Part shown: positions 1-64,000 of the stretch, one piece after another
How the letters are laid out: each line of letters opens with the position of its first letter
Numbering within the stretch: the stretch's first letter is position 1
Assembly (NCBI RefSeq): GCF_002804125.1
Contig: NZ_CP024966.1
Span: forward strand, 310,001-374,000
DNA from: Mesoplasma entomophilum
Lineage (GTDB): Bacteria > Bacillota_I > Bacilli_A > Mycoplasmatales > Mycoplasmataceae
DNA: 64,000 bases
Reading direction: 5' to 3'
Program-made: the position numbers and the translations under genes
The notes under the pieces: model-generated
Told to the model about the DNA's origin: nothing
The model's input: only the letters and a program-made list of their open reading frames with translations
Databases searched by the model: none

Positions 1-852
1 AAATCAACTTTATTAAATAAAATAATAGGTCATAAGATTTCAATTGTTACAAATAAAGCTCAAACAACAAGAAATAATATAAGAGGTATTCTGACAGAAA
101 AAGAATATCAATTAATATTTGTGGATACACCTGGGATACACACATCAAAAAATCAAATTGATAGATTTATGAATTCAAGTGCTATGAGAAGTATGAAAGA
201 AGTAGATGTTGTTGTATTTATGGCACCAGCTGATGAAACAATAGGAAAAAATGATTTATTTATTTTAAATGAATTATCAAAAAAAAATGACATTAAAAAA
301 ATACTTGTTATTTCAAAAGCAGACGTTGTTAGCAAAGAAAAACTATTTTTAAAAGCAACTGAATGAAACACATACGAAAAAATCTTTGATGAAATAATTA
401 TTACTTCTTCAACTGAAAATATTAATATTGATAAATTAATAGAAACAATAGTTGGTTTTTTACCTGAAACAGGACATTATTTTTATGACGAAGATTCTAT
501 AACAGATCAACCTAATCGTTTTGCAATTAGAGAAATAATAAGAGAAAGTGTACTTTTAAAAGCTGGACAAGAAGTTCCTCACTCAGTTGCTATACTTGTT
601 GATGAACTTGAAGAGACAGAAGATGAAATTAATATTGTTGCATCAATTATTGTTGAAAGAAAATCTCAAAAGGGAATTATTATAGGCCATCAAGGTAAAA
701 AAATAAGTGATATTAAATATAAATCAAGAAAACAAATAAAAGAGCTTTTTGAAAAAGATGTGAACTTAGAATTATTTGTAAAAGTTCAAGAAAATTGAAG
801 AAACTCTGCAAGTTTAATTAAGAAGATGGGATATGACAAGGATAAATACTAA
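1..852 (+). CDS. era: GTPase Era, 5' end cut off
   Basis: Ras-like GTPase that binds 16S rRNA and helps mature the 30S subunit. The frame is open from base 1; about 283 residues are visible and roughly the first 15 are missing, because the window opens inside the P-loop (KSTLLN). The switch/G3 motif DTPG lies near residue 41, the G4-like motif SKAD near 106, and a C-terminal KH domain carries GIIIGHQGKKI (about residues 226-236), the conserved Era RNA-binding segment. A TGA at 364 is read as Trp. The stop shares its last base with the recO start (TAATG), so the two are translationally coupled. Confidence 0.95.
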
Positions 853-1655
853 TGAGTGAAATAAAAATAAAAGCTGTTGTTTTAGATTCTTTTAATTATG
901 AAGAAAATGACAAAATAATTACAGTTTACTCTAAAGAATTCGGTAAACTAAGCTTTATTGCGCTTGGAGCAAATAAACCTTCAAGTAAAAACAATTACTC
1001 ACTTAATCTGTTTTCAGTAGCTAATTTTGAAATATTTAAGTCAAGAAAAGCTCAATCTATTTCAAAGTTAAAAACCGGAACACTAATAAATGACAATTTT
1101 AAAATAACTAAATCATACAATAACTATTTGTTTGCTAGTATTATATCTTCAGTCATTTTGCAAGAAGATTTATTTTACAATAAAGACCCTAAGTGGTTTG
1201 ACATGCTTCAAGAAGCAATTAAGAACATTAATGACGAAATAAATCCCTTTTCAAATATGGTTTGATTCCTATTTTATTCGTTAAAAAACTTTGGTGGAAA
1301 TTGAGAACTAAAAAAATGTTATAGATGTAATAAACCAAGTAAAATATACAGAAGATTTGATTTAAATAATTTTGGTCTTGTTTGTCCAAACTGTATTTAT
1401 GAAAATGAAGAAGAACAAGACTTTGAGTTTATTAAGTATTTGCAAAGGATGGATAATAACACATTTTTCACAATACAAAAATTCTCTATAAACGTATCTT
1501 ATGAAATAATTATCTCTAAATTAATCTTAGGATATTATTTAAATGAATTAGGAATATATTCATTCCCAATAAAAGAGATTTTAAAAAAAGAAGTATATAA
1601 TGAAAACACGTTTTGAGAGTACTCTCATAGAGTGTTGACAAACAGTAGTATTTAA
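852..1655 (+). CDS. recO: DNA repair protein RecO
   Basis: 267-aa protein of the RecF pathway, which helps load RecA onto SSB-coated single-stranded DNA. The N-terminal part (about residues 1-80) has the OB-fold character of the family (KAVVLDSFNYEENDKIITVY). The middle carries two cysteine pairs (CYRC near residue 156, then CPNC about 25 residues later) that would form the RecO zinc knuckle. Several TGA codons (1263, 1302, 1614) are Trp. Its start overlaps the era stop by one base, the usual era-recO order of Firmicutes and Mollicutes. Confidence 0.93.
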
Positions 1656-1664
1656 AGATAGAAT
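1635..1664 (+). promoter_or_regulatory. Promoter for glyS
   Basis: A perfect TTGACA (1635-1640) is followed after 18 bases by TAGAAT (1659-1664); a second TATAAT lies at 1669-1674. It sits in the recO 3' end and would start transcripts near 1672, upstream of the hairpin at 1690. Confidence 0.6.
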
Positions 1665-1689
1665 AATTTATAATTGAAATAGTTTCATT

Positions 1690-1719
1690 GTCAGCCAATA
1701 GCTGACTTTTGTTATTTTT
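1690..1719 (+). terminator. Hairpin plus T-run in the recO-glyS gap
   Basis: Perfect 6-bp stem GTCAGC/GCTGAC (1690-1695 and 1701-1706) with a 5-base loop, then TTTTGTTATTTTT. It is placed to end the era-recO transcript. Because a strong promoter lies before it, it could also act as an attenuator in the glyS leader. Confidence 0.65.
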
Positions 1720-1745
1720 ACATATAGACAATAAAGGAGAAAGAT

Positions 1746-3101
1746 ATGGAGAAATTAATTGCCCATTTAAAATCTCAAGGTTTTATTTTTCAGGGATCAG
1801 AAATTTATGGAGGACTAGCTAATTCATGAGACTATGGTCCATTAGGAGTAGAAGTTAAAAATAAATTGAAACAAGCTTGATGAAATCATTTTGTTAGAAA
1901 AAATCCTTACAACATTGGTTTGGATAGTTCAATCATTTTAAATTCAAGTGTTTGAAAAGCGAGTGGTCACATCGATGGTTTCAATGACCCATTAATTGAT
2001 TGTAAAAAGTGCAACAGTAGATGAAGAGCCGATAAATTAATTGAAGAATTTAATTCTGAAATTAATGCTGGAGTTATGACTGAAAATCAAATGGAAGAAT
2101 TTATAAAAGAACAAAATATTAAGTGCCCTAAATGTCAAGCATGTGATTTTACACAAATAAGAAAATTTGCATTGATGTTTAAAACTAATCAAGGTGTGCT
2201 TGAAGATGAATCATCAAGTGTTTATTTAAGACCTGAAACTGCTCAGGGTATTTTTATTAACTTTAAAAATGCACAAAGATCTTTAAGAAAAAAATTACCA
2301 TTTGGAATTGGTCAAATTGGTAAATCATTTAGAAATGAAATTACACCAGGTAACTTTATTTTTAGAACTCGTGAATTTGAACAAATGGAATTAGAATTTT
2401 TCTTTAATCCATCTGACGAAAAAGATTGATTTTCATATTGATTAAATGAAGTTGAAATATTCTTACAAGACAAAGTTAAAATAAGCAAAGAAAATTATAG
2501 AGTTAGAAATCATGAAAAAGATGAACTAGCTCACTATTCAACAGCCACAAGCGACATTGAATTTAAGTTCCCGTTTGGTTGAGGTGAACTATGAGGTGTT
2601 GCTCATAGAGGAAGTTTTGATTTAAATGCTCATCAAGAAGCTTCTAAACAGGATTTAACTTATTTAGATCCAACAACTAACCAAAAAATCTTACCGCATG
2701 TGATAGAACCAAGCGTTGGTGTTGAAAGAATGATGCTAGCTATTCTATGGCAAGCTTATCATGAAGAAAATTTAGGTGAGGGAAACTCACGTGTAGTTAT
2801 GAAATTACCTTACAATTTAGCTCCATATCAAATAGCTGTTATGCCATTGCAAAAACAACAAAATGATCAGGCTCAAGCTTTATATAATCAACTTTTAAAT
2901 AATTTTGACGTTACATATGATGAAACTGGCAATGTTGGAAAAAGATACAGAAGACAAGATGCAATTGGAACACCTTTTGTTATTACTGTCGACTTTGATA
3001 CTCCAGAAACAAATTCAGTCACTGTAAGAGAAAGAGATTCAATGGAACAAGTTCGTATTGATTTAAATGAACTTGAAACATATTTAAAACTTAAATTTTA
3101 A
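1746..3101 (+). CDS. glyS: Glycyl-tRNA synthetase (homodimeric type)
   Basis: Class II synthetase that charges tRNA-Gly in the cytoplasm; 451 aa, typical of the alpha2 bacterial/eukaryotic-type enzyme (GlyQS). Visible family blocks are GGLANSWDYGPLG near residue 22, a CxxC pair (CKKC and later CPKC) in the zinc insertion, RPETAQGIF near residue 163, motif 2 [10 protein letters not shown] near 198, and motif 3 [10 protein letters not shown] near 321. An AAAGGAGA ribosome site at 1733-1740 fixes the ATG at 1746. The gene has its own promoter and leader hairpin. Its substrate tRNA-Gly(UCC) is also in this window (21903). Confidence 0.96.
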
Positions 3102-3128
3102 TTCATATATTGAAAGGAAGTGATGTTC

Positions 3129-5006
3129 ATGTTAATACCAAAAGAAGTTATTGACGATATTATTCAAAAATCCGATATAGTTTCTATTGTTAGTGAAAGA
3201 GTAACACTTTCTAAAAAAGGAAGAAATTTCTGAGGTTTATGTCCTTTTCACCAAGATCAAAATGCATCTATGTCAGTTTCACCCGAAAAAAAGTTTTTTA
3301 AATGTTTTTCGTGTCAAGTTTCAGGAACAGTTTTAGATTTTATTAAAGATTTTGATAACACAAGTTTTCAAGAAGCTGTTAAAAAATTAGCAGGTTTAAT
3401 AAATTATGATTTATCTAAATTTGAAAGTAATGTACCTTTAAAACAAAATCAAGATGCAATTATTTACAAATTGAATGAGGAGTCATTAGCATTTTTTAAA
3501 TTAAATTTAAGATCTAATGAAGCAAAACCTGCTGTTAAATATTTACATTCAAGAGATATAACAAATGAAGATATACTTTTTTTTGAAATTGGGTACTTGC
3601 CAAAAACAAAAAGTTTAGTTGAACATTTAATAAGTAAGGGATACAACATTTCAGATATTGTTGATGCTGGTTTAGGAACTTATAATGAAGAACATCAAAA
3701 ATTGTATGATATTTTTGTAGATAGAATATTATTTCCTATTAGAAATGAAAATAAAGAATTAATTGGTTTCAGTGGAAGAATAATAGAAACAAATTCTGAT
3801 AGACCAAAATATTTAAATACAAAAGAAACAAGGGTTTTTTCAAAAAGAAAAATTGCTTACAACTTTAGTGAAGCAATTAGAGCAGCACGAATTAAAAAAG
3901 AAATAATTGTTCTTGAAGGTTATATGGACGTAATAAGCTTACACAAAAATGGAATTGATAACGCAATTGCATTAATGGGAACTGCTTTATCTCAATATCA
4001 TGTAAATTTATTTAAAACTATTAAAGGAACTGTAAAAATGTTCTTAGATGGTGATGAACCAGGAATAAAAGGGAATATCGAGGCTTCTCAAACATTAATT
4101 TTAAATAATCAAAAGGTTTTGATTGTAAATAATCCTACAAATAATGACCCTGATGAATTAATTAAACAAGGCAGAAAATCAGAACTTGAAAAAATGGTTG
4201 TTGAAGCTTTGAACCCACTTCAATATATAATTTCAAAACGTTGACCTAAAGTTGATTCAAAGGACTTTAATTCAGTTGAAGAATTTATGAAGGAAATATG
4301 TTCATTTGTTTTAAAATGTAATAACAATATATTATATGAGACTTCAGTTGAAGAACTTGAAAAAGTTACAGGTTTATCAAAAACTGCAATTATTAGTTTT
4401 TACAAAAAAATATCATTAAAACAAAATTTAAATGGTTTTAATAAAAAAGTAGACACAATCGAACGAAATTTAGAAATTAAACCTGAAGAAAAAAAAGACG
4501 GTAATACAAGCTTCAATGTTCTAACTTCTTTAAAAGCATATGAGTTAGCTGAAAAAACTATTTTATTTGATCTAATAAAATCAAATAAGAATTTAGATTT
4601 AGTTAAAGAGAAGATCAGAGAAGTTAAATTCCCACATAAAGAATTTGGAAGATTAATATCTAAAATCATTAATTCATATGAAGAAAACATAAATTATAAT
4701 GAATCTCAAATTAAAGAAATTTTAACTCAAAGTTTTTCAGTAGAAACATTGGAAGAAATAAAAACATTTGAATTAGATCCCTTAATGTTTAGAATTAAGT
4801 CGAATATAAATACATCTAAGTTAATTGAAAATTCATTTGAGAAGCTTAAAATGTACTCCAACGAAAAAAAAATAAATGAAATTAATGAAATGCTAAAAGC
4901 AGAAAATTTAAGTAGAATTGATCGGGAAAATTTAATGGACATTCTATCCGAAAGAATAAAAAAAAGAGAAGAATGACTAGCAAATTTTAAAGATAAAAAT
5001 AATTAG
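3129..5006 (+). CDS. dnaG: DNA primase
   Basis: Makes RNA primers at the replication fork; 625 aa. The CHC2 zinc finger is CPFH (about residue 39) ... CFSC (about 60). The TOPRIM catalytic domain shows EGYMDVISLH near residue 264 and FLDGDEPG near 304. The C-terminal part would bind the DnaB helicase. An in-frame ATG also exists at 3123, but the GAAAGGAAG ribosome site ends at 3120, so the ATG at 3129 has much better spacing. The order dnaG-rpoD matches the classical macromolecular synthesis operon, with only 15 bases to rpoD. TGA codons at 3231, 4242 and 4974 are Trp. Confidence 0.95.
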
Positions 5007-5021
5007 TGAAAGAGGAACAAA

Positions 5022-6437
5022 ATGAAAAAATACATGGATAAAAAAGAAATAGCAAAAATTAAGACAATTGAAGATTTTTATGAATCAACAGTTGAATATG
5101 CTAAGCAAAATAATAACGAAATAACATCTGAAGAAGTTCAAATGAGTTTTAGTAAAATATTTGCAAATGCAACAGATAATGAATATGAAAAATTATTAGA
5201 AGACTTACAAGCAAAAGGCATTCAGTTTACAGATTTAGAAGATATTGATCTTGATGAAGAAATTGATCTTGATGAAGAAGTTGAAGAAGATGTAGAAGTT
5301 GCTGATGATGACGCTTATGCTGATGAATTAATTGGTGAAAGAAAAGGACCTGGTAGAAGACCAAAAGATGCTGGAACTACTAAATACAGAGTAGGTTCAA
5401 TTTCAAATGAGACTAAAATTCAAGATTTAATTAAAACTTATTTTTCAACAATTGGACAAACAAAAATTTTAACAAAAGATCAAGAAATTGTTTATGCCAA
5501 ATTGGCTAATTCTGAAGATCCAGAAGAAAGAAAAGAAGGAAGAGATATGTTAATCACTTCTAACTTAAAATTAGTTATTTCAGTAGCTAGAAAACATTTA
5601 AATAGAGGATTAGATTTTGCTGACTTAATTGAAGAAGGAAATATTGGTTTAATTAAAGCAGTTGATAAATTTGATTATGAAAAAGGATTTAAATTCTCAA
5701 CTTATGCAACATGATGAATTCGTCAAGCAATTACAAGAGCTATTGCCGATCAAGCAAGAACAATTAGAATACCTGTGCATATGGTAGAAACAATCAACAA
5801 ACTTTCAAGAATAGAAAGACAATTAACTCAGGAATTAGGTAGAGAACCTTCATCTAAAGAAGTTGCTGAAAGAATGGGTGGAGATATGACAGCTGAAAAA
5901 GTTGTTGAAATTAAAAAGATTGCTGTTGAGCCTGTTAGTTTAGAAAAGCCATTTGGTGATGAAGATGATACTCACTTTGGAGATTTTGTTGAAGATAAAG
6001 ACATGATTTCTCCAACAGATTTTACAGAAAAAGAAATTCTAAGAGAAGTTATTGATAAAGTTTTTGAAGACATGCCAGCAAGAGAAGAAAAAGTCATTCG
6101 TATGAGATACGGAATAGTTCCAACTAAAGTTAGAACATTAATTAGATTAGCTGAAGAATGTAATGATGAAACTGCTCCAGAGTTAGCAAAAGCAATTAAA
6201 AAATTTGATATTCATTTAGAAACACCAGTTGAAAAAATTAGAACTGTTGATAGTAAAATAATTCAAGAACATTTATTAAAATATGAGGCATCAAAAACTT
6301 TAGAAGAAGTTGGAAAAGAATTAAATGTTACAAGAGAAAGAATTAGACAAATTGAAGCTAAAACAATTAGAAAATTAAAACAACCTGCTAATACTAATAA
6401 ATCAGGTAAAGTTTTAAAAGAATTTTATAAAGGCTAA
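5022..6437 (+). CDS. rpoD: Primary RNA polymerase sigma factor (sigma A)
   Basis: Housekeeping sigma-70, 471 aa. The N-terminus is acidic (runs of Asp/Glu near residues 70-95). Region 2 is clear: [25 protein letters not shown], then FSTYATWWIRQAI, whose two Trp codons (5713-5718) are TGA. Region 4.2 ends with [20 protein letters not shown]. Between RMRYGI (about residue 363) and TLEEVG (about 426) there is an extra segment of roughly 50 residues that interrupts the usual RxGL...RTLEEVG stretch of region 4. I believe close relatives share this, but it departs from the standard family layout. The gene lies between dnaG and trmK, 1 base before the latter. Confidence 0.95.
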
Positions 6438-6438
6438 T

Positions 6439-7128
6439 ATGCTAACAAAAAGACTAAGAACTATTGCAGATTTAATTGATTCTTGCAATGTTGTTGCAGA
6501 TATTGGAACAGATCATGCATATTTGCCAATTACTTTAGTTAAAGAGGGAAAAGCAAAATTTGCTTATGCAGTTGATGTTAATAGTGAACCATTAGGTTGA
6601 GCTAAGAAAAATATTAAACAACATAATTGTTCTGAAAAAATGCAAACTATTCTAAGTAATGGTTTGGATTTTGTTTTAAAAGATGATATTAAAGAAATTG
6701 ATGTTGTTACGATTTGCGGATTAGGTAGCACAACTATTCTTGAAATTATAAAAAGTGATAATGAAAAGATTGGTAAATATATTATTTGCTCTAATACTGA
6801 AGTTAGCAACATTAGAAGCTGAGTTGCAAATAAAAAATATTCAATAAGTTTTGAAGATTATATTATTGATAGTCAAAAAGGGTATTGAGTTATAATTATT
6901 GAAAAAAACGATAAAAATTTAGTTTCTGAAAAAGACATTTTATTTGGAAATAAAAACTTTTTTAAAAACAATAATGAGAACATTAAATATTATGAAAATG
7001 AAATTATTAAATTTAAAAAAATATTAAATAAAATAGATAAAACTAAACATCATAAATCATACAATGACATTGAAAATAAGATTACAGAAATTAGAGGTTT
7101 TTTAAATGAAATTGACAAAATTAATTAA
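6439..7128 (+). CDS. trmK: tRNA (adenine-22-N1)-methyltransferase TrmK
   Basis: SAM-dependent enzyme that makes m1A at tRNA position 22. The 229-aa protein begins with the family's LTKRLRTIADLI and the SAM-binding loop VVADIGTDHAYLPI (about residues 18-31); GLGSTTILEII near residue 94 matches the family's GMGG-like loop. The C-terminal third is a charged coiled-coil-like tail, as in Firmicutes TrmK. It starts 1 base after rpoD and overlaps the next gene by 23 bases. The rpoD-trmK-NIF3-like order is standard in Firmicutes, which supports the call. Confidence 0.92.
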
Positions 7129-7882
7129 ATATTTAGATAAAAAATTCCCTAGTAGTAAAGCTTATGAGTGAGATAATGTAGGAATTCAAAAATTTAATAG
7201 AAAAGTCGTAGATTTAGATAAAGAAATTTTGAATGTATTAATAACAATGGATTTAAACAAAATGTCTCTTGATAGAATTAAAAACAATAAAATTGATTTT
7301 ATTATTACAAGACATCCGTTTATTTTTAATGATTTAAATAAGGAAAAGGAAAATCCTTTTAAAAAAGAATTAATCAAATTTTTAACAAAGCAAAATATAT
7401 ATGTATTTTCAATTCATACAAATTATGATATTTGTGGATACAATGCTTTTGTTGAAGAACTTTCAAAGCAATTTAGTATTAAAAAAGCAAAATTCCCATT
7501 ATTGCATAAAGAATACCTAGAAGTTAATTTAAGTAAAGAAATAACTAATAATGAATTAATTGAAAGCTTAAAAAAGATTTTTAATACTAAAACAATTCAA
7601 ATAAACAACAATGATCAATTTAAAACATCTAAGTTTTTTATTAATCAAGGAAGTGGAGCTAGTTCAATAGTTTCAAAGCAAATAAAAGATTCTGTTTTTA
7701 TAACAGGAGAGGCTAAATGAAGTGATTGAATTTATGCAAATGATAATAATGTTACACTAATTGTTGTAGGACATTATATGGAAAACTATTTCATTAACGA
7801 TATTGAAGCAAGACTATCAAATAATTTTAAGGATTTAAAAATAGAGAAAATAGATATAAAGGAACAATACTATGTCAAATAA
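7106..7882 (+). CDS. Nif3-like dinuclear metal centre protein (YqfO family)
   Basis: 258-aa member of the NIF3/DUF34 family, whose exact biochemical role is unsettled (often named GTP cyclohydrolase I type 2 homologue). Visible blocks: DNVG near residue 27, IITRHPFIFND near 69, HTNYD near 102, then GSGASS ... ITGEAKWSDW and VGHYMENYF at the C-terminus, which normally supply metal ligands. The first of the two histidines in the usual HHP metal motif is Arg here (RHP), so one ligand may be lost or replaced. It overlaps trmK by 23 bases and the helicase by 11 bases. Confidence 0.85.
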
Positions 7883-9254
7883 TAACGAAATAAAGTTTAG
7901 TGATTTTGGTTTCAAAAAATATATTAATGATACTTTAAAAGATATAAATTTTGAAACACCAACAAGAATACAAACAGAAATAATACCACTAATTAAGAAA
8001 CATCAAAATGTTATTGCTCTTTCTCATACTGGTACAGGAAAAACACATGCGTTTTTGCTGCCTATTTTAAATAACTTAAAATTTGATCAAGACAAAAAAA
8101 ATGTTCAAGCTTTAATCATTGCTCCAACAAGAGAACTTGCTAAACAAATTTATGATAATGTCAGACCATTTATAAAAAATGAGCCTCAACTTAAAGTTGA
8201 CTTATTTATTGGTGGAGAAGATATTAATAAGCAAATTGAATCTTTAGGTAAAAGACAACCAACAATTGCTGTTGGTACTCCGACAAGAATTAAAGAACTA
8301 TATGAGCAAAACCATTTAAAGGCAACAACATCAGATTACATCATTATTGATGAGTGCGATATGATTTTTGATTTAGGATTTATTGAAGATGTTGATTTTG
8401 TTGTATCAAAAGCTAAACAAAATGTTAACTTGTCAATGTTCAGTGCAACAATACCTGAACAATTAAGACCTTTTGTTACTAAATATGCAAGAAATGCTCA
8501 CTTTATCGATGTAACTGAAAAGAATGTATCAAACAAAAACATTAAACATGTTTTAATTGATACCAAAAATAAGGAAATAGAGCCAGTTTTAACTAATGTT
8601 TTAAGTTCTATTAATCCATATTTATGTTTAATATTTTCTAATCATAAAGATGACATCCCAAGATATGTTAAATTAATTAGAGAAATCACTGGTCAAAATG
8701 TTGGTGAGTTACATGGTGATTTACAACCAAGAACAAGAATGAACATGCTAAAGAAAATTAAAAACAATGAATTTAAATTTGTTGTTGCAACTGATGTTGC
8801 TGCAAGAGGTGTTGATATTATCGGAGTTAGTCATGTTATATCAATTGATTTGCCGACTGATCTTTCATATTACATTCATAGAAGTGGTAGAACTGGTAGA
8901 AGCAAAATGACTGGTGAAAGTTATGTTTTATTTAATGTTAAAAACCAAGAAAGAATTGAAGCATTAGAAAAAATAGGAATAGAATTTGTTCGTTTAAGAA
9001 TGGATAACAATCAACTTATTGAAATTAGAAGCAAAAACAAGAAAAAAGCTAAACATTATGAAGATTTAGATACTGATTCAAAAAAAGTAATTGCTAAATA
9101 TAGTAATCAAAAAGTTAAACCAGGATATAAGAAAAAAAGAAAAAGAGAACTTGATGAAATAACAAGAAAAAAACGCCGTGAACATATCAAACAAAGTATA
9201 GATAAAATTAAAAAAGAAAAGTACAGAAAACGTCGTGAAGAATTATTTGATTAA
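7872..9254 (+). CDS. DEAD-box family RNA helicase (DECD variant)
   Basis: ATP-dependent RNA helicase, 460 aa, likely acting in RNA degradation or ribosome assembly. Motifs in order: Q motif with FETPTRIQ (about residue 30), Walker A HTGTGKT (about 54), PTRELA (about 84), motif II DECD instead of DEAD (about 157), SAT (about 188), TDVAARGVDI (about 306) and HRSGRTGR (about 336). The last 80 residues are a Lys/Arg-rich tail suited to RNA binding. A CshB-like assignment is plausible, but I cannot separate paralogues. It overlaps the NIF3-like gene by 11 bases. Confidence 0.93.
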   Translation: MSNNNEIKFSDFGFKKYINDTLKDINFETPTRIQTEIIPLIKKHQNVIALSHTGTGKTHAFLLPILNNLKFDQDKKNVQALIIAPTRELAKQIYDNVRPFIKNEPQLKVDLFIGGEDINKQIESLGKRQPTIAVGTPTRIKELYEQNHLKATTSDYIIIDECDMIFDLGFIEDVDFVVSKAKQNVNLSMFSATIPEQLRPFVTKYARNAHFIDVTEKNVSNKNIKHVLIDTKNKEIEPVLTNVLSSINPYLCLIFSNHKDDIPRYVKLIREITGQNVGELHGDLQPRTRMNMLKKIKNNEFKFVVATDVAARGVDIIGVSHVISIDLPTDLSYYIHRSGRTGRSKMTGESYVLFNVKNQERIEALEKIGIEFVRLRMDNNQLIEIRSKNKKKAKHYEDLDTDSKKVIAKYSNQKVKPGYKKKRKRELDEITRKKRREHIKQSIDKIKKEKYRKRREELFD

Positions 9255-9259
9255 TATTT

Positions 9260-9290
9260 AAAAAAGTAGATTATTCTGCTTTTTATTTTT
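9260..9290 (+). terminator. Terminator after the helicase gene
   Basis: Stem AAAAAGTAGA / TCTGCTTTTT with one G-T pair, a 4-base loop at 9271-9274 and a T-rich tail. It closes the dnaG-to-helicase cluster. Confidence 0.75.
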
Positions 9291-9344
9291 ATAATTTTTA
9301 GTATTATAATTAAAGGAATTAATTAATAATAAGGAAAAGTAGGT

Positions 9345-10880
9345 ATGACAAGAAAAAAAAGAATAAAAATTTATTCGTCTAATGGTAAAAAAGCATTACT
9401 ACTTTCTCCAGATGAAATCTTAATGGTAAAAAATGATCCCAGCTATGAAAAAAATTATGAAGCTGAATTTAATAAGGGAAAACAAGCATTTGAAGTTCGT
9501 AACTATTATGCAATAGGTTTTTGAAAGGATTTGCTTTATGTTTTAATTGGAGCATTTCTTTCAACAGTAGCAATTGACTACTTTATTTCTATAACTGGTA
9601 ATGCAGGGCTTTTCCCAGGGGGACTAGGAGCCATTGCTCGTTTTTTCTCAATTATTGGCGCTAATAATATAACAGTATCTGCAAGTACACTTTATTTTAT
9701 AATTTATTTCATCATGAATATTCCATTAGTAATTTTTGGTTTTATAAAGATAGGTTGAAAATTCTCCACTTTAACTTTAATTTATTCTGTTGTTTCAATT
9801 TTCTTTGACCTTATATTACAAAACGTTCCTTATATTAATCCTAATGAATTAAGTTTGTTAATTGACTACAATTTAATTAGTTCAGTTCCTGGAGCATGAG
9901 GAGCAATTATTTGAATTTTCGGTTTTGCTATTTTTGGTGGAATGATTAATGGATTTAGTTATTCAATCACTTATAAAGCAAATGCATCTACTGGTGGAAG
10001 CGATTGAATAACTTATTATTATTCAAAAAAGTTAAATAAAGATATTGGTTCACTAAATATTAAAATTAATATTTTTATTTTGTTTATTGTTATTTGTCTA
10101 AATACAATTATTTTAAAAACAGAGCATATTGATCAAACTATTAAATTGAGCGCTGTTTACAATGAATATGATAATTGAGATTCTTTAATAAGTTCTGACT
10201 TAGGTAAACATTTAAATAAAGTACTTAGTGAAGTTAAAGATAATTCAATGAATCAAAGTTGAAAAAATTTAGAGCATAATTGAAACAGTGATGATTGATT
10301 TAACATATCAAAATATGTTTCATCAACAACTGAGTTTGATTCAAGCTACACAACTGCACTAATTTGAAAAATGAAATTTAAGTGAATTATTGGACCAAGT
10401 TTATTTGCATCGTTAACATTAATTATTATTCAAGGTTTAACTGTTAATAGACTTTATCCAAAAAATAAAGTTTTAAACCTTTTTATTTCAACAAATAAAA
10501 TTAATGACATACAGCAATACTTATTTAGTGTTGGATATACAAATAACATTTTTATTTGAAGAACTGTAACTTCTAAGAAAAATGCATGAAATGATCAAGA
10601 GCAAGATTTAATTATGATTTCAATGCCATTGTTATACTTTAAAAAAATTGAAGACTATTTAATGAAGATTGATGAAGATATGATAATTAATATCATTGGA
10701 AGTAAATCTGTTAAAGGTAAAAACTTTAGTTATACTTTTGATAATGAATTACGCGAAAAAGCATTGACAGAGGAATTTATGAATAATGGTAAATTAATGA
10801 AAAAAATTGAAAGCAATACTATCATTAAGACATATAAAAAAATGAAAAAAAATGGTGTTAATGTACAAAATGAGGTATAA
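9345..10880 (+). CDS. YitT family (DUF161) membrane protein
   Basis: 511-aa integral membrane protein. A 60-residue charged cytosolic N-terminus is followed by about five hydrophobic spans between residues 60 and 255. The family hallmark is clear: GNAGLFPGGLGAIARF near residue 84 and NASTGGSDWITYYYSKK near 215. A large loop follows, then another span near residues 345-365, and a C-terminal DUF2179-like domain (TNIFIWRTVTSKKNAW ... LIMISMPLLYFKKIEDYL). Transport function is presumed but no substrate is known. AAGGAAAAG at 9331 supports the start, and a TATAAT lies at 9305-9310. The long loop makes it bigger than the roughly 290-aa Bacillus relatives. Confidence 0.85.
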
Positions 10881-10907
10881 TCTTTTATAGATTATACTTT
10901 TTTATTT
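10875..10907 (+). terminator. Terminator after the YitT-type gene
   Basis: Perfect 9-bp stem GTATAATCT/AGATTATAC (10875-10883, 10889-10897), 5-base loop, then a run of T. It begins inside the last codons and covers the stop codon. Confidence 0.85.
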
Positions 10908-10943
10908 TAAGTATTAACTTTTCAGACAAGGAGGAGTAAATAA

Positions 10944-13900
10944 ATGAATAATAAAAAACCTTCGTTAAAGAAAATAACGCAAACTTTTTGTCTGCTATTA
11001 ATTATCTTTTCATTAATTATTTCAATTATTTTTTCTTCAATTAGTGTTGCAAACAAAACTAATCTAAACACTAGATATTCTGGTGGATATGATGCTCTTG
11101 TTGAAGTATATGATAAAAAACAAAACTCAACAACGCAATTAGAATCAAAACCAAACGGTGATGCTAGAAAAGCTGCCGAATCATTACAAAAGAAACTATC
11201 GCCTTTTTCAGATAATACAATTGATGTTAAAGTCGTAGGGCAACACAGGGTTTCAATTAGAGCTACTAAAGAACAATATCAAAATAATCCGAAACTATTT
11301 ATTAACGCCATAGAACAAGATGGTGGATTAATGGCTTTCACTCAATCAAATAATGCTTATACTGATGTTTTATTTGATGATGCATCAGTTAAAAAAATTA
11401 CAGGTTCAGAAAATGGTATTTATGATAGTAATAATGAAATTACTAATAAATTAGCAATTTCAGAAATTTTTGGGTCAGTTAAATATACACCTGATAAATC
11501 AGAAAGCGGTTCAGGTCAACAAAACTCACCATTTTTAACTTTTGAAGAGGGTTCAAATGGAAGTTATTTAAAAAATTTAACAGCTGCATCAGCAGCAGCA
11601 GAAGGCCAAACACCAACACCTGCAAATTTAACAGTAATTTCTTCATTTGAAACAATCTTAAATAATTTAAGAGAATACTTCTTACAATCTCCAAATGAAA
11701 AAGAAGTTGATAAGTATTTGGAAAACTATTATAAGGGTGTTTTGCAGCCTATTTTAAGTTATTACCCAAATGCTGGGGTAAATAAATCTGTAATTGATGA
11801 TTTCTTTACAATTTCTTATATGACTAAAGATGGTAGAATGCAATCAACTTCACTAATTTCTGGAACATTTAACAAATGATGAACTGATAGTGCTTCTCCA
11901 GAAGGTATTTTTACTTCAGGGAATACAGAGCTTATTGTTAAAGATTTAAAAGCTTTATTTTACGGGATATATGATGGTAAACAAGCACCAAATAACTATA
12001 CTTATAGTTTTACAAATAATGTTAATAAATATGTTATTGATCCAAACTCAACAACAGATGATTTTACAGCTGCAAGTGGTGATAAACAAGAAGGTAAATA
12101 TTATGCTCCTGTAAAATTATATGGTGATAACTCAATGAGAATTGATGAGATTGCTAAATCAATAAATGACATTATGTTATCAAAAGTTTTATTTGCTCAA
12201 AAATCTTCATCTTCAACATTTTCACAATATTTAAATGAGTCAATTTTTGATAAAAATTTTATCATGATTAATGATTCTGTAACTCAAACAGGAGTTTCAT
12301 CAGCATCTGAAAAATTGTCAAGATCTTCATTTACACCAAGTGTTGTTTATAATGGATCAACAAATCAATTAAAAGTAAAAACAAGATCAGCAACCATTGC
12401 AAAAACAATTGAGGCTTCAATTTCTCAAACAACTTCAGGATTTAGTTTTAAAGTTATTAAATTAACTGAGTTTAATCCTGAAATTACTCTTTACATGTTA
12501 TTAGCATCAATTATATTCTTATTAATCCTTGCTGTTGTAACAATGATTTTCTTAATTATTGCTTATAGACTATTGGGTATTTATACATTAATAATTGCAG
12601 TAACTTCAGTAGCAATAACTTTATTTACTCCAACATTATTTGGTATAGCAATTGGAATTGAAATTTATACTTTAATATTTGTAATGTTGGGTCTAGTATT
12701 AGAATCATGTATTCTAACGATTGAGGCATTTAAGAAACATTTAAATAAAGAAAAAAGATCAATCACTGAATCATTTAAATTATCATATAGAGAAAATTTA
12801 GGAATTATTCTTGATTCATTTATTTTAATATTAATTCCTAACTTGATTATTTTCTGAATTGGAACAGGGTCATTGAAAAATTTTGCAACAGTTGCAACTG
12901 TATCAACAGCTATAATCTTAATTTTAGTTATTGTAGTGTTCAGATTAATGTTATTTTTAACAGTTAAACTTCAAATTTTCAAAAATCATCCATTGTGACT
13001 ACCTATTGATACAAAAGATATTAATTCAGGCGTAGCAATTCGTGAAAAAATTAACTTATCAAAATATGAGTATCAATTAAACATCTTAACCAATAAAGAC
13101 AAAGTTAGTTCAAAAGAATTATTAAAAATTAAAAAAATTAATGATTTAATTGAAAGTTTAAAATTAAAAATTGAAAATAAGGAAAAAAATTATCAATTAA
13201 AAGTAGTTAAGAAAAATAAAGAAAAAGTTATTAAATTAACTCAAAAAATTGAAAAGATTGAAAAATCAAACAAAAAAGTTCGTTGATATAAAAAAGACTG
13301 AATTGCTTTCTTAAAAGTTAATCGTGATGTTGCAAAAGCTGTTTCAGCAAATGAAGACACAGTCATAATTGAAAATGTTAAAACAAAACGTAATCAAAAT
13401 TGAATTTTCAATTTGAATAGAATAATTATTGTTTTATTATTAGTTTTTTCAGTAATTGGTGGTATTGTAGCAGCTACAGTTGGTCCTAATTATTCAAACT
13501 TATTTGGAAAAGATAATACATACATTGTTTATGGTGAATATTTATCTAATCTTCCAGGAAACAACTTTGATAATGTTGTTGCAAAAATAGAAGAAGCTCA
13601 ATCTGAAGAAACAGCAAACCAATTTAGAACTGGCGCAGAAGAAATTGCAAAATCATATAAACATAATGATATTGAATCAGGAACAGATGATAAAGAATTT
13701 GTGGCCGATTTAGGTAAATATACTATAGAATACATATTTAATAACAATTTAGTTAAAGATTTTTATTCAGGTTATAAAGGAACTACTAAGTTAAACTCAG
13801 TACAAAGTGGTGCAGATTACGGATATAAGGGTGAAGGAACATCTGAAGATGATCTATTACCATACATTCAAATAGAACTTTCTAACCAAACAAATATAAC

Positions 13901-14942
13901 CAAAACAAAAAGGTTACTAAATGGTATTTTTACAGGAAAAACTCGTTTAGGAAACAATTACACTAATGCTTCAAAAGGTATTTTAGGAATGTACCAAATT
14001 CCATATACTGCTTATGGACAAATTAATCAAATACTTATAGCATTTGCAATATTATTATTGATTTTAATTGTTTATATCTTAATAAGATACAAATGAACTT
14101 ATTATGTAGCATTAGCATTGGCACTTGTAGTTGTTATTTTAATTACAGCTTCACTTGTAATAATGTTTAGAGTGCCATTAAGCACCGAAATATTAGTAAC
14201 TATGATTTCAATAGTAGCATTCACAATAATGTCTGTAATATTTGTTTTAGGAAAAACAAAAACTTTAATATCAGTTAAAAATAAAAATGAATTAAGATTT
14301 GAGTTTGAGAAAGAGGCAAATGCACAGACAATAATCAAACATAAAGTTTTACAAGCTATTAATAACAAAAAAGATCTAAATAAATCTAACAAAAAGCGTG
14401 TTAAATATATCAGAACAAAAATTGTTGATATTAAAATTATTAAAAAATCAAAATTTTATGCTTGAGATGCATTTAAGTCACTATTCAAATCAAATAGAAC
14501 ACCTGAAATTTTAGAATTTAAAAAAGATATTAAAGATATTAGAAAAGAAAATAAAACTCATCTAAAAACTTTAAGAAAAGAAATTAAAGCTATTAAAAAA
14601 GCAGGAAGAAAAGAAATAACATCAATCTTAAAAGATAATAAATTTGTTAAATCATTGTTTGTTGATTCATTAAAATTTGGAATTAATAGATTAATTTATA
14701 TTTCAGGATTTTACTTAATGTTTGCAATTATTTTAGCAATTACAATTCCATCAATCGCTGGAGTAGGAATTACATTATTAATTGGTGTATTTGTGGCAAA
14801 TATTGTTATATTAACTATGTCACTACCATTATTAATATGATTAGAAAAACGAAGAATAGTTTCAAACTATGGTAGAAAAGAATTTATTTCTCAAACCAGT
14901 GTTTCTCAAGAGGAACAAATAGTTAAAGACATTAATGACTAA
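10944..14942 (+). CDS. secDF: SecDF-type protein translocase accessory subunit, very long
   Basis: 1332-aa fused SecD/SecF-like membrane protein that would use the proton motive force to help SecYEG export. It has an N-terminal span (about residues 14-36), a long extracytoplasmic P1-like domain with NTRYSGGYDALVEV at its start, a membrane bundle (about 515-680), a cytosolic Lys-rich coiled coil (about 695-800), a second span near 824-846 with another outside domain, a second bundle (about 1030-1115), another charged cytosolic stretch (about 1120-1235) and last spans near 1237-1300. SecDF fusions are usually about 750 aa, so the loops are greatly enlarged. AAGGAGGAG at 10929 is a strong ribosome site. 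Upstream of apt, as secDF-apt in Firmicutes, which supports the call. Confidence 0.82.
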
Positions 14943-14963
14943 TTTAAAAGGAGTAAAAATAAT

Positions 14964-15476
14964 ATGGATTTGAAAAAATACATTTTAAATGTTAAAGATT
15001 TTCCTATTGATGGTGTAGATTTTAAAGACGTAACACCTTTATTAAATGATGCTGATGCTTTTGCTTATGTAATCGATGAAATGGCAAAATTTGTAATTGA
15101 GTGTGGAGCAAACGTTGTAGTAGCACCAGAAGCTAGAGGTTTCTTATTCGCAAGTGCTGTAGCTTATAAGTCACACACAAGATTTGTATTAGTTAGAAAA
15201 CCAGGTAAATTACCTCGTGAAGTAATTGATATTGAATATACATTAGAATATGGAACTAATCACCAACAAATGCATAAAGGAGATATTAAACCTGGAGATA
15301 AAATAGTTATTATTGATGATGTTTTAGCTACCGGTGGAACTATTGAAGCAATTGTTAAATTAGTTGAAATGCAAGATGGAAAAGTTGAAGGAGTATCTTT
15401 TTTAATTGATCTGCCTGCATTGCATAGTGAAGACTTACTACAAGAGTACAAAGTACAAAAGCTTGTTAAATATTAA
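14964..15476 (+). CDS. apt: Adenine phosphoribosyltransferase
   Basis: Purine salvage enzyme that converts adenine and PRPP to AMP; 170 aa, the usual length. It begins MDLKKYILNVKDFPIDGVDFKDVTPLL, shows EARGFLFASAVAY near residue 57, RKPGKLPREV near 80, and the PRPP-binding loop VIIDDVLATGGTIEA near 112-126. AAAAGGAG sits just before the ATG. Mollicutes cannot make purines de novo, so salvage genes like this are expected. It probably shares a transcript with secDF, 21 bases upstream. Confidence 0.96.
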   Translation: MDLKKYILNVKDFPIDGVDFKDVTPLLNDADAFAYVIDEMAKFVIECGANVVVAPEARGFLFASAVAYKSHTRFVLVRKPGKLPREVIDIEYTLEYGTNHQQMHKGDIKPGDKIVIIDDVLATGGTIEAIVKLVEMQDGKVEGVSFLIDLPALHSEDLLQEYKVQKLVKY

Positions 15477-15481
15477 GATTA

Positions 15482-15511
15482 ACACCTATAATTAATATAG
15501 GTGTTTTTTAT
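15482..15511 (+). terminator. Terminator after apt
   Basis: Stem ACACCTATA/TATAGGTGT with a short loop at about 15491-15495, followed by TTTTTTATT. Confidence 0.85.
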
Positions 15512-15532
15512 TAAAAAACGAAAAGGTGAAAT

Positions 15533-16090
15533 ATGAGTAATAAACAAAGATGTGACTGGTCATTAAATGAAATCTTAAATAATTATCATGATAATGAATG
15601 AGGGAAAGTTAATCATAATGATGATTATATTTTTGAAATATTATTTCTTGAAAACATGCAAGCAGGCTTAAATTGATTGACAATTCTTCTTAAAAGAAAA
15701 GAGTTTAAAAAAGCTTTTGATAATTTAGACTATAAAATTATTGCTAAGTATGATCAAAGCAAGTTTGATGAATTAATAACAAATTCAGGAATAATTAGAA
15801 ATAAATTAAAAATCAAATCAGCTAGTTCAAATGCGATTGCCTTTATAAATGTACAAAAAGAATATGGTTCATTTGATAAATATATTTGAAGTTTCACTAA
15901 CAATAAACAAATAGTCAATAACTGAAAGTTAATTTCAGATTTACCAAGCCAAACTGAACTGTCAGTTATAATTTCTAAAGATTTAAAAAGCAAGGGTTTC
16001 AAATTTGTAGGACCTGTGATTGTTTATTCATTTTTACAAGCAATTGGGATTATTGATGATCATTTAGATAAATGTTTCTGTAAAAATTAA
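15533..16090 (+). CDS. tag: DNA-3-methyladenine glycosylase I (Tag)
   Basis: Base-excision repair enzyme that removes 3-methyladenine; 185 aa, the normal length. The N-terminus has RCDWSLNEILNNYHDNEWG, holding the first Cys and His of the Tag zinc site. The catalytic region MQAGLNWLTILLKRKEFKKAF (near residues 43-63) matches the EGFQAGLSW block of the family, although the usual Glu is not at the same place. The C-terminus FKFVGPVIVYSFLQAIGIIDDHLDKCFC supplies the other zinc His and Cys. AAAAGGTGA precedes the ATG. It stands alone between two terminators. Confidence 0.93.
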
Positions 16091-16112
16091 AAATTCATTA
16101 TATAAGAGTTTT

Positions 16113-16139
16113 ATAGACTTATTTTAAGTCTATTTTTTG
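16113..16139 (+). terminator. Terminator after tag
   Basis: Perfect 9-bp stem ATAGACTTA/TAAGTCTAT (16113-16121, 16125-16133) with a 3-base loop and TTTTTTG. The TATAAT for the next gene follows at 16141-16146. Confidence 0.85.
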
Positions 16140-16170
16140 TTATAATTTAAAAAATAGAATGGGTGATTTC

Positions 16171-18468
16171 ATGGCTGGTATTATATTACCTAGAAGAACT
16201 AGCAAAAGAGCTTCAACAAACTTAGATATTGTTGAAATCAAAGAATACATAACTTTAGAGAATGAACTAAAAAAATATATTAAGGATAGAAAAGCTTTAA
16301 ATAAAATTAAAGAAGCTTACTTATTTGCTGAAAAAATGCACAGTAATCAAAAACGAAAAAACGGAGATCCATATATTTATCACCCATTATCAACAGCATA
16401 TTATCTTGCCCAATTACAAATGGGCCCAAAAACAATTAAAGCTGGACTATTGCATGATGTTGTAGAAGACACCCCAGTTAAAATTGAGGAAATTGAAGAA
16501 AAGTTCGGAAAAGAAATAGCTTCACTTGTTGAATCAGTTACAAAAGTAAGTTATTTTGCAGAAGAAAATCGTGAACAAATAAAATCTGAATATTTAAGAA
16601 AACTTTATATATCAATGGCTAAAGATATAAGGGTTATTATTATCAAGATTGCTGATAGATTACATAATATGTTAACAATTGAAAATTTACCTGAAGAAAA
16701 GCAAAAAGTAATTGCCAAGGAAACATTAACTATTTATGCAGCGATTGCACACCGTATTGGAATGAAGAATGCAAAATCTAAATTAGAAGATATGGCATTT
16801 AAAGTATTGAATCTTAAAGATTTTGAGGATATTAAAAATTTAATTGAAAAAGGCCGTGAATCAAGGGAAGTAAATATTGCAAAAACAATTGATGATATTT
16901 CATTTTTTTTAAGAAAAGAAAAACATATTAAAATAATTGATATTTTTGGAAGAGAAAAAACAATTTATTCAATTTATCGAAAAATGAATGTTAATGGAAA
17001 ACAATTTGAAGAACTGCATGATTTAGTCGCTATTAGAATTATTGCTAAGTCAACTGATGACTGCTATAAAATTTTAGGTTATTTACACCAAAAATATTTA
17101 CCTTTATCAGGAAGATTTAAAGATTATATAGCAACACCAAAAAATAACGTCTATCAATCTTTACATACAACTTTAAGTAACAGCAAAGGAATGCTTTTTG
17201 AAGTTCAAATTAGAACTCAACAAATGGATGATGTTGCTGAAGCCGGAGCTGCTGCTCACTGAAGGTATAAAGAAGGTGAAGTTGTTGATATTGATAAACG
17301 TCAAAAACAAATTGATGAGCAAATTGATATATTCAGTAGAATTTTAGATTTAACCGATCAAATTAATGAGGAAGAAAACTCAAAAGAAAAAGAACTAGAA
17401 AATCAGCTACAAAAAGATGTTTTTGGTTCAATGATTTATGTTTTAACTCCGACCCAAAATGTTATTACTCTGCCTTATGGGGCAACAGTATTAGATTTTG
17501 CTTATAGAATTCATACTGAAATCGGAGAAAAAACAACAGGGGCTAAAATTGATGGAATATTTTCACCAATTAATACTGTTTTAGAATCAGGGCAAGTTGT
17601 TGAAATTAAAACATCATCTAAACAACAACCAACACACGAATGATTGAAAATTGCTACTACATCAAATGCTAAAAATAGAATTAGAAAGTATTTAGGAAAT
17701 AAACTTAAAGAAGATAATTCATTTGACGAAGATAGAAAAGAATTAGCAAGAAAAACTGAAAACTTAATTAATTCATATATTAATCAAAAAGAAATTAAAT
17801 GAAAAAGAAAATCTTCTAGTGAAGTTCTTGATGCTGTTAAAAAAGCAGGATATGCAAGTTTAGAGGAATTTTTAATAAGTGTAGGGAAGGGAGAATTATC
17901 AATTGTTGAAGCAACAGATAAATTCTTTATTAACCACAACTTTTCAAAAGATGAAGAAGCTTTAAGAAGTATTAAGTCTAAAACAATTAATGATAGAAGT
18001 TTAAAAAATGATATTGTTATTGATGGTATAACAAATATTAAAACTTCAATTGCAAGTTGTTGTTTACCAATTCCATATGAAGATGTTATCGGTTATGTTG
18101 CTAAGTCAGGAAATGGTATTAAAGTTCATTTAAAAGAATGTTATAACTTATATGCAACAGAAGAAATTAAGCGTTTAGTTCAGGTTCAATGAAACTCAGC
18201 AGTAGCTGAAAATAGTTTGTATACAACGAAATTAAAATACTTTGCAACAGATAGACCAAATCTTTTATACGATATATCGAGAGCGCTATCTAATTTAAAA
18301 GCTACAACGATTAATGTAAAAATAGGTTTAGATGATAAATCATTACTTGTTAATGGTGAGTTAACTATCAAAGTCAAGAGTTCAGCACAATTAAATCAAA
18401 TCATTTTAACAATTAAATCGATTGCAAATATTATAGATTGTGAAAGATCATTTAAGAGTATTAAATAG
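16171..18468 (+). CDS. Bifunctional (p)ppGpp synthetase/hydrolase (RelA/SpoT, Rsh)
   Basis: Stringent-response enzyme, 765 aa with all four domains: HD hydrolase (GLLHDVVEDTPV near residue 88, catalytic HD and ED present), synthetase (RFKDYIATPKNNVYQSLHTT near 308), TGS (VLTPTQNVITLPYGATVLDFAYRIH near 420) and a C-terminal ACT (TKLKYFATDRPNLLYDISRAL near 685). Both activities should therefore be intact. I chose the ATG at 16171 over 16159, because GGGTGAT (16161-16167) is a good anti-Shine-Dalgarno match for the later start, and the earlier one lies only about 5 bases after the expected transcript start. It has its own promoter and terminator. Confidence 0.94.
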
Positions 18469-18488
18469 GTTCAAAGCCTATTTTTTTT
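18463..18488 (+). terminator. Terminator after the Rsh gene
   Basis: Stem AAATAGG/CCTATTT with a 7-base loop, followed by a long T-run; the stem covers the TAG stop. Confidence 0.8.
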
Positions 18489-18564
18489 GTTTTTAAATAT
18501 TTTTTTCAATTTTTTTCAAAAAATTATTATTAATAATATAATGACCTTGAAAGGAAATAAAAAT

Positions 18565-19152
18565 ATGAAAAAAAGAAAAAAAGAAGAGTTAACAATGGAA
18601 GAAAAATATAAATTATTTAACTCACATAAAGCTAGAATTTACTTTGCAATTAAAAAAGCATATAGTAAATTTGATTCAATACCTTTAGAACTAGAAGACT
18701 TCGAGTTTTATGCCTGAGAAGCATATTTAGATATTCTAGATAAGTATTATGATAGAAACATGAGAAAAAGTTTTGAGAGTTGTTTAGTAGATGCTGTTTA
18801 TTGAAAAGCAATGAATGTTTGTGCTAAATTCGTAACAAATAAATATAAAATGATGAATCAAGGTATGAGAATAAGTAGTTATATTGCTGAAGAATATAAA
18901 GAAATGATTAATAATATTAGTGTCGAAAATGAATCTTACAAAGAAATTGGCTGAACACAACTATTTGAACAATTTTTTGCAAAAAGAACAGATCAAATAC
19001 CCAAAAAAATTTTTACTCTTTACATTTATGGAATGAGTTTTGTTGAAATAGCTGAAGAGTTAAATATGTCATCAGCAAAAGTAAGAAACACTTTTTATAA
19101 AGTTTTACCAGAAATTCGACAAGTAGTTTCCAATCAAGTATTTTTAGATTAA
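18565..19152 (+). CDS. Small sigma-70-like protein, possible alternative sigma factor
   Basis: 195-aa protein. The N-terminal half is helical with aromatic residues (LELEDFEFYAWEAYLDIL ... FESCLVDAVYWKAMNV), recalling sigma region 2. The C-terminus, KKIFTLYIYGMSFVEIAEELNMSSAKVRNTFYKVLPEIR, fits a sigma region 4 helix-turn-helix (GMSFVEIAEELNMS...VRNTFYK). Divergent sigma-like proteins of this size are known in mycoplasmas; the M. genitalium MG428 protein activates recombination genes. Equivalence to MG428 is my inference from size and layout only. AAAGGAA at about 18550 marks the start. The two genes downstream follow closely and may be co-transcribed. Confidence 0.6.
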
Positions 19153-19178
19153 AATATATTGTAAAGGGGCGTGATTGA

Positions 19179-19457
19179 ATGAGTTATTACTATAAACCAA
19201 GTATGGGTTATTCAGTACATGCCTTGCAAAGAGCTAAAGAAAGACTTAAATTGCAAGATAAGCAGGATTGAGAAGTAAAAGAAGCAATTAAAAAACATAT
19301 ATTTAATTCGACCAAAACATTTAAAATAAATGGAATGCTGTATTTATCAGCTTCTAATACAAACATTTTCTTTGTTATTAATGAAAGCAGTAATACATTA
19401 GTAACCGTGACACTTGTATCAGCTGAAAAACAATTAAGATTGATGGGTGGATGATAA
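19179..19457 (+). CDS. Unknown 92-aa protein (DUF4258-like pattern)
   Basis: Small basic protein. SVHALQRAKERLKLQ followed by a helical stretch (WEVKEAIKKHI) and a beta-rich end (NIFFVINESSNTLVTVTLV) resembles the H..eR...R / VvTv pattern of DUF4258, a RelE-fold-like family often seen in mobile elements. The match is by eye and weak. AAAGGGGCGTGA precedes the ATG. Its stop lies 1 base before the coaE start, so it is translationally coupled to coaE. A TGA at 19452 is Trp. Confidence 0.55.
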
Positions 19458-19458
19458 A

Positions 19459-20019
19459 ATGATAATTGGAGTCTATGGCACTATTGGTGCTGGAAAAACA
19501 ACTATTTCAAACAGTATTAAAAAATTAAAATTCAAAGTAATCAATGCAGATAAAATTTCAAAGGAAATTTTAAATTCAAGAGATATTCAAAAACAATTAA
19601 AAAATGCATTTCCTAATGCATTTGTAAATGATGTATTAGATAGAAGTAAATTAAGAAAAATCATTTCTGAAAATGAAAATAGCTTAAATAAATTAAATTC
19701 TATTGTTTGACCTGAAATTAAAAATCAAATTTTATTAATTATTCAAACAAATTCAGGGAATATTGTTATAGATGCTGCTTTATTACCTGAATTAAATCTT
19801 GAAGTAGATAAATACATTAGAGTTAAAGCAAATTTATTAACAACTCTTTGAAGAGTTAAAAAAAGAGACAAAAAGCCTTTTAAAGAAACCTATTCAATTT
19901 ACAAACAACAAAAACAAAGAATTAAAAAATATAAAATAGATAATCAAGTAATAATAAATAATAATATATGAACGAAAAGTATAACTTACAAACAACTGCA
20001 CAAAAAAATTTTTAAATAA
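19459..20019 (+). CDS. coaE: Dephospho-CoA kinase
   Basis: Last step of coenzyme A synthesis: phosphorylates the 3' OH of dephospho-CoA. 186 aa with the P-loop GTIGAGKTTIS (about residues 7-17), ADKISKEIL (the CoaE D-x-I block) near 31, and IDAALLPELNLEVDKYIRVKA near 104. A GTG at 19447 is in frame, but the ATG at 19459 has the better-spaced GGGTGGA site and aligns with the usual CoaE N-terminus. The gene is a little shorter than typical (about 200 aa). Confidence 0.88.
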
Positions 20020-20048
20020 TTAACTTTAATTAAGATAAAATAAATAGT

Positions 20049-20909
20049 ATGAATAAATCAGGAATAATAATATTAAATAAACCCCAAGGTTTAACAACAA
20101 ATCATTTAATTCAAAGACTTAAAAAGAAATTAAATGTTAAAAAAATAGGACACGCCGGAACTTTAGATCCTTTAGCTACAGGAGTGGTTATTTGTCTAAT
20201 TAACAGTGGAACAAAACTAAGTGACTACTTTTTAAATGAAAATAAAGCATATGAAGTAACAATGAAGTTATTTAAATCTACAGACACTTATGATAGTGAT
20301 GGAGAAATAATTGAAGAACAAGAACACTTTGAAATTAAAAAACAGGAAATAGAAGAAGTTGTATCAAAGTTTAATGGTCTTACGTATGAACAAGAACCGC
20401 CAATGTATTCAGCAATAAAAGTTGAAGGTAAAAAATTATATGAATATGCTCGTGAAAATCAAATTGTAAAAGTTAAGAAAAGAACTATAAAAATTAATTC
20501 ATTGATTTTAGATAAATATGAAGAAGATGAAATATCATTGACTGTATATTGCTCAAAAGGCACTTACATTAGAAGTTTGATTGTTGATATTGCAAAAGAA
20601 TTAAATACAATAGCACATGTAACACGTTTGAATAGAATAGAATCAGGAAATTTCAAAATTGCTGACTCAGTTTCTTTAGAAGACTGTGATGAATCAAATT
20701 TAATAGAAATGTTTGATGCTATCAAAATGGCAAACTACGAAATTATTAAATTAGAAAATATTCTAAACATTGAACATGGTAAGAAGATTGAATTAGAAAC
20801 TAAAAATGATATTGTATTTATCTCAAATAAAGCAGACCAAGTAATTGCTTGCTATGAAAGAGAAAAGAACAATCTATTTAAATGTAAACGTGGAGGGTTG
20901 AATATTTAA
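20049..20909 (+). CDS. truB: tRNA pseudouridine-55 synthase
   Basis: Makes pseudouridine 55 in the T-loop of tRNAs; 286 aa. The N-terminus SGIIILNKPQGLTTNHLI and the catalytic motif GHAGTLDPLATGVV (Asp near residue 41) are diagnostic; QEPPMYSAIKVEGKKLYEYAR near 115 and the KGTYIRSLIVDIAKEL block near 174 follow. The stop overlaps the ribF start by 1 base, the classic truB-ribF pair. In many Firmicutes this pair lies next to the nusA-infB cluster; here that cluster is about 16 kb away. Confidence 0.95.
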   Translation: MNKSGIIILNKPQGLTTNHLIQRLKKKLNVKKIGHAGTLDPLATGVVICLINSGTKLSDYFLNENKAYEVTMKLFKSTDTYDSDGEIIEEQEHFEIKKQEIEEVVSKFNGLTYEQEPPMYSAIKVEGKKLYEYARENQIVKVKKRTIKINSLILDKYEEDEISLTVYCSKGTYIRSLIVDIAKELNTIAHVTRLNRIESGNFKIADSVSLEDCDESNLIEMFDAIKMANYEIIKLENILNIEHGKKIELETKNDIVFISNKADQVIACYEREKNNLFKCKRGGLNI

Positions 20910-21454
20910 TGAAAGTTTTTAAAACTGATATTAATAATATTAACCAAAGTGAAAAAAAATCTTGTGTTACTATAGGAATGTTTGATGCTTTACATAAGTA
21001 CCACAAAATTATAATTAACAAAACAGAGTCAATAGCAAGAGAAAATGATTTAGAATCTGTAATAATAACATTTGACCATAAACCCAATAAAAAAACGCAA
21101 ACATTACTAAATGAAAAAAAGAAAATTGAATTTCTAAAAGAAAATTTCAAAATTGATCAACTAATAATTTTAAAAGTAGATGAAAATTTGATTGAAACAA
21201 CAAAAAAAGAATTTGTTGATATATTAAAAACGAAACTAAAAACTGTTAAGTTAGTTGAAGGCAGTGATTTTAGATTTGGGTTTCAAAAATCTGGAGATAT
21301 TCAATATTTAAAAAATAATTTTGGTGAAGAAAATGTATTTGTTTATGAAAGAAATGAAAATATATCAACTTCAAAAATTAAGGAATTAGTAAAACAAAAT
21401 AAAATTGATCAAATTGACGAAGAATTAGAAGTTAATATTAATTTATTGAAATAA
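20909..21454 (+). CDS. ribF: Short RibF: FAD synthetase-type nucleotidyltransferase without kinase domain
   Basis: 181-aa protein matching the N-terminal FAD synthetase (nucleotidyltransferase) half of bifunctional RibF. It starts CVTIGMFDALHKYHKIIINK and later shows VEGSDFRFGFQKSGDIQYL and the ISTSKIKELV end of that domain. The C-terminal riboflavin kinase domain (about 120 residues) is absent, so it can adenylate FMN but should not make FMN. The HxGH-type motif reads HKYH, with Tyr replacing Gly. FMN would have to come from uptake or another kinase. It is coupled to truB. Confidence 0.82.
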   Translation: MKVFKTDINNINQSEKKSCVTIGMFDALHKYHKIIINKTESIARENDLESVIITFDHKPNKKTQTLLNEKKKIEFLKENFKIDQLIILKVDENLIETTKKEFVDILKTKLKTVKLVEGSDFRFGFQKSGDIQYLKNNFGEENVFVYERNENISTSKIKELVKQNKIDQIDEELEVNINLLK

Positions 21455-21566
21455 AATTGGAAAAAGTCTATAATATAAAAAGTGATTGTTCACCAGAGAT
21501 GTTATTCGCTCCCATGAATGCACCTTTGATGAAACACTAAAAATCAAAATGAAAGGGAGACAGATC
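21446..21566 (+). promoter_or_regulatory. Promoter and leader of rpsO
   Basis: TTGAAA (21446-21451), 17-base spacer, TATAAT (21469-21474); transcription should start near 21481. The 85-base leader can form a small GTGA/TCAC hairpin (21481-21492) and contains several further partial inverted repeats before AAAGGGAGA at about 21553. S15 regulates its own mRNA through leader structures in several bacteria; that this leader does so is an inference. Confidence 0.55.
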
Positions 21567-21833
21567 ATGATTTCAAAAACAAGAAAAGCTGAAATTATTA
21601 AAGAATTTGGTGGAAGCGACGCTAACACAGGATTAGCTGAAGTTCAAATTGCTTTATTAACTGAAGATATCGCTAACATGACTGAACATTTAAAAGAACA
21701 CAAAAAAGATGTTCCTACAAGAAGAACTTTATTAAAAAAAGTTGCTCAAAGAAGACACTTATTAGATTTCTTAATTAAAAAAGATGTTAACAGATATAAA
21801 GAAATTATTGCTAAATTAGGCTTGAGAAAATAA
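21567..21833 (+). CDS. rpsO: Ribosomal protein S15
   Basis: 88-aa primary 16S rRNA-binding protein of the small subunit. It carries the full family signature: [22 protein letters not shown] near residue 14 and [22 protein letters not shown] near 52. The frame is open further upstream, but the ATG at 21567, with AAAGGGAGA 9 bases before it, gives the canonical S15 start. It has its own promoter (21446-21474) and no obvious T-rich terminator before the tRNA gene. Confidence 0.97.
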
Positions 21834-21856
21834 TTTCAAAAAAAACTTAAAAATTA

Positions 21857-21896
21857 TTGACACATAGATTTAATTTTTATATTATATTTATGTGTC
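21857..21896 (+). promoter_or_regulatory. tRNA-Gly promoter inside an inverted repeat
   Basis: TTGACA (21857-21862), then TATTAT (21880-21885) after 17 bases. The core is enclosed by a perfect 8-base inverted repeat, GACACATA (21859-21866) and TATGTGTC (21889-21896). The transcript should start just before the tRNA at 21903. Confidence 0.6.
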
Positions 21897-21902
21897 TAAA
21901 AC

Positions 21903-21976
21903 GCAGGTGTAGTTTAATGGTAGAACTTCAGCCTTCCAAGCTGACTGTGAGGGTTCGATTCCCTTCACCTGCTCCA
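21903..21976 (+). tRNA. tRNA-Gly (anticodon UCC)
   Basis: Acceptor arms GCAGGTG (21903-21909) and CACCTGC (21966-21972) pair perfectly. The D arm contains AGTTTAATGGTAGAAC; the anticodon loop CTTCCAA gives anticodon TCC; the T loop is TTCGATT inside GAGGG/CCCTT. The discriminator is T and CCA is encoded (21974-21976). A UCC anticodon with unmodified U34 can read all four glycine codons in Mollicutes. Confidence 0.97.
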
Positions 21977-21988
21977 TTTAAAAAATAG

Positions 21989-22011
21989 AACAACCGAAAG
22001 GTTGTTTTTTT
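21989..22011 (+). terminator. Terminator after tRNA-Gly
   Basis: Stem AACAACC/GGTTGTT closed by a GAAA-type tetraloop and followed by a T-run. Confidence 0.85.
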
Positions 22012-22051
22012 ATTTTTTGATATAATTAAAAATAGAAAAAAGGTGAATCAA

Positions 22052-22768
22052 ATGAGTGAAATAAAAAACTTGGATTGAAAGAAAACAAGAGAATTTGATC
22101 TTGAAAGAACAAATGTTTGAATAAGTTTCACATTTGAAATAATTGCTGTTGTTTTACCATATGTAGCAATTTGAATATTAATAGGTAGCTCTTGAAATAC
22201 TGAAAAATTTCATAATTACTATGATGATTTACCCGTAAAAGAATTTTTACTTACAATGATATGTATAGTATATGTAATAATTGCTTTAGGTTTTAATTTA
22301 ATAACATACCTTCTAAAGTGACAAAAAGAAGACAGTTTCACTTTTACAACTGCAATAGCATTATGTTTAACAGGCTTTGTAACAAATAGTATTTGAATCG
22401 ATAAATTATCAATAGGTGGATTTGCAATATTTTTAAAACTAATATTCTTAGTAGTATTTGCTTTAATTGGAATATTTATAGGAACATTAGGAACTATGCT
22501 TATAAGAAACTTTAGATTTAAAATTGAAGAAGAAGATCAAATACTATTAGAAGCCTATAAAAATGGTGAAGAAATACCTTCTGTTAAAAAAATAAGATTA
22601 GACAGAGCAGAAAAATTTAGAATTAAAAAAGAACAAGAAATAGAAGAATTAAATAAGTTTAAAGAAGAACTAAATGAAAAAATAGCTATTGAACTAAAAA
22701 ACAAAAAGCATGTGAAATTGGATGAAAAGGAAAACAAAAAACGAAATAAAAAAAATAATAAAAAATAA
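22052..22768 (+). CDS. Unknown four-span membrane protein with charged tail
   Basis: 238 aa. About four hydrophobic spans lie between residues 22 and 150 (FEIIAVVLPYVAIWILIG, MICIVYVIIALGFNLITYLL, a third near 105-120, and a strongly hydrophobic one near 125-150). The remaining 85 residues are a very charged, helical Lys/Glu-rich cytosolic tail that could form a coiled coil. The start follows AAAAAAGGTGA at 22036-22046. It is not recognised as a known family; the layout (few spans plus long basic tail) is common among Mollicutes lineage-specific proteins. Next to cdsA and the site-2 protease, so an envelope role is possible but unproven. Confidence 0.75.
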
Positions 22769-22841
22769 CCTTGTTTAAGGGTTAAAAAATAGTCTAAAAT
22801 TTGCTAAAATTAATATAATATATTTTAAAGAAAGGTTTATT

Positions 22842-23897
22842 ATGACTAATAAAGTGGAATCAAATCAAAATAAATTTTTAAATTTAAAAAATAATAATTT
22901 CTTTATAAGATTTTCATCAAGTGTAATTATAGTTGCTATGATAATTTTATTCTTGTCAACAGCGATATTAAGTGAAGAATTATGAGTCAATTTAAGAGAT
23001 AAAAATACAGCAAAAACTGTTAGTGAAGCTCTTGGAATTGTAATGTTATGTATATCTGTTGCTATATTAATGTTTAGTATATATGAATTGTCTACGTCAC
23101 TAAAGATTAAAAATAAAGTTTTTATAATTATTATGGAATTATTAGCTTTGGGATTATTTTTAGCACCAATAACTTCGATAAGAAATTTAAATGATTTATT
23201 CATTTACCAAGATTGAATTTTAAAAGCTAAGCTAGCAGAGTGATATATGCAAATTACTTATTTAATTATATTTTTGAGTATTTCTTCAATAACAGCTTAT
23301 TTATCAGGAATTAATTTTAAGAAAATGGTTATGATTATTGGAACTTCATTAATCATAATATTTGGTATGAAAGGGTTCACTTACATATCACTAACAAATG
23401 ATTATATTTCACAAGATTATTCAAGTATTAGATTTGGTTATGTGACAGCAATTTGAATTTGATTAATTGTTATTTTAACAGATACATTTGCTTATATATT
23501 TGGTGTAGCTTTTGGTAAACATAAAATGGCTCCAAAAATTTCTCCTAAAAAAAGTTGAGAGGGTGCAATTGGAGGATTTACTACAGCTTTTGTTATTTCA
23601 GTAACTATGGCAATATTATTTTTCTTCTTTGTTAATACTCATTCTGTTTTTAAAGATTATATGAGTAATATCCAGAATAATTTGGGAACAGGATTAGTTA
23701 TATTCTTGTATATTCTTTTAGCGTCTTTAATTTCATTTATAGGTCAATTAGGAGATTTATTTTTCTCGCTAATTAAAAGAAAAAATGATATAAAAGATTT
23801 TTCAAATTTAATACCAGGCCACGGAGGAGTTTTAGATAGACTTGACTCATTCATGCTAGTATTTTTATTTATGTATTTGTTTACATTAATTAATTAG
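22842..23897 (+). CDS. cdsA: Phosphatidate cytidylyltransferase (CDP-diglyceride synthase)
   Basis: Makes CDP-diacylglycerol from phosphatidate and CTP in the membrane, the entry to phosphatidylglycerol and cardiolipin. 351 aa with about eight spans. The C-terminal signature is complete: [20 protein letters not shown], then GVLDRLDS (about residues 305-335). [29 protein letters not shown] near residue 212 is the other family block. AAAGAAAGG precedes the ATG. Its neighbour is rseP-like, and the order cdsA-rseP-polC is conserved across Firmicutes. Confidence 0.93.
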
Positions 23898-23911
23898 TTT
23901 AAGGAGTTTGT

Positions 23912-25192
23912 ATGGGAAGTGTAATGATAGTAATTTTATCAATATTAATTTCAATTATTGTTGTATTAGTGTTAATTACGCTTCATGAACTTGGGCATTT
24001 CATTGTAGCAAAATTATCAAAAGCTTATGTGTTTGAGTTTGCAATTGGCTTTGGTCCTAAACTATTTGTAATAAAAAGAAAAGAAACTTGATATTCTATT
24101 AGGTTAATACCTTTGGGTGGATATGTATCAATTGCTAGTGATTTTGCAGAGCCTCCAAAAGGAAGAGAAGAAGAATTTGAAAAAATTCCTGATGCTCGTA
24201 AAATTGATTATGCAATTAAGTGAAAGAAAACATTATTTATATTATTTGGACCTTTAATTAATTTATTCGTTGCTTATATTTTAATATTTTCAGTAATGTT
24301 TGGAGTTGGTTATATGCCAAGCGATCCAAACTTTTATGGTCAAAACTTTTCAACTAATTCTATTGCTTATAAAATGATTGCTGAAAAAGAAGGAATTAAA
24401 CCTGAAGAAGGAAACAAATATGTTTCTAATCATTTAAAAGTTGCAATTACTGGATGAAACGTTCAACTGGTTGATAAAACACAAAAAGATATTAAAGATT
24501 GAGAGTTTACTGTTTCAAAAAAAGAAAGTGCACCAACTTATAAAGAAATTTCAGCAATGTTTAATCATGGAAAAAAAGAAGTATATGAATACATCACTAA
24601 AAATAATCTTGATGATCAAACAATTGTTAAATTTCAATTTGAGTACTTAAAATTAGACAATCTTTATTCAGGCAATTTATTTTTAGATAAAGAGAAAGCA
24701 TCAGACTGAGCTACTTTAGAAGGAACTCCAATTTCAAATTGAAAAAAAGCTAAGCAAATAACTGGTATAGCAATTGCACCACCAGATAGATATTTTAAAA
24801 ATGGTGGTCAAAAGCTTGGTTATACATTTGTTGAAACTTGAAATCAATCATTTTCACTTTTGGTTGGGATTGGTAAATTCTTTACAGGTGATTTCAGTGC
24901 TATTTCAGGACCTGTAGGTATTGCGAAATCATCAATAGGAACTACAACCACAGCAACAACATCAATGACTGCTAGTCGCATATTCTATGTATCTTCAATA
25001 TCAGCTAACTTGTTTATGCTTAACATGCTTCCATTCCCACCATTAGATGGATACAAATTTTGAGAAACACTAGTTGAATGAGTAACTAAAAAAGAAGTTA
25101 GTCAAAAAACAAAAACAATAATATATGCAACTGGAGCTATTTTACTAATAAGTTTCATAGTTGTGATATCAATCAAAGATTTTATAATTTAA
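23912..25192 (+). CDS. rseP: Site-2 type membrane zinc metalloprotease (RseP family)
   Basis: Intramembrane protease, 426 aa. The zinc-binding HELGHF motif lies at about residues 25-30 in the first span. The second active-site block, FMLNMLPFPPLDGYKFWE (equivalent of NLLPIPxLDGG), lies near 370. Between them, GPLINLFVAYILIF near 114 is the second family block. The central extracytoplasmic region, where a PDZ domain usually sits, is about 180 residues and not clearly PDZ-like. AAGGAG just before the ATG. Substrates are unknown; in Firmicutes the homologues cut anti-sigma factors or signal peptides. It is between cdsA and polC. Confidence 0.9.
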
Positions 25193-25206
25193 AAAAGGAA
25201 GTTTAT

Positions 25207-28200
25207 ATGTCAGACAATAAAGTATTAGAATTATTTCAAAAATTGAAGATTAACTTAAATGAAGGTGAGCTTTCATTTTTTGAACATTCTGAAATTGAAA
25301 AAGCTTCTATGAGTTCAACTAAAGGTAAGCTTAAATTGTCTTTAAAGATAAAAAACTTTTTACCAATTAGAGTTTTAAGTGAAATTCATTCAAAATGTGT
25401 AGGTGCTGAAGACTTAAAAATAAAATTAATTTTAAATGTTCAACAACAAAGAATAGACAAAGAAATACTTTGCGAATATATTGAATTCATTAAAAATGAA
25501 AAAGCTCAAAATAAAACAATTATCTGAAATTTTATTGACTCAGAGGGGTTTGATTATGATGTTGATGAAAATATTATTAAATTTGTTGTTGATTCTAATG
25601 AATTAAAAAATCAATTAACAATTGAAATGAACTATTGCTTGGCAAAATTATCTCAGTTTGGATTTAAAGATTTAAATTATGAAATTGAAGTTGAAGATAA
25701 AACCGAAGAATACATAAAACAATCACTTATAATTGAGCAACAAACTAAAGAACAGTATAAGCAATTTGCACCTGAACAAACTGAGAAATCTCAAAGTATT
25801 ATTGTTTCTAGACAAAACTCACAAAAATGAAACCAATCATTAGATAAACCAAGTTATGAAACATTTGAAGATATTGAAGAAGATGCTCAAAATATTGTTT
25901 TACATGGTAAAGTTATGAGTATTGAAATTAGAGATTCTAAAGCAAATAATCGTAAAATATATTCAATCGGTTTGACAGATAACAACTCATCAATCAAATG
26001 TATTTATTTTGGTAAAGAAGACGAAAGAACAATTATGGATCCTTTAACTGAAGAAGAATTAACTTCAGACAGAATTGATGAAATACGAGCAAAAAGAATT
26101 GCTAAAGGTGATTGAATTGCTGTTAAAGGTAAAACATCATACTCACAATTTGATAGAGAGCAAAATTTCATTATTGATAAAATAGGTAAAATTTCTCGTT
26201 CTGAATCTACAGTTAAAGATGAAGCAGCAAAAAAACGTGTTGAACTTCATGTGCATACAAAAATGAGTGCTATGGATGGTGTTTCATCAATTCAAGACTA
26301 TTTACAAATGGTTGATAAATGAAATTGAAAGGCTATCGCAGTAACTGATCATATTAATGTACAAACATTCCCTGATGCATATAATGAATTAAGAAAAATA
26401 AATAAAAATAAAGCTGATGAAGATAAACTTAAATTAATTTATGGGCTTGAAATGAATATGATTCAAAAAGAAGATTACTGAATTATTAAAAATCCTAAAG
26501 GCCAAAAAATCAGAGAATCTAAAATGGTTGTATTCGATTTAGAAACAACAGGATTATCACCAGAATTTAATGAAATTATCGAATTTGGTGCTGTTGTATT
26601 TGATCCAGTGACTGGAAAAACAACTAAACATGATTACTTATTTAAACCAAAAGAACCATTGAAACAATTCACAATTGATTTGACTAACATAACACCTGAA
26701 ATGTTAGATAATAAAAAAAATATTGAAGATGATTTTGCCAAAATTTATGACTTAATTAAAGACAGTATATTAATTGCACATAATGCAAACTTCGACTTTA
26801 ACTTCTTAAACGCACTTTCTAAACGTTTAGGTTATGGTGAATTAGAAAATACAGTAATTGATACTCTAACTCTTTCTAGAATTGTCAGACCTGCTTTAAA
26901 ATCTCATAGACTTGGTGCTGTTTGTAAGAAATTTGGAATTTTATATGATGAACATGTTGCTCACCGTGCCGACTATGATGCTGATGTTTTAAATGACTTA
27001 TTCTTTAAAATAATGGCTGAATTAAAACTAACAACTCCAATTATTTTTGATAATGATTTAATGAAGTTAGAACCTGAAAATGACAAAGAGAATGTTAACT
27101 TATTAAGATCACGTGGAGTTCATGTTAACGTGTTAGCTAAAAATCAACAAGGATTAAAAGATATATTTAAATTAGTTTCAATTTCGCACACTGATAACTT
27201 TTTTAACTCTCCTAAAGTATTTAAGGAAAAATTAAAAAAAATTAAAGAAAAAAATAATATTTTAATTGGTGCTGGGTGTGTTAACTCTGAAGTGTTTGAA
27301 ATAGCTAGAATTGGAACTGATCAAAAACTTGAAGAAATTATGCCTTTCTATGACTATATTGAAATACAACCACTAAGTGTTTATAAAAATTTAATTAATG
27401 ATAATCAATTAGAAGAAAACGAATTAATAAATGTAATTAATAAAATTATTAAATTAGCTAAAAAACATAATGTTATGTTAGTTGCAACTAGTGATGCTCA
27501 CTATACAAGACCAGAATTAAAAAAAATTCGTGATGTTTATATTAATGCAAAAGGACTTGGTGGAAGTAGACACCCATTATTTAGTTTTAAAAATAAAAAT
27601 AAATTAGTAGACTATCCTGATCAATATCTTAGAACAACAAATGAAATGCTAAAAGAATTTGCATGATTAAATGATGCAGCATTAGTTGATGAAATGGTAA
27701 TTACAAATACAAATAAAATAGCTGATATGATCGATTCAAATATTGTAGTTATTAAAGATGGACTATTTACACCAAATATTGAAAATGTAGATACTCTATT
27801 AAAAAATAAGTGTTATGAAACTGCGCATGCAATGTATGGAGAAGTTTTACCTGAAATTGTTGAAGCACGTTTAGAAAAAGAATTAACATCAATTATTAAA
27901 CATGGATTTGCTGTTGTTTATTGAATTTCTCACTTATTAGTTGAAAAATCTAATAATGACGGGTATCTTGTTGGTTCAAGAGGAAGTGTTGGTTCTTCAT
28001 TTGTGGCAACAACTTCAAATATTACTGAGGTTAACCCATTAAAAGCACACTATAGATGTTTAAACTGTAAGTATTCAGATTTTAATACTCCAATTGAGAT
28101 TAAATGTGGATATGATTTACCAGAACAAATTTGTCCAAAATGTAATCAAAAATTAATTGGAGATGGACATGATATTCCATTTGAAACTTTCTTAGGATTT

Positions 28201-29688
28201 GATGGAGATAAAGTTCCAGATATTGATTTAAACTTCTCTGGAGAATACCAACCAATTGCACATAACTTTACTAAAGAAATGTTTGGTGAAGATAATGTAT
28301 TTAGAGCTGGAACAATCTCAACAGTTGCTGAAAAAACTGCTTTTGGATATGTAAAAGCATTTTATGAGGAAAATGGTGTATTAGAAGAAGATATGCCAAG
28401 AAAAATTGAAATCGAAAGACAAGCCAAATTAGTTGAAGGGGTAAAAAGAACAACAGGACAACACCCTGGAGGAATTATTATTTTACCTAAAGAGTTTGAA
28501 ATAGAAGATTTTACACCAGTCAATTTCCCAGCTGATGATGCAACAAGTTCATGAAAGACAACTCACTTTGATTTCCACTCAATTCATGATAATTTATTAA
28601 AAATGGATATTTTAGGTCACGTCGACCCAACTGCATTAAGAATGCTTAAAGATTTAACGGGAGTTAATCCAATTAGTATTCCAACAAATGATCCAAAAGT
28701 ATATTCATTATTTAGTGATTTATCTGCTTTAAATATTAAACCAGAGCAAATTAATGGAGAAAAAACTGGAGCCATTGGTTTACCAGAATTTGGTACAGGA
28801 TTTGTTAGATCAATGTTAAGAGAAACAAAACCTAAAACATTTGCTGATTTAGTGCAAATTTCAGGACTATCACATGGTACTGATGTTTGATTAGGAAATG
28901 CTAGAGACTTAATTAAAAATGATATAGCTAACATTTCAACTGTTATTGGTTGTCGTGATGATATTATGGTTTATTTAATGGGACAAGGAATTGATGCAAC
29001 TACTTCATTCAAAATAATGGAATCAGTGCGTAAAGGACAAGGATTAAGAAAAGAATGAAAAGAAATTATGTTAGCGCATAATGTTCCGGAATGATATATT
29101 GAATCATGTTTAAAAATTAAGTATATGTTCCCTAAAGCCCATGCTACTGCTTATGTATTAATGGCTTATCGAATTGCTTGATATAAAATTTATTATCCAG
29201 CTGAATACTATGCAACATTTTTAACTAATAGGGCTGATGCTTTTGATTTAAAAACGTTCTTAGGTGGTTATAATGGTGTTAAAGAAAAACTAGCAGAATT
29301 AGAATCAAGAAAAAACAGAAAAGATAAAATGACAACAAAAGAACTAGCTTTAATGCCAGTTCTAGAAATTGGATTAGAAATGTTTAGTCGTGGAATTAAA
29401 ATGGCTAACTTAAACTTTGAAAAATCTTTAGCAGATAAGTATATTATTGAAAAAGATGAAACAACTGGTGAAGCTACACTATATCCTCCATTCTTAGTAA
29501 TTGATTCACTTGGAGATGCTGTGGCTGATTCAATTATTAAAGCTAGAAGTGAAAGACCATTAACTAGTGTTAAAGATTTAACAATGCGAACAACTATTAC
29601 TCAAACACAAATGAAAATATTTGAACAATTAAATGTGTTAGATACACTAGCACAAGATGAGCAATTAGAATTTGACTTTTTTAACTAA
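25207..29688 (+). CDS. polC: DNA polymerase III alpha subunit, PolC type
   Basis: Replicative polymerase of low-GC Gram-positives, 1493 aa. Domains in order: N-terminal domain; OB-fold with [14 protein letters not shown] near residue 230; split PHP domain ([16 protein letters not shown] near 347 and TSDAHY near 762); inserted DEDDh proofreading exonuclease starting [23 protein letters not shown] near 440 with [10 protein letters not shown] and [10 protein letters not shown]; a polymerase zinc region (CLNC, CPKC near 953-982); the palm [11 protein letters not shown] near 1003; and [14 protein letters not shown] near 1081. Many TGA Trp codons. A fragment of its last roughly 110 bases recurs, decayed, at about 31640. 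Confidence 0.97.
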
Positions 29689-29710
29689 AAGATAGATTGA
29701 GAGAATGAAT

Positions 29711-30337
29711 ATGAAAAATTTAGCAGAATTAATGACACAAAGAAGAAGTGCTCGAGATTTTGATGTTAATTATGAAATACCTGAAGCAGATTTTAATGAT
29801 ATTATTCAAGCAATGAGAATGTCACCATCTTCGTATGGTATTTTAGGACAAAGATTATTAGTAATCAATCGTGGAGAAATGCGTGAGAAATTAGCACCAT
29901 TTTTCTATAATCAATTAAACTATGTTAATGCATCAAAGTTTATTATTGTATTAGCAGCTAATCACAAAGGATTAAAAGACGCTACTACTCATACAATGGA
30001 TTTAAAATTTGGTGACTCAGAAGCTAGAGCTGCTTATGAAGGAAATATTCATAAGGTTTTATTTAGTGGTAATTTAAGTGATGAAAGACTAGATAGTTAT
30101 TCAAGTCAACAAACTTACATTACAACAGGAGTTGCTACAGTGGTGGCTGCTAGTTTAAATATAGATACTTGTATGATTGGTGGATTTAATGCAAAAGCTT
30201 TAGGTGAATACTTGATTCAAGAAGGTTTAATGTATGATTATGAGACACCATTCATTACAATGGCATTTGGTAAAAGTACAAAAATTAGTGGTGAAAAACT
30301 TAGATCTGAATTAAAAGATTTTGTGAAAGAAATTTAA
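29711..30337 (+). CDS. Nitroreductase family NAD(P)H oxidoreductase
   Basis: 208-aa FMN-dependent enzyme of the NfsB-like family. The N-terminus LAELMTQRRSARDFDVNYEI gives the FMN-phosphate-contacting Arg-Ser block; MSPSSYGILGQRLLVI near residue 36 and GVATVVAASLNIDTCMIGGFNAKALGEYL near 140 are the other family segments. ATG codons lie at 29705 and 29711. I chose 29711 because GAGAG ends about 7 bases before it, and because the decayed copy at 31772 keeps only that ATG. It follows polC by 22 bases. The physiological substrate is not evident. Confidence 0.9.
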   Translation: MKNLAELMTQRRSARDFDVNYEIPEADFNDIIQAMRMSPSSYGILGQRLLVINRGEMREKLAPFFYNQLNYVNASKFIIVLAANHKGLKDATTHTMDLKFGDSEARAAYEGNIHKVLFSGNLSDERLDSYSSQQTYITTGVATVVAASLNIDTCMIGGFNAKALGEYLIQEGLMYDYETPFITMAFGKSTKISGEKLRSELKDFVKEI

Positions 30338-30360
30338 GAATCGAAAGATTCTTTTTTATT
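30337..30360 (+). terminator. Terminator after the nitroreductase
   Basis: Stem AGAATC/GATTCT with a GAAA loop and TTTTTTATTT; it is duplicated with one loop change at 32310. Confidence 0.85.
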
Positions 30361-30475
30361 TCAAGCCATAAATTGATAAAAGCATGAGTAAAAGTAAAGA
30401 AAAGCATATTTATATACAAAGGACTAAATTAAAACAAATATTAATAATTTAAAGTGAAATTATAGTTTCAGTATT

Positions 30476-30517
30476 TAAAAAGCAACACCTTGAGTCATTA
30501 ATAGCACAAGGAGTTGC
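30476..30517 (-). terminator. Terminator for the minus-strand membrane genes
   Basis: Inverted repeat GCAACACCTTG (30482-30492) and CAAGGAGTTGC (30507-30517), 10 of 11 pairs. On the minus strand it is followed by TTTTT (complement of 30477-30481). It would end transcripts from the two minus-strand genes. The rest of 30361-30608 has no supportable gene. Confidence 0.7.
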
Positions 30518-30608
30518 AATAAAAAATATAAAAAACAAAAATTATTTGACATCATATGTTGCACTTACGATTTTAATTTATGCAATTTAATTATATTTTA
30601 ATAACTAT

Positions 30609-31346
30609 TTATTTTTTTGCATTTTGCATCATATATTTAAAATTTTCAATCAAAATAAATTCTAGTTGTTCTAAAGCAATTTGTTTACCATTAACGAAAA
30701 TAATGATTTCTTTTTTATCATAAATTCTGTGAATAAAATTTGCATTTGCTCTTAAGTAGTTTAAAAAAATTTCAAATTCTGATGCTGAGTTATTCAAAGC
30801 AGTTTTTTTAAGTTTCTTTTGAAATATTTTTTGATTAAGTTGGAAAGGTGAATTATAAACAGAAATTTTACCATCATTTTGATTAAGCAATTTAAAGTTT
30901 TGATATTGTGTTTTTTCACTTTTTTGAAAATTATCAACAAAATACTTGTGTGTTTGGTTTTTTGAGTGAAATTTTATTGATTTAATCTTATTTTTAAATC
31001 TAATGAAAATAACAATAATTAATGTTAAAGATATTAAATAAAGTACAGTTATTAATATCATATGAATTATAAAAAAATACTCAGAATTAGGTATTAAAAA
31101 TGAATAACCTATGTAAGTAATTGAAGTCAAAAAAGCAGTTAAATAATAAACAATGAGTAATTTTCATTTTTCATTTTTTAAAAATAAAGGTAAATTATTT
31201 AATTCCAAAGAAGTTTTAAAATAATTGCAAACTCATTTATTTTTAACTTCTAAGTTGTAATGGTTTATAATTCATGCAGTAAAAGGTCATCCAAGACTTA
31301 ATATCATGAAACTTAAACAAATTCAAATGTATATATCTCAAGTCAT
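30609..31346 (-). CDS. Unknown membrane protein, minus strand
   Basis: 245-aa protein read from an ATG at 31346, using TGA as Trp at several early codons (MTWDIYIWICLSF...). Hydrophobic spans lie near residues 5-25, 72-90 and 97-120. A Lys-rich soluble domain of about 125 residues follows and ends ALEQLEFILIENFKYMMQNAKK. Its start lies 8 bases after the stop of a 40-residue membrane peptide, with AAGGA overlapping that stop, so the two form a small operon. No family is recognised. It lies in an island between the intact and decayed polC/nitroreductase copies, against the direction of all neighbouring core genes. Confidence 0.6.
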
Positions 31347-31354
31347 GGTAATCC

Positions 31355-31477
31355 TTAAAAGTTATTATAACTTATTCAAGCAGTTACTGCCCCTGCGCCA
31401 CCAATAACTGAAATTATTGCTAGAAAGCATCAAGTTAGAATAGCAGATGTTTTAGTTAAACTAAGTATTTTTTTCAT
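31355..31477 (-). CDS. 40-residue single-span peptide, minus strand
   Basis: MKKILSLTKTSAILTWCFLA followed by IISVIGGAGAV and TAWISYNNF: a basic N-terminus, one strongly hydrophobic span (about residues 11-34), then a short polar end. AGAAAGG lies 12 bases before the ATG on the minus strand. TGA codons at two Trp positions. It could be a small membrane peptide (including a toxin-like or accessory peptide) or an uncleaved signal segment. Its coupling to the 245-aa membrane gene argues that it is real. Confidence 0.5.
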
Positions 31478-31639
31478 AACAAATATACGCCTTTCTTTTT
31501 AGATCACATTTTATTAAAATGGATTAAGTTAATTATAAGTTATAAATTTTCATAATCTATTAAAATTGATTATTTACTTAGCATCATAAAAAACTATTAA
31601 GCAGGTATAAGAAAAAAAAGGAAGAAAAGACAAAAAATG

Positions 31640-31748
31640 ACTTAGTTTAAGAGAAACTACTACTCAAACAGAATTAAAAATATTTAAACAATTAAATGTG
31701 TTAGATACACTTGCAAAAGATAACAATTAGAATTTAACTTTTTAATTA
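31640..31748 (+). pseudogene. Decayed fragment of the polC 3' end
   Basis: About 100 bases matching the end of polC (29576-29688): the segments ACTCAAACA, AAATATTT, CAATTAAATGTGTTAGATACAC and the C-terminus are recognisable, but there are stop codons and small deletions. It is immediately followed by the decayed nitroreductase copy, exactly as in the intact pair, so both were copied together. Confidence 0.85.
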
Positions 31749-31771
31749 AAAGATAGATTGAAAGAAAGAAT

Positions 31772-32310
31772 ATGAAAAATTTAGCAGAATTAATGAGAGA
31801 AAAGAGAAGTTCTTGAGATTTTGTTGTTTGTTATGAAATAGATATTATCCAAGCAATGAAAATGTAACCATCTTCATATGGTATTTAGGTGGTAAAGATT
31901 ATTAATAATCCAATCTTAGATAAATGTTTAAGAAATTAGTACCATTCTTTTATAATCAATTAAACTATGTTAATGCAACAAAAATTTATTATTGTATTAG
32001 CAGCTAATCACAAAGTTTAAAAACCGCTACTACTCATACAATGGATTTAAAATTTGGTGACTCAGAAACTAGAGTTGCAAATAAACTTCCTATCATACAC
32101 ATTGTAGCTCCAGTGGTGGCTGCTAGTTTAGATATAGATACTTGTATGATTGGTGGATTTAATGCAAAAGTTTTAGGTGAATACTTGATTCAAGAAGGTT
32201 TAATGTATAATTATGAAACACCATTCATTACAATTGCATTTGGTAAAAGTACAAAAATCAGTGGTGAAAAACTTAGATCTGAATTAAAAGATTTTGTGAA
32301 AGAAATTTAA
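31772..32310 (+). pseudogene. Decayed nitroreductase copy
   Basis: Second copy of the gene at 29711-30337, shortened from 627 to 539 bases. It keeps the start (MKNLAELM), then carries a premature TAA near 31866, frameshifts and an internal deletion of the middle (near 32080-32105). The last 270 bases are open and nearly identical (VVAASLDIDTCMIGGFNAKV... to the end). It lacks the FMN-binding N-terminal block in frame, so no active enzyme is expected. Confidence 0.9.
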
Positions 32311-32332
32311 GAATCAAAAGATTCTTTTTTTA
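32310..32332 (+). terminator. Duplicated terminator before the SIR2 gene
   Basis: Stem AGAATC/GATTCT, AAAA loop, seven T. It is the copy of the terminator at 30337. A TATAAT at 32341-32346 follows and would serve the SIR2 gene. Confidence 0.8.
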
Positions 32333-32364
32333 TTTAGATTTATAATTAAAACAAGAGGATGTAT

Positions 32365-33948
32365 ATGAAGACTATTCAAGAAAATGATTTGTTAACTTTA
32401 TTTAATTTAATTAGTGAAATTGAGAATAAAAATGCAATTGCTTTTTTGGGTGCGGGTTTTTCCTATAATTTTTCTATAAATAATTGAAAAAATTTTATTT
32501 TAGAATTAAATTCAGAATTTGAATTTTATTTTAAAAATAATATTTCATTATATGAATTGGAAAAAAATGAAATATTAGATAATTTAAAAAAGCTTAGTGA
32601 AGCTATAAAAAGAGACGAAATTAAATTAGATTTTGCTCTTGATTTACTTTTTAATATAGTTAAATTTGATCAAATAAATGAGAACAGCAAAGAATATGGT
32701 TCAAAAATTAAAATAATAAAAGAGCAGTATAAGAAAAATTTTTTAGTTGATTCAAATTTTTTTATTAAAAATGGAACTTCAAATGCTGATTTATTAGATG
32801 ATTTTACGAAAAAAATAAGCAGAGTAATAACAACTAATTATGATAACTTGTTATTATGAAAATATCCAATTGAATCACAACAAAAAATATTGTTAAATCA
32901 AACAATAAAAACTGAAGAAATAGTTTTAAAAGACTCCTTTTTTTTGCCCATTCATGGAAATGTTATACATGATTATATAATTTCAAAAGCAGATATGGAA
33001 TTGAATCCATGAAAAGAAAAAGAATTTTTCCCTATAATAGATTCATTTTCTAGTTTTAAGAAAAATTATAGTTCTAACAAAAGTAAACAAGTGAGAACTA
33101 TTAAAGCAGTATTTGAAAATGTAATGAAGTCAGATAATAACGATGTTATTTTCTTTTTTGGATATAGTTTTGATGATTATTTTGTTTCTTCAGAACTAAA
33201 TAAAATACTTTTAAAGTATAAAAACAAAAAATATACTAAAACAAAAATATATATATTTTATGATGATTTTGAAAGAAAACTTTTTAATGGTTTAAAAATA
33301 AATTTCAAGGGAAAAATATGCGAAATAAATAGTTTTTATAAAAAATTAGATTTTGACTTTGTAGAGTACATTAATTTAGACTCAATAAACAAATTTATGA
33401 GAACTAAAAAATCTAAGTATGAAAAGCATTATATTAAATTGGAAGAAGAAATTAAAAATAAGCAAAAAGATATATTTGAAATTTGTGGAGAAAAAAATTA
33501 TTTGAATATAATTTTTGAGTTTTTTAAAAATTCTGAAAACTACGCTAATATTAGATTTTCATATTATGACACTATTTTAGATTATATAAAAGGTTTTTAT
33601 GTTAAAGTTAATGAAAAATTAATGCAAATAAATAAAATAATTGATAGTGAAATTAGCAATGAAAAGAAATTATGGAAAAAAGCTTTTATGTATATCTTTT
33701 TCTATCGAAATATTTTAAAATATGATTCCTTAAAAACATTAGATATATTAAAGAATAGTATTAATAAAAAACTTATTTACATTTATATTTACGCTTTAAT
33801 GTATTATGAAAATGAAATATATTCAGATGATAAAGAATATAAAATAATTTTGGATGAATTTTTAAAATATAAAACTATTGTTGAAAACACAAAAAATGAT
33901 ATTGAATTATTTAATGAAATTTTTTTAGTAACTCAGTTTTCAAAATAG
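32365..33948 (+). CDS. SIR2-domain protein, probable defence NADase
   Basis: 527-aa protein. The N-terminal 200 residues carry the SIR2_2-type NAD-binding pattern: FLGAGFS (G29-A30-G31), TTNYD (N158-Y159-D160) and a conserved HG (H197), the residues that bind or split NAD in sirtuin-fold NADases. A second Rossmann-like stretch follows (FFFGYSFDDYFVSSELNKIL near residue 258, then IYIFYDD). The last 220 residues are helical and Lys-rich with no recognised domain. SIR2 proteins of this kind in bacteria are usually effectors that deplete NAD during phage infection; that role is inferred. AGAGGA at 32354 is the ribosome site. Only 35 bases separate it from the 879-aa gene, so they form an operon. 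Trp is mostly TGA. Confidence 0.75.
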
Positions 33949-33983
33949 GAAATTAATGAATTTAACTAACAAGGAGAATTAGA

Positions 33984-36623
33984 ATGAGACTAGAAGATCT
34001 ACATTGTTTAAAAGAAAATAAAGTTAAAAATATACTAAGGTTAAAAATAGAATTAGAAAAAGGAATTAATAGTTCTGACTGAAATAATGAAATAAGACAA
34101 GCTATAAAATATATAGATGATAATTTAAATTCTTTTTTGAAGGAAGTGGAAAGAGAAGAAATAGTTTATATATTTTGCATATGAAATTTATTGGAAATTT
34201 ATAAAAAAATAAATAAAGATTTAAAGCTTGAACTATTATATAGATTTATAATTTTACTTGAAAAAAAAGTTATAAATTTTTTTGATGAAAATTTATTCAA
34301 TAAATATTTAAATGCTTTCTTTGCAATTGACAAAAAAATATTATTTAAAAAAGTTAATAATAATTATGTTGAAATTGAATTCAAAAATTTTTCAAATCAA
34401 GCATCTTTAGACTGATTTGAACAAAAAGAAAAAATAATTTGATTAATTAATAAGTTTAAAAATGATAATGATCTTATTTTGTATTCAAATGATTTTAATT
34501 ATGATTTTTCAATATATCCAAAAAATCTTAAAACACCTATTGATGTTTTGTTATATTATTTTTTAAATAATAATGAAGAAAAAAGTTGTATAAAATTATC
34601 TAAAAGTTTGAAAAATGGATATGATAAAAGATTTAGTATGCAAGTATTAAACAAATTTTTTTCAAAAGAATTATTGGAGTATTATAAAGAAAGATTTCAA
34701 TATGAAAAATATATTGTTAAATGAATACCTTTTATATTAGTTAATAAAACAGTTTCAACTGTTAATGATTTATGAAAAGTAATTGATGAAAACTGTAGAG
34801 TTCAAAATTTAGAAAATGATTATACTTTTTTATATATTGAGATTTTTCGTTTTTATAATAAGAAAATTAGTGAAAAAAACTTTAAAATTTTGATAGAACA
34901 AAATAAAATTGTTAATAATATATATAAGCAAGAGTTAGAAAAGAAAAATAGTTACAATTATCTGAGGTTAGTAGATGAAAACTTCTATGACAGAAGCTTT
35001 TTAAATTTGGATAATACAGTTACTTTTTCTACACAAAATGTTAAGGATGTATATGAAAAGGAAGCAAATTTTATAAAAAATGCTGATAGAAAAAAAAAGG
35101 CATTAATATTTGCATTAAAGGCAAAAGAAATCTTAAATGAAGAAATGTATTTTATTGGCAACTTAATGGAACAAATCTGAATACAAAAAGAAAATTTCGA
35201 AGAAATTATTTTTGATATTATTGGCTTAACAAAAAGTAATTCAAAAGAACTTAGTGAAATGTTTTTTGATGTAAACGAAAATGAAATTGAATGGGTTCAA
35301 AAAAATATATTTTTAATAACTTCATTATTAAAAGATGTTGTTAACTCAAAAATTATAAATAATAATTTAATTGAATACCTTGCTTTGTTAGATGAAAAAA
35401 AGGAAGAAGTAGATGAAGTTAATTTTAAGGTTTTTTTAGGTAAACTCAATGATTTTTTTATTATCAAATATAAGTACTCAGAACATGAAAAATCAAAATA
35501 CATTTTTAATTATATTTCTGATGATTTTGTTAGAAAAATAGACCAAATGTTTTGTAATACTAAAATTAAAAAAACAATTACAGTAGAAGAAAAGATTTTA
35601 AATATTAAAAATGTATATATAGAAAATTATAATAATTTAAATGAATTACATAAGTATGAAGCAAATTGTAAAAATAATATATTAATTTTTGCAATTTTAT
35701 TTGAAAGCATGAGATTTGAAGGCAGTGATATACACATTTTTAATATGAGAGGTTTTATGTTAAATTCTGGCACTCAAAAAATGCAAAAATATTATTTAGA
35801 AAAAATAAAGGAAACTGATAAGGATATGGCCTTACTGTTTATAATTTTTAACTTAGTTTGATTTTCATACTGAAGAAATGGAAAATTTTTAATTGATGTT
35901 TCAGAAAAAATGATAGGGTCTGATTTTTTAATTGAACAAATAGAAAAGAGAAAAGAAAAAATTGTTCAATTTACAAAAGATGATTTACATAAAAAATTGA
36001 ATGAAAAATTTAAAGCAAGTTACATATTTGATTTTTCTTTAATAGGAATGCTTAATATATTTATTTCTTCGTATTGATTTTTTAGTAAGAAACAAGTTTC
36101 TCAAGAGTCATTAATGATTTTTTTAAATCAGAAAAATCAACTTAACACTATGAATTGTTTAATCCATCTATTTCATGGATTTGATTATTTAATTAATGAA
36201 AAAAAATTTAATAAAATGTGACAATTTATCACTTCGACAGAAAAACCAATAAAAAAGATGTTACAAATTTCATTAAGATCAGATTTAGATACTAATAACT
36301 GATTAAAAGAAAAAGAATTGGAAGATATGTGAAATTATATAGATAAAGATTCTAAAACAAATTGATTTTTATACGAACAAAAGTATTTAAATGAAATAAA
36401 TAATAAAATATTTTTATTTCAATATTTTTTAATCTTTGAGGACATTAAAAAATATAACCCAAAAATAAGGATATCAAAAAGTGCATATGATTTAATAAAC
36501 GACGAAAATTTTTCATTTGTTAACTATAATAAAGTCTACATATTTATAGAAAAATGAAAAATAAAAAAAGAATTTGAAACACTTAAGTCAAATATTGAAA
36601 TATTGGAAAAAATAAACTTTTAG
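33984..36623 (+). CDS. Unknown 879-aa partner of the SIR2 protein
   Basis: Large, mainly helical, Lys/Asn/Ile-rich soluble protein with no span, no P-loop and no catalytic motif I can recognise. It starts MRLEDLHCLKENKVKNILRL behind a strong AAGGAG at 33971. Repeated patches of aromatic-rich helices (for example DVLLYYFLNNNEE near residue 187, WFSYWRNGKFL near 624, YIFDFSLIGMLNIFISSYWFF near 677) give it the feel of an alpha-solenoid or scaffold. About 15 of 16 Trp codons are TGA. As the only co-transcribed gene with the SIR2 protein, it is the natural candidate for sensor, activator or inhibitor. It is followed by the rimP promoter. Confidence 0.7.
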
Positions 36624-36644
36624 TATTTTAGTAATTTTATTTGC

Positions 36645-36696
36645 TATAATATAAATAACAATATGAAACAGCAAGACTTATCGGTCTTGCTTTCTT
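36645..36696 (+). promoter_or_regulatory. rimP-nusA-infB promoter and leader hairpin
   Basis: TATAAT at 36645-36650 (no clear -35). About 20 bases into the expected transcript is a perfect 7-bp hairpin GCAAGAC/GTCTTGC (36671-36677, 36684-36690) followed by TTTCTT, then AAAGGAG before the GTG start. The hairpin may end SIR2-operon read-through or act as an attenuator of the nusA operon. Confidence 0.55.
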
Positions 36697-36719
36697 ATTG
36701 ATTTGAAAGGAGATTTTAA

Positions 36720-37214
36720 GTGAAAAATTTTGCATCTATCAAAGATGAAATCCAAAAGATTGCTGAATCAATTTTAAAGGAACACAACTTACAAATATAT
36801 GAAATAAATAATTTCTTTGATTTTGAAAGTGATGTTTTGCAAATCTTAGTTGAAGATATAACTGAACCAAACAAAGCTTTAGACTTTGATTCAATTATTT
36901 CAAGTAATGAAAAATTATCTGATGCTTTAGAAAACTTTCCAGGATTAAGTGAACCTTATATGTTAGAAGTAGCTAGTGCTGGAATTGAAAAACCAATTAG
37001 AAGTAAAGATGAATTGATCAAAGCTGTTAACAGTTATATTCATGTTGAATTAAATCAAGAAAAAAATGCAAGTAGTCAAATAGAAGGTATTTTATTAGAT
37101 TTTGATGTAGACAAAGATACATTTAGAATCACCTACTTTTTAAAAGGTCAAAAGAAAAAAGTTGACTTTAAATATGAACAAGTAAAGTTTGCAAGATATG
37201 CAGTTAAATTTTAA
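36720..37214 (+). CDS. rimP: Ribosome maturation factor RimP
   Basis: 164-aa protein that helps mature the 30S subunit. FGFLSEPYMLEVASAGIEKPI-like segment (PGLSEPYMLEVASAGIEKP near residue 76) is the RimP hallmark (LEVSSPGxDRPL in others). The start is GTG, chosen because AAAGGAG sits 7-12 bases upstream and the family N-terminus begins here. It is the first gene of the rimP-nusA-ylxR-ylxQ-infB operon. Confidence 0.93.
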   Translation: MKNFASIKDEIQKIAESILKEHNLQIYEINNFFDFESDVLQILVEDITEPNKALDFDSIISSNEKLSDALENFPGLSEPYMLEVASAGIEKPIRSKDELIKAVNSYIHVELNQEKNASSQIEGILLDFDVDKDTFRITYFLKGQKKKVDFKYEQVKFARYAVKF

Positions 37215-37223
37215 GGAGAAAAT

Positions 37224-38639
37224 ATGGTAAACGGAGCACAAATATTAGAAGCATTAGCTTCATTAGAAAGTGAAAAAAGCATTAGCAAAGAAATTGCTAT
37301 TGAAGGAATTAAAGAAGGATTTCAAAAAGCTTATGAAAGATTTTTTGATACAGAAGCTATAGTTAAAACTGAAATTAATGAACAAACAGGATTAATCAAC
37401 TTGTTTCAAGAATTAATGGTAGTGGCTACAGATGATGAAATCGAAGATGATTGATTAGAAATTGTTTTAGAAGATGCTTTAAAAATCAATAAAGAAGCAA
37501 AAGTTGGAGATAAAGTATACAAACCAATTGATTTTGATGAAGAATTCTCAAGAGTAGCAGTTGGACAAGTAAGACAAATCTTCCAACAAAAAATTAGAGC
37601 TACTGAAAGAGCAATGATTTATGAAAAATTCATTGAATTAGAAGGTGAAATTGTTAGAGGAAAAATTGTTGGAATGAACGATCAAGGAACTTCATACATT
37701 TTAGATATTGATGGAGTACATACTTCATTATGAAACCAAAAAACAATTAACAAAGAAGAATTTGTTGTTAACGAATTAGTTGATGTTTTATTAGAAGAAG
37801 TTGCAAGAGAAAATAAATACTCACAATTGGTTGTTTCAAGAGTAGCACCTAAATTCTTAGCTAAATTAGTTGAAAAAGAAGTTAGCGAAGTTGCTCAAGG
37901 AATAGTTGAAGTAATGTCAGTTTCAAGAGAGCCAGGTAAACGTGCAAAAATTGCTGTTTTATCACATGATGAAGATGTAGAACCAATTGGAGCTATTGTT
38001 GGAGTTAAAGGTTCAAGAATCAATAACATTTCAAAAGAATTAAGAGGAGAAAAAATTGATGTTGTTAAATGAGATGATGAAATCATTCCATTTATTATTA
38101 ACGCAATGGCACCTGTTAAAGTTATTTCTGTAAATGAAGTTGAAGGTGAATTTGATATTGTAGTACCTAACCAACAATTATCATTAGCTATTGGTAAAGG
38201 TGGAATGGCTGCTAAATTAGTTGCTAACTTATTAAAACGTCGTATTAACATTTACAGTTTAGAAAATGCTATTACTGACAACATGGATGTTTTATGAAAT
38301 GGAAACATTACAGAAGAAGAAGTAAACAACCCAGACTTTATTAACGAAGTAAATAAACGTAAAATCAACTCTCAAACAGTTAAACCAGAATACCATAAAA
38401 ATTCATTCAGAAATGCACAAGCAAATAATGAAGAAGAATTAATGAGTTTCCAAGCTGAAGTTGAAGAAGAATACAACCAAGTTGAAGAGTTAATTGAAGA
38501 AACAAACGCAGTTGTTGAAGAAAATAAAGATTTAGAATCAATTCAATCTGAATTAGAATCATTTAATGATATTTTAAATGATGAAGATGAAGAATATTTT
38601 GAAGAAGACGAATACGAAGACTTATATGATCAAGAGTAA
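37224..38639 (+). CDS. nusA: Transcription termination/antitermination factor NusA
   Basis: 471-aa RNA polymerase-associated factor. The N-terminal RNAP-binding domain (about residues 1-130), S1 domain (EGEIVRGKIVGMNDQG near 140) and two KH domains follow, with EPIGAIVGVKGSRINNISKELRGEKIDVVKW near 253 and LSLAIGKGGMAAKLVANLLKRRINI near 319, both with the GxxG loop. A C-terminal extension of about 110 residues is very acidic (EEDEYEDLYDQE at the end). TGA codons at 37451, 37730, 38069 and 38294 are Trp. It overlaps ylxR by 14 bases. Confidence 0.95.
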
Positions 38640-38889
38640 TCTAAGAAAAGATGTCGTTAGTAAAGAAATGTTAGACAAATCAGAACTAATTAGAGTTGTT
38701 TTGAATAAAAACAATGAAATTTTTATTGATTTAACTTATAAAGCAGATGGACGTGGAGTTTATGTTAAAAAAGATTTAAACTCAATTAAAATCGCTAAAC
38801 AAAAAAACCTTTTAAGCAGAGGATTAAAAACAAAAGTAGATTTAAGTATTTATGATGAATTAGAAAAGTTATTTAATGAACAAAACTAA
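38626..38889 (+). CDS. ylxR: YlxR family nucleoid/RNA-binding protein
   Basis: 87-aa basic protein of the nusA-infB operon. KSELIRVVLNKNNEIFIDLTYKADGRGVYVKKD matches the YlxR core (KxELIRxV ... GRGAYxC). The start at 38626 overlaps nusA by 14 bases. The frame is open further upstream (to 38578), but this ATG gives the normal family N-terminus. The usual Cys residues of the family (RxCxxC, GAYVC) are missing (NLRKDVVS, GVYVKKD). The Bacillus homologue is reported to affect transcription; the role here is not certain. Confidence 0.85.
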   Translation: MIKSNLRKDVVSKEMLDKSELIRVVLNKNNEIFIDLTYKADGRGVYVKKDLNSIKIAKQKNLLSRGLKTKVDLSIYDELEKLFNEQN

Positions 38890-39175
38890 ATTATTAAATG
38901 CTATTGGATTAGCTTATAACTCTGCTAAATTAATTAAAGGTGAAAAATTATTAGATTCAATTAAAAGAAACAAAGTAAAATTTGTTATTCTATCAACAGA
39001 TATGGGTGCTAGTCAAAAAAAGAAATTCAGTGATAAATGTAAATTTTATAATATTGAATTTATTGATGATGTATTAACTGTTGATGAAATTTCACAAGCG
39101 TGTGGATCTACCACAATTGTAGCGATTGGTGTTAATGATATTAATATTATTAAATTAATTAAAAACAATTTATAG
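38876..39175 (+). CDS. ylxQ: L7Ae-family RNA-binding protein YlxQ
   Basis: 99-aa K-turn-binding-type protein of the L7Ae/L30e/S12e superfamily. LNAIGLAYNSAKLIKGEKLL at residues 7-26 and VKFVILSTDMGASQKKKFSDKC near 34 are typical; the domain ends QACGSTTIVAIGVNDINIIK. It overlaps ylxR by 14 bases and precedes infB by 18, the standard position. In Bacillus the YlxQ K-turn binding is known; its exact role is not settled. Confidence 0.88.
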   Translation: MNKTKLLNAIGLAYNSAKLIKGEKLLDSIKRNKVKFVILSTDMGASQKKKFSDKCKFYNIEFIDDVLTVDEISQACGSTTIVAIGVNDINIIKLIKNNL

Positions 39176-39193
39176 AAGAAAGGGGATTTTTAC

Positions 39194-41083
39194 ATGGCTA
39201 AAAATATAAAAACAAATAAAAAACCACAACAAGTAAACAAAAAAGAAATGTCTAAACAACATGCTAAACAAATTAAGCAACAATTAAATGAAACAGTTGC
39301 AACTGGAATCATTGATGGGGTGTTTGTTTATACTGAAGCTTTAAGCATTGCTGATTTTGCTAACCAAATTGGGAAAAGTGTTGCTGAAATACTTAAATAT
39401 TTCTTTGCACAAGGACTAATGTTAAATCAAAATGTTGTGTTATCAGAAGAACAAATGGCTGAACTTGCTTTAGAGTTTGGTTTTGACTTTAGAAAAGAAG
39501 AATCTTTAACTAAAGAAAACTTCTTTGAAGCATTAGATGCTAGTGAAGAAGATAAACCAGAAGATTTAGAACATAGAGCACCAATTGTAACAATTATGGG
39601 TCACGTTGACCATGGTAAAACTACTTTATTAGACTCTATCAAAAACACAAATGTTGTTGGTGGAGAAGCTGGAGGAATTACTCAAGCAATTGGAGCTTAC
39701 CAAGTTAAAAACAAAGATGGTAAAAAAATAACATTTATTGATACTCCAGGTCACGAAGCATTTTCAGAAATGCGTAGTCGTGGAGCTAATGTAACTGATA
39801 TTGTTATTTTAATTGTTGCTGCTGATGATGGGGTTATGCCTCAAACAGAAGAAGCAATTGATCATGCTAAGTTAGCAAATGTACCAATTATTGTATTTAT
39901 TAATAAATGTGATAAACCAGGAGCAGATCCTGAACGTGTTAAAGCTGAATTAATGAAATATGAAATAGTAGCTGAAGAATATGGTGGAGATATTCCATTT
40001 GTTCAAGGTAGTGCTAAACAAAAGATTGGTTTAGACCAATTAGAAGAAACTATTTTATTAATTGCTGAAATGCAAGATTATAAAGCAAATCCAAACAAAT
40101 TAGCTAAAGGGGTTGTTATTGAAGCTCACTTAGATAAAGCAAAAGGACCAGTAGCTTCTATTCTTGTTAAAGAAGGTACTTTAGATATTAGAGATATGAT
40201 TATTGCAGGAACTACATATGGAAATATTAAACATATGGAAGATGAACATAATAAAAAAGTATTAAAAGCAGGACCAAGTAAACCAGTTGTTGTTTATGGG
40301 TTAAATGAAGTTCCAAGTGCTGGAGATAAATTCATTGTTATGAATGATGAAAAAATGGCTAGAACTATTGCTGAAGCACAAGCTGAAAAGAAATTAGCAG
40401 CTGAACGTCAATCAAATCAAATCTTTAGTTTAGATTCAATTAAAAAACATATTGATGATGGAGAATTAAAAGCAATTAACTTAATTGTTAAAGCTGATAC
40501 TCAAGGTTCAGTTGAAGCACTTAAAGGAAGTTTAACTAAAATTGATATTCCTGGTGTTAAATTAAACATTATTAGAGCTTCAGTTGGAACTATTACATTA
40601 AGTGATGTTACTTTAGCTTCAACTGTAACTGATGGAATTGTATTAATCTATGGATTTAATGTAAGACCAGATGCAGTTGTACGTAAAAAAGCTGAAGAAG
40701 AAGGTATTGAAATTCGTTTACATAACATTATTTATAAAGTAATTGAAGAATTAGAAGATGCAGCTAAAGGGATGTTAGATCCAGAATACAAAGAAGTAGT
40801 TACTGGATCAGCTGAAATTAGAGCAACATTCAAACACTCTGACATCGGAACAATTGGTGGGTTCCATATTGTTGATGGAAGTATTGAACGTAAATCTAAA
40901 GTTCGTATTATTAGAAATGGTATTGTTATTTATACTGGAGAATTAGCAACTTTAAAACATCTAAAAGATGATATTAAAGAAGCTAAAATCAACTCAGAAG
41001 GTGGATTAACAATCAAAAACTTTAATGATATCAAAGAAGGCGATATTGTTGAAGCATATAAGGAAGAAGAAGTTAAGAAGTAG
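39194..41083 (+). CDS. infB: Translation initiation factor IF-2
   Basis: GTPase that places fMet-tRNA on the 30S subunit; 629 aa, a short form with a reduced N-terminus. G motifs: GHVDHGKTTLLDSI near residue 137, DTPGHEAF near 183, NKCDKPGA near 237, and SAK near 275. Domain II follows, then the fMet-tRNA-binding C2 domain (ATFKHSDIGTIGGFHIVDGSIERKSKVRIIRNG near 540). GAAAGGGG before the ATG. Last gene of the rimP operon. Its final 500 bases are repeated at 45198-45696. Confidence 0.97.
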   Translation: MAKNIKTNKKPQQVNKKEMSKQHAKQIKQQLNETVATGIIDGVFVYTEALSIADFANQIGKSVAEILKYFFAQGLMLNQNVVLSEEQMAELALEFGFDFRKEESLTKENFFEALDASEEDKPEDLEHRAPIVTIMGHVDHGKTTLLDSIKNTNVVGGEAGGITQAIGAYQVKNKDGKKITFIDTPGHEAFSEMRSRGANVTDIVILIVAADDGVMPQTEEAIDHAKLANVPIIVFINKCDKPGADPERVKAELMKYEIVAEEYGGDIPFVQGSAKQKIGLDQLEETILLIAEMQDYKANPNKLAKGVVIEAHLDKAKGPVASILVKEGTLDIRDMIIAGTTYGNIKHMEDEHNKKVLKAGPSKPVVVYGLNEVPSAGDKFIVMNDEKMARTIAEAQAEKKLAAERQSNQIFSLDSIKKHIDDGELKAINLIVKADTQGSVEALKGSLTKIDIPGVKLNIIRASVGTITLSDVTLASTVTDGIVLIYGFNVRPDAVVRKKAEEEGIEIRLHNIIYKVIEELEDAAKGMLDPEYKEVVTGSAEIRATFKHSDIGTIGGFHIVDGSIERKSKVRIIRNGIVIYTGELATLKHLKDDIKEAKINSEGGLTIKNFNDIKEGDIVEAYKEEEVKK

Positions 41084-41104
41084 AGTTTTTATACTCTATT
41101 TTTT
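41081..41104 (+). terminator. Terminator after infB
   Basis: Stem TAGAGT/ACTCTA (41081-41086, 41093-41098) starting at the stop codon, followed by six T. The duplicated infB tail at 45696 has different sequence after it, so the duplication does not include this terminator in intact form. Confidence 0.8.
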
Positions 41105-41170
41105 GCTTTTATCAGTTAATAAAAAAGCTTATTTTATGTTATAATAATTTTTAGTAAAGGTTGAGATTAA

Positions 41171-42025
41171 ATGGAAAAAATAATTTATTATAAAAGTAGT
41201 TCAAATATGAAAGAAGTAGAAGATTGTTCGATAGATTTAATTATTACATCTCCTCCTTATTTCAATGTAAAAGATTATTCAAAGGATGGTCGACAAGAAG
41301 AAAATCATTCTAAAAGAAAAAGAAATGATGTTTCTAATACTGCTATTTATGATAATTACATAAATTCAATGTTAAAAATTTGAAAAGAATGCAGCAGAGT
41401 ATTGAAACCTAATGGAAAACTTTGTATAAATGTTCCTTTGATGCCTATGTTAAAAAAAGAATATAATACACATTATAATAGACATATATTTGATTTAAAT
41501 AGCGATATACAAAACTCAATTTTAAAAAATTTAAAAGATATTTATTTAATGGATTTATATATATGAAATAGAACAAATTCTACAAAAAAATTGATGTTTG
41601 GTAGTTACCCAAATCCTGGAAATTTATATGCTCAAAATACAACTGAATTTATAGCTATATATGTTAAAGATGGAAAAAATGAGCAAATCAAAAAAAATAA
41701 GAATGAGAGTAAAATTACAAAGGAAGAGTGAATTGAATATACTAAGCAAATTTGGAATATACCTATTCCTAATAAAAAAGATAAAGCATTTGGTAAACAT
41801 AGCGCAATAATGCCAGAAGAAATACCTTACAGATTAATAAAAATGTTTTCTAATATTGGCGATGTTATTTTGGATCCATTTACAGGATCAGGAACAACTG
41901 GCAAAGTTGCTTTATCAGTAGGAAGAAAATTTATAGGTTATGAATTATATGAAAATTATAAAGAGGTTATAGAAGAAAAATTAGAGATGGGAGAAATCGA
42001 ATGGAATATAAAAAAAATCAAATAG
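41171..42025 (+). CDS. DNA methyltransferase 1 of a type II R-M system (TSPPY type)
   Basis: 284-aa SAM-dependent amino-methyltransferase. Catalytic motif IV, TSPPYF, lies at residues 26-31 and the SAM motif I, DPFTGSGTT, near 235, i.e. the beta-class order used by many N4-cytosine and some N6-adenine enzymes. SPPY favours N4-cytosine but does not prove it. RVLKPNGKLCINVP near 77 is the usual strand after motif IV. A TATAAT lies at 41140-41145. It overlaps the next methyltransferase by 25 bases, and a convergent HNH nuclease follows; together they make a restriction-modification set. Confidence 0.88.
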
Positions 42026-42768
42026 TAAAAGGTGATGTTTTTAAACATTTAAAAAAAATTGATTTTAAGTTTGATTTAATTATTTCAGATCCACCTTATA
42101 ATCAAATAAATGAAAAGTGAGATATTTTTAAAAGTGAAAAAGAATTTTTTGATTTCACATTTGCTTGAATTGATTTAGCTATAGAAAAATTAAGTGAAAA
42201 TGGTCAAATATATATATTTAATAATCAATATAATTCGATAAAAATAGCAAACTACTTATTAACTAAAGGCTTAAAATTTCAAAATTGGATTGTTTGAAAT
42301 AAAAAAGATGGTTTTTCAGTTTCCAAAAAAAAATTTGTATCTAACCAAGAGGTTATTCTATTTTTTAGTAAATCTGAAAAATTTAAATTTAATTATGATG
42401 AAATAAGGATACCTTATGAATCATTAGAAAGAATTGAGCATGCAAATAAAAAGGGTATTTTAAAAAATGGTAAAAGATGATTTCCAAATCCAAATGGAAA
42501 AATGTGTACAGATGTTTGGGAATTTTCTTCAGAAAGACACAATAAAAAAGTAAATGGTAAAGTTGTAAAAATGTTACATCCAACTCCAAAACCTGAAAAA
42601 CTAATAGAAAGAATTATTCTGGCTAGTTCTGATGAAAATGATTTAATTTTAGATTTATTTGCAGGAACTGGAACAACATCTTTCATTGCTAAAAAATATA
42701 ATAGACAATATATTGCTATTGAAAAAGAAAATAATTACGTTTCTATAATTAAGGAAAGACTTAAATAA
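42001..42768 (+). CDS. DNA methyltransferase 2 of the same R-M system (DPPY type)
   Basis: 255-aa beta-class methyltransferase: SDPPYNQ at residues 29-35 (DPPY is typical of N6-adenine enzymes) and DLFAGTGTTSFIAKKY near 218, with HPTPKPEKLIERII near 196. It overlaps the first methyltransferase by 25 bases. Two modification enzymes for one nuclease are common when the recognition sequence is asymmetric, so each strand needs its own enzyme. That is an inference; the target sequence cannot be read from the gene. Confidence 0.9.
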
Positions 42769-42975
42769 TCATATTTTATTTGTATAAAATTAATTGAATA
42801 ATTATATTAAAACAATTTTTATAATGATATTTAATAATAATTTTGAAACTTCAGTCAATTCTAATAACTAACATTTTAACTAAATAAAATAAAATATCAT
42901 TATAAATTGAAAATAAAAGTATGCTTAAAATATATATTATTTTTATATTATAAATCTAATATTTTATATTGTATT

Positions 42976-43016
42976 AAAAATAACTCCATTATGACTTGAT
43001 AAGGAGTTATTTTTTA
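42976..43016. terminator. Bidirectional terminator between methyltransferases and HNH gene
   Basis: Inverted repeat AAAAATAACTCC (42976-42987) and GGAGTTATTTTT (43003-43014): 12 bp, with A-run on one side and T-run on the other, so it works for both converging transcripts. The rest of 42769-43046 shows no gene. Confidence 0.85.
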
Positions 43017-43046
43017 ATTTCTTTGTTATTTATATTTAATTTTAAA

Positions 43047-44273
43047 TTATATATTGTATTTTTTTGAAAGATATTTATTGTATTGAATTGTACCTTCAAT
43101 AAGTTCATCATTAATAAGTAAATTATTACCATTAATTAATTCTAAATTATCACCATCTGCTGCATACATATTAAGTTTTTCATTTTTTTTCGATAAAAAC
43201 ATGTATTTATTTTGTAAACTTGTTTTTATTCTATGTGTATTTGCATCTATATAGACCAAATTTCTTCAATTATCTATTTCTATATACTCATTATAGTTAC
43301 TTATTAATGAAAAAGGTATAACATGGTCTAATTCAAAACCAATTTGCTTTTTAATATTATGCTCGTTGAAATAATTTTCCTTAGTTGACATAGATCTCGC
43401 AAATTTTATTTGATTTCTATCAATTTTTTTAAAATTAAATTCAATACTATTTAATTTATTATTAAATTGAAAAAGAGCAAAGCCTTTTAATATTGAAAAA
43501 ATTTCCTGTGCTTCATTTTTTCAATTATTATAATCTTTTTTGTATATTTTTTTCACATTTTTATCTGGTGTCCCTATTTTTTTAAGATCTTCAAATAATA
43601 TATTTTTTTCACTTTTTGCTATTTTTCTATACTCTATAATCAAATTTACTAAATAATTATTATCAATTTTTTTACCTTTGTAATCAAAATCAAATCAAGT
43701 TACAAACAAAAAGAATTCATCAAAAGTCATATAATTCAAATTAGGATTAGATATAAGATCAAATATGCATTTTAATAAATTAGATAAAGAAAGTTCTATT
43801 TTTTTCTTTAAAAGTATTTCTAGACTTATGTCTGAATTATCATATTTAAGAAAAAAATCGCTATTAATTTTAAAATAATGTGCAACGCATTTTTTATATG
43901 GGTTTAATTTATTTTTATTTTGATCAAATCTATCAATTACCTCTAATCGTGCAAGATCTACAAGTAAATTTTTTTTAATAGCCATAGCGCTGCCTTGAGA
44001 AATAGCTTCATTTATTAATTTAACAAAAAGCTCATATTCAGGAAATTCATGCAACTTAAAACCATTAGGTTTATTTTTCTTATTGTATTCATCGCCTCTG
44101 GGAATTTCAATAAATTCTTTATTTATCTTTTTATATGAGTCATATATAGCCTTTATTTTATCTGTTGTTATTCTATTATGTTGAAATAAATGCATTCCTC
44201 TATAATCTTTTGAAGAAATTCTATATTCTAAGAAATTTTTAACGTCTTTATAATTATTACTTAGTCTTAACAT
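43047..44273 (-). CDS. HNH endonuclease, probable restriction enzyme
   Basis: 408 aa, minus strand. The HNH motif lies in the C-terminal part: LDHVIPFS (D316-H317), NWRNLVYID (N338) and H347 in ANTH, with the spacing of classical HNH nucleases. The N-terminal 250 residues are helical and unrecognised; they may recognise the DNA site. AAAGGGA lies 8 bases before the ATG (44273). Two TGA codons near residues 194 and 336 are Trp. Convergent with the two methyltransferase genes and separated from them by one bidirectional terminator, so it is most simply their cognate restriction nuclease; it could alternatively be an independent HNH gene. Confidence 0.78.
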
Positions 44274-44510
44274 TTTCTGCTCCCTTTATTATTTTTTTAT
44301 AAGGTAATTTTATAATAAAAAATAAATAATTTATAAATTACATTTTTAAAAATATCATTTATTATGAATTCTTATGTCTTAAAAACTAAAAACTACATAA
44401 TTTAAAGGTCCTAAAGTTTCTATATCACAGGATAATTTTTTATTTTATAACTTAATAATATTAATAAATGATAATGTATTAATAAAAAGAAACTAAGATT
44501 TTTTCATAAT

Positions 44511-45124
44511 AATTTAATTTTTATTAATAACTTAAAAATACAAGAGCAACTTAAAGTAGAGTTGCTTTTTCTTTATGAACGCTTTTCAAATAAGACTATT
44601 AATTTAATTAATAAGTTATCATTTAAAATACAAAATATTGAAAACAACATTAATCAATTCACAGATATTGATTTTTCATCAAATATTTACAATGAATTTA
44701 AATTAAAAGTTCTAATGAATCAAGATATCATTGAAAACAAAATAGAATCAATTGATGAAAATTTTAAATAAATTGATTTAAAAAAACTTGGACAGTTAAT
44801 TAATGAAATCATTTATAAATTAAATGAAAATTAAATTTTAACTATCAAGAAACTAAAACAATTTATATTAGCAACATATGAAATTGATTTTGAAACAATC
44901 GAAATCAATTTTTCTAAAAACAAAAATAAGTTTGAATACTTTTCACATATGAATATATTAGGTTCTAATTCAAATGCTGACATGAAATACTGGGAATTAG
45001 TCTAAATGCTTCAGATATGCAAATAAAACAAGCTTATAAAACAATAGCGAAGAAAGTATATGCAGATAATAATAAAGACCCAGAAGCTCATGAAATGATG
45101 AAACAAATAAATAAAAACATATAA
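44511..45124 (+). pseudogene. Decayed copy of the DnaJ-like gene
   Basis: Same-direction copy of 48894-49547. Long matches include the stretches around [25 protein letters not shown] and DIIENKIE. In-frame TAA codons at about 44769 and 44833, plus deletions near the J-domain (the HPD region is disrupted: AAGTATATGCAG replaces the HPD segment), show it is dead. It is followed directly by a fragment of the downstream membrane gene. Confidence 0.9.
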
Positions 45125-45203
45125 TATATTAAAAGGTAAAAAAATAGTGAATAGTGAAATAAGAAAATTAATATTAACAATTGATTTTTTATTAGGATTG
45201 GAA
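45125..45203 (+). pseudogene. 5' fragment of the membrane gene, joined to infB sequence
   Basis: Matches 49545-49603 (start of the 261-aa membrane protein: KIRKL... followed by hydrophobic codons), then stops abruptly. At 45198-45203 the bases TTGGAA occur in the membrane gene (49598), in this junction, and in infB (40584), and infB sequence continues. This is a recombination joint. Confidence 0.85.
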
Positions 45204-45696
45204 CTATTACATTAAGTGATGTTACTTTAGCTTCAACTTTAACTGATGGGTTGTATTAATCTATGGATTTAATGTAAGACCTGATGCAGTTGTAGGTAAA
45301 AAAGCTGAAGAATAAGGTATTGAAATTCGTTTACATAACATTATTTACAAAGTTATTGAAGTATTAGAAGATGCAGCTAAAGGGATGTTAGATCCAGAAT
45401 ACAAAGAAGTAGTTACAGGATCAGCTGAAATTAGAGCAACATTCAAGTACTCTGACATCGGAACAATTGGTGGATTACATATTGTTGATGGAAGTATTGA
45501 ACGTAAATCTAAAGTTCGTATTATTAGAAATGGTATTGTTATTTATACTGGAGAATTAGCAACTTTAAAAAATTTAAAAGATGATATTAAAGAAGCTAAA
45601 ATCAACTCAGAAGGTGGATTAACAATCAAAAACTTTAATGATATCAAAGAAGGCGATATTGTTGAAGGGTATAAGGAAGAAGAAGTTAAGAAATAA
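45198..45696 (+). pseudogene. Duplicated infB 3' end
   Basis: Copy of infB 40584-41083. The first 180 bases have a small deletion (near 45250) and a GAA-to-TAA stop near 45312. The last 103 codons (from ATG 45385) remain open and differ from IF-2 at about four residues. It could still give a free C2-domain peptide, but AAAGGG directly abuts the ATG, so translation is doubtful. Confidence 0.9.
45198..45696 (+). repeat. Direct repeat of the infB 3' end (40584-41083)
   Basis: About 500 bases in the same orientation as the intact infB end. The left edge is the TTGGAA joint at 45198; the right edge is at the end of the reading frame, after which sequence differs from that after infB. Confidence 0.88.
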
Positions 45697-45774
45697 TCAG
45701 AAAACTGTTTTTCTATAATTTAAGAATTTAATAGTTAAAAATGGTAAAATTTTAATAATAAGTGAGGTTAGATA

Positions 45775-47907
45775 ATGATTGTCACAAAAGTTAAAAATTT
45801 AAATAAAAAATCTTTTAAAGAATACAGTGGACCAATTACAGAATTCAATGAAGTTAATATTATATTTGGATACAATGGTAAGGGTAAGACTTCTTTGGCA
45901 ACAGGAATAATTGAAGAAGTTTTAAAAGGCAATGTTAATGATATTAAAAATTACAGATTTTTTAATCAAAAATATGTAACTGAAAATCTTCTACTAAGTC
46001 AAAGTGATGAATCAAAAATAAAAGGTGTTACTGCCAATTTTGGAAAAACACTCATTGATATAGAAAAAAATATAGAAGAAACAGAAAATTTAATTGTTAA
46101 TATTGAACCTTTTTTAAAAAATAAAAAAAATTTAGAAGCAGAAATTGAAGAGGAAATAAATGAAATTTTCAAAACAAAAAAAGGTAATACAAAGATTAAT
46201 AAAATTAAATATGAAAATATTTATGATTTAATAAATATTTATGAAAATTTTATAGAAGATGCTTTAAAAATAGAACATTCGAAAGAAAGACTTTTGAAAA
46301 TCGAAGGTAGTGATTCTTTAGAAAAAGAATTACAACAAAAAGAAATGTTAATTATTCCAGAACTTAACTATATATCAAGCAAAAAAATTGAAAAGGCTTC
46401 AAATATTTTTCAAAAAAATTTTGTTCAGAATCATATTCCTTCATATAAAATTATACAGTGATTAAATGATGGACTTGAACTACACAAAGAACATAAAAAA
46501 TGTGAGTTTTGCGGAAGTATCATAAATTTAGAAGATATAAAATTTAGGATAGAAAAGTATAACTTAGATGATAAACAAAAATCTAAAGCTTTTTTATTTG
46601 TATTAAATAAAGAGTTAAATGAGTTTAATAATCAACTAGAAATTGTTAAGAAAAATCAAAAAACAATTCAATTCTCATTAAAAGCAAATTTATCAAATGA
46701 TTTTGATACAATTTCTTTAAATCATGAAATTATATCATTTTTTATAAAAACAATTAATGAAAAGATTAATAACATAGCGATGAAAGTTACTTTTGAATCA
46801 GAAAAATTACTTAAGGTTATTGATTCTTCGATAGCTAGTTTTAAAAATATTCAAAATTCAAAAGAAAATGAAATAAATTTAATGAATAAAATGATAAAAA
46901 AAACAAGCCTATTAATAAAAGGATCCGTAGGTTTGGAAATAAGAAATAATTCATTAATTAATAAAAAAATGCGGTTATTAAATGAAATACAAAGCAAAAT
47001 AGTTAATATAGAAAAAGAAAATAAAACTTATTTTGAAAAGATTAATATCCTTAGAAATAGTAAAACAAATAAAACAGATTTTGCTGAACACTTAAGTCAA
47101 ATTTTAGAAAACTTAGAAATAAATTTACAATTAGTGCTTATTGAAGGCGATTATTTATTGAAACATTCAATGTCAGATTCTATTTTAACATTAAGCGATA
47201 TTAGTGAAGGAGAAAAGAATTTGCTAGGATTACTTTATTTTTACTATGAATTGTTTATTGATAAAGAACAAAACAATTTAAAAAGTGAGATTGATATTAT
47301 AGTTATTGATGATCCAATATCAAGTATTGATGATTCAAACAAAATGTATATATTAAGCTTATTGAAAGATTTAATAACTAAAAAAATAAATAAAAAGTTT
47401 CAATTATTTATTTTAACTCATGTTTGAGACGATTTTTGTAATTTATCATATAGTAGTAATAATAATAAAAAAATTTCATTATTTGAAATTAAGAAGAATC
47501 AAGTGACAAGTTATATTGAAGAAATTAGAACAATTGAGTCTCCGTATAAACAACAATTTAAGGAAATTTATAATTTTTCAAAAAATGGTAAATTAGAAGA
47601 AATGTCTGATTGCGAAATGTATCACTATCCAAATGCTATGAGAAAAATCCTTGAAGAGTTTTTGAATTTTAAGTGTTCTAAAGAAATAAAAGCAACGCAG
47701 GGTAACATAAATACTATTAGTAAAGTTTTATGTGGAGAAAATATTTCAAATAACGATAGAAAAAAAATAAGTGTTCTATTGAATGTTTGTAATATACTTT
47801 CGCACAAAATTTCAAGGCATCCAAAAGAAATATTGGACTCAGCAAAGTTTTTAATGAGTAAAATAAAAATAACTGATAAGTTACACTATGATTCAAATAA
47901 AACATAA
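45775..47907 (+). CDS. PrrC/RloC-like AAA_13 ATPase, possible anticodon nuclease
   Basis: 710 aa. ABC-type ATPase parts are split by a long coiled coil: Walker A GYNGKGKTS at about residues 32-40; a CEFCG hook-like CxxC at about 243-246; signature SEGEKN near 477; Walker B with DDP at 512-514 (IVIDDPISSIDD); then FILTHVWDD. The C-terminal 120 residues contain R623-x3-E627 and H677, which resemble the Arg-Glu-His arrangement of the PrrC/RloC tRNA anticodon nucleases. The CxxC hook recalls RloC. The nuclease activity is inferred, not proved. The start has GAGG upstream. It lies in the second duplicated interval next to a 192-aa partner. Confidence 0.7.
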
Positions 47908-47933
47908 ATTTTAAAGTTTTTAGAAAGGGAAAA

Positions 47934-48512
47934 ATGAGCATTGAAAATTTAAAAAGAAATAATATTTTCAAATACAAATGTCTAGAGTTAATATATTCAA
48001 TAAATAAATTTCAAATTGAAAAACAATCGTGAAAATACTTTGATTTTGAAAATGTTTTGTTAACAAAATTACAGCCTACAGAATTAAATACTTTAACTTT
48101 TCTATTGAGATCTTTTAAGGAATTATATGAAAATGAAGATCCAAAAATATTTGAAGAAAATCAAAACATATTTTTTTTCGCACATAAATTTAGGAATGTA
48201 AATTGACACAAGGATTCCTATTTAAGCAACGTAAAAGACATAGCTGAATCAATGCTTCTTAAAAAAATATTGTCTTTTGATGATATTGAAAATATCAATA
48301 AAGTAATCGATAAAACTAAAAAAAATGAAAATAAAATATTAGACATAAGTTTAATATTTCAAAGAAATGCAAATTCTGATTTAGTATTACTTTTAATTGC
48401 AGATAATATTGAATATGTATATACTGTCGATGAGTCTTTTTTAATTTTAGTTTTTTCAATTTTTAACGAAGCATTAATAAATATGTACAGATTCCTTTTT
48501 AATGATTTATAA
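47934..48512 (+). CDS. Unknown 192-aa protein next to the ATPase
   Basis: Begins 26 bases after the ATPase gene behind GAAAGGGA, so it is probably co-transcribed. It is a helical soluble protein (SIENLKRNNIFKYKCLELIY ... ADNIEYVYTVDESFLILVFSIFNEALINMYRFLF) ending in a hydrophobic helix. No HNH, kinase or other motif is visible. It might be an antitoxin-like or sensor partner of the PrrC/RloC-like protein, but that rests on position alone. Confidence 0.6.
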
Positions 48513-48545
48513 ACTATTTTAATATAAAAATAAAGAATATTTCTT

Positions 48546-48860
48546 ATGAAAAGACGCTCTAAATATATAAGGAAAGAAGATTTTGTTTATATTGATCCGT
48601 CATATGACAAAATAAAAAAATGATACATTTGCTCAATATAATAAAAATGAGTTTGGAAAAGATGAACAAATTAAGTTAGCAAAATTTATAGAAAAATTGA
48701 GTAAAAAGGGGCATATGTGATGATATCAAATCATAATACGGATTTTGTTAGAAAAATATATGCAAATTTTAAAATAGAAATATTTTATGCTAAGAAAACT
48801 ATAAATTCAAGAACTGGCGGTAGAGGAAAAGTAGGAGAATTATTAATAACAAACTATTAA
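48546..48860 (+). pseudogene. Remnant of a Dam-type (GATC) adenine methyltransferase
   Basis: Only the C-terminal third is left, in three frames. Segments in order: KEDFVYIDPSYDKIK (motif IV DPPY changed to DPSY), a frameshift, then TFAQYNKNEFGKDEQIKLAKFIEKL, a frameshift near 48717, then ISNHNTDFVRKIYANF and INSRTGGRGKVGELLITNY. These blocks match the DpnM/Dam family in order. It is a broken relic of a former R-M or solitary methylase in this island. Confidence 0.85.
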
Positions 48861-48893
48861 AAAAAGAATACAATGAGATTGTAAGAGGTTTTA

Positions 48894-49547
48894 ATGATGA
48901 AAAATTCAAATTTTATTAATAACTTAAAAATACAAGAGCAACTTAAAGTAGAGTTGCTTTTTCTTTATGAACGCTTTTCAAATAAAACTATTAATTTAAT
49001 GAATAAGTTATCATTTGAAATACAAAATATCAAAAACAATATTAATCAATTCACAGATACTGATTTTTCATCAAATTTATATAATGAATTTAAACTAAAA
49101 GTTTTAATGAATCAAGATATTATTGAAAACAAAATAGAATTAATTGATGAAAACTTCAAAGAAATTGATTTAAAAAAGCTTGAACAGTTAATGAATGAAA
49201 TCATTTACAAATTAAATGAAAATTACATTTTAACTATTAAAAAATTAAAACAATTTATATTAGCAACATATGAAATTGATTTTGAATCAATTGAAATCAA
49301 TTTTTCTAAAAACAAAAATAGGTTTGAAGACTTTTCACATAAAAATATATTAGGCTCTAATTCAAGTGGCGACTTCTGATCTTATGAAATACTGGGAATT
49401 AGTCTAAATGCTTCAGATATGCAAATAAAACAAGCTTATAAAACATTAGCTAAGAAGTATCATCCAGATAATAATAAGGACCCAGAAGCTGAAGAAATGA
49501 TGAAACTAATAAATAAAGCATATAATATATTAAAAGGAAAAGAATAA
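48894..49547 (+). CDS. DnaJ-like J-domain protein
   Basis: 217 aa. The first 155 residues are helical and unrecognised. The C-terminus is a J-domain: [50 protein letters not shown], including the HPD motif that stimulates DnaK. A J-domain at the C-terminus, without Gly/Phe or zinc regions, marks it as a specialised co-chaperone rather than DnaJ. ATG 48894 or 48897 is possible after AAGAGG. Its stop overlaps the next gene by 1 base. A decayed copy lies at 44511. Confidence 0.88.
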
Positions 49548-50332
49548 TGAAGAGTAAAATAAGAAAATTAAAATTGTCAATTGGTTTTTTATTAGCATTG
49601 GAAGCTTTAATTATATTATCAATGGTTATATTATCATTTAAATGATCATGACTAATCTTTTTAACAGCTGGAGTTGGATATATATTATTTGTATTACACA
49701 ATTTAGTATTTGTAATAAGAAGAAAAGTTATTATAAAAAAATTTAATAATACAATTAAAGAAAATTTAATCTTTAAGTCATATATTGAAAAAAGAAATTA
49801 TATTCATAACTTTTTAATATTTTATACATCATTTTTTATATTAGTATTTGTAACTATTGCAACAATAATATTTTTATTTGTAAATGATACAGATAATAGT
49901 ATTGCCCTAGATTTATTAAGTTTAATTTCTGCTGCTTTAGTAATAGTTTCTCCATTTTTAGGAGCATTTTATAAAAAGATAGCAAATATAACGCAAACTG
50001 AAGGTGATATGAAAACTGATGCACTTAGAAAAGATATTAAATATGTAATAACAGGTAATACAAGTTTAAATAAGGCAATTAATGATATAAATTTAAATAC
50101 TAAAACAATTGAACTATTAAAAAATGAAAAAGATATCAATTCACAAAAAATAGTAAAAAGATTAAATAATCGTATTAATAATATTAATGAACAAATTTCA
50201 TTATTTGAAGTATATTTATTATTTGAAGCTTTCTTAAAAGAAATTGATGAAAAAGCTAAAATTAAAGAATTTAAAAACAATATTTTAACTAAAAATAACT
50301 TATCAGATATAGTAGCTATTTTAAATAAATAA
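49547..50332 (+). CDS. Unknown membrane protein of the DnaJ-like operon
   Basis: 261 aa. Four spans: near residues 12-30, 36-55, 88-112 and 120-142. A soluble cytosolic helical domain of about 115 residues follows (TSLNKAINDINLNTKTIELLKN ... DEKAKIKEFKNNILTKNNLSDIVAIL). The start overlaps the DnaJ-like stop (TAATG), so they are coupled and probably act together, for example with the J-protein working at this membrane partner. The first 59 bases recur as a fragment at 45125. It has no recognised family. Confidence 0.75.
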
Positions 50333-50350
50333 AAGAAGGGAAAAACTATT

Positions 50351-51070
50351 ATGAGCAATAGAATGAATGAAAAAATTGAAATGTCAGAACAAGAAATTAA
50401 GTATAGAGATTTAAAAATTCAAAAATATGTAATAAAAGATATTTTGCAAAAAGTTGTGAAAGCTGGTTTTGACAAAACAAATCTTTATTTTGTTTCTCAA
50501 GAAGGTGAAGCAAGACAAGCATATAAATTTATGATGTTTACTAAACAATGAGTAAGTTCTATTATTAAAGAAGTTGAGTTATTACCAATAAAAGAAAAAT
50601 ATAAAATTAAAGCTATAAAAAAACTAATAAAATTAGAAAACTTTGAAATAATTAAAGAAAAAAGATTAAAAACATATGAGATAGATCAAAAGTTTTTAGA
50701 TTTAGTAATTCAAAAATTAATATCAAAGAATAAATTGATATCAATTAGAAAACTTAAGAAAAAACTTTTTATTTTAACTGATAATCGTAAGAAACAATAT
50801 ACTAATAATTTGAATGTTTTAAATAGTATTAATTTTAAAACAACACAAGACCAAAAGAAAAAGTATCAAAATTTATGAGATAAAGAATTAAACGAGTATT
50901 TAAAGGAAAGAGAAATAGCTTTAACTAGATTAAAAGACCCTAAGAGATATAATTTTTTAAATGATTATTATAAAAAAGATCCTAAGAATACATTATTAAA
51001 AGATTTTAAACCTGATAAAGAAAAATATGAGATATTTAAATTATTTATAAAAGGTGAATTCAATGTTTAG
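50351..51070 (+). CDS. Unknown 239-aa protein between the membrane gene and rsmE
   Basis: Soluble, Lys-rich, helical protein starting MSNRMNEKIEMSEQEIKYRDL. The middle has EIDQKFLDLVIQKLISKNKL and a long basic helix region. No motif is recognised. AAGAAGGGA precedes the start, 18 bases after the membrane gene. The stop overlaps the rsmE start by 8 bases. It appears to be a lineage-specific part of a four-gene operon (DnaJ-like, membrane, this gene, rsmE). Confidence 0.7.
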
Positions 51071-51776
51071 ATATTTTGTTGAAATTAAAAAAGAAAATAA
51101 TTTTATTATTAATAATAACGATGTGCATCATATAAAAAATGTTGTAAAACTTAAAAATAATGAAATTATTGAATGTGTTTATGAAAAAGAAGTTTATCAA
51201 ACAAAGATTATTGATTTAACTATTGAAAATAATGTGATTGTTGAAATTATTAATAAAGTAGAAACAACAATAAGCAATGTTAAAAAAGTTTTAATAGCTG
51301 GAGTTTTAAGAGAACAAAAATGAGATTATTTATTGCAAAAATCAACTGAACTTGGAGTTGATGAGATCATTCCTGTTATTTTTAAACGAAATGTAGTAAA
51401 AATAGATGAAAAAAAGATTGATCAAAAACTTCAAAGATGACAAGCAATTTGTGATACAGCTGCTAAACAAGCAAAAAGAACAACAATTCCTGTTGTTAAT
51501 AATTTAATAACTAATCTAAAAGACTTAAAAAACAATTTATGTGATTTAAATCTTGTGGCTTGAGAAGAAGAAAAAAATATTGAACTTAAAACATATTTAA
51601 CACAAGACTTTAATTCAATTAGTTTTATTATTGGGTGTGAAGGTGGAATTGATGTTAGTGAAATTAAAATTCTGCATGAAATAGGTTTTAAAAATGTTAG
51701 TCTAGGAACTAATATATTAAGAGCAGAAACTGCTCCAACTTATATTTTAAGTAGCTTAATTTATGAAAATAAATAA
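51063..51776 (+). CDS. rsmE: 16S rRNA (uridine-1498-N3)-methyltransferase RsmE
   Basis: SPOUT-fold methylase making m3U1498; 237 aa. KWDYLLQKSTELGVDEIIPVIFKRNVV near residue 86, IIGCEGGIDVSEIKILHE near 195 and the knot ISLGTNILRAETAPTYILSSLIY-type end (GTNILRAETAPTYILS near 219) are the RsmE blocks. The ATG at 51063 is preferred: AAAGGTGAA at 51050-51058 is its ribosome site, and the upstream GTG lies within that site. In Firmicutes rsmE often follows prmA/dnaJ, so the DnaJ-like neighbour is notable. Confidence 0.93.
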
Positions 51777-51807
51777 TCTTAGTATTTAAAATAAGGACCA
51801 ATAAGTA

Positions 51808-51893
51808 TATAATTAAAAAGTGTCTGGCACCGCCTTTCCTTAATTATCAATTATATTTTAGCCAGACACATCACCCTAACCGGTGATTTTTTT
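51808..51893 (+). ncRNA. Structured RNA element or attenuator of unknown class
   Basis: TATAAT at 51808-51813 would start a transcript near 51820. The RNA then forms a perfect 9-bp stem GTGTCTGGC (51820-51828) with GCCAGACAC (51861-51869) enclosing a 32-base loop, directly followed by a terminator: ATCACC/GGTGAT (51870-51875, 51882-51887) and T-run to 51893. The loop side CACCG (51829-51833) could pair with CGGTG of the terminator, allowing an alternative fold. This is a riboswitch-like or sRNA layout; no known class is recognised. Confidence 0.5.
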
Positions 51894-51923
51894 ATATAAT
51901 TAATATAATGTGAGGTAAATATT

Positions 51924-52973
51924 ATGTTCCAATTATTAAAAGAATATGTTAATCAAAATAACAAAAAAGATAAAAGCAAATTAAATGAAATAAACGATAT
52001 AAAACCATATTTTACAAGTGGTTCAGGGATTAGCAGCCCTTCATTTTCAAAAGATTTAAATGAGGCTATTATTTATATTAGCAATCATAAAACTTCAAAT
52101 ATTAATAATAAGTATGAAGATATAGTAGGAATTAAACAAATAAAATATTTCGGTAGAGCAAATGATTGAAAAATCGATCAAGAAATTTATAAGCCCACAT
52201 CAAAAAATAAAGTAATGGAACTAGCATTTCAAAAAGAAAAAAAATTTAAATTGCATGTTTTTATAAAAAATAAACCTTCGCATTTTGTTTATTTAGGAGA
52301 ATACTACATTAATAATAAAATGTGAATATCTGATCTGCAAAATATGCAGTATCAATTACTGCCTCATTTTGAAAGCAAAAAAAGAGATAATTATTTAAGA
52401 AGCTTAGCAATGAATGATAAAAGCAATATAAAAAGTCATAAAACAATAATTGTGAAAGAAAATTTAGCGCAGAATGATACTTCTGAATTAGTTGAAATAT
52501 TAAGAGAAATTAAATATGCAGCTAATTATAATATAAAAGCATTTATAAATAATTCTTCGAAAACTTATGATGACGCAATAGACAAAATTCAGAAGTATAA
52601 TTTAATACATGAAGAACAAATAAGAACATTTAGCAAATCTTTTGAAAACAATAAAAATTTTATTGTTAAAGAAGGTAAATTTGCAGATTTAGTTATAAAA
52701 GATTTTTCAAAGAAAAAAATTGATATTTATGAATTCAAGACTGTTCATGACAAAAATATAATTGGACAATTAACAAAATCAATAGGACAATTATATTTTT
52801 ATGAATATTTGTTAAGAAAAGATTCAGATTTTTGGCAAGAAGAATATAAAGTTACTAAAAATATAGTTATGATTGAAGTTGAAAAAAATATAACTGATTT
52901 AAATTTTAATACAGTCAATAATTTTGTTGTAAATAATTCAGAAATGAATATAGAATGGAAGGAAGCATATTAA
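51924..52973 (+). CDS. Probable modification-dependent nuclease: SRA-like plus PD-(D/E)XK
   Basis: 349 aa. The N-terminal half (about residues 24-135) has the pattern of SRA/YDG-like base-reading domains in McrA-type and DUF3427 proteins: GSGISSPSFSKD, YFGRANDWKIDQEIYKP, then KFKLHVFIKNKPSHFVYLGEYYI. The C-terminal half has a PD-(D/E)XK core: FADLVIKD (D255), IYEFKT (E270, K272) and GQLYFYEYL after it. Together they suggest a type IV enzyme cutting modified phage DNA. The match is by eye. A TATAAT sits at 51904-51909. The stop overlaps the udk start by 1 base (TAATG), so the defence gene is coupled to udk. Confidence 0.62.
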
Positions 52974-53596
52974 TGAATAAAAAGGTTACTTTAATTTTAA
53001 TCGCTGGTGGAACAGCCTCAGGTAAAACAACAGTTGCTGACAGAATAGCTAATGAAATTTTAAAAGGCAAATCAGTAACTCATATTTCAATGGATAATTA
53101 TTATAAAGATTTTGGTGAATTAACTTTGGAAGAAAGAAGAAAAATAAATTTTGATCACCCAAATAGTGTTGATAGTGAATTACTTTTAAATGATTTACAA
53201 GCTTTAAAAGATTATCAACCAATTAAAGTTCCAGTTTATGATTTTAAAACTTCTTCAAGAACTAAAGAAACAATTACAGTTAAACCAAGTGATGTTGTAA
53301 TTCTTGATGGTATTTTTGCATTAGCAATCAAAGAAATTAGAAAACTTGGAGATATTAAAATATTTATTAAAACTGCTAATGATTTAAGATTCATTAGACG
53401 TTTACAAAGAGATGTAAATGAAAGAGGCAGAACTTTAGAAAGTGTTATTGATCAATACTTAAATGAAGTTAAGCCAATGCATGACGCATTTATTGGGCCA
53501 AGTATTGAATATGCTGATTTAATTATTCCTTATAAAGAAGGAAATGAAGTTGCCGTTGATTTAGTAGCAACTAAAATATTAACTTTGTTATCTTAA
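52973..53596 (+). CDS. udk: Uridine kinase
   Basis: Pyrimidine salvage enzyme that phosphorylates uridine and cytidine; 207 aa, typical. P-loop GGTASGKTT at residues 12-20, SMDNYYKDFGELTLEERRKINFDHPNS near 41, DGIFAL near 107 and RFIRRLQRDVNERGRTLESVIDQYL near 138 are diagnostic. The start overlaps the stop of the upstream nuclease gene; GGAAGGA in the end of that gene is the ribosome site. Insertion of the nuclease gene may have changed how udk is expressed. Confidence 0.96.
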   Translation: MNKKVTLILIAGGTASGKTTVADRIANEILKGKSVTHISMDNYYKDFGELTLEERRKINFDHPNSVDSELLLNDLQALKDYQPIKVPVYDFKTSSRTKETITVKPSDVVILDGIFALAIKEIRKLGDIKIFIKTANDLRFIRRLQRDVNERGRTLESVIDQYLNEVKPMHDAFIGPSIEYADLIIPYKEGNEVAVDLVATKILTLLS

Positions 53597-53616
53597 AAAG
53601 CCATTTGGCTTTTTTA
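53595..53616 (+). terminator. Terminator after udk
   Basis: Stem AAAAAGCCA/TGGCTTTTT with a 2-3 base loop and a T-run; it overlaps the stop codon. Confidence 0.85.
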
Positions 53617-53718
53617 TTTTATGATGCATAAAAATTCCAGTTTGTCAATGTCAATAGTTTTTTTGATTGAATTTAAATTAATAAGTGGTACATTCATAGT
53701 TGTTAGGATGGAAATAAA

Positions 53719-55551
53719 ATGAATTTTGATTTTTTAAAAAAATTACCAGAACACAAAGAAAAGGAACTTCTTATAGAAAATATAACTGCTATTGAAAAGA
53801 ATTTGGTTGATGATAAAGTAAAACATAGAATTAGAAATACAATGGAAATATTTTTTAAGACTTTTATACTAAATAAAAAGTTTAATAAATTAAAAGAACA
53901 TATTTTAATTGATTTTGTAAAAAGTATTGAAAAGAAAATAGATCATTCTGATTTTCAAGAATTGGAATTAACAGTTATATATTTATGAAGATTAGGTAAT
54001 CAAAATACTCATAGCAATAAAGTTGATATTTATAATTTTGACAGATCTTTAACAGATAATATTGCAGCGTTTAGAAGACTTCATTATTTAATTTCATTTC
54101 TAATGCACAAACATTTAGGTATTATATTTAATTTAAAATCTTTTGATGATTCAATCTATTTAAGAGATTATATGACCGTTGATTCTAAAGTTTTTAACAA
54201 TGATATTATTTTTGAAAATGAAAATTTAGTTAAAACTTTTAGTGTAAGTAACATAGGTATTGAATTATTTAAAATATTAGAAAATAAAAGTTCAATATTA
54301 ATTGATTCAACATTCACAAAAACAATTAGAAAAATACAATTAGTTTTAAAAAGCATTCTAAACTCAGGTAATAATAAAGCTCCATATTCATTAGGTACTA
54401 TTGGAATTGCAATAAATGAACATACAGATACGTATTTAGTTAATGGAAAGATGAGACTTCTTTTATATTTCTTTTCCTTAAAATCTTTAAGAAGTGAAAT
54501 AAAAGAAAGAGAAATGCAAGAATTAAAGTATTCAAAAAATATATCAACCATTTTCGAACCATCATTTGAAAATATTGAATATTTTAAATCTGAAAATAAT
54601 TTAGATGCGGTTAAAAGACAAGTTGATGACATAAATTTAATATTAAGTTCTCAACATACATCCTGAAGAAGTCTATGTGAAGAATTGAAAACACAAGAAA
54701 TTTTTGAAATTTATGAATGCATAAAGAATTTTATTTTTGAATTAACAGACGAAGAATTTTCAAATTTTGTTCTTGGCTTATTTCAATATAGTCAAATTTT
54801 TATGATTAACTTTAACAAAGATAAAATAAATAAAAATATTATTTCCAATTTCTTACAAGAAAATGATGATGTGATATTTCCAATACAGATTTTAAGAGGT
54901 GCTTTTAAAAATGATAGTAAAACTGAAAGTGATTTATTAAAAAGTAGCTATATTAAAAAAGAAAAAAATACTAAACAACTTGTTGCAGATGATTACATTA
55001 TTAGAAATAGAGGGAATTGAATTGATTTATTTAAAATGCAAAATAAATATTTAATTGATCCTGTTATTGAATGTTTAGTTAATGATAAAGATGAAACCTA
55101 TGCTTGATTATTCAGATATAAATATAATAATAAAGTATATCTTTTCTTTATGTTAACAAGAAATGATAATAAAGAATGCTATTTTGATTTTGAAGTATTT
55201 AATGAAATAGTTAATGAATATAAAGAAAGGTACAACGAAAATTTAGATTTTATTCCTTACTTAGGTTTTTTCTCTAAAATTGCATTAAATAGTTTTGAAA
55301 CGGATATTGAATATATTAATTTACGTTTTATAGAGCCAAAAGACTTTTGACAAGCATATTATAAAGAACCTGAATGTATAGATATCAAAAAAGCTTTAAT
55401 AAAGACTAACTTTATTAAGGAAGGGAAAACAACACATATTGGTGAAATTACACCGATATTAAAAGTTAATGAAAAATCAAATTTGTTAATAACAGAAAAT
55501 GATTTAGTAAAAGCAACTAGTTCAGTTTATAGGGTCAAATTTAAATACTAA
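53719..55551 (+). CDS. Unknown 610-aa protein of the AIPR operon
   Basis: Soluble protein. Around residues 90-135 it has YLWRLGNQNTHSNKVDIY followed by RSLTDNIAAFRRLHYLISFLMHKHLG, a pattern like the DUF4145 helical domain (R..GN..aH) found in type I restriction subunits and other defence proteins. The rest is not recognised; the C-terminus is beta-rich. GGATGG lies before the ATG. It starts the three-gene unit, with the small Cys-rich gene 16 bases downstream. Trp codons are TGA. It has its own space after the udk terminator, so the unit has an independent promoter. Confidence 0.65.
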
Positions 55552-55567
55552 AAAGGAGTACGATTAT

Positions 55568-55801
55568 ATGAATAAAATAACAACATGTCTACATATACAT
55601 AAGACAATAAAAATCTGTAAAGCAGGCACAATTAGAGATAGAATAAAAGATAATATAATTTATCTAGCTTGTGATAGACTAGTGATAACTAATGAGTGCA
55701 TGGATTGTGAAAAGATTTTTAATTGAGCATGAGTTGATGATGAAAACGTAAAAAACTTTTACAAGGAAAAACAATATAATTGAATGAAAGAGGACAAGTA
55801 A
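55568..55801 (+). CDS. Small Cys/His-rich protein in the AIPR operon
   Basis: 77 aa. Cys and His residues in CLHIHKTIKICKAGT, then ACDR, then NECMDCEKIF look like a zinc-binding arrangement. Three TGA Trp codons near the end (FNWAWV and YNWM). AAAAGGAG is its ribosome site. Its stop is 1 base before the AIPR start. Too short to be seen by size filters but well placed and with good signals. Function unknown; probably a subunit or regulator of the AIPR module. Confidence 0.65.
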
Positions 55802-55802
55802 T

Positions 55803-57722
55803 ATGAAATTAAAATTTAATAGTACAATAGATAATAAAATGAGCATGGTAAGACATAATTTTAAAAGTGAATTAGATACTTTTTTCAGAGTTTATCGTGA
55901 TGAATATATTTATAATGAATATGAAGGAATTGAAAACGAAAAAGAATTTTTAAACTCAGGTAATTTAAAAATGATTTTCGAAAGCATTGATCAAGATTTA
56001 GAAATATTTCTTTTAAACGAATTAGATTTTTTATCTGAAGATGATCTTTTTAAAGCTATAAAAAAGGATATATCAAGTGATTTTATTCAATTTAAAAATA
56101 AAAATATGCAGGAAGTTAAATGATTTAATCATGCTTTAAGCCAAATAGAAAATTATGTTGAAAATAATTATATACCCAAATTAATATTTAATTTTAATTA
56201 TTTAAACAAATTACCTAATAAAATCTTTACAAACTTTATAAATATGCAAATAAAAGAACTTGAAGCATTATTTAGCGATATGTTTAATAAAAAAATTCAA
56301 GTTCAAATAAGAATATTAGGTTTCGCGCAATTAAATATCAAAACAATGCAATATATTTCAGAAGAAGGGGTTTATGGTAGAACAACTTTAGAATATTTAA
56401 AAACAACTGCAACAGCTGAAGGATCAGTTTTAAAATTTGGAGATACAAATGATGGCGTAATAACCAGATTAGCTGTTATTAAAGCTTCAAGCTTGAAGAA
56501 AATTTACAAGAAATTAGAAGAAAATTATGATCTTAATAGTTTATTTTCTTGAAATGTAAGAGAATATTTTAAAGATAACAAAGTTGATAAAAAAATAAAA
56601 AAAACTTTGGAAAATAAGCCTAATGATTTTTTTACTTTTAATAATGGTTTAACAATAATAGGAGAAAACATTGAAAGAGATGGAACAAATATTAAAATTG
56701 ATAAAATGTGTATTTTAAATGGTGCTCAAACAACAACACTTATAAGCACAATTGATGATGATAAACTTGAAGATGTTGGAGTTTTTGCAAAAATAATTGA
56801 CATTAGTTCATTTAAAAATGATGAAGAAAAGCAAGAATATATTTCTTCTTTATCTCAAGCTTCAAATAACCAAAAACCAGTGAAAACACAAGATCTTCTT
56901 TCTCAAGAGCAAAAAATAAGAGAGTACATCAAAGGTTTTAATTCTAAAGTATCAGGTAATGATGAATTAAAAATTATATTTAAGAGTAAAAAAGGATCGA
57001 TAGTTGAAAAAAATAAAGATGTTAAAATATTGACTGTTGAAAGTTTCTTGAAAAATGCATTATGATCTGTTTGTTTACAACCTGGTTTAGCAAGAAGTGG
57101 TTTTGGAGATTTTTTAAATAAAGATCAAGCATCTACAAATAGTTTTGAAAAAATATTTAGTATTTTTGATTTATTAGACAATAAAAAAGAAAGCAATTTA
57201 TTTTTAATTAAAGATATTTTAGAAATGGATGCAATGATGAATTCAATTAAGTCTAAAATGATTAGAGAGTTTAAGTCAAAAATTGAAATGACCACTATTG
57301 AAAGAATTAAACAGAATACTTTGTTTAATATTGAAGTACTTAATAATGCTAAATTGTTTATTCAGTCAACTATTTTTTACTTATGAATTCATTTAAAATT
57401 TCCCGAGATAGAAAACGAAACACTTGATATAAACAAAATTGATCAATTATTCTCTTTTTACAAGAAAAATAAAGTAATGGATAGTATATTCAAGAAAAAC
57501 AGAAATACTGAAAATGATTTAGATATTCGATTTGAAACTTTTTTTAATGTCGTTTTTCTTAAAATTGTTGAAATTATTAAAGAAATTAAAAGCTCAAGTG
57601 TTTCTGTAACCAACTTCACAAAAACGCAATCATCATTTAAAACATTCATTAAAGAATTTGTAAATGAAATAGAGGCAGAACCCGAAATTTTAGAAAAATG
57701 TAATTTATTATTTAATTTATAA
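55803..57722 (+). CDS. AIPR family protein (abortive phage resistance)
   Basis: 639 aa. The family core is clear: FSWNVREYFKDNKVDKKIKKTLENKPNDFFTFNNGLTIIGENI (about residues 249-287) and ILNGAQTTTLISTI (about 301-314), then SQASNNQKPVKTQDLLSQEQ. These are the AIPR (PF10592-type) hallmarks of proteins linked to abortive infection in several bacteria. Residues 1-140 and the C-terminal 200 are helical and less conserved. It starts 1 base after the Zn-protein stop, so the three genes are coupled. Trp is TGA. The biochemical action of AIPR proteins is not firmly known. Confidence 0.8.
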
Positions 57723-57724
57723 TT

Positions 57725-57752
57725 AAAAAAGCATAGTAAAAATGCTTTTTTC
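57725..57752 (+). terminator. Terminator after the AIPR gene
   Basis: Stem AAAAAAGCAT/ATGCTTTTTT around AGTAAAA, followed by CTTTT. Confidence 0.85.
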
Positions 57753-57804
57753 TTTTATTAAAAGCAAAAAAACACTTATTAATTTATAATTAATATATTA
57801 TTAG

Positions 57805-59772
<1,968 letters not shown>

Positions 59773-59789
59773 AAAGAGATGCATAAAAA

Positions 59790-61727
59790 ATGAAACCTAC
59801 ACAAAATGTTGAATCAAGTCCTAAATTAATACCAGTGCGAAATCTTTTAGAGAATCTTGAAAATGGAAAATTAGAATTGCCTATTTTTCAAAGAAATAAA
59901 GTATGAACTAATAAAATGAAGGAAAGATTTAAAGAATCACTTTCTAAAAATTACCCTTTTGGTTCAATATTAATTCATCAAAAAGCATATGATGAAAGAC
60001 AGTTACTTATAGACGGTTATCAAAGGTTATCGACAATAAAAGAGTTTTGTGAGCAACCATTTAATTCTTTAAAATGGGAAGAATTTAATATTAATGATGA
60101 TCAACTACTTGATATATTAAAAAATGAAAAAATAATGAAAAAATTTAAAAATCAAATTATTTATAAGTTTCAAATTGAAAGAAATGCAACAACTTATCAA
60201 ATTATTAAAAATGTTTTAAATGATATTATTTTAAAACAAAAGAATAGTGATCAATTTAATATTTTGCAACTAGCTGATAAAATTGAACCACTTATATCTT
60301 TTAAAATAGATGAAATAAAAAGAAAAAGTGAAAATTTGAAAGATACAACTATTCCTGTCATAATAGTGACAACATTTGATCAACATGAAGTTATTGCGGA
60401 TATATTCACAAAACTTAATACTTCAGGACAGAAGTTATCTAAATATGAAATAGCAGCAGCTGATTGACAAGACATTCAAATTAAAATAAATGATTATAAA
60501 AATGATTCATTTTCAAAACAAATAGTGGATAAAATAAAAGAAAAGTATAAATACTACGAGGAAAACAAAAATAAAACGGGTATTCAAATGAACAAAAAAG
60601 CATCTGACTTAGATAAAGATGCAAGCATTGATCTATTTGAATTATTATTTGGTTTTTCAAAAGTTCTTGAAGACATAAGTAATAATTTGTTTTTGCCTAC
60701 TAAAAATAAAAAAATTGATATTTTTGAAGAAGGTTTTGAAATTATAAATTATTGCATGGGTGGAGTAAATAAAAACTTTGATAAACTTAATAAGAAATTT
60801 ATTGAATTTTTTAATATAAAAAATAATAATATTGAGCTTAATGAGATAGTTAGTTTATTAAAATATGTTAAAACTACTGTTAAAGCTGTAAATGACTACT
60901 TTGGTCATGATTCAAACAAGATATTATTAGGCTCATTAAATAATAAAAATATTGTTTGAGGAACTAACGAGAAAGAAGATGCGGGAAGTTTATTAAAACC
61001 AAGTAAATTTCAATCAATTTCATTTGTAGTCGAAATTTTTAGAACAATATTTAGAAATAACAATAAATTTGAAAATTACAATGAAAAATTTGATCAAGAA
61101 ATAACTAAAGAAATACAAAATAATTTTTACCTAGCTCAGCACTATGTATATGATACTTTTAATGATTTATTTAGTAAGTCATCAAATAAAACAGTTGATG
61201 ACATAATTTCATCCAACATTTTTAGATATAATAAACCAATTGAAAAAGGGGAAATGCTTTATTCAGTCGAGAAAGTTATAAACAATTTTAATGTGAAATC
61301 CAACAATAACAAGAGCAAAAGGCCAAAGTTTGATAAATCAATTCGAATACTTATATCTATAACTTATCAAAATATTCTAAGTACAACTTATAACATTGAT
61401 AGTTATCACATAGATCATTTAATACCATTTAAAATAAGTGAAAATAAGAATGAAAAAATTGATATTAATAGATTAGGAAATCTTGCATTAATAGATTCGG
61501 AATCCAATTCAATAAAATCTGATAAAGATTTGTATAAACTTATTAAAGGTGAAATTTTTAGTACAGAAGAAGTTGAAAATTGAACTTTTATTAATAGAAA
61601 TGAATTTGGATTATTTAGTTTTGAAGGTAAAGAATGAAAGCAAATTGAAAAAGATTTACAAAATATGTCAGAAATACGAGAAAGCAGATACATTGAAAAG
61701 TTTATGAAATTTTGAAAATATAGTTAG
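59790..61727 (+). CDS. DUF262/DUF1524 (GmrSD-type) nuclease between parE and parC
   Basis: 645 aa. DUF262 domain: [10 protein letters not shown] near residue 31 and [14 protein letters not shown] near 72 (the IPxFQR and DGQQR motifs), [20 protein letters not shown] near 206. C-terminal HNH of DUF1524 type: YHIDHLIPF (H540-D542-H543) followed by [11 protein letters not shown] (N564) and N573. DUF262 plus DUF1524 in one chain is the GmrSD layout, a type IV NTP-dependent enzyme cutting modified phage DNA. It begins 17 bases after parE and ends 23 bases before parC. Trp is mostly TGA with a TGG at 60077. A standalone restriction gene, not a topoisomerase partner. Confidence 0.85.
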
Positions 61728-61750
61728 AAATCAAGAAAGGAGAAATATAC

Positions 61751-64000
61751 ATGGCAAAAAAAATAGATAATTCAAATATTGAATCTGAAAAAGGAATAAT
61801 TAGTTATGCTTTAGAAGACTTAATGGGTGAACGTTTTGGTAGATATGCTAAATACATTATTCAAGAACGTGCATTACCAGATGCTAGAGATGGTTTAAAA
61901 CCAGTTCAAAGACGTATTTTATATGCAATGAATGAATTAAATCTAACTTATGATAAACCATATAAAAAATCAGCTAGAGTAGTTGGAGAAGTTATTGGTA
62001 AGTACCACCCACATGGTGATACATCAATTTATGATGCAATGGTTCGTATGAGTCAATGATGAAAACTAGGAATGCCTTTAATTGATATGCAAGGTAATAA
62101 CGGATCTATTGATGGTGATAGTGCAGCTGCAATGCGTTATACTGAAACTCGTTTAGCAAAAATTAGTGATTTAATGTTAGATGACTTAAATAAAAATACA
62201 GTTAAGTTTGCACCTAACTTTGATGATAGTGAAAAAGAACCAACTGTTTTACCAAGTTATTTCCCTAACATTCTAGTTAATGGATCAACAGGAATTGCTG
62301 CTGGTTATGCTACAAACATGCCTCCACATAACCTTGGTGAAATTATTGATGCAACTATTAAATTAATTAGAACTCCAAATACTAGAATAGATACTATTTT
62401 AGAAATCGTTAAAGGACCAGATTTCCCAACTGGAGGAACTGTTCAAGGTCGTAATGGTATTAAAGATGCATTTACAACAGGAAAAGGTAAAGTTATTGTT
62501 AATTCAAAATGACATGAAGAAGATAATAACATCATTATTGATGAAATCCCTTATGAAGTTGTTAAACAAGATTTAGTTAAAAAAATTGGTGATGTTATTG
62601 ACGCTAATCCAGGTTTAGGGATCTTAGAAGTAAGAGATGAAACTGATCGAAATGGATTAAGAATAGCAATTGATTTAAGTGATAAAGCTAATTTAGATAC
62701 AGTTAGAAAATTTTTATTTAAATCAACTCCATTAAGTATTTCATATAACTATAACAATGTGGCTATTGTTGATTTACAACCTAAACAATTAGGAATTATT
62801 GAATTAATTCATGCATATATTGCTCACTATAAAGAAGTATTTACATTTAGAACTCAATTTGATTTAAATAAAGCTGAAAAACGTTTAGAAATTATTTTAG
62901 GTTTAATTAAAGCAATGAGTATTTTAGATCAAGTTATCTCAGTAATTAGAAGTTCAACAAATAGAAGTGATGCTATTGAAAACTTAGTTTCAAAATTTAT
63001 ATTCTCTCAACCTCAAGCAGCAGCTATTGTTGATATGAGACTATATCGTTTAACTTCAACTGATGTGGTTAAACTACAAAATGAAAAAGAAGAATTAGAT
63101 GTAAACATTGCTAAGTTAAAAGCTATTTTAAATAGTGAAGAAGTAATGGATAATGAAATTATTAATCGTTTACGAGAAGTTAAAAAACAATTCCAAACTC
63201 CAAGAAGATCAACTGTTGAAGATAGCATTGAAAACTTAGATGTTGAGCAAAAAGAAGTATTAGTTGAACATGAATATAACTTATGAATTTCAAAAGATGG
63301 ATATTTAAAAGCTATTGAATCAAAACTAATTAGTAAAAATGATCCTGCTGTATTTGGTAGAAAACCAAACGATATGTGAATTGCAGCTGGAGAAGTAAGT
63401 AACTTACAACATTTAATCTTAATCACAAATAAAGGAACATACTATTCAATTCCTTTATATAAATTACCAATGAGTAAATGAAGAGACATGGGAGTTCATG
63501 TTAACACTATTGCTACAATGGATCCAAGTGAACATATTGTTAGTGCATTTGTAGTTAAAGATTTTGCTGAAGCTTTACAACAAATCTTAATCACAAGTAA
63601 AAATGGAAACATTAAACGTATACCAGTTAAAGATTTAGAAACAAAAATCTTTACACGTGCATTTAGAATTATGAAATTAGATGCAGCTGATGAAATTGTT
63701 AGTGCTAGTCTAATTACTTCAAAAACTAGAACTTGTGGAATTATTACAAGAAATGGTTATGGGGTAAGATACCATATTGAAGATATTCCTGTTCAAGGAA
63801 CTAATTCAAAAGGAGTTAAAGCAGCTAATCTAAAAGAAGATTACATAGTTGCAGGTTTAGGATTAACAAGTGAAGATACTATTATGTATCTAACTGAAAA
63901 AGATGGAGTTAAAAAATTCAGAAATGAAGATTTACCAATCTATATTAGACCAAAACGTGGAGTAAGAGTATTACCAGAACGTAAACGTGGAACTGAATAC
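61751..64000 (+). CDS. parC: DNA topoisomerase IV subunit A, 3' end beyond window
   Basis: The strand-cutting subunit; 750 residues visible and the frame is open to the end. [31 protein letters not shown], then [17 protein letters not shown] near residue 86 and the active-site [11 protein letters not shown] with Tyr130. The residue equivalent to the quinolone-determining Ser80 of other ParC proteins is Thr91, and the equivalent of Glu84 is Asp95. AAGAAAGGAG precedes the ATG. The C-terminal beta-propeller repeats begin near residue 500. It pairs with parE; the insertion leaves both reading frames intact. Confidence 0.96.

Follow-up and report, generated by a model that had tools for sequence, protein, structure and literature searches.

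A putative DUF262-HNH nuclease gene in the topoisomerase IV operon of Mesoplasma, probably cargo of a defence hotspot

Why should a gene for a putative nuclease lie between parE and parC, the genes for the two subunits of topoisomerase IV? The question arises in a window of 64,000 nucleotides (the whole stretch of DNA analysed) from the 848-kb genome of a small, insect-associated mollicute, Mesoplasma entomophilum (G000), which uses genetic code 4 (TGA = Trp). An initial annotation had proposed that a complete DUF262/DUF1524 HNH gene is inserted in this operon, and that expression with an essential gene pair could keep it from being lost and set its dosage. Most descriptions of defence hotspots place them next to tRNA genes, integrases or core genes. 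The explanation that we favour, and consider probable, is that this gene is cargo of a defence hotspot that landed in the parE–parC spacer, a permissive site within an operon. The parts of the unit are as follows.

57725–57751, plus strand: hairpin with a T-run and a 10-bp perfect stem, a likely terminator, in the interval between an AIPR gene and parE (−7.7 kcal/mol, z −1.7)
57829–59772, plus strand: parE, topoisomerase IV subunit B, 647 aa under code 4 (TIGR01058, 921 bits, above cut-off)
59773–59789, plus strand: 17-bp spacer with an AAAGAG ribosome-binding-site-like motif and no hairpin, read from the sequence
59790–61727, plus strand: DUF262-HNH (GmrSD/BrxU-like) putative nuclease gene, 645 aa (PF03235, E = 1e-22; PADLOC PD-T4-2_A, NsnA, PDC-M55C and HEC-05/06)
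59838–60461, plus strand: DUF262 / GmrSD_N domain, residues 17–224 (Pfam)
60012–60026, plus strand: DGYQR motif, residues 75–79, at the position of DGQQR in GmrSD
61413–61517, plus strand: HNH-type motif region DHLIP...LGNL...N..K, residues 542–576 (conserved residues and PDB profile matches)
61736–61750, plus strand: AAAGGAGAAATATAC, the parE–parC spacer of empty sites including the parC ribosome-binding site, kept at 15 of 15 positions
61751–64000, plus strand: parC, topoisomerase IV subunit A, of which the 5′ 750 codons lie in the window (TIGR01061, 910 bits, above cut-off)

The nuclease gene begins 17 bp after the parE stop codon and is separated from parC by 23 bp, with all three genes on the same strand and both spacers exactly as first reported. 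At 908 codons in the full genome, parC is directly followed by a strong terminator hairpin (L144:16474-16510, −16.3 kcal/mol, z −5.8), and the weaker hairpin at 57725–57751 is likely a terminator that sets the parE unit apart from the defence genes upstream. RNA folding found no terminator hairpin at either junction of the nuclease gene, nor did we find, just upstream of it, an extended −10 promoter of the M. florum type, which is TAWAAT with an extension (PMC7745072). A scan for sigma-70-type promoters returned fewer matches than shuffled sequences did, and the sole TGNTAWAAT lies at 60275, inside the nuclease gene itself. Because neither a terminator nor a good promoter separates the nuclease gene from its neighbours, the simplest and expected reading is that parE, the nuclease gene and parC are likely co-transcribed as one transcript. 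The earlier proposal of co-transcription with the essential pair is in this respect supported by the operon layout, as a prediction from sequence.

Is the gene intact, and what would it encode? Under translation table 11 it is broken by TGA codons, and under code 4 it forms a single open reading frame of 645 aa; we rejected a frameshifted pseudogene since all table-11 stops inside the gene are TGA. A sequencing or annotation artefact was likewise rejected, as the same arrangement is found in an independently sequenced genome (G006), and so was prophage cargo, as the junction contains no phage gene. The GC content of the gene is 22.9% vs 29–30% for parE and parC, and resembles that of the adjoining defence genes. 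The sole Pfam match of its product (hereafter the slot protein) is PF03235 (GmrSD_N; 81.7 bits vs a gathering cut-off of 33.2, E = 1e-22), with no match to PF07510 (GmrSD_C/DUF1524) at E < 0.1, and the PADLOC matches listed above, to other DUF262 defence proteins, are weak. The HNH assignment is accordingly drawn from conserved motif residues and C-terminal profile matches, not from PF07510. The C-terminal part reads I-D-H-L-I-P ... L-G-N-L ... N..K; in an alignment of 13 relatives H543, N564, N573 and K576 are invariant and the D542-H543 motif is kept, as are D75, G76, Q78 and R79 of the nucleotide motif, which are also invariant, and IDGYQR is unchanged in all three slot proteins described below. 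A profile built from the 13 relatives finds BrxU (7p9k, E 2e-18) as the best solved-structure match of its N-terminal part, and its C-terminal part matches HNH stretches of PDB 20yv, Cas9 and SspE. The AlphaFold2 model, built on a three-sequence alignment, is poor (pLDDT 51, pTM 0.40) and unusable as structural support. Of the complete DUF262/DUF1524 HNH gene first described, the intact 645-aa frame and the DUF262 domain thus stand, and the HNH part is read from a divergent motif, with PF07510 unmatched; neither the nucleotide motif nor the HNH motif has been lost in the window protein or its two slot relatives.

The slot protein resembles the GmrSD type IV restriction enzymes in being a single chain with an N-terminal DUF262 domain above the Pfam cut-off and a C-terminal D/E-H...N...N...K motif, encoded among defence genes, and its C-terminus agrees with the E/D-H-N-N nuclease motif of GmrD (PMC4619093). 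It differs from them in carrying DGYQR rather than DGQQR, (I/V)DGQQR being conserved in nearly 100% of the GmrSD family (PMC4619093), and DHLIPF rather than (E/D)H(I/L/V)xPQ. Several canonical GmrSD proteins (DGQQR, EHI.PQ) are also encoded in these genera and form a different branch, and a comparison of their profile with that of the slot protein's family gave an alignment limited to the N-terminal domain. Judged by its motifs, the slot protein is a DUF262-HNH protein of a DG(Y/L)QR branch apart from canonical DGQQR GmrSD, and a divergent relative because PF07510 is unmatched and DGQQR has become DGYQR; as DGYQR replaces DGQQR and Pfam misses DUF1524, specificity for glc-HMC DNA, whose NTP-stimulated cleavage typifies GmrSD, should not be assumed. 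The DUF262 N-terminus is also shared with BrxU (PDB 7p9k/7p9m), the best structural match of the family profile, although the window protein alone matches it weakly (E 0.3), and no BREX gene was seen among the annotated neighbours at this locus. The HNH region of the profile aligns weakly (E 0.002) to residues 635–687 of SspE, a phosphorothioation-sensing nickase, and no ssp genes were seen next to the nuclease gene.

How unusual is a gene in this position? The assumption of near-universal adjacency of parE and parC does not hold for this family. Across 60 genomes of the family, match-to-match gaps between parE and parC are < 250 bp in 19, 0.85–1.1 kb in 38 and ∼2.05 kb in three, the last being the cases with a GmrSD-like gene. 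The gaps of ∼1 kb mostly hold an unrelated gene: with few exceptions, the genomes examined in this class have a conserved gene for a protein of 296–342 aa in the slot, belonging to one divergent family for which no Pfam or NCBIfam match was found. The examples are L161–L167 and L173–L175, from Spiroplasma-type genera, and most of them have this gene (e.g. L165:2856-3851, minus strand). The family thus often has a gene in this position, and in the Spiroplasma-type genera the 296–342 aa gene would be a third, as yet uncharacterised, component of the topoisomerase IV operon.

Within Mesoplasma, the arrangement is unusual. Five of the six other Mesoplasma species (G001, G002, G003, G004, G005) have an empty 15-bp parE–parC site, for example TAG-AAAGGAGAAATATAC-ATG, with a spacer identical to the 15 bp of the window in G001, G003 and G004; the same 15 bp are kept directly before parC in the occupied sites of G000 and G006. 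A scarless empty site is found even in the closest relative, G003, whose ParE is 99.7% identical and which is the sister of G000 in the parE+parC tree (support 100). Related occupants fill the same slot in M. grammopterae (G006, 53% identical) and M. photuris (G027, 37% identical), and the reading frame is intact in all three occupied sites. The three slot proteins form one clade (UFBoot 100), and this lineage is restricted to the three slots among 320 genomes of the order, the next match being 28% identical and located elsewhere. In G006 the slot gene ends in ...AACTAG followed by the same 15 bp, so that the parE terminus of empty sites is reproduced, and the final codons of parE itself are altered; in M. 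photuris the insert has the 13-mer AAAACTAGAAAGG on either side. The left insertion points differ between G000 and G006, which suggests separate insertion events, although function alone would lead one to expect some short identities around stop codons and ribosome-binding sites.

The occupants also differ from their flanks in divergence. Between G000 and G006, dS is 1.22 for the slot gene, a saturated value to be compared with caution, vs 0.11 for parE and 0.17 for parC; two other neighbours, udk (0.51) and rsmE (0.33), also exceed parE and parC, and among all of these the slot gene is the outlier. Between G000 and G027 the slot gene has a dS of 1.04 vs 0.63–0.75 for the flanks. Because the slot-gene dS so far exceeds that of parE and parC between close species, the occupants appear not to have been simply inherited with their flanks, and simple descent fits poorly. 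A profile of local divergence found no elevated tract in parC beside the slot, and hence no sign of a divergent donor flank. The three occupied sites would be compatible both with exchange of slot alleles via the parE/parC flanks and with independent insertions of one lineage. Upstream of parE, the AIPR gene of G000 and that of G003 (window 55803-57722 vs L147:10762-12681) share 84% identity with a dS of 0.585, compared with 0.05–0.17 for neighbouring genes, and here local allele replacement appears to have taken place even between sister species.

Where might such a gene have come from? The region upstream of parE in the window contains the following features.

52955–53596, plus strand: udk-like kinase gene, a conserved hotspot landmark that precedes parE in most of the relatives examined
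53719–55551, plus strand: gene for a 610-aa protein, hotspot cargo, without a Pfam, PADLOC or NCBIfam match
55803–57722, plus strand: AIPR-family gene (AbiU/MzaE-like), cargo upstream of parE (PF10592, E 3e-27; PADLOC AbiU, 7e-22)

The core genes rsmE, udk, parE and parC are conserved as flanks in G000–G006, and the cargo that they enclose differs. In the interval between rsmE/udk and parE, G001 has genes for an HNH restriction enzyme, a C5 methylase, a further HNH protein, and MzaB-like and Z1 (MzaC-like) proteins; G002 has an Eco57I methylase and an AIPR gene; G003 the 610-aa gene and an AIPR gene; G004 MutH and a C5 methylase (ahead of udk it also has a second C5 methylase and a GmrSD of 835 aa); G006 an NgoFVII-helicase, a C5 methylase and GmrSD; G027 a C5 methylase and an HNH type IV-like gene; and G032 an AAA/OLD-like gene. 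Defence genes are enriched here over the rest of the genome: in the Mesoplasma-clade genera, all ten C5 methylase genes and 14 of 17 GmrSD_N genes fall within 25 kb of parE, where ∼6% would be expected by chance, although the test treats related genomes as independent and its P values overstate the case. No integrase was seen in the hotspot intervals examined. Fixed core-gene flanks with restriction or defence cargo that varies by strain or species are likewise known from the defence hotspots of E. coli (PMC10121019), the Listeria immigration control region (PMC10059834) and the IF2-dnaJ variable locus of M. florum (PMC5893858). The present hotspot is unlike these in that its flanks are rsmE, udk, parE and parC, and in that one cargo gene lies inside an essential two-gene unit and not beside it. 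The nuclease gene is best explained as cargo of this defence hotspot.

Several further genes of the region deserve mention. The 610-aa gene (53719-55551) has the AIPR gene as a near neighbour in G000 as well as in G003, and is possibly an unknown defence partner. At 51924-52973 the window encodes a 349-aa protein without a family match, 66–97% identical in G002 and G003, in which a DLVI...YEFK stretch resembles, by eye, a PD-(D/E)XK nuclease motif. A C5-methylase gene stands in tandem with a canonical GmrSD of 835–837 aa before udk in several species (L148:3850-7753, L142:5564-10090); a modification-dependent nuclease would be an odd companion for a C5 methylase, and the two may form a restriction-modification system by themselves. 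An HSP90-type ATPase (MzaB-like) and a Z1-domain helicase (MzaC-like) recur together upstream of parE in three species (L145:4125-7936, L152:6412-9281, L154:8790-12570). In G005 the interval upstream of parE (L149:1-12300) is full of broken reading frames, among them what is left of GmrSD and C5 methylase genes, and represents a decayed hotspot.

The initial annotation had read the arrangement as a possible retention strategy, with the essential operon guarding the nuclease gene from loss and setting its dosage. Tight spacing, the lack of an internal terminator and an intact frame in every occupied slot would agree with this, as would the stops that riddle the upstream hotspot genes of G005; however, gene decay is general in the genome of G005 (57 pseudogenes, should it be E. 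melaleucae; PMC6117150), sites are empty and scarless in the sister species G003 and four other Mesoplasma species, and the occupants turn over, with a dS of 1.22 vs 0.11–0.17 in flanks that change more slowly. The empty sites leave the retention hypothesis unsupported, and we regard it as quite unlikely. The decay of the hotspot in the related species G005, together with the AT-rich and strongly divergent sequence of the slot gene, could also be taken as signs of a recently acquired passenger gene that has no function and is heading for decay. This we consider very unlikely, given 645 open codons, catalytic motifs intact in all three species, and a dN/dS of ∼0.3 between G000 and G006 (a pair with saturated dS) that points to purifying selection.

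Two further readings would make the gene a long-standing part of the operon. It might be an ancestral third gene of the Mesoplasma clade, repeatedly lost and fast-evolving where kept, without horizontal exchange: the topology ((G000,G006),G027) agrees with the species relationships, the clade is found in the slot only, and the G000–G027 dS of 1.04 is only ∼1.5 times that of the flanks. Against such descent, the synonymous divergence between G000 and G006 is 7–11 times that of the flanks, which protein-level selection alone does not produce, several clean losses within the genus would be needed, and the left junctions of G000 and G006 differ, so that this reading too seems unlikely. We judge it highly improbable that the slot protein is a functional partner of topoisomerase IV, for instance one that senses topoisomerase inhibition or phage-caused DNA damage, with the Spiroplasma slot gene as an analogous partner. 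The slot is indeed filled in most of the family, by the ∼300–340 aa gene in Spiroplasma-type genera and by the three GmrSD-like genes, but most Mesoplasma species lack any slot gene, a hotspot of unrelated defence genes explains the place more simply, and no topoisomerase-interacting motif was found in the slot protein, nor is one known for it to our knowledge.

On the reading that we favour, the slot gene is predicted to encode an enzyme of the broad GmrSD/BrxU/SspE kind, most likely anti-phage or directed against other foreign DNA, in which an N-terminal NTP-binding sensor domain would license the C-terminal HNH nuclease. A cargo gene would have landed in the 15-bp parE–parC spacer of the window genome, leaving parE intact and keeping the parC ribosome-binding site, whereas in M. 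grammopterae and M. photuris the point of entry would be the parE stop codon or its immediate vicinity; entry was possibly via homologous or short-homology recombination at stop-codon and ribosome-binding-site sequence. Expression of the nuclease is probably from a parE–nuclease–parC transcript, in which its gene takes the middle place, and the essential operon probably serves as a permissive, constitutively transcribed landing site, not as a safeguard against loss.

A bolder reading, and the most interesting one, is that of an integrase-free exchange slot in an essential operon. The parE–parC junction of Mesoplasma and its relatives may be a dedicated slot, in which a single slot-restricted nuclease lineage is swapped between species by recombination via the conserved parE/parC flanks, a scarless ‘docking site’ for defence alleles; we hold this to be possible but doubtful. 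In these genomes, cargo appears to have entered an essential two-gene unit repeatedly without breaking either neighbour. These near-minimal genomes, kin of the tractable model M. florum, would offer a simple system in which to study the movement of defence genes without mobile-element machinery, and in which to ask whether essential operons serve as reliable promoters. In the Spiroplasma-type genera, moreover, the comparison brings out a third gene, between parE and parC, that had so far gone unannotated.
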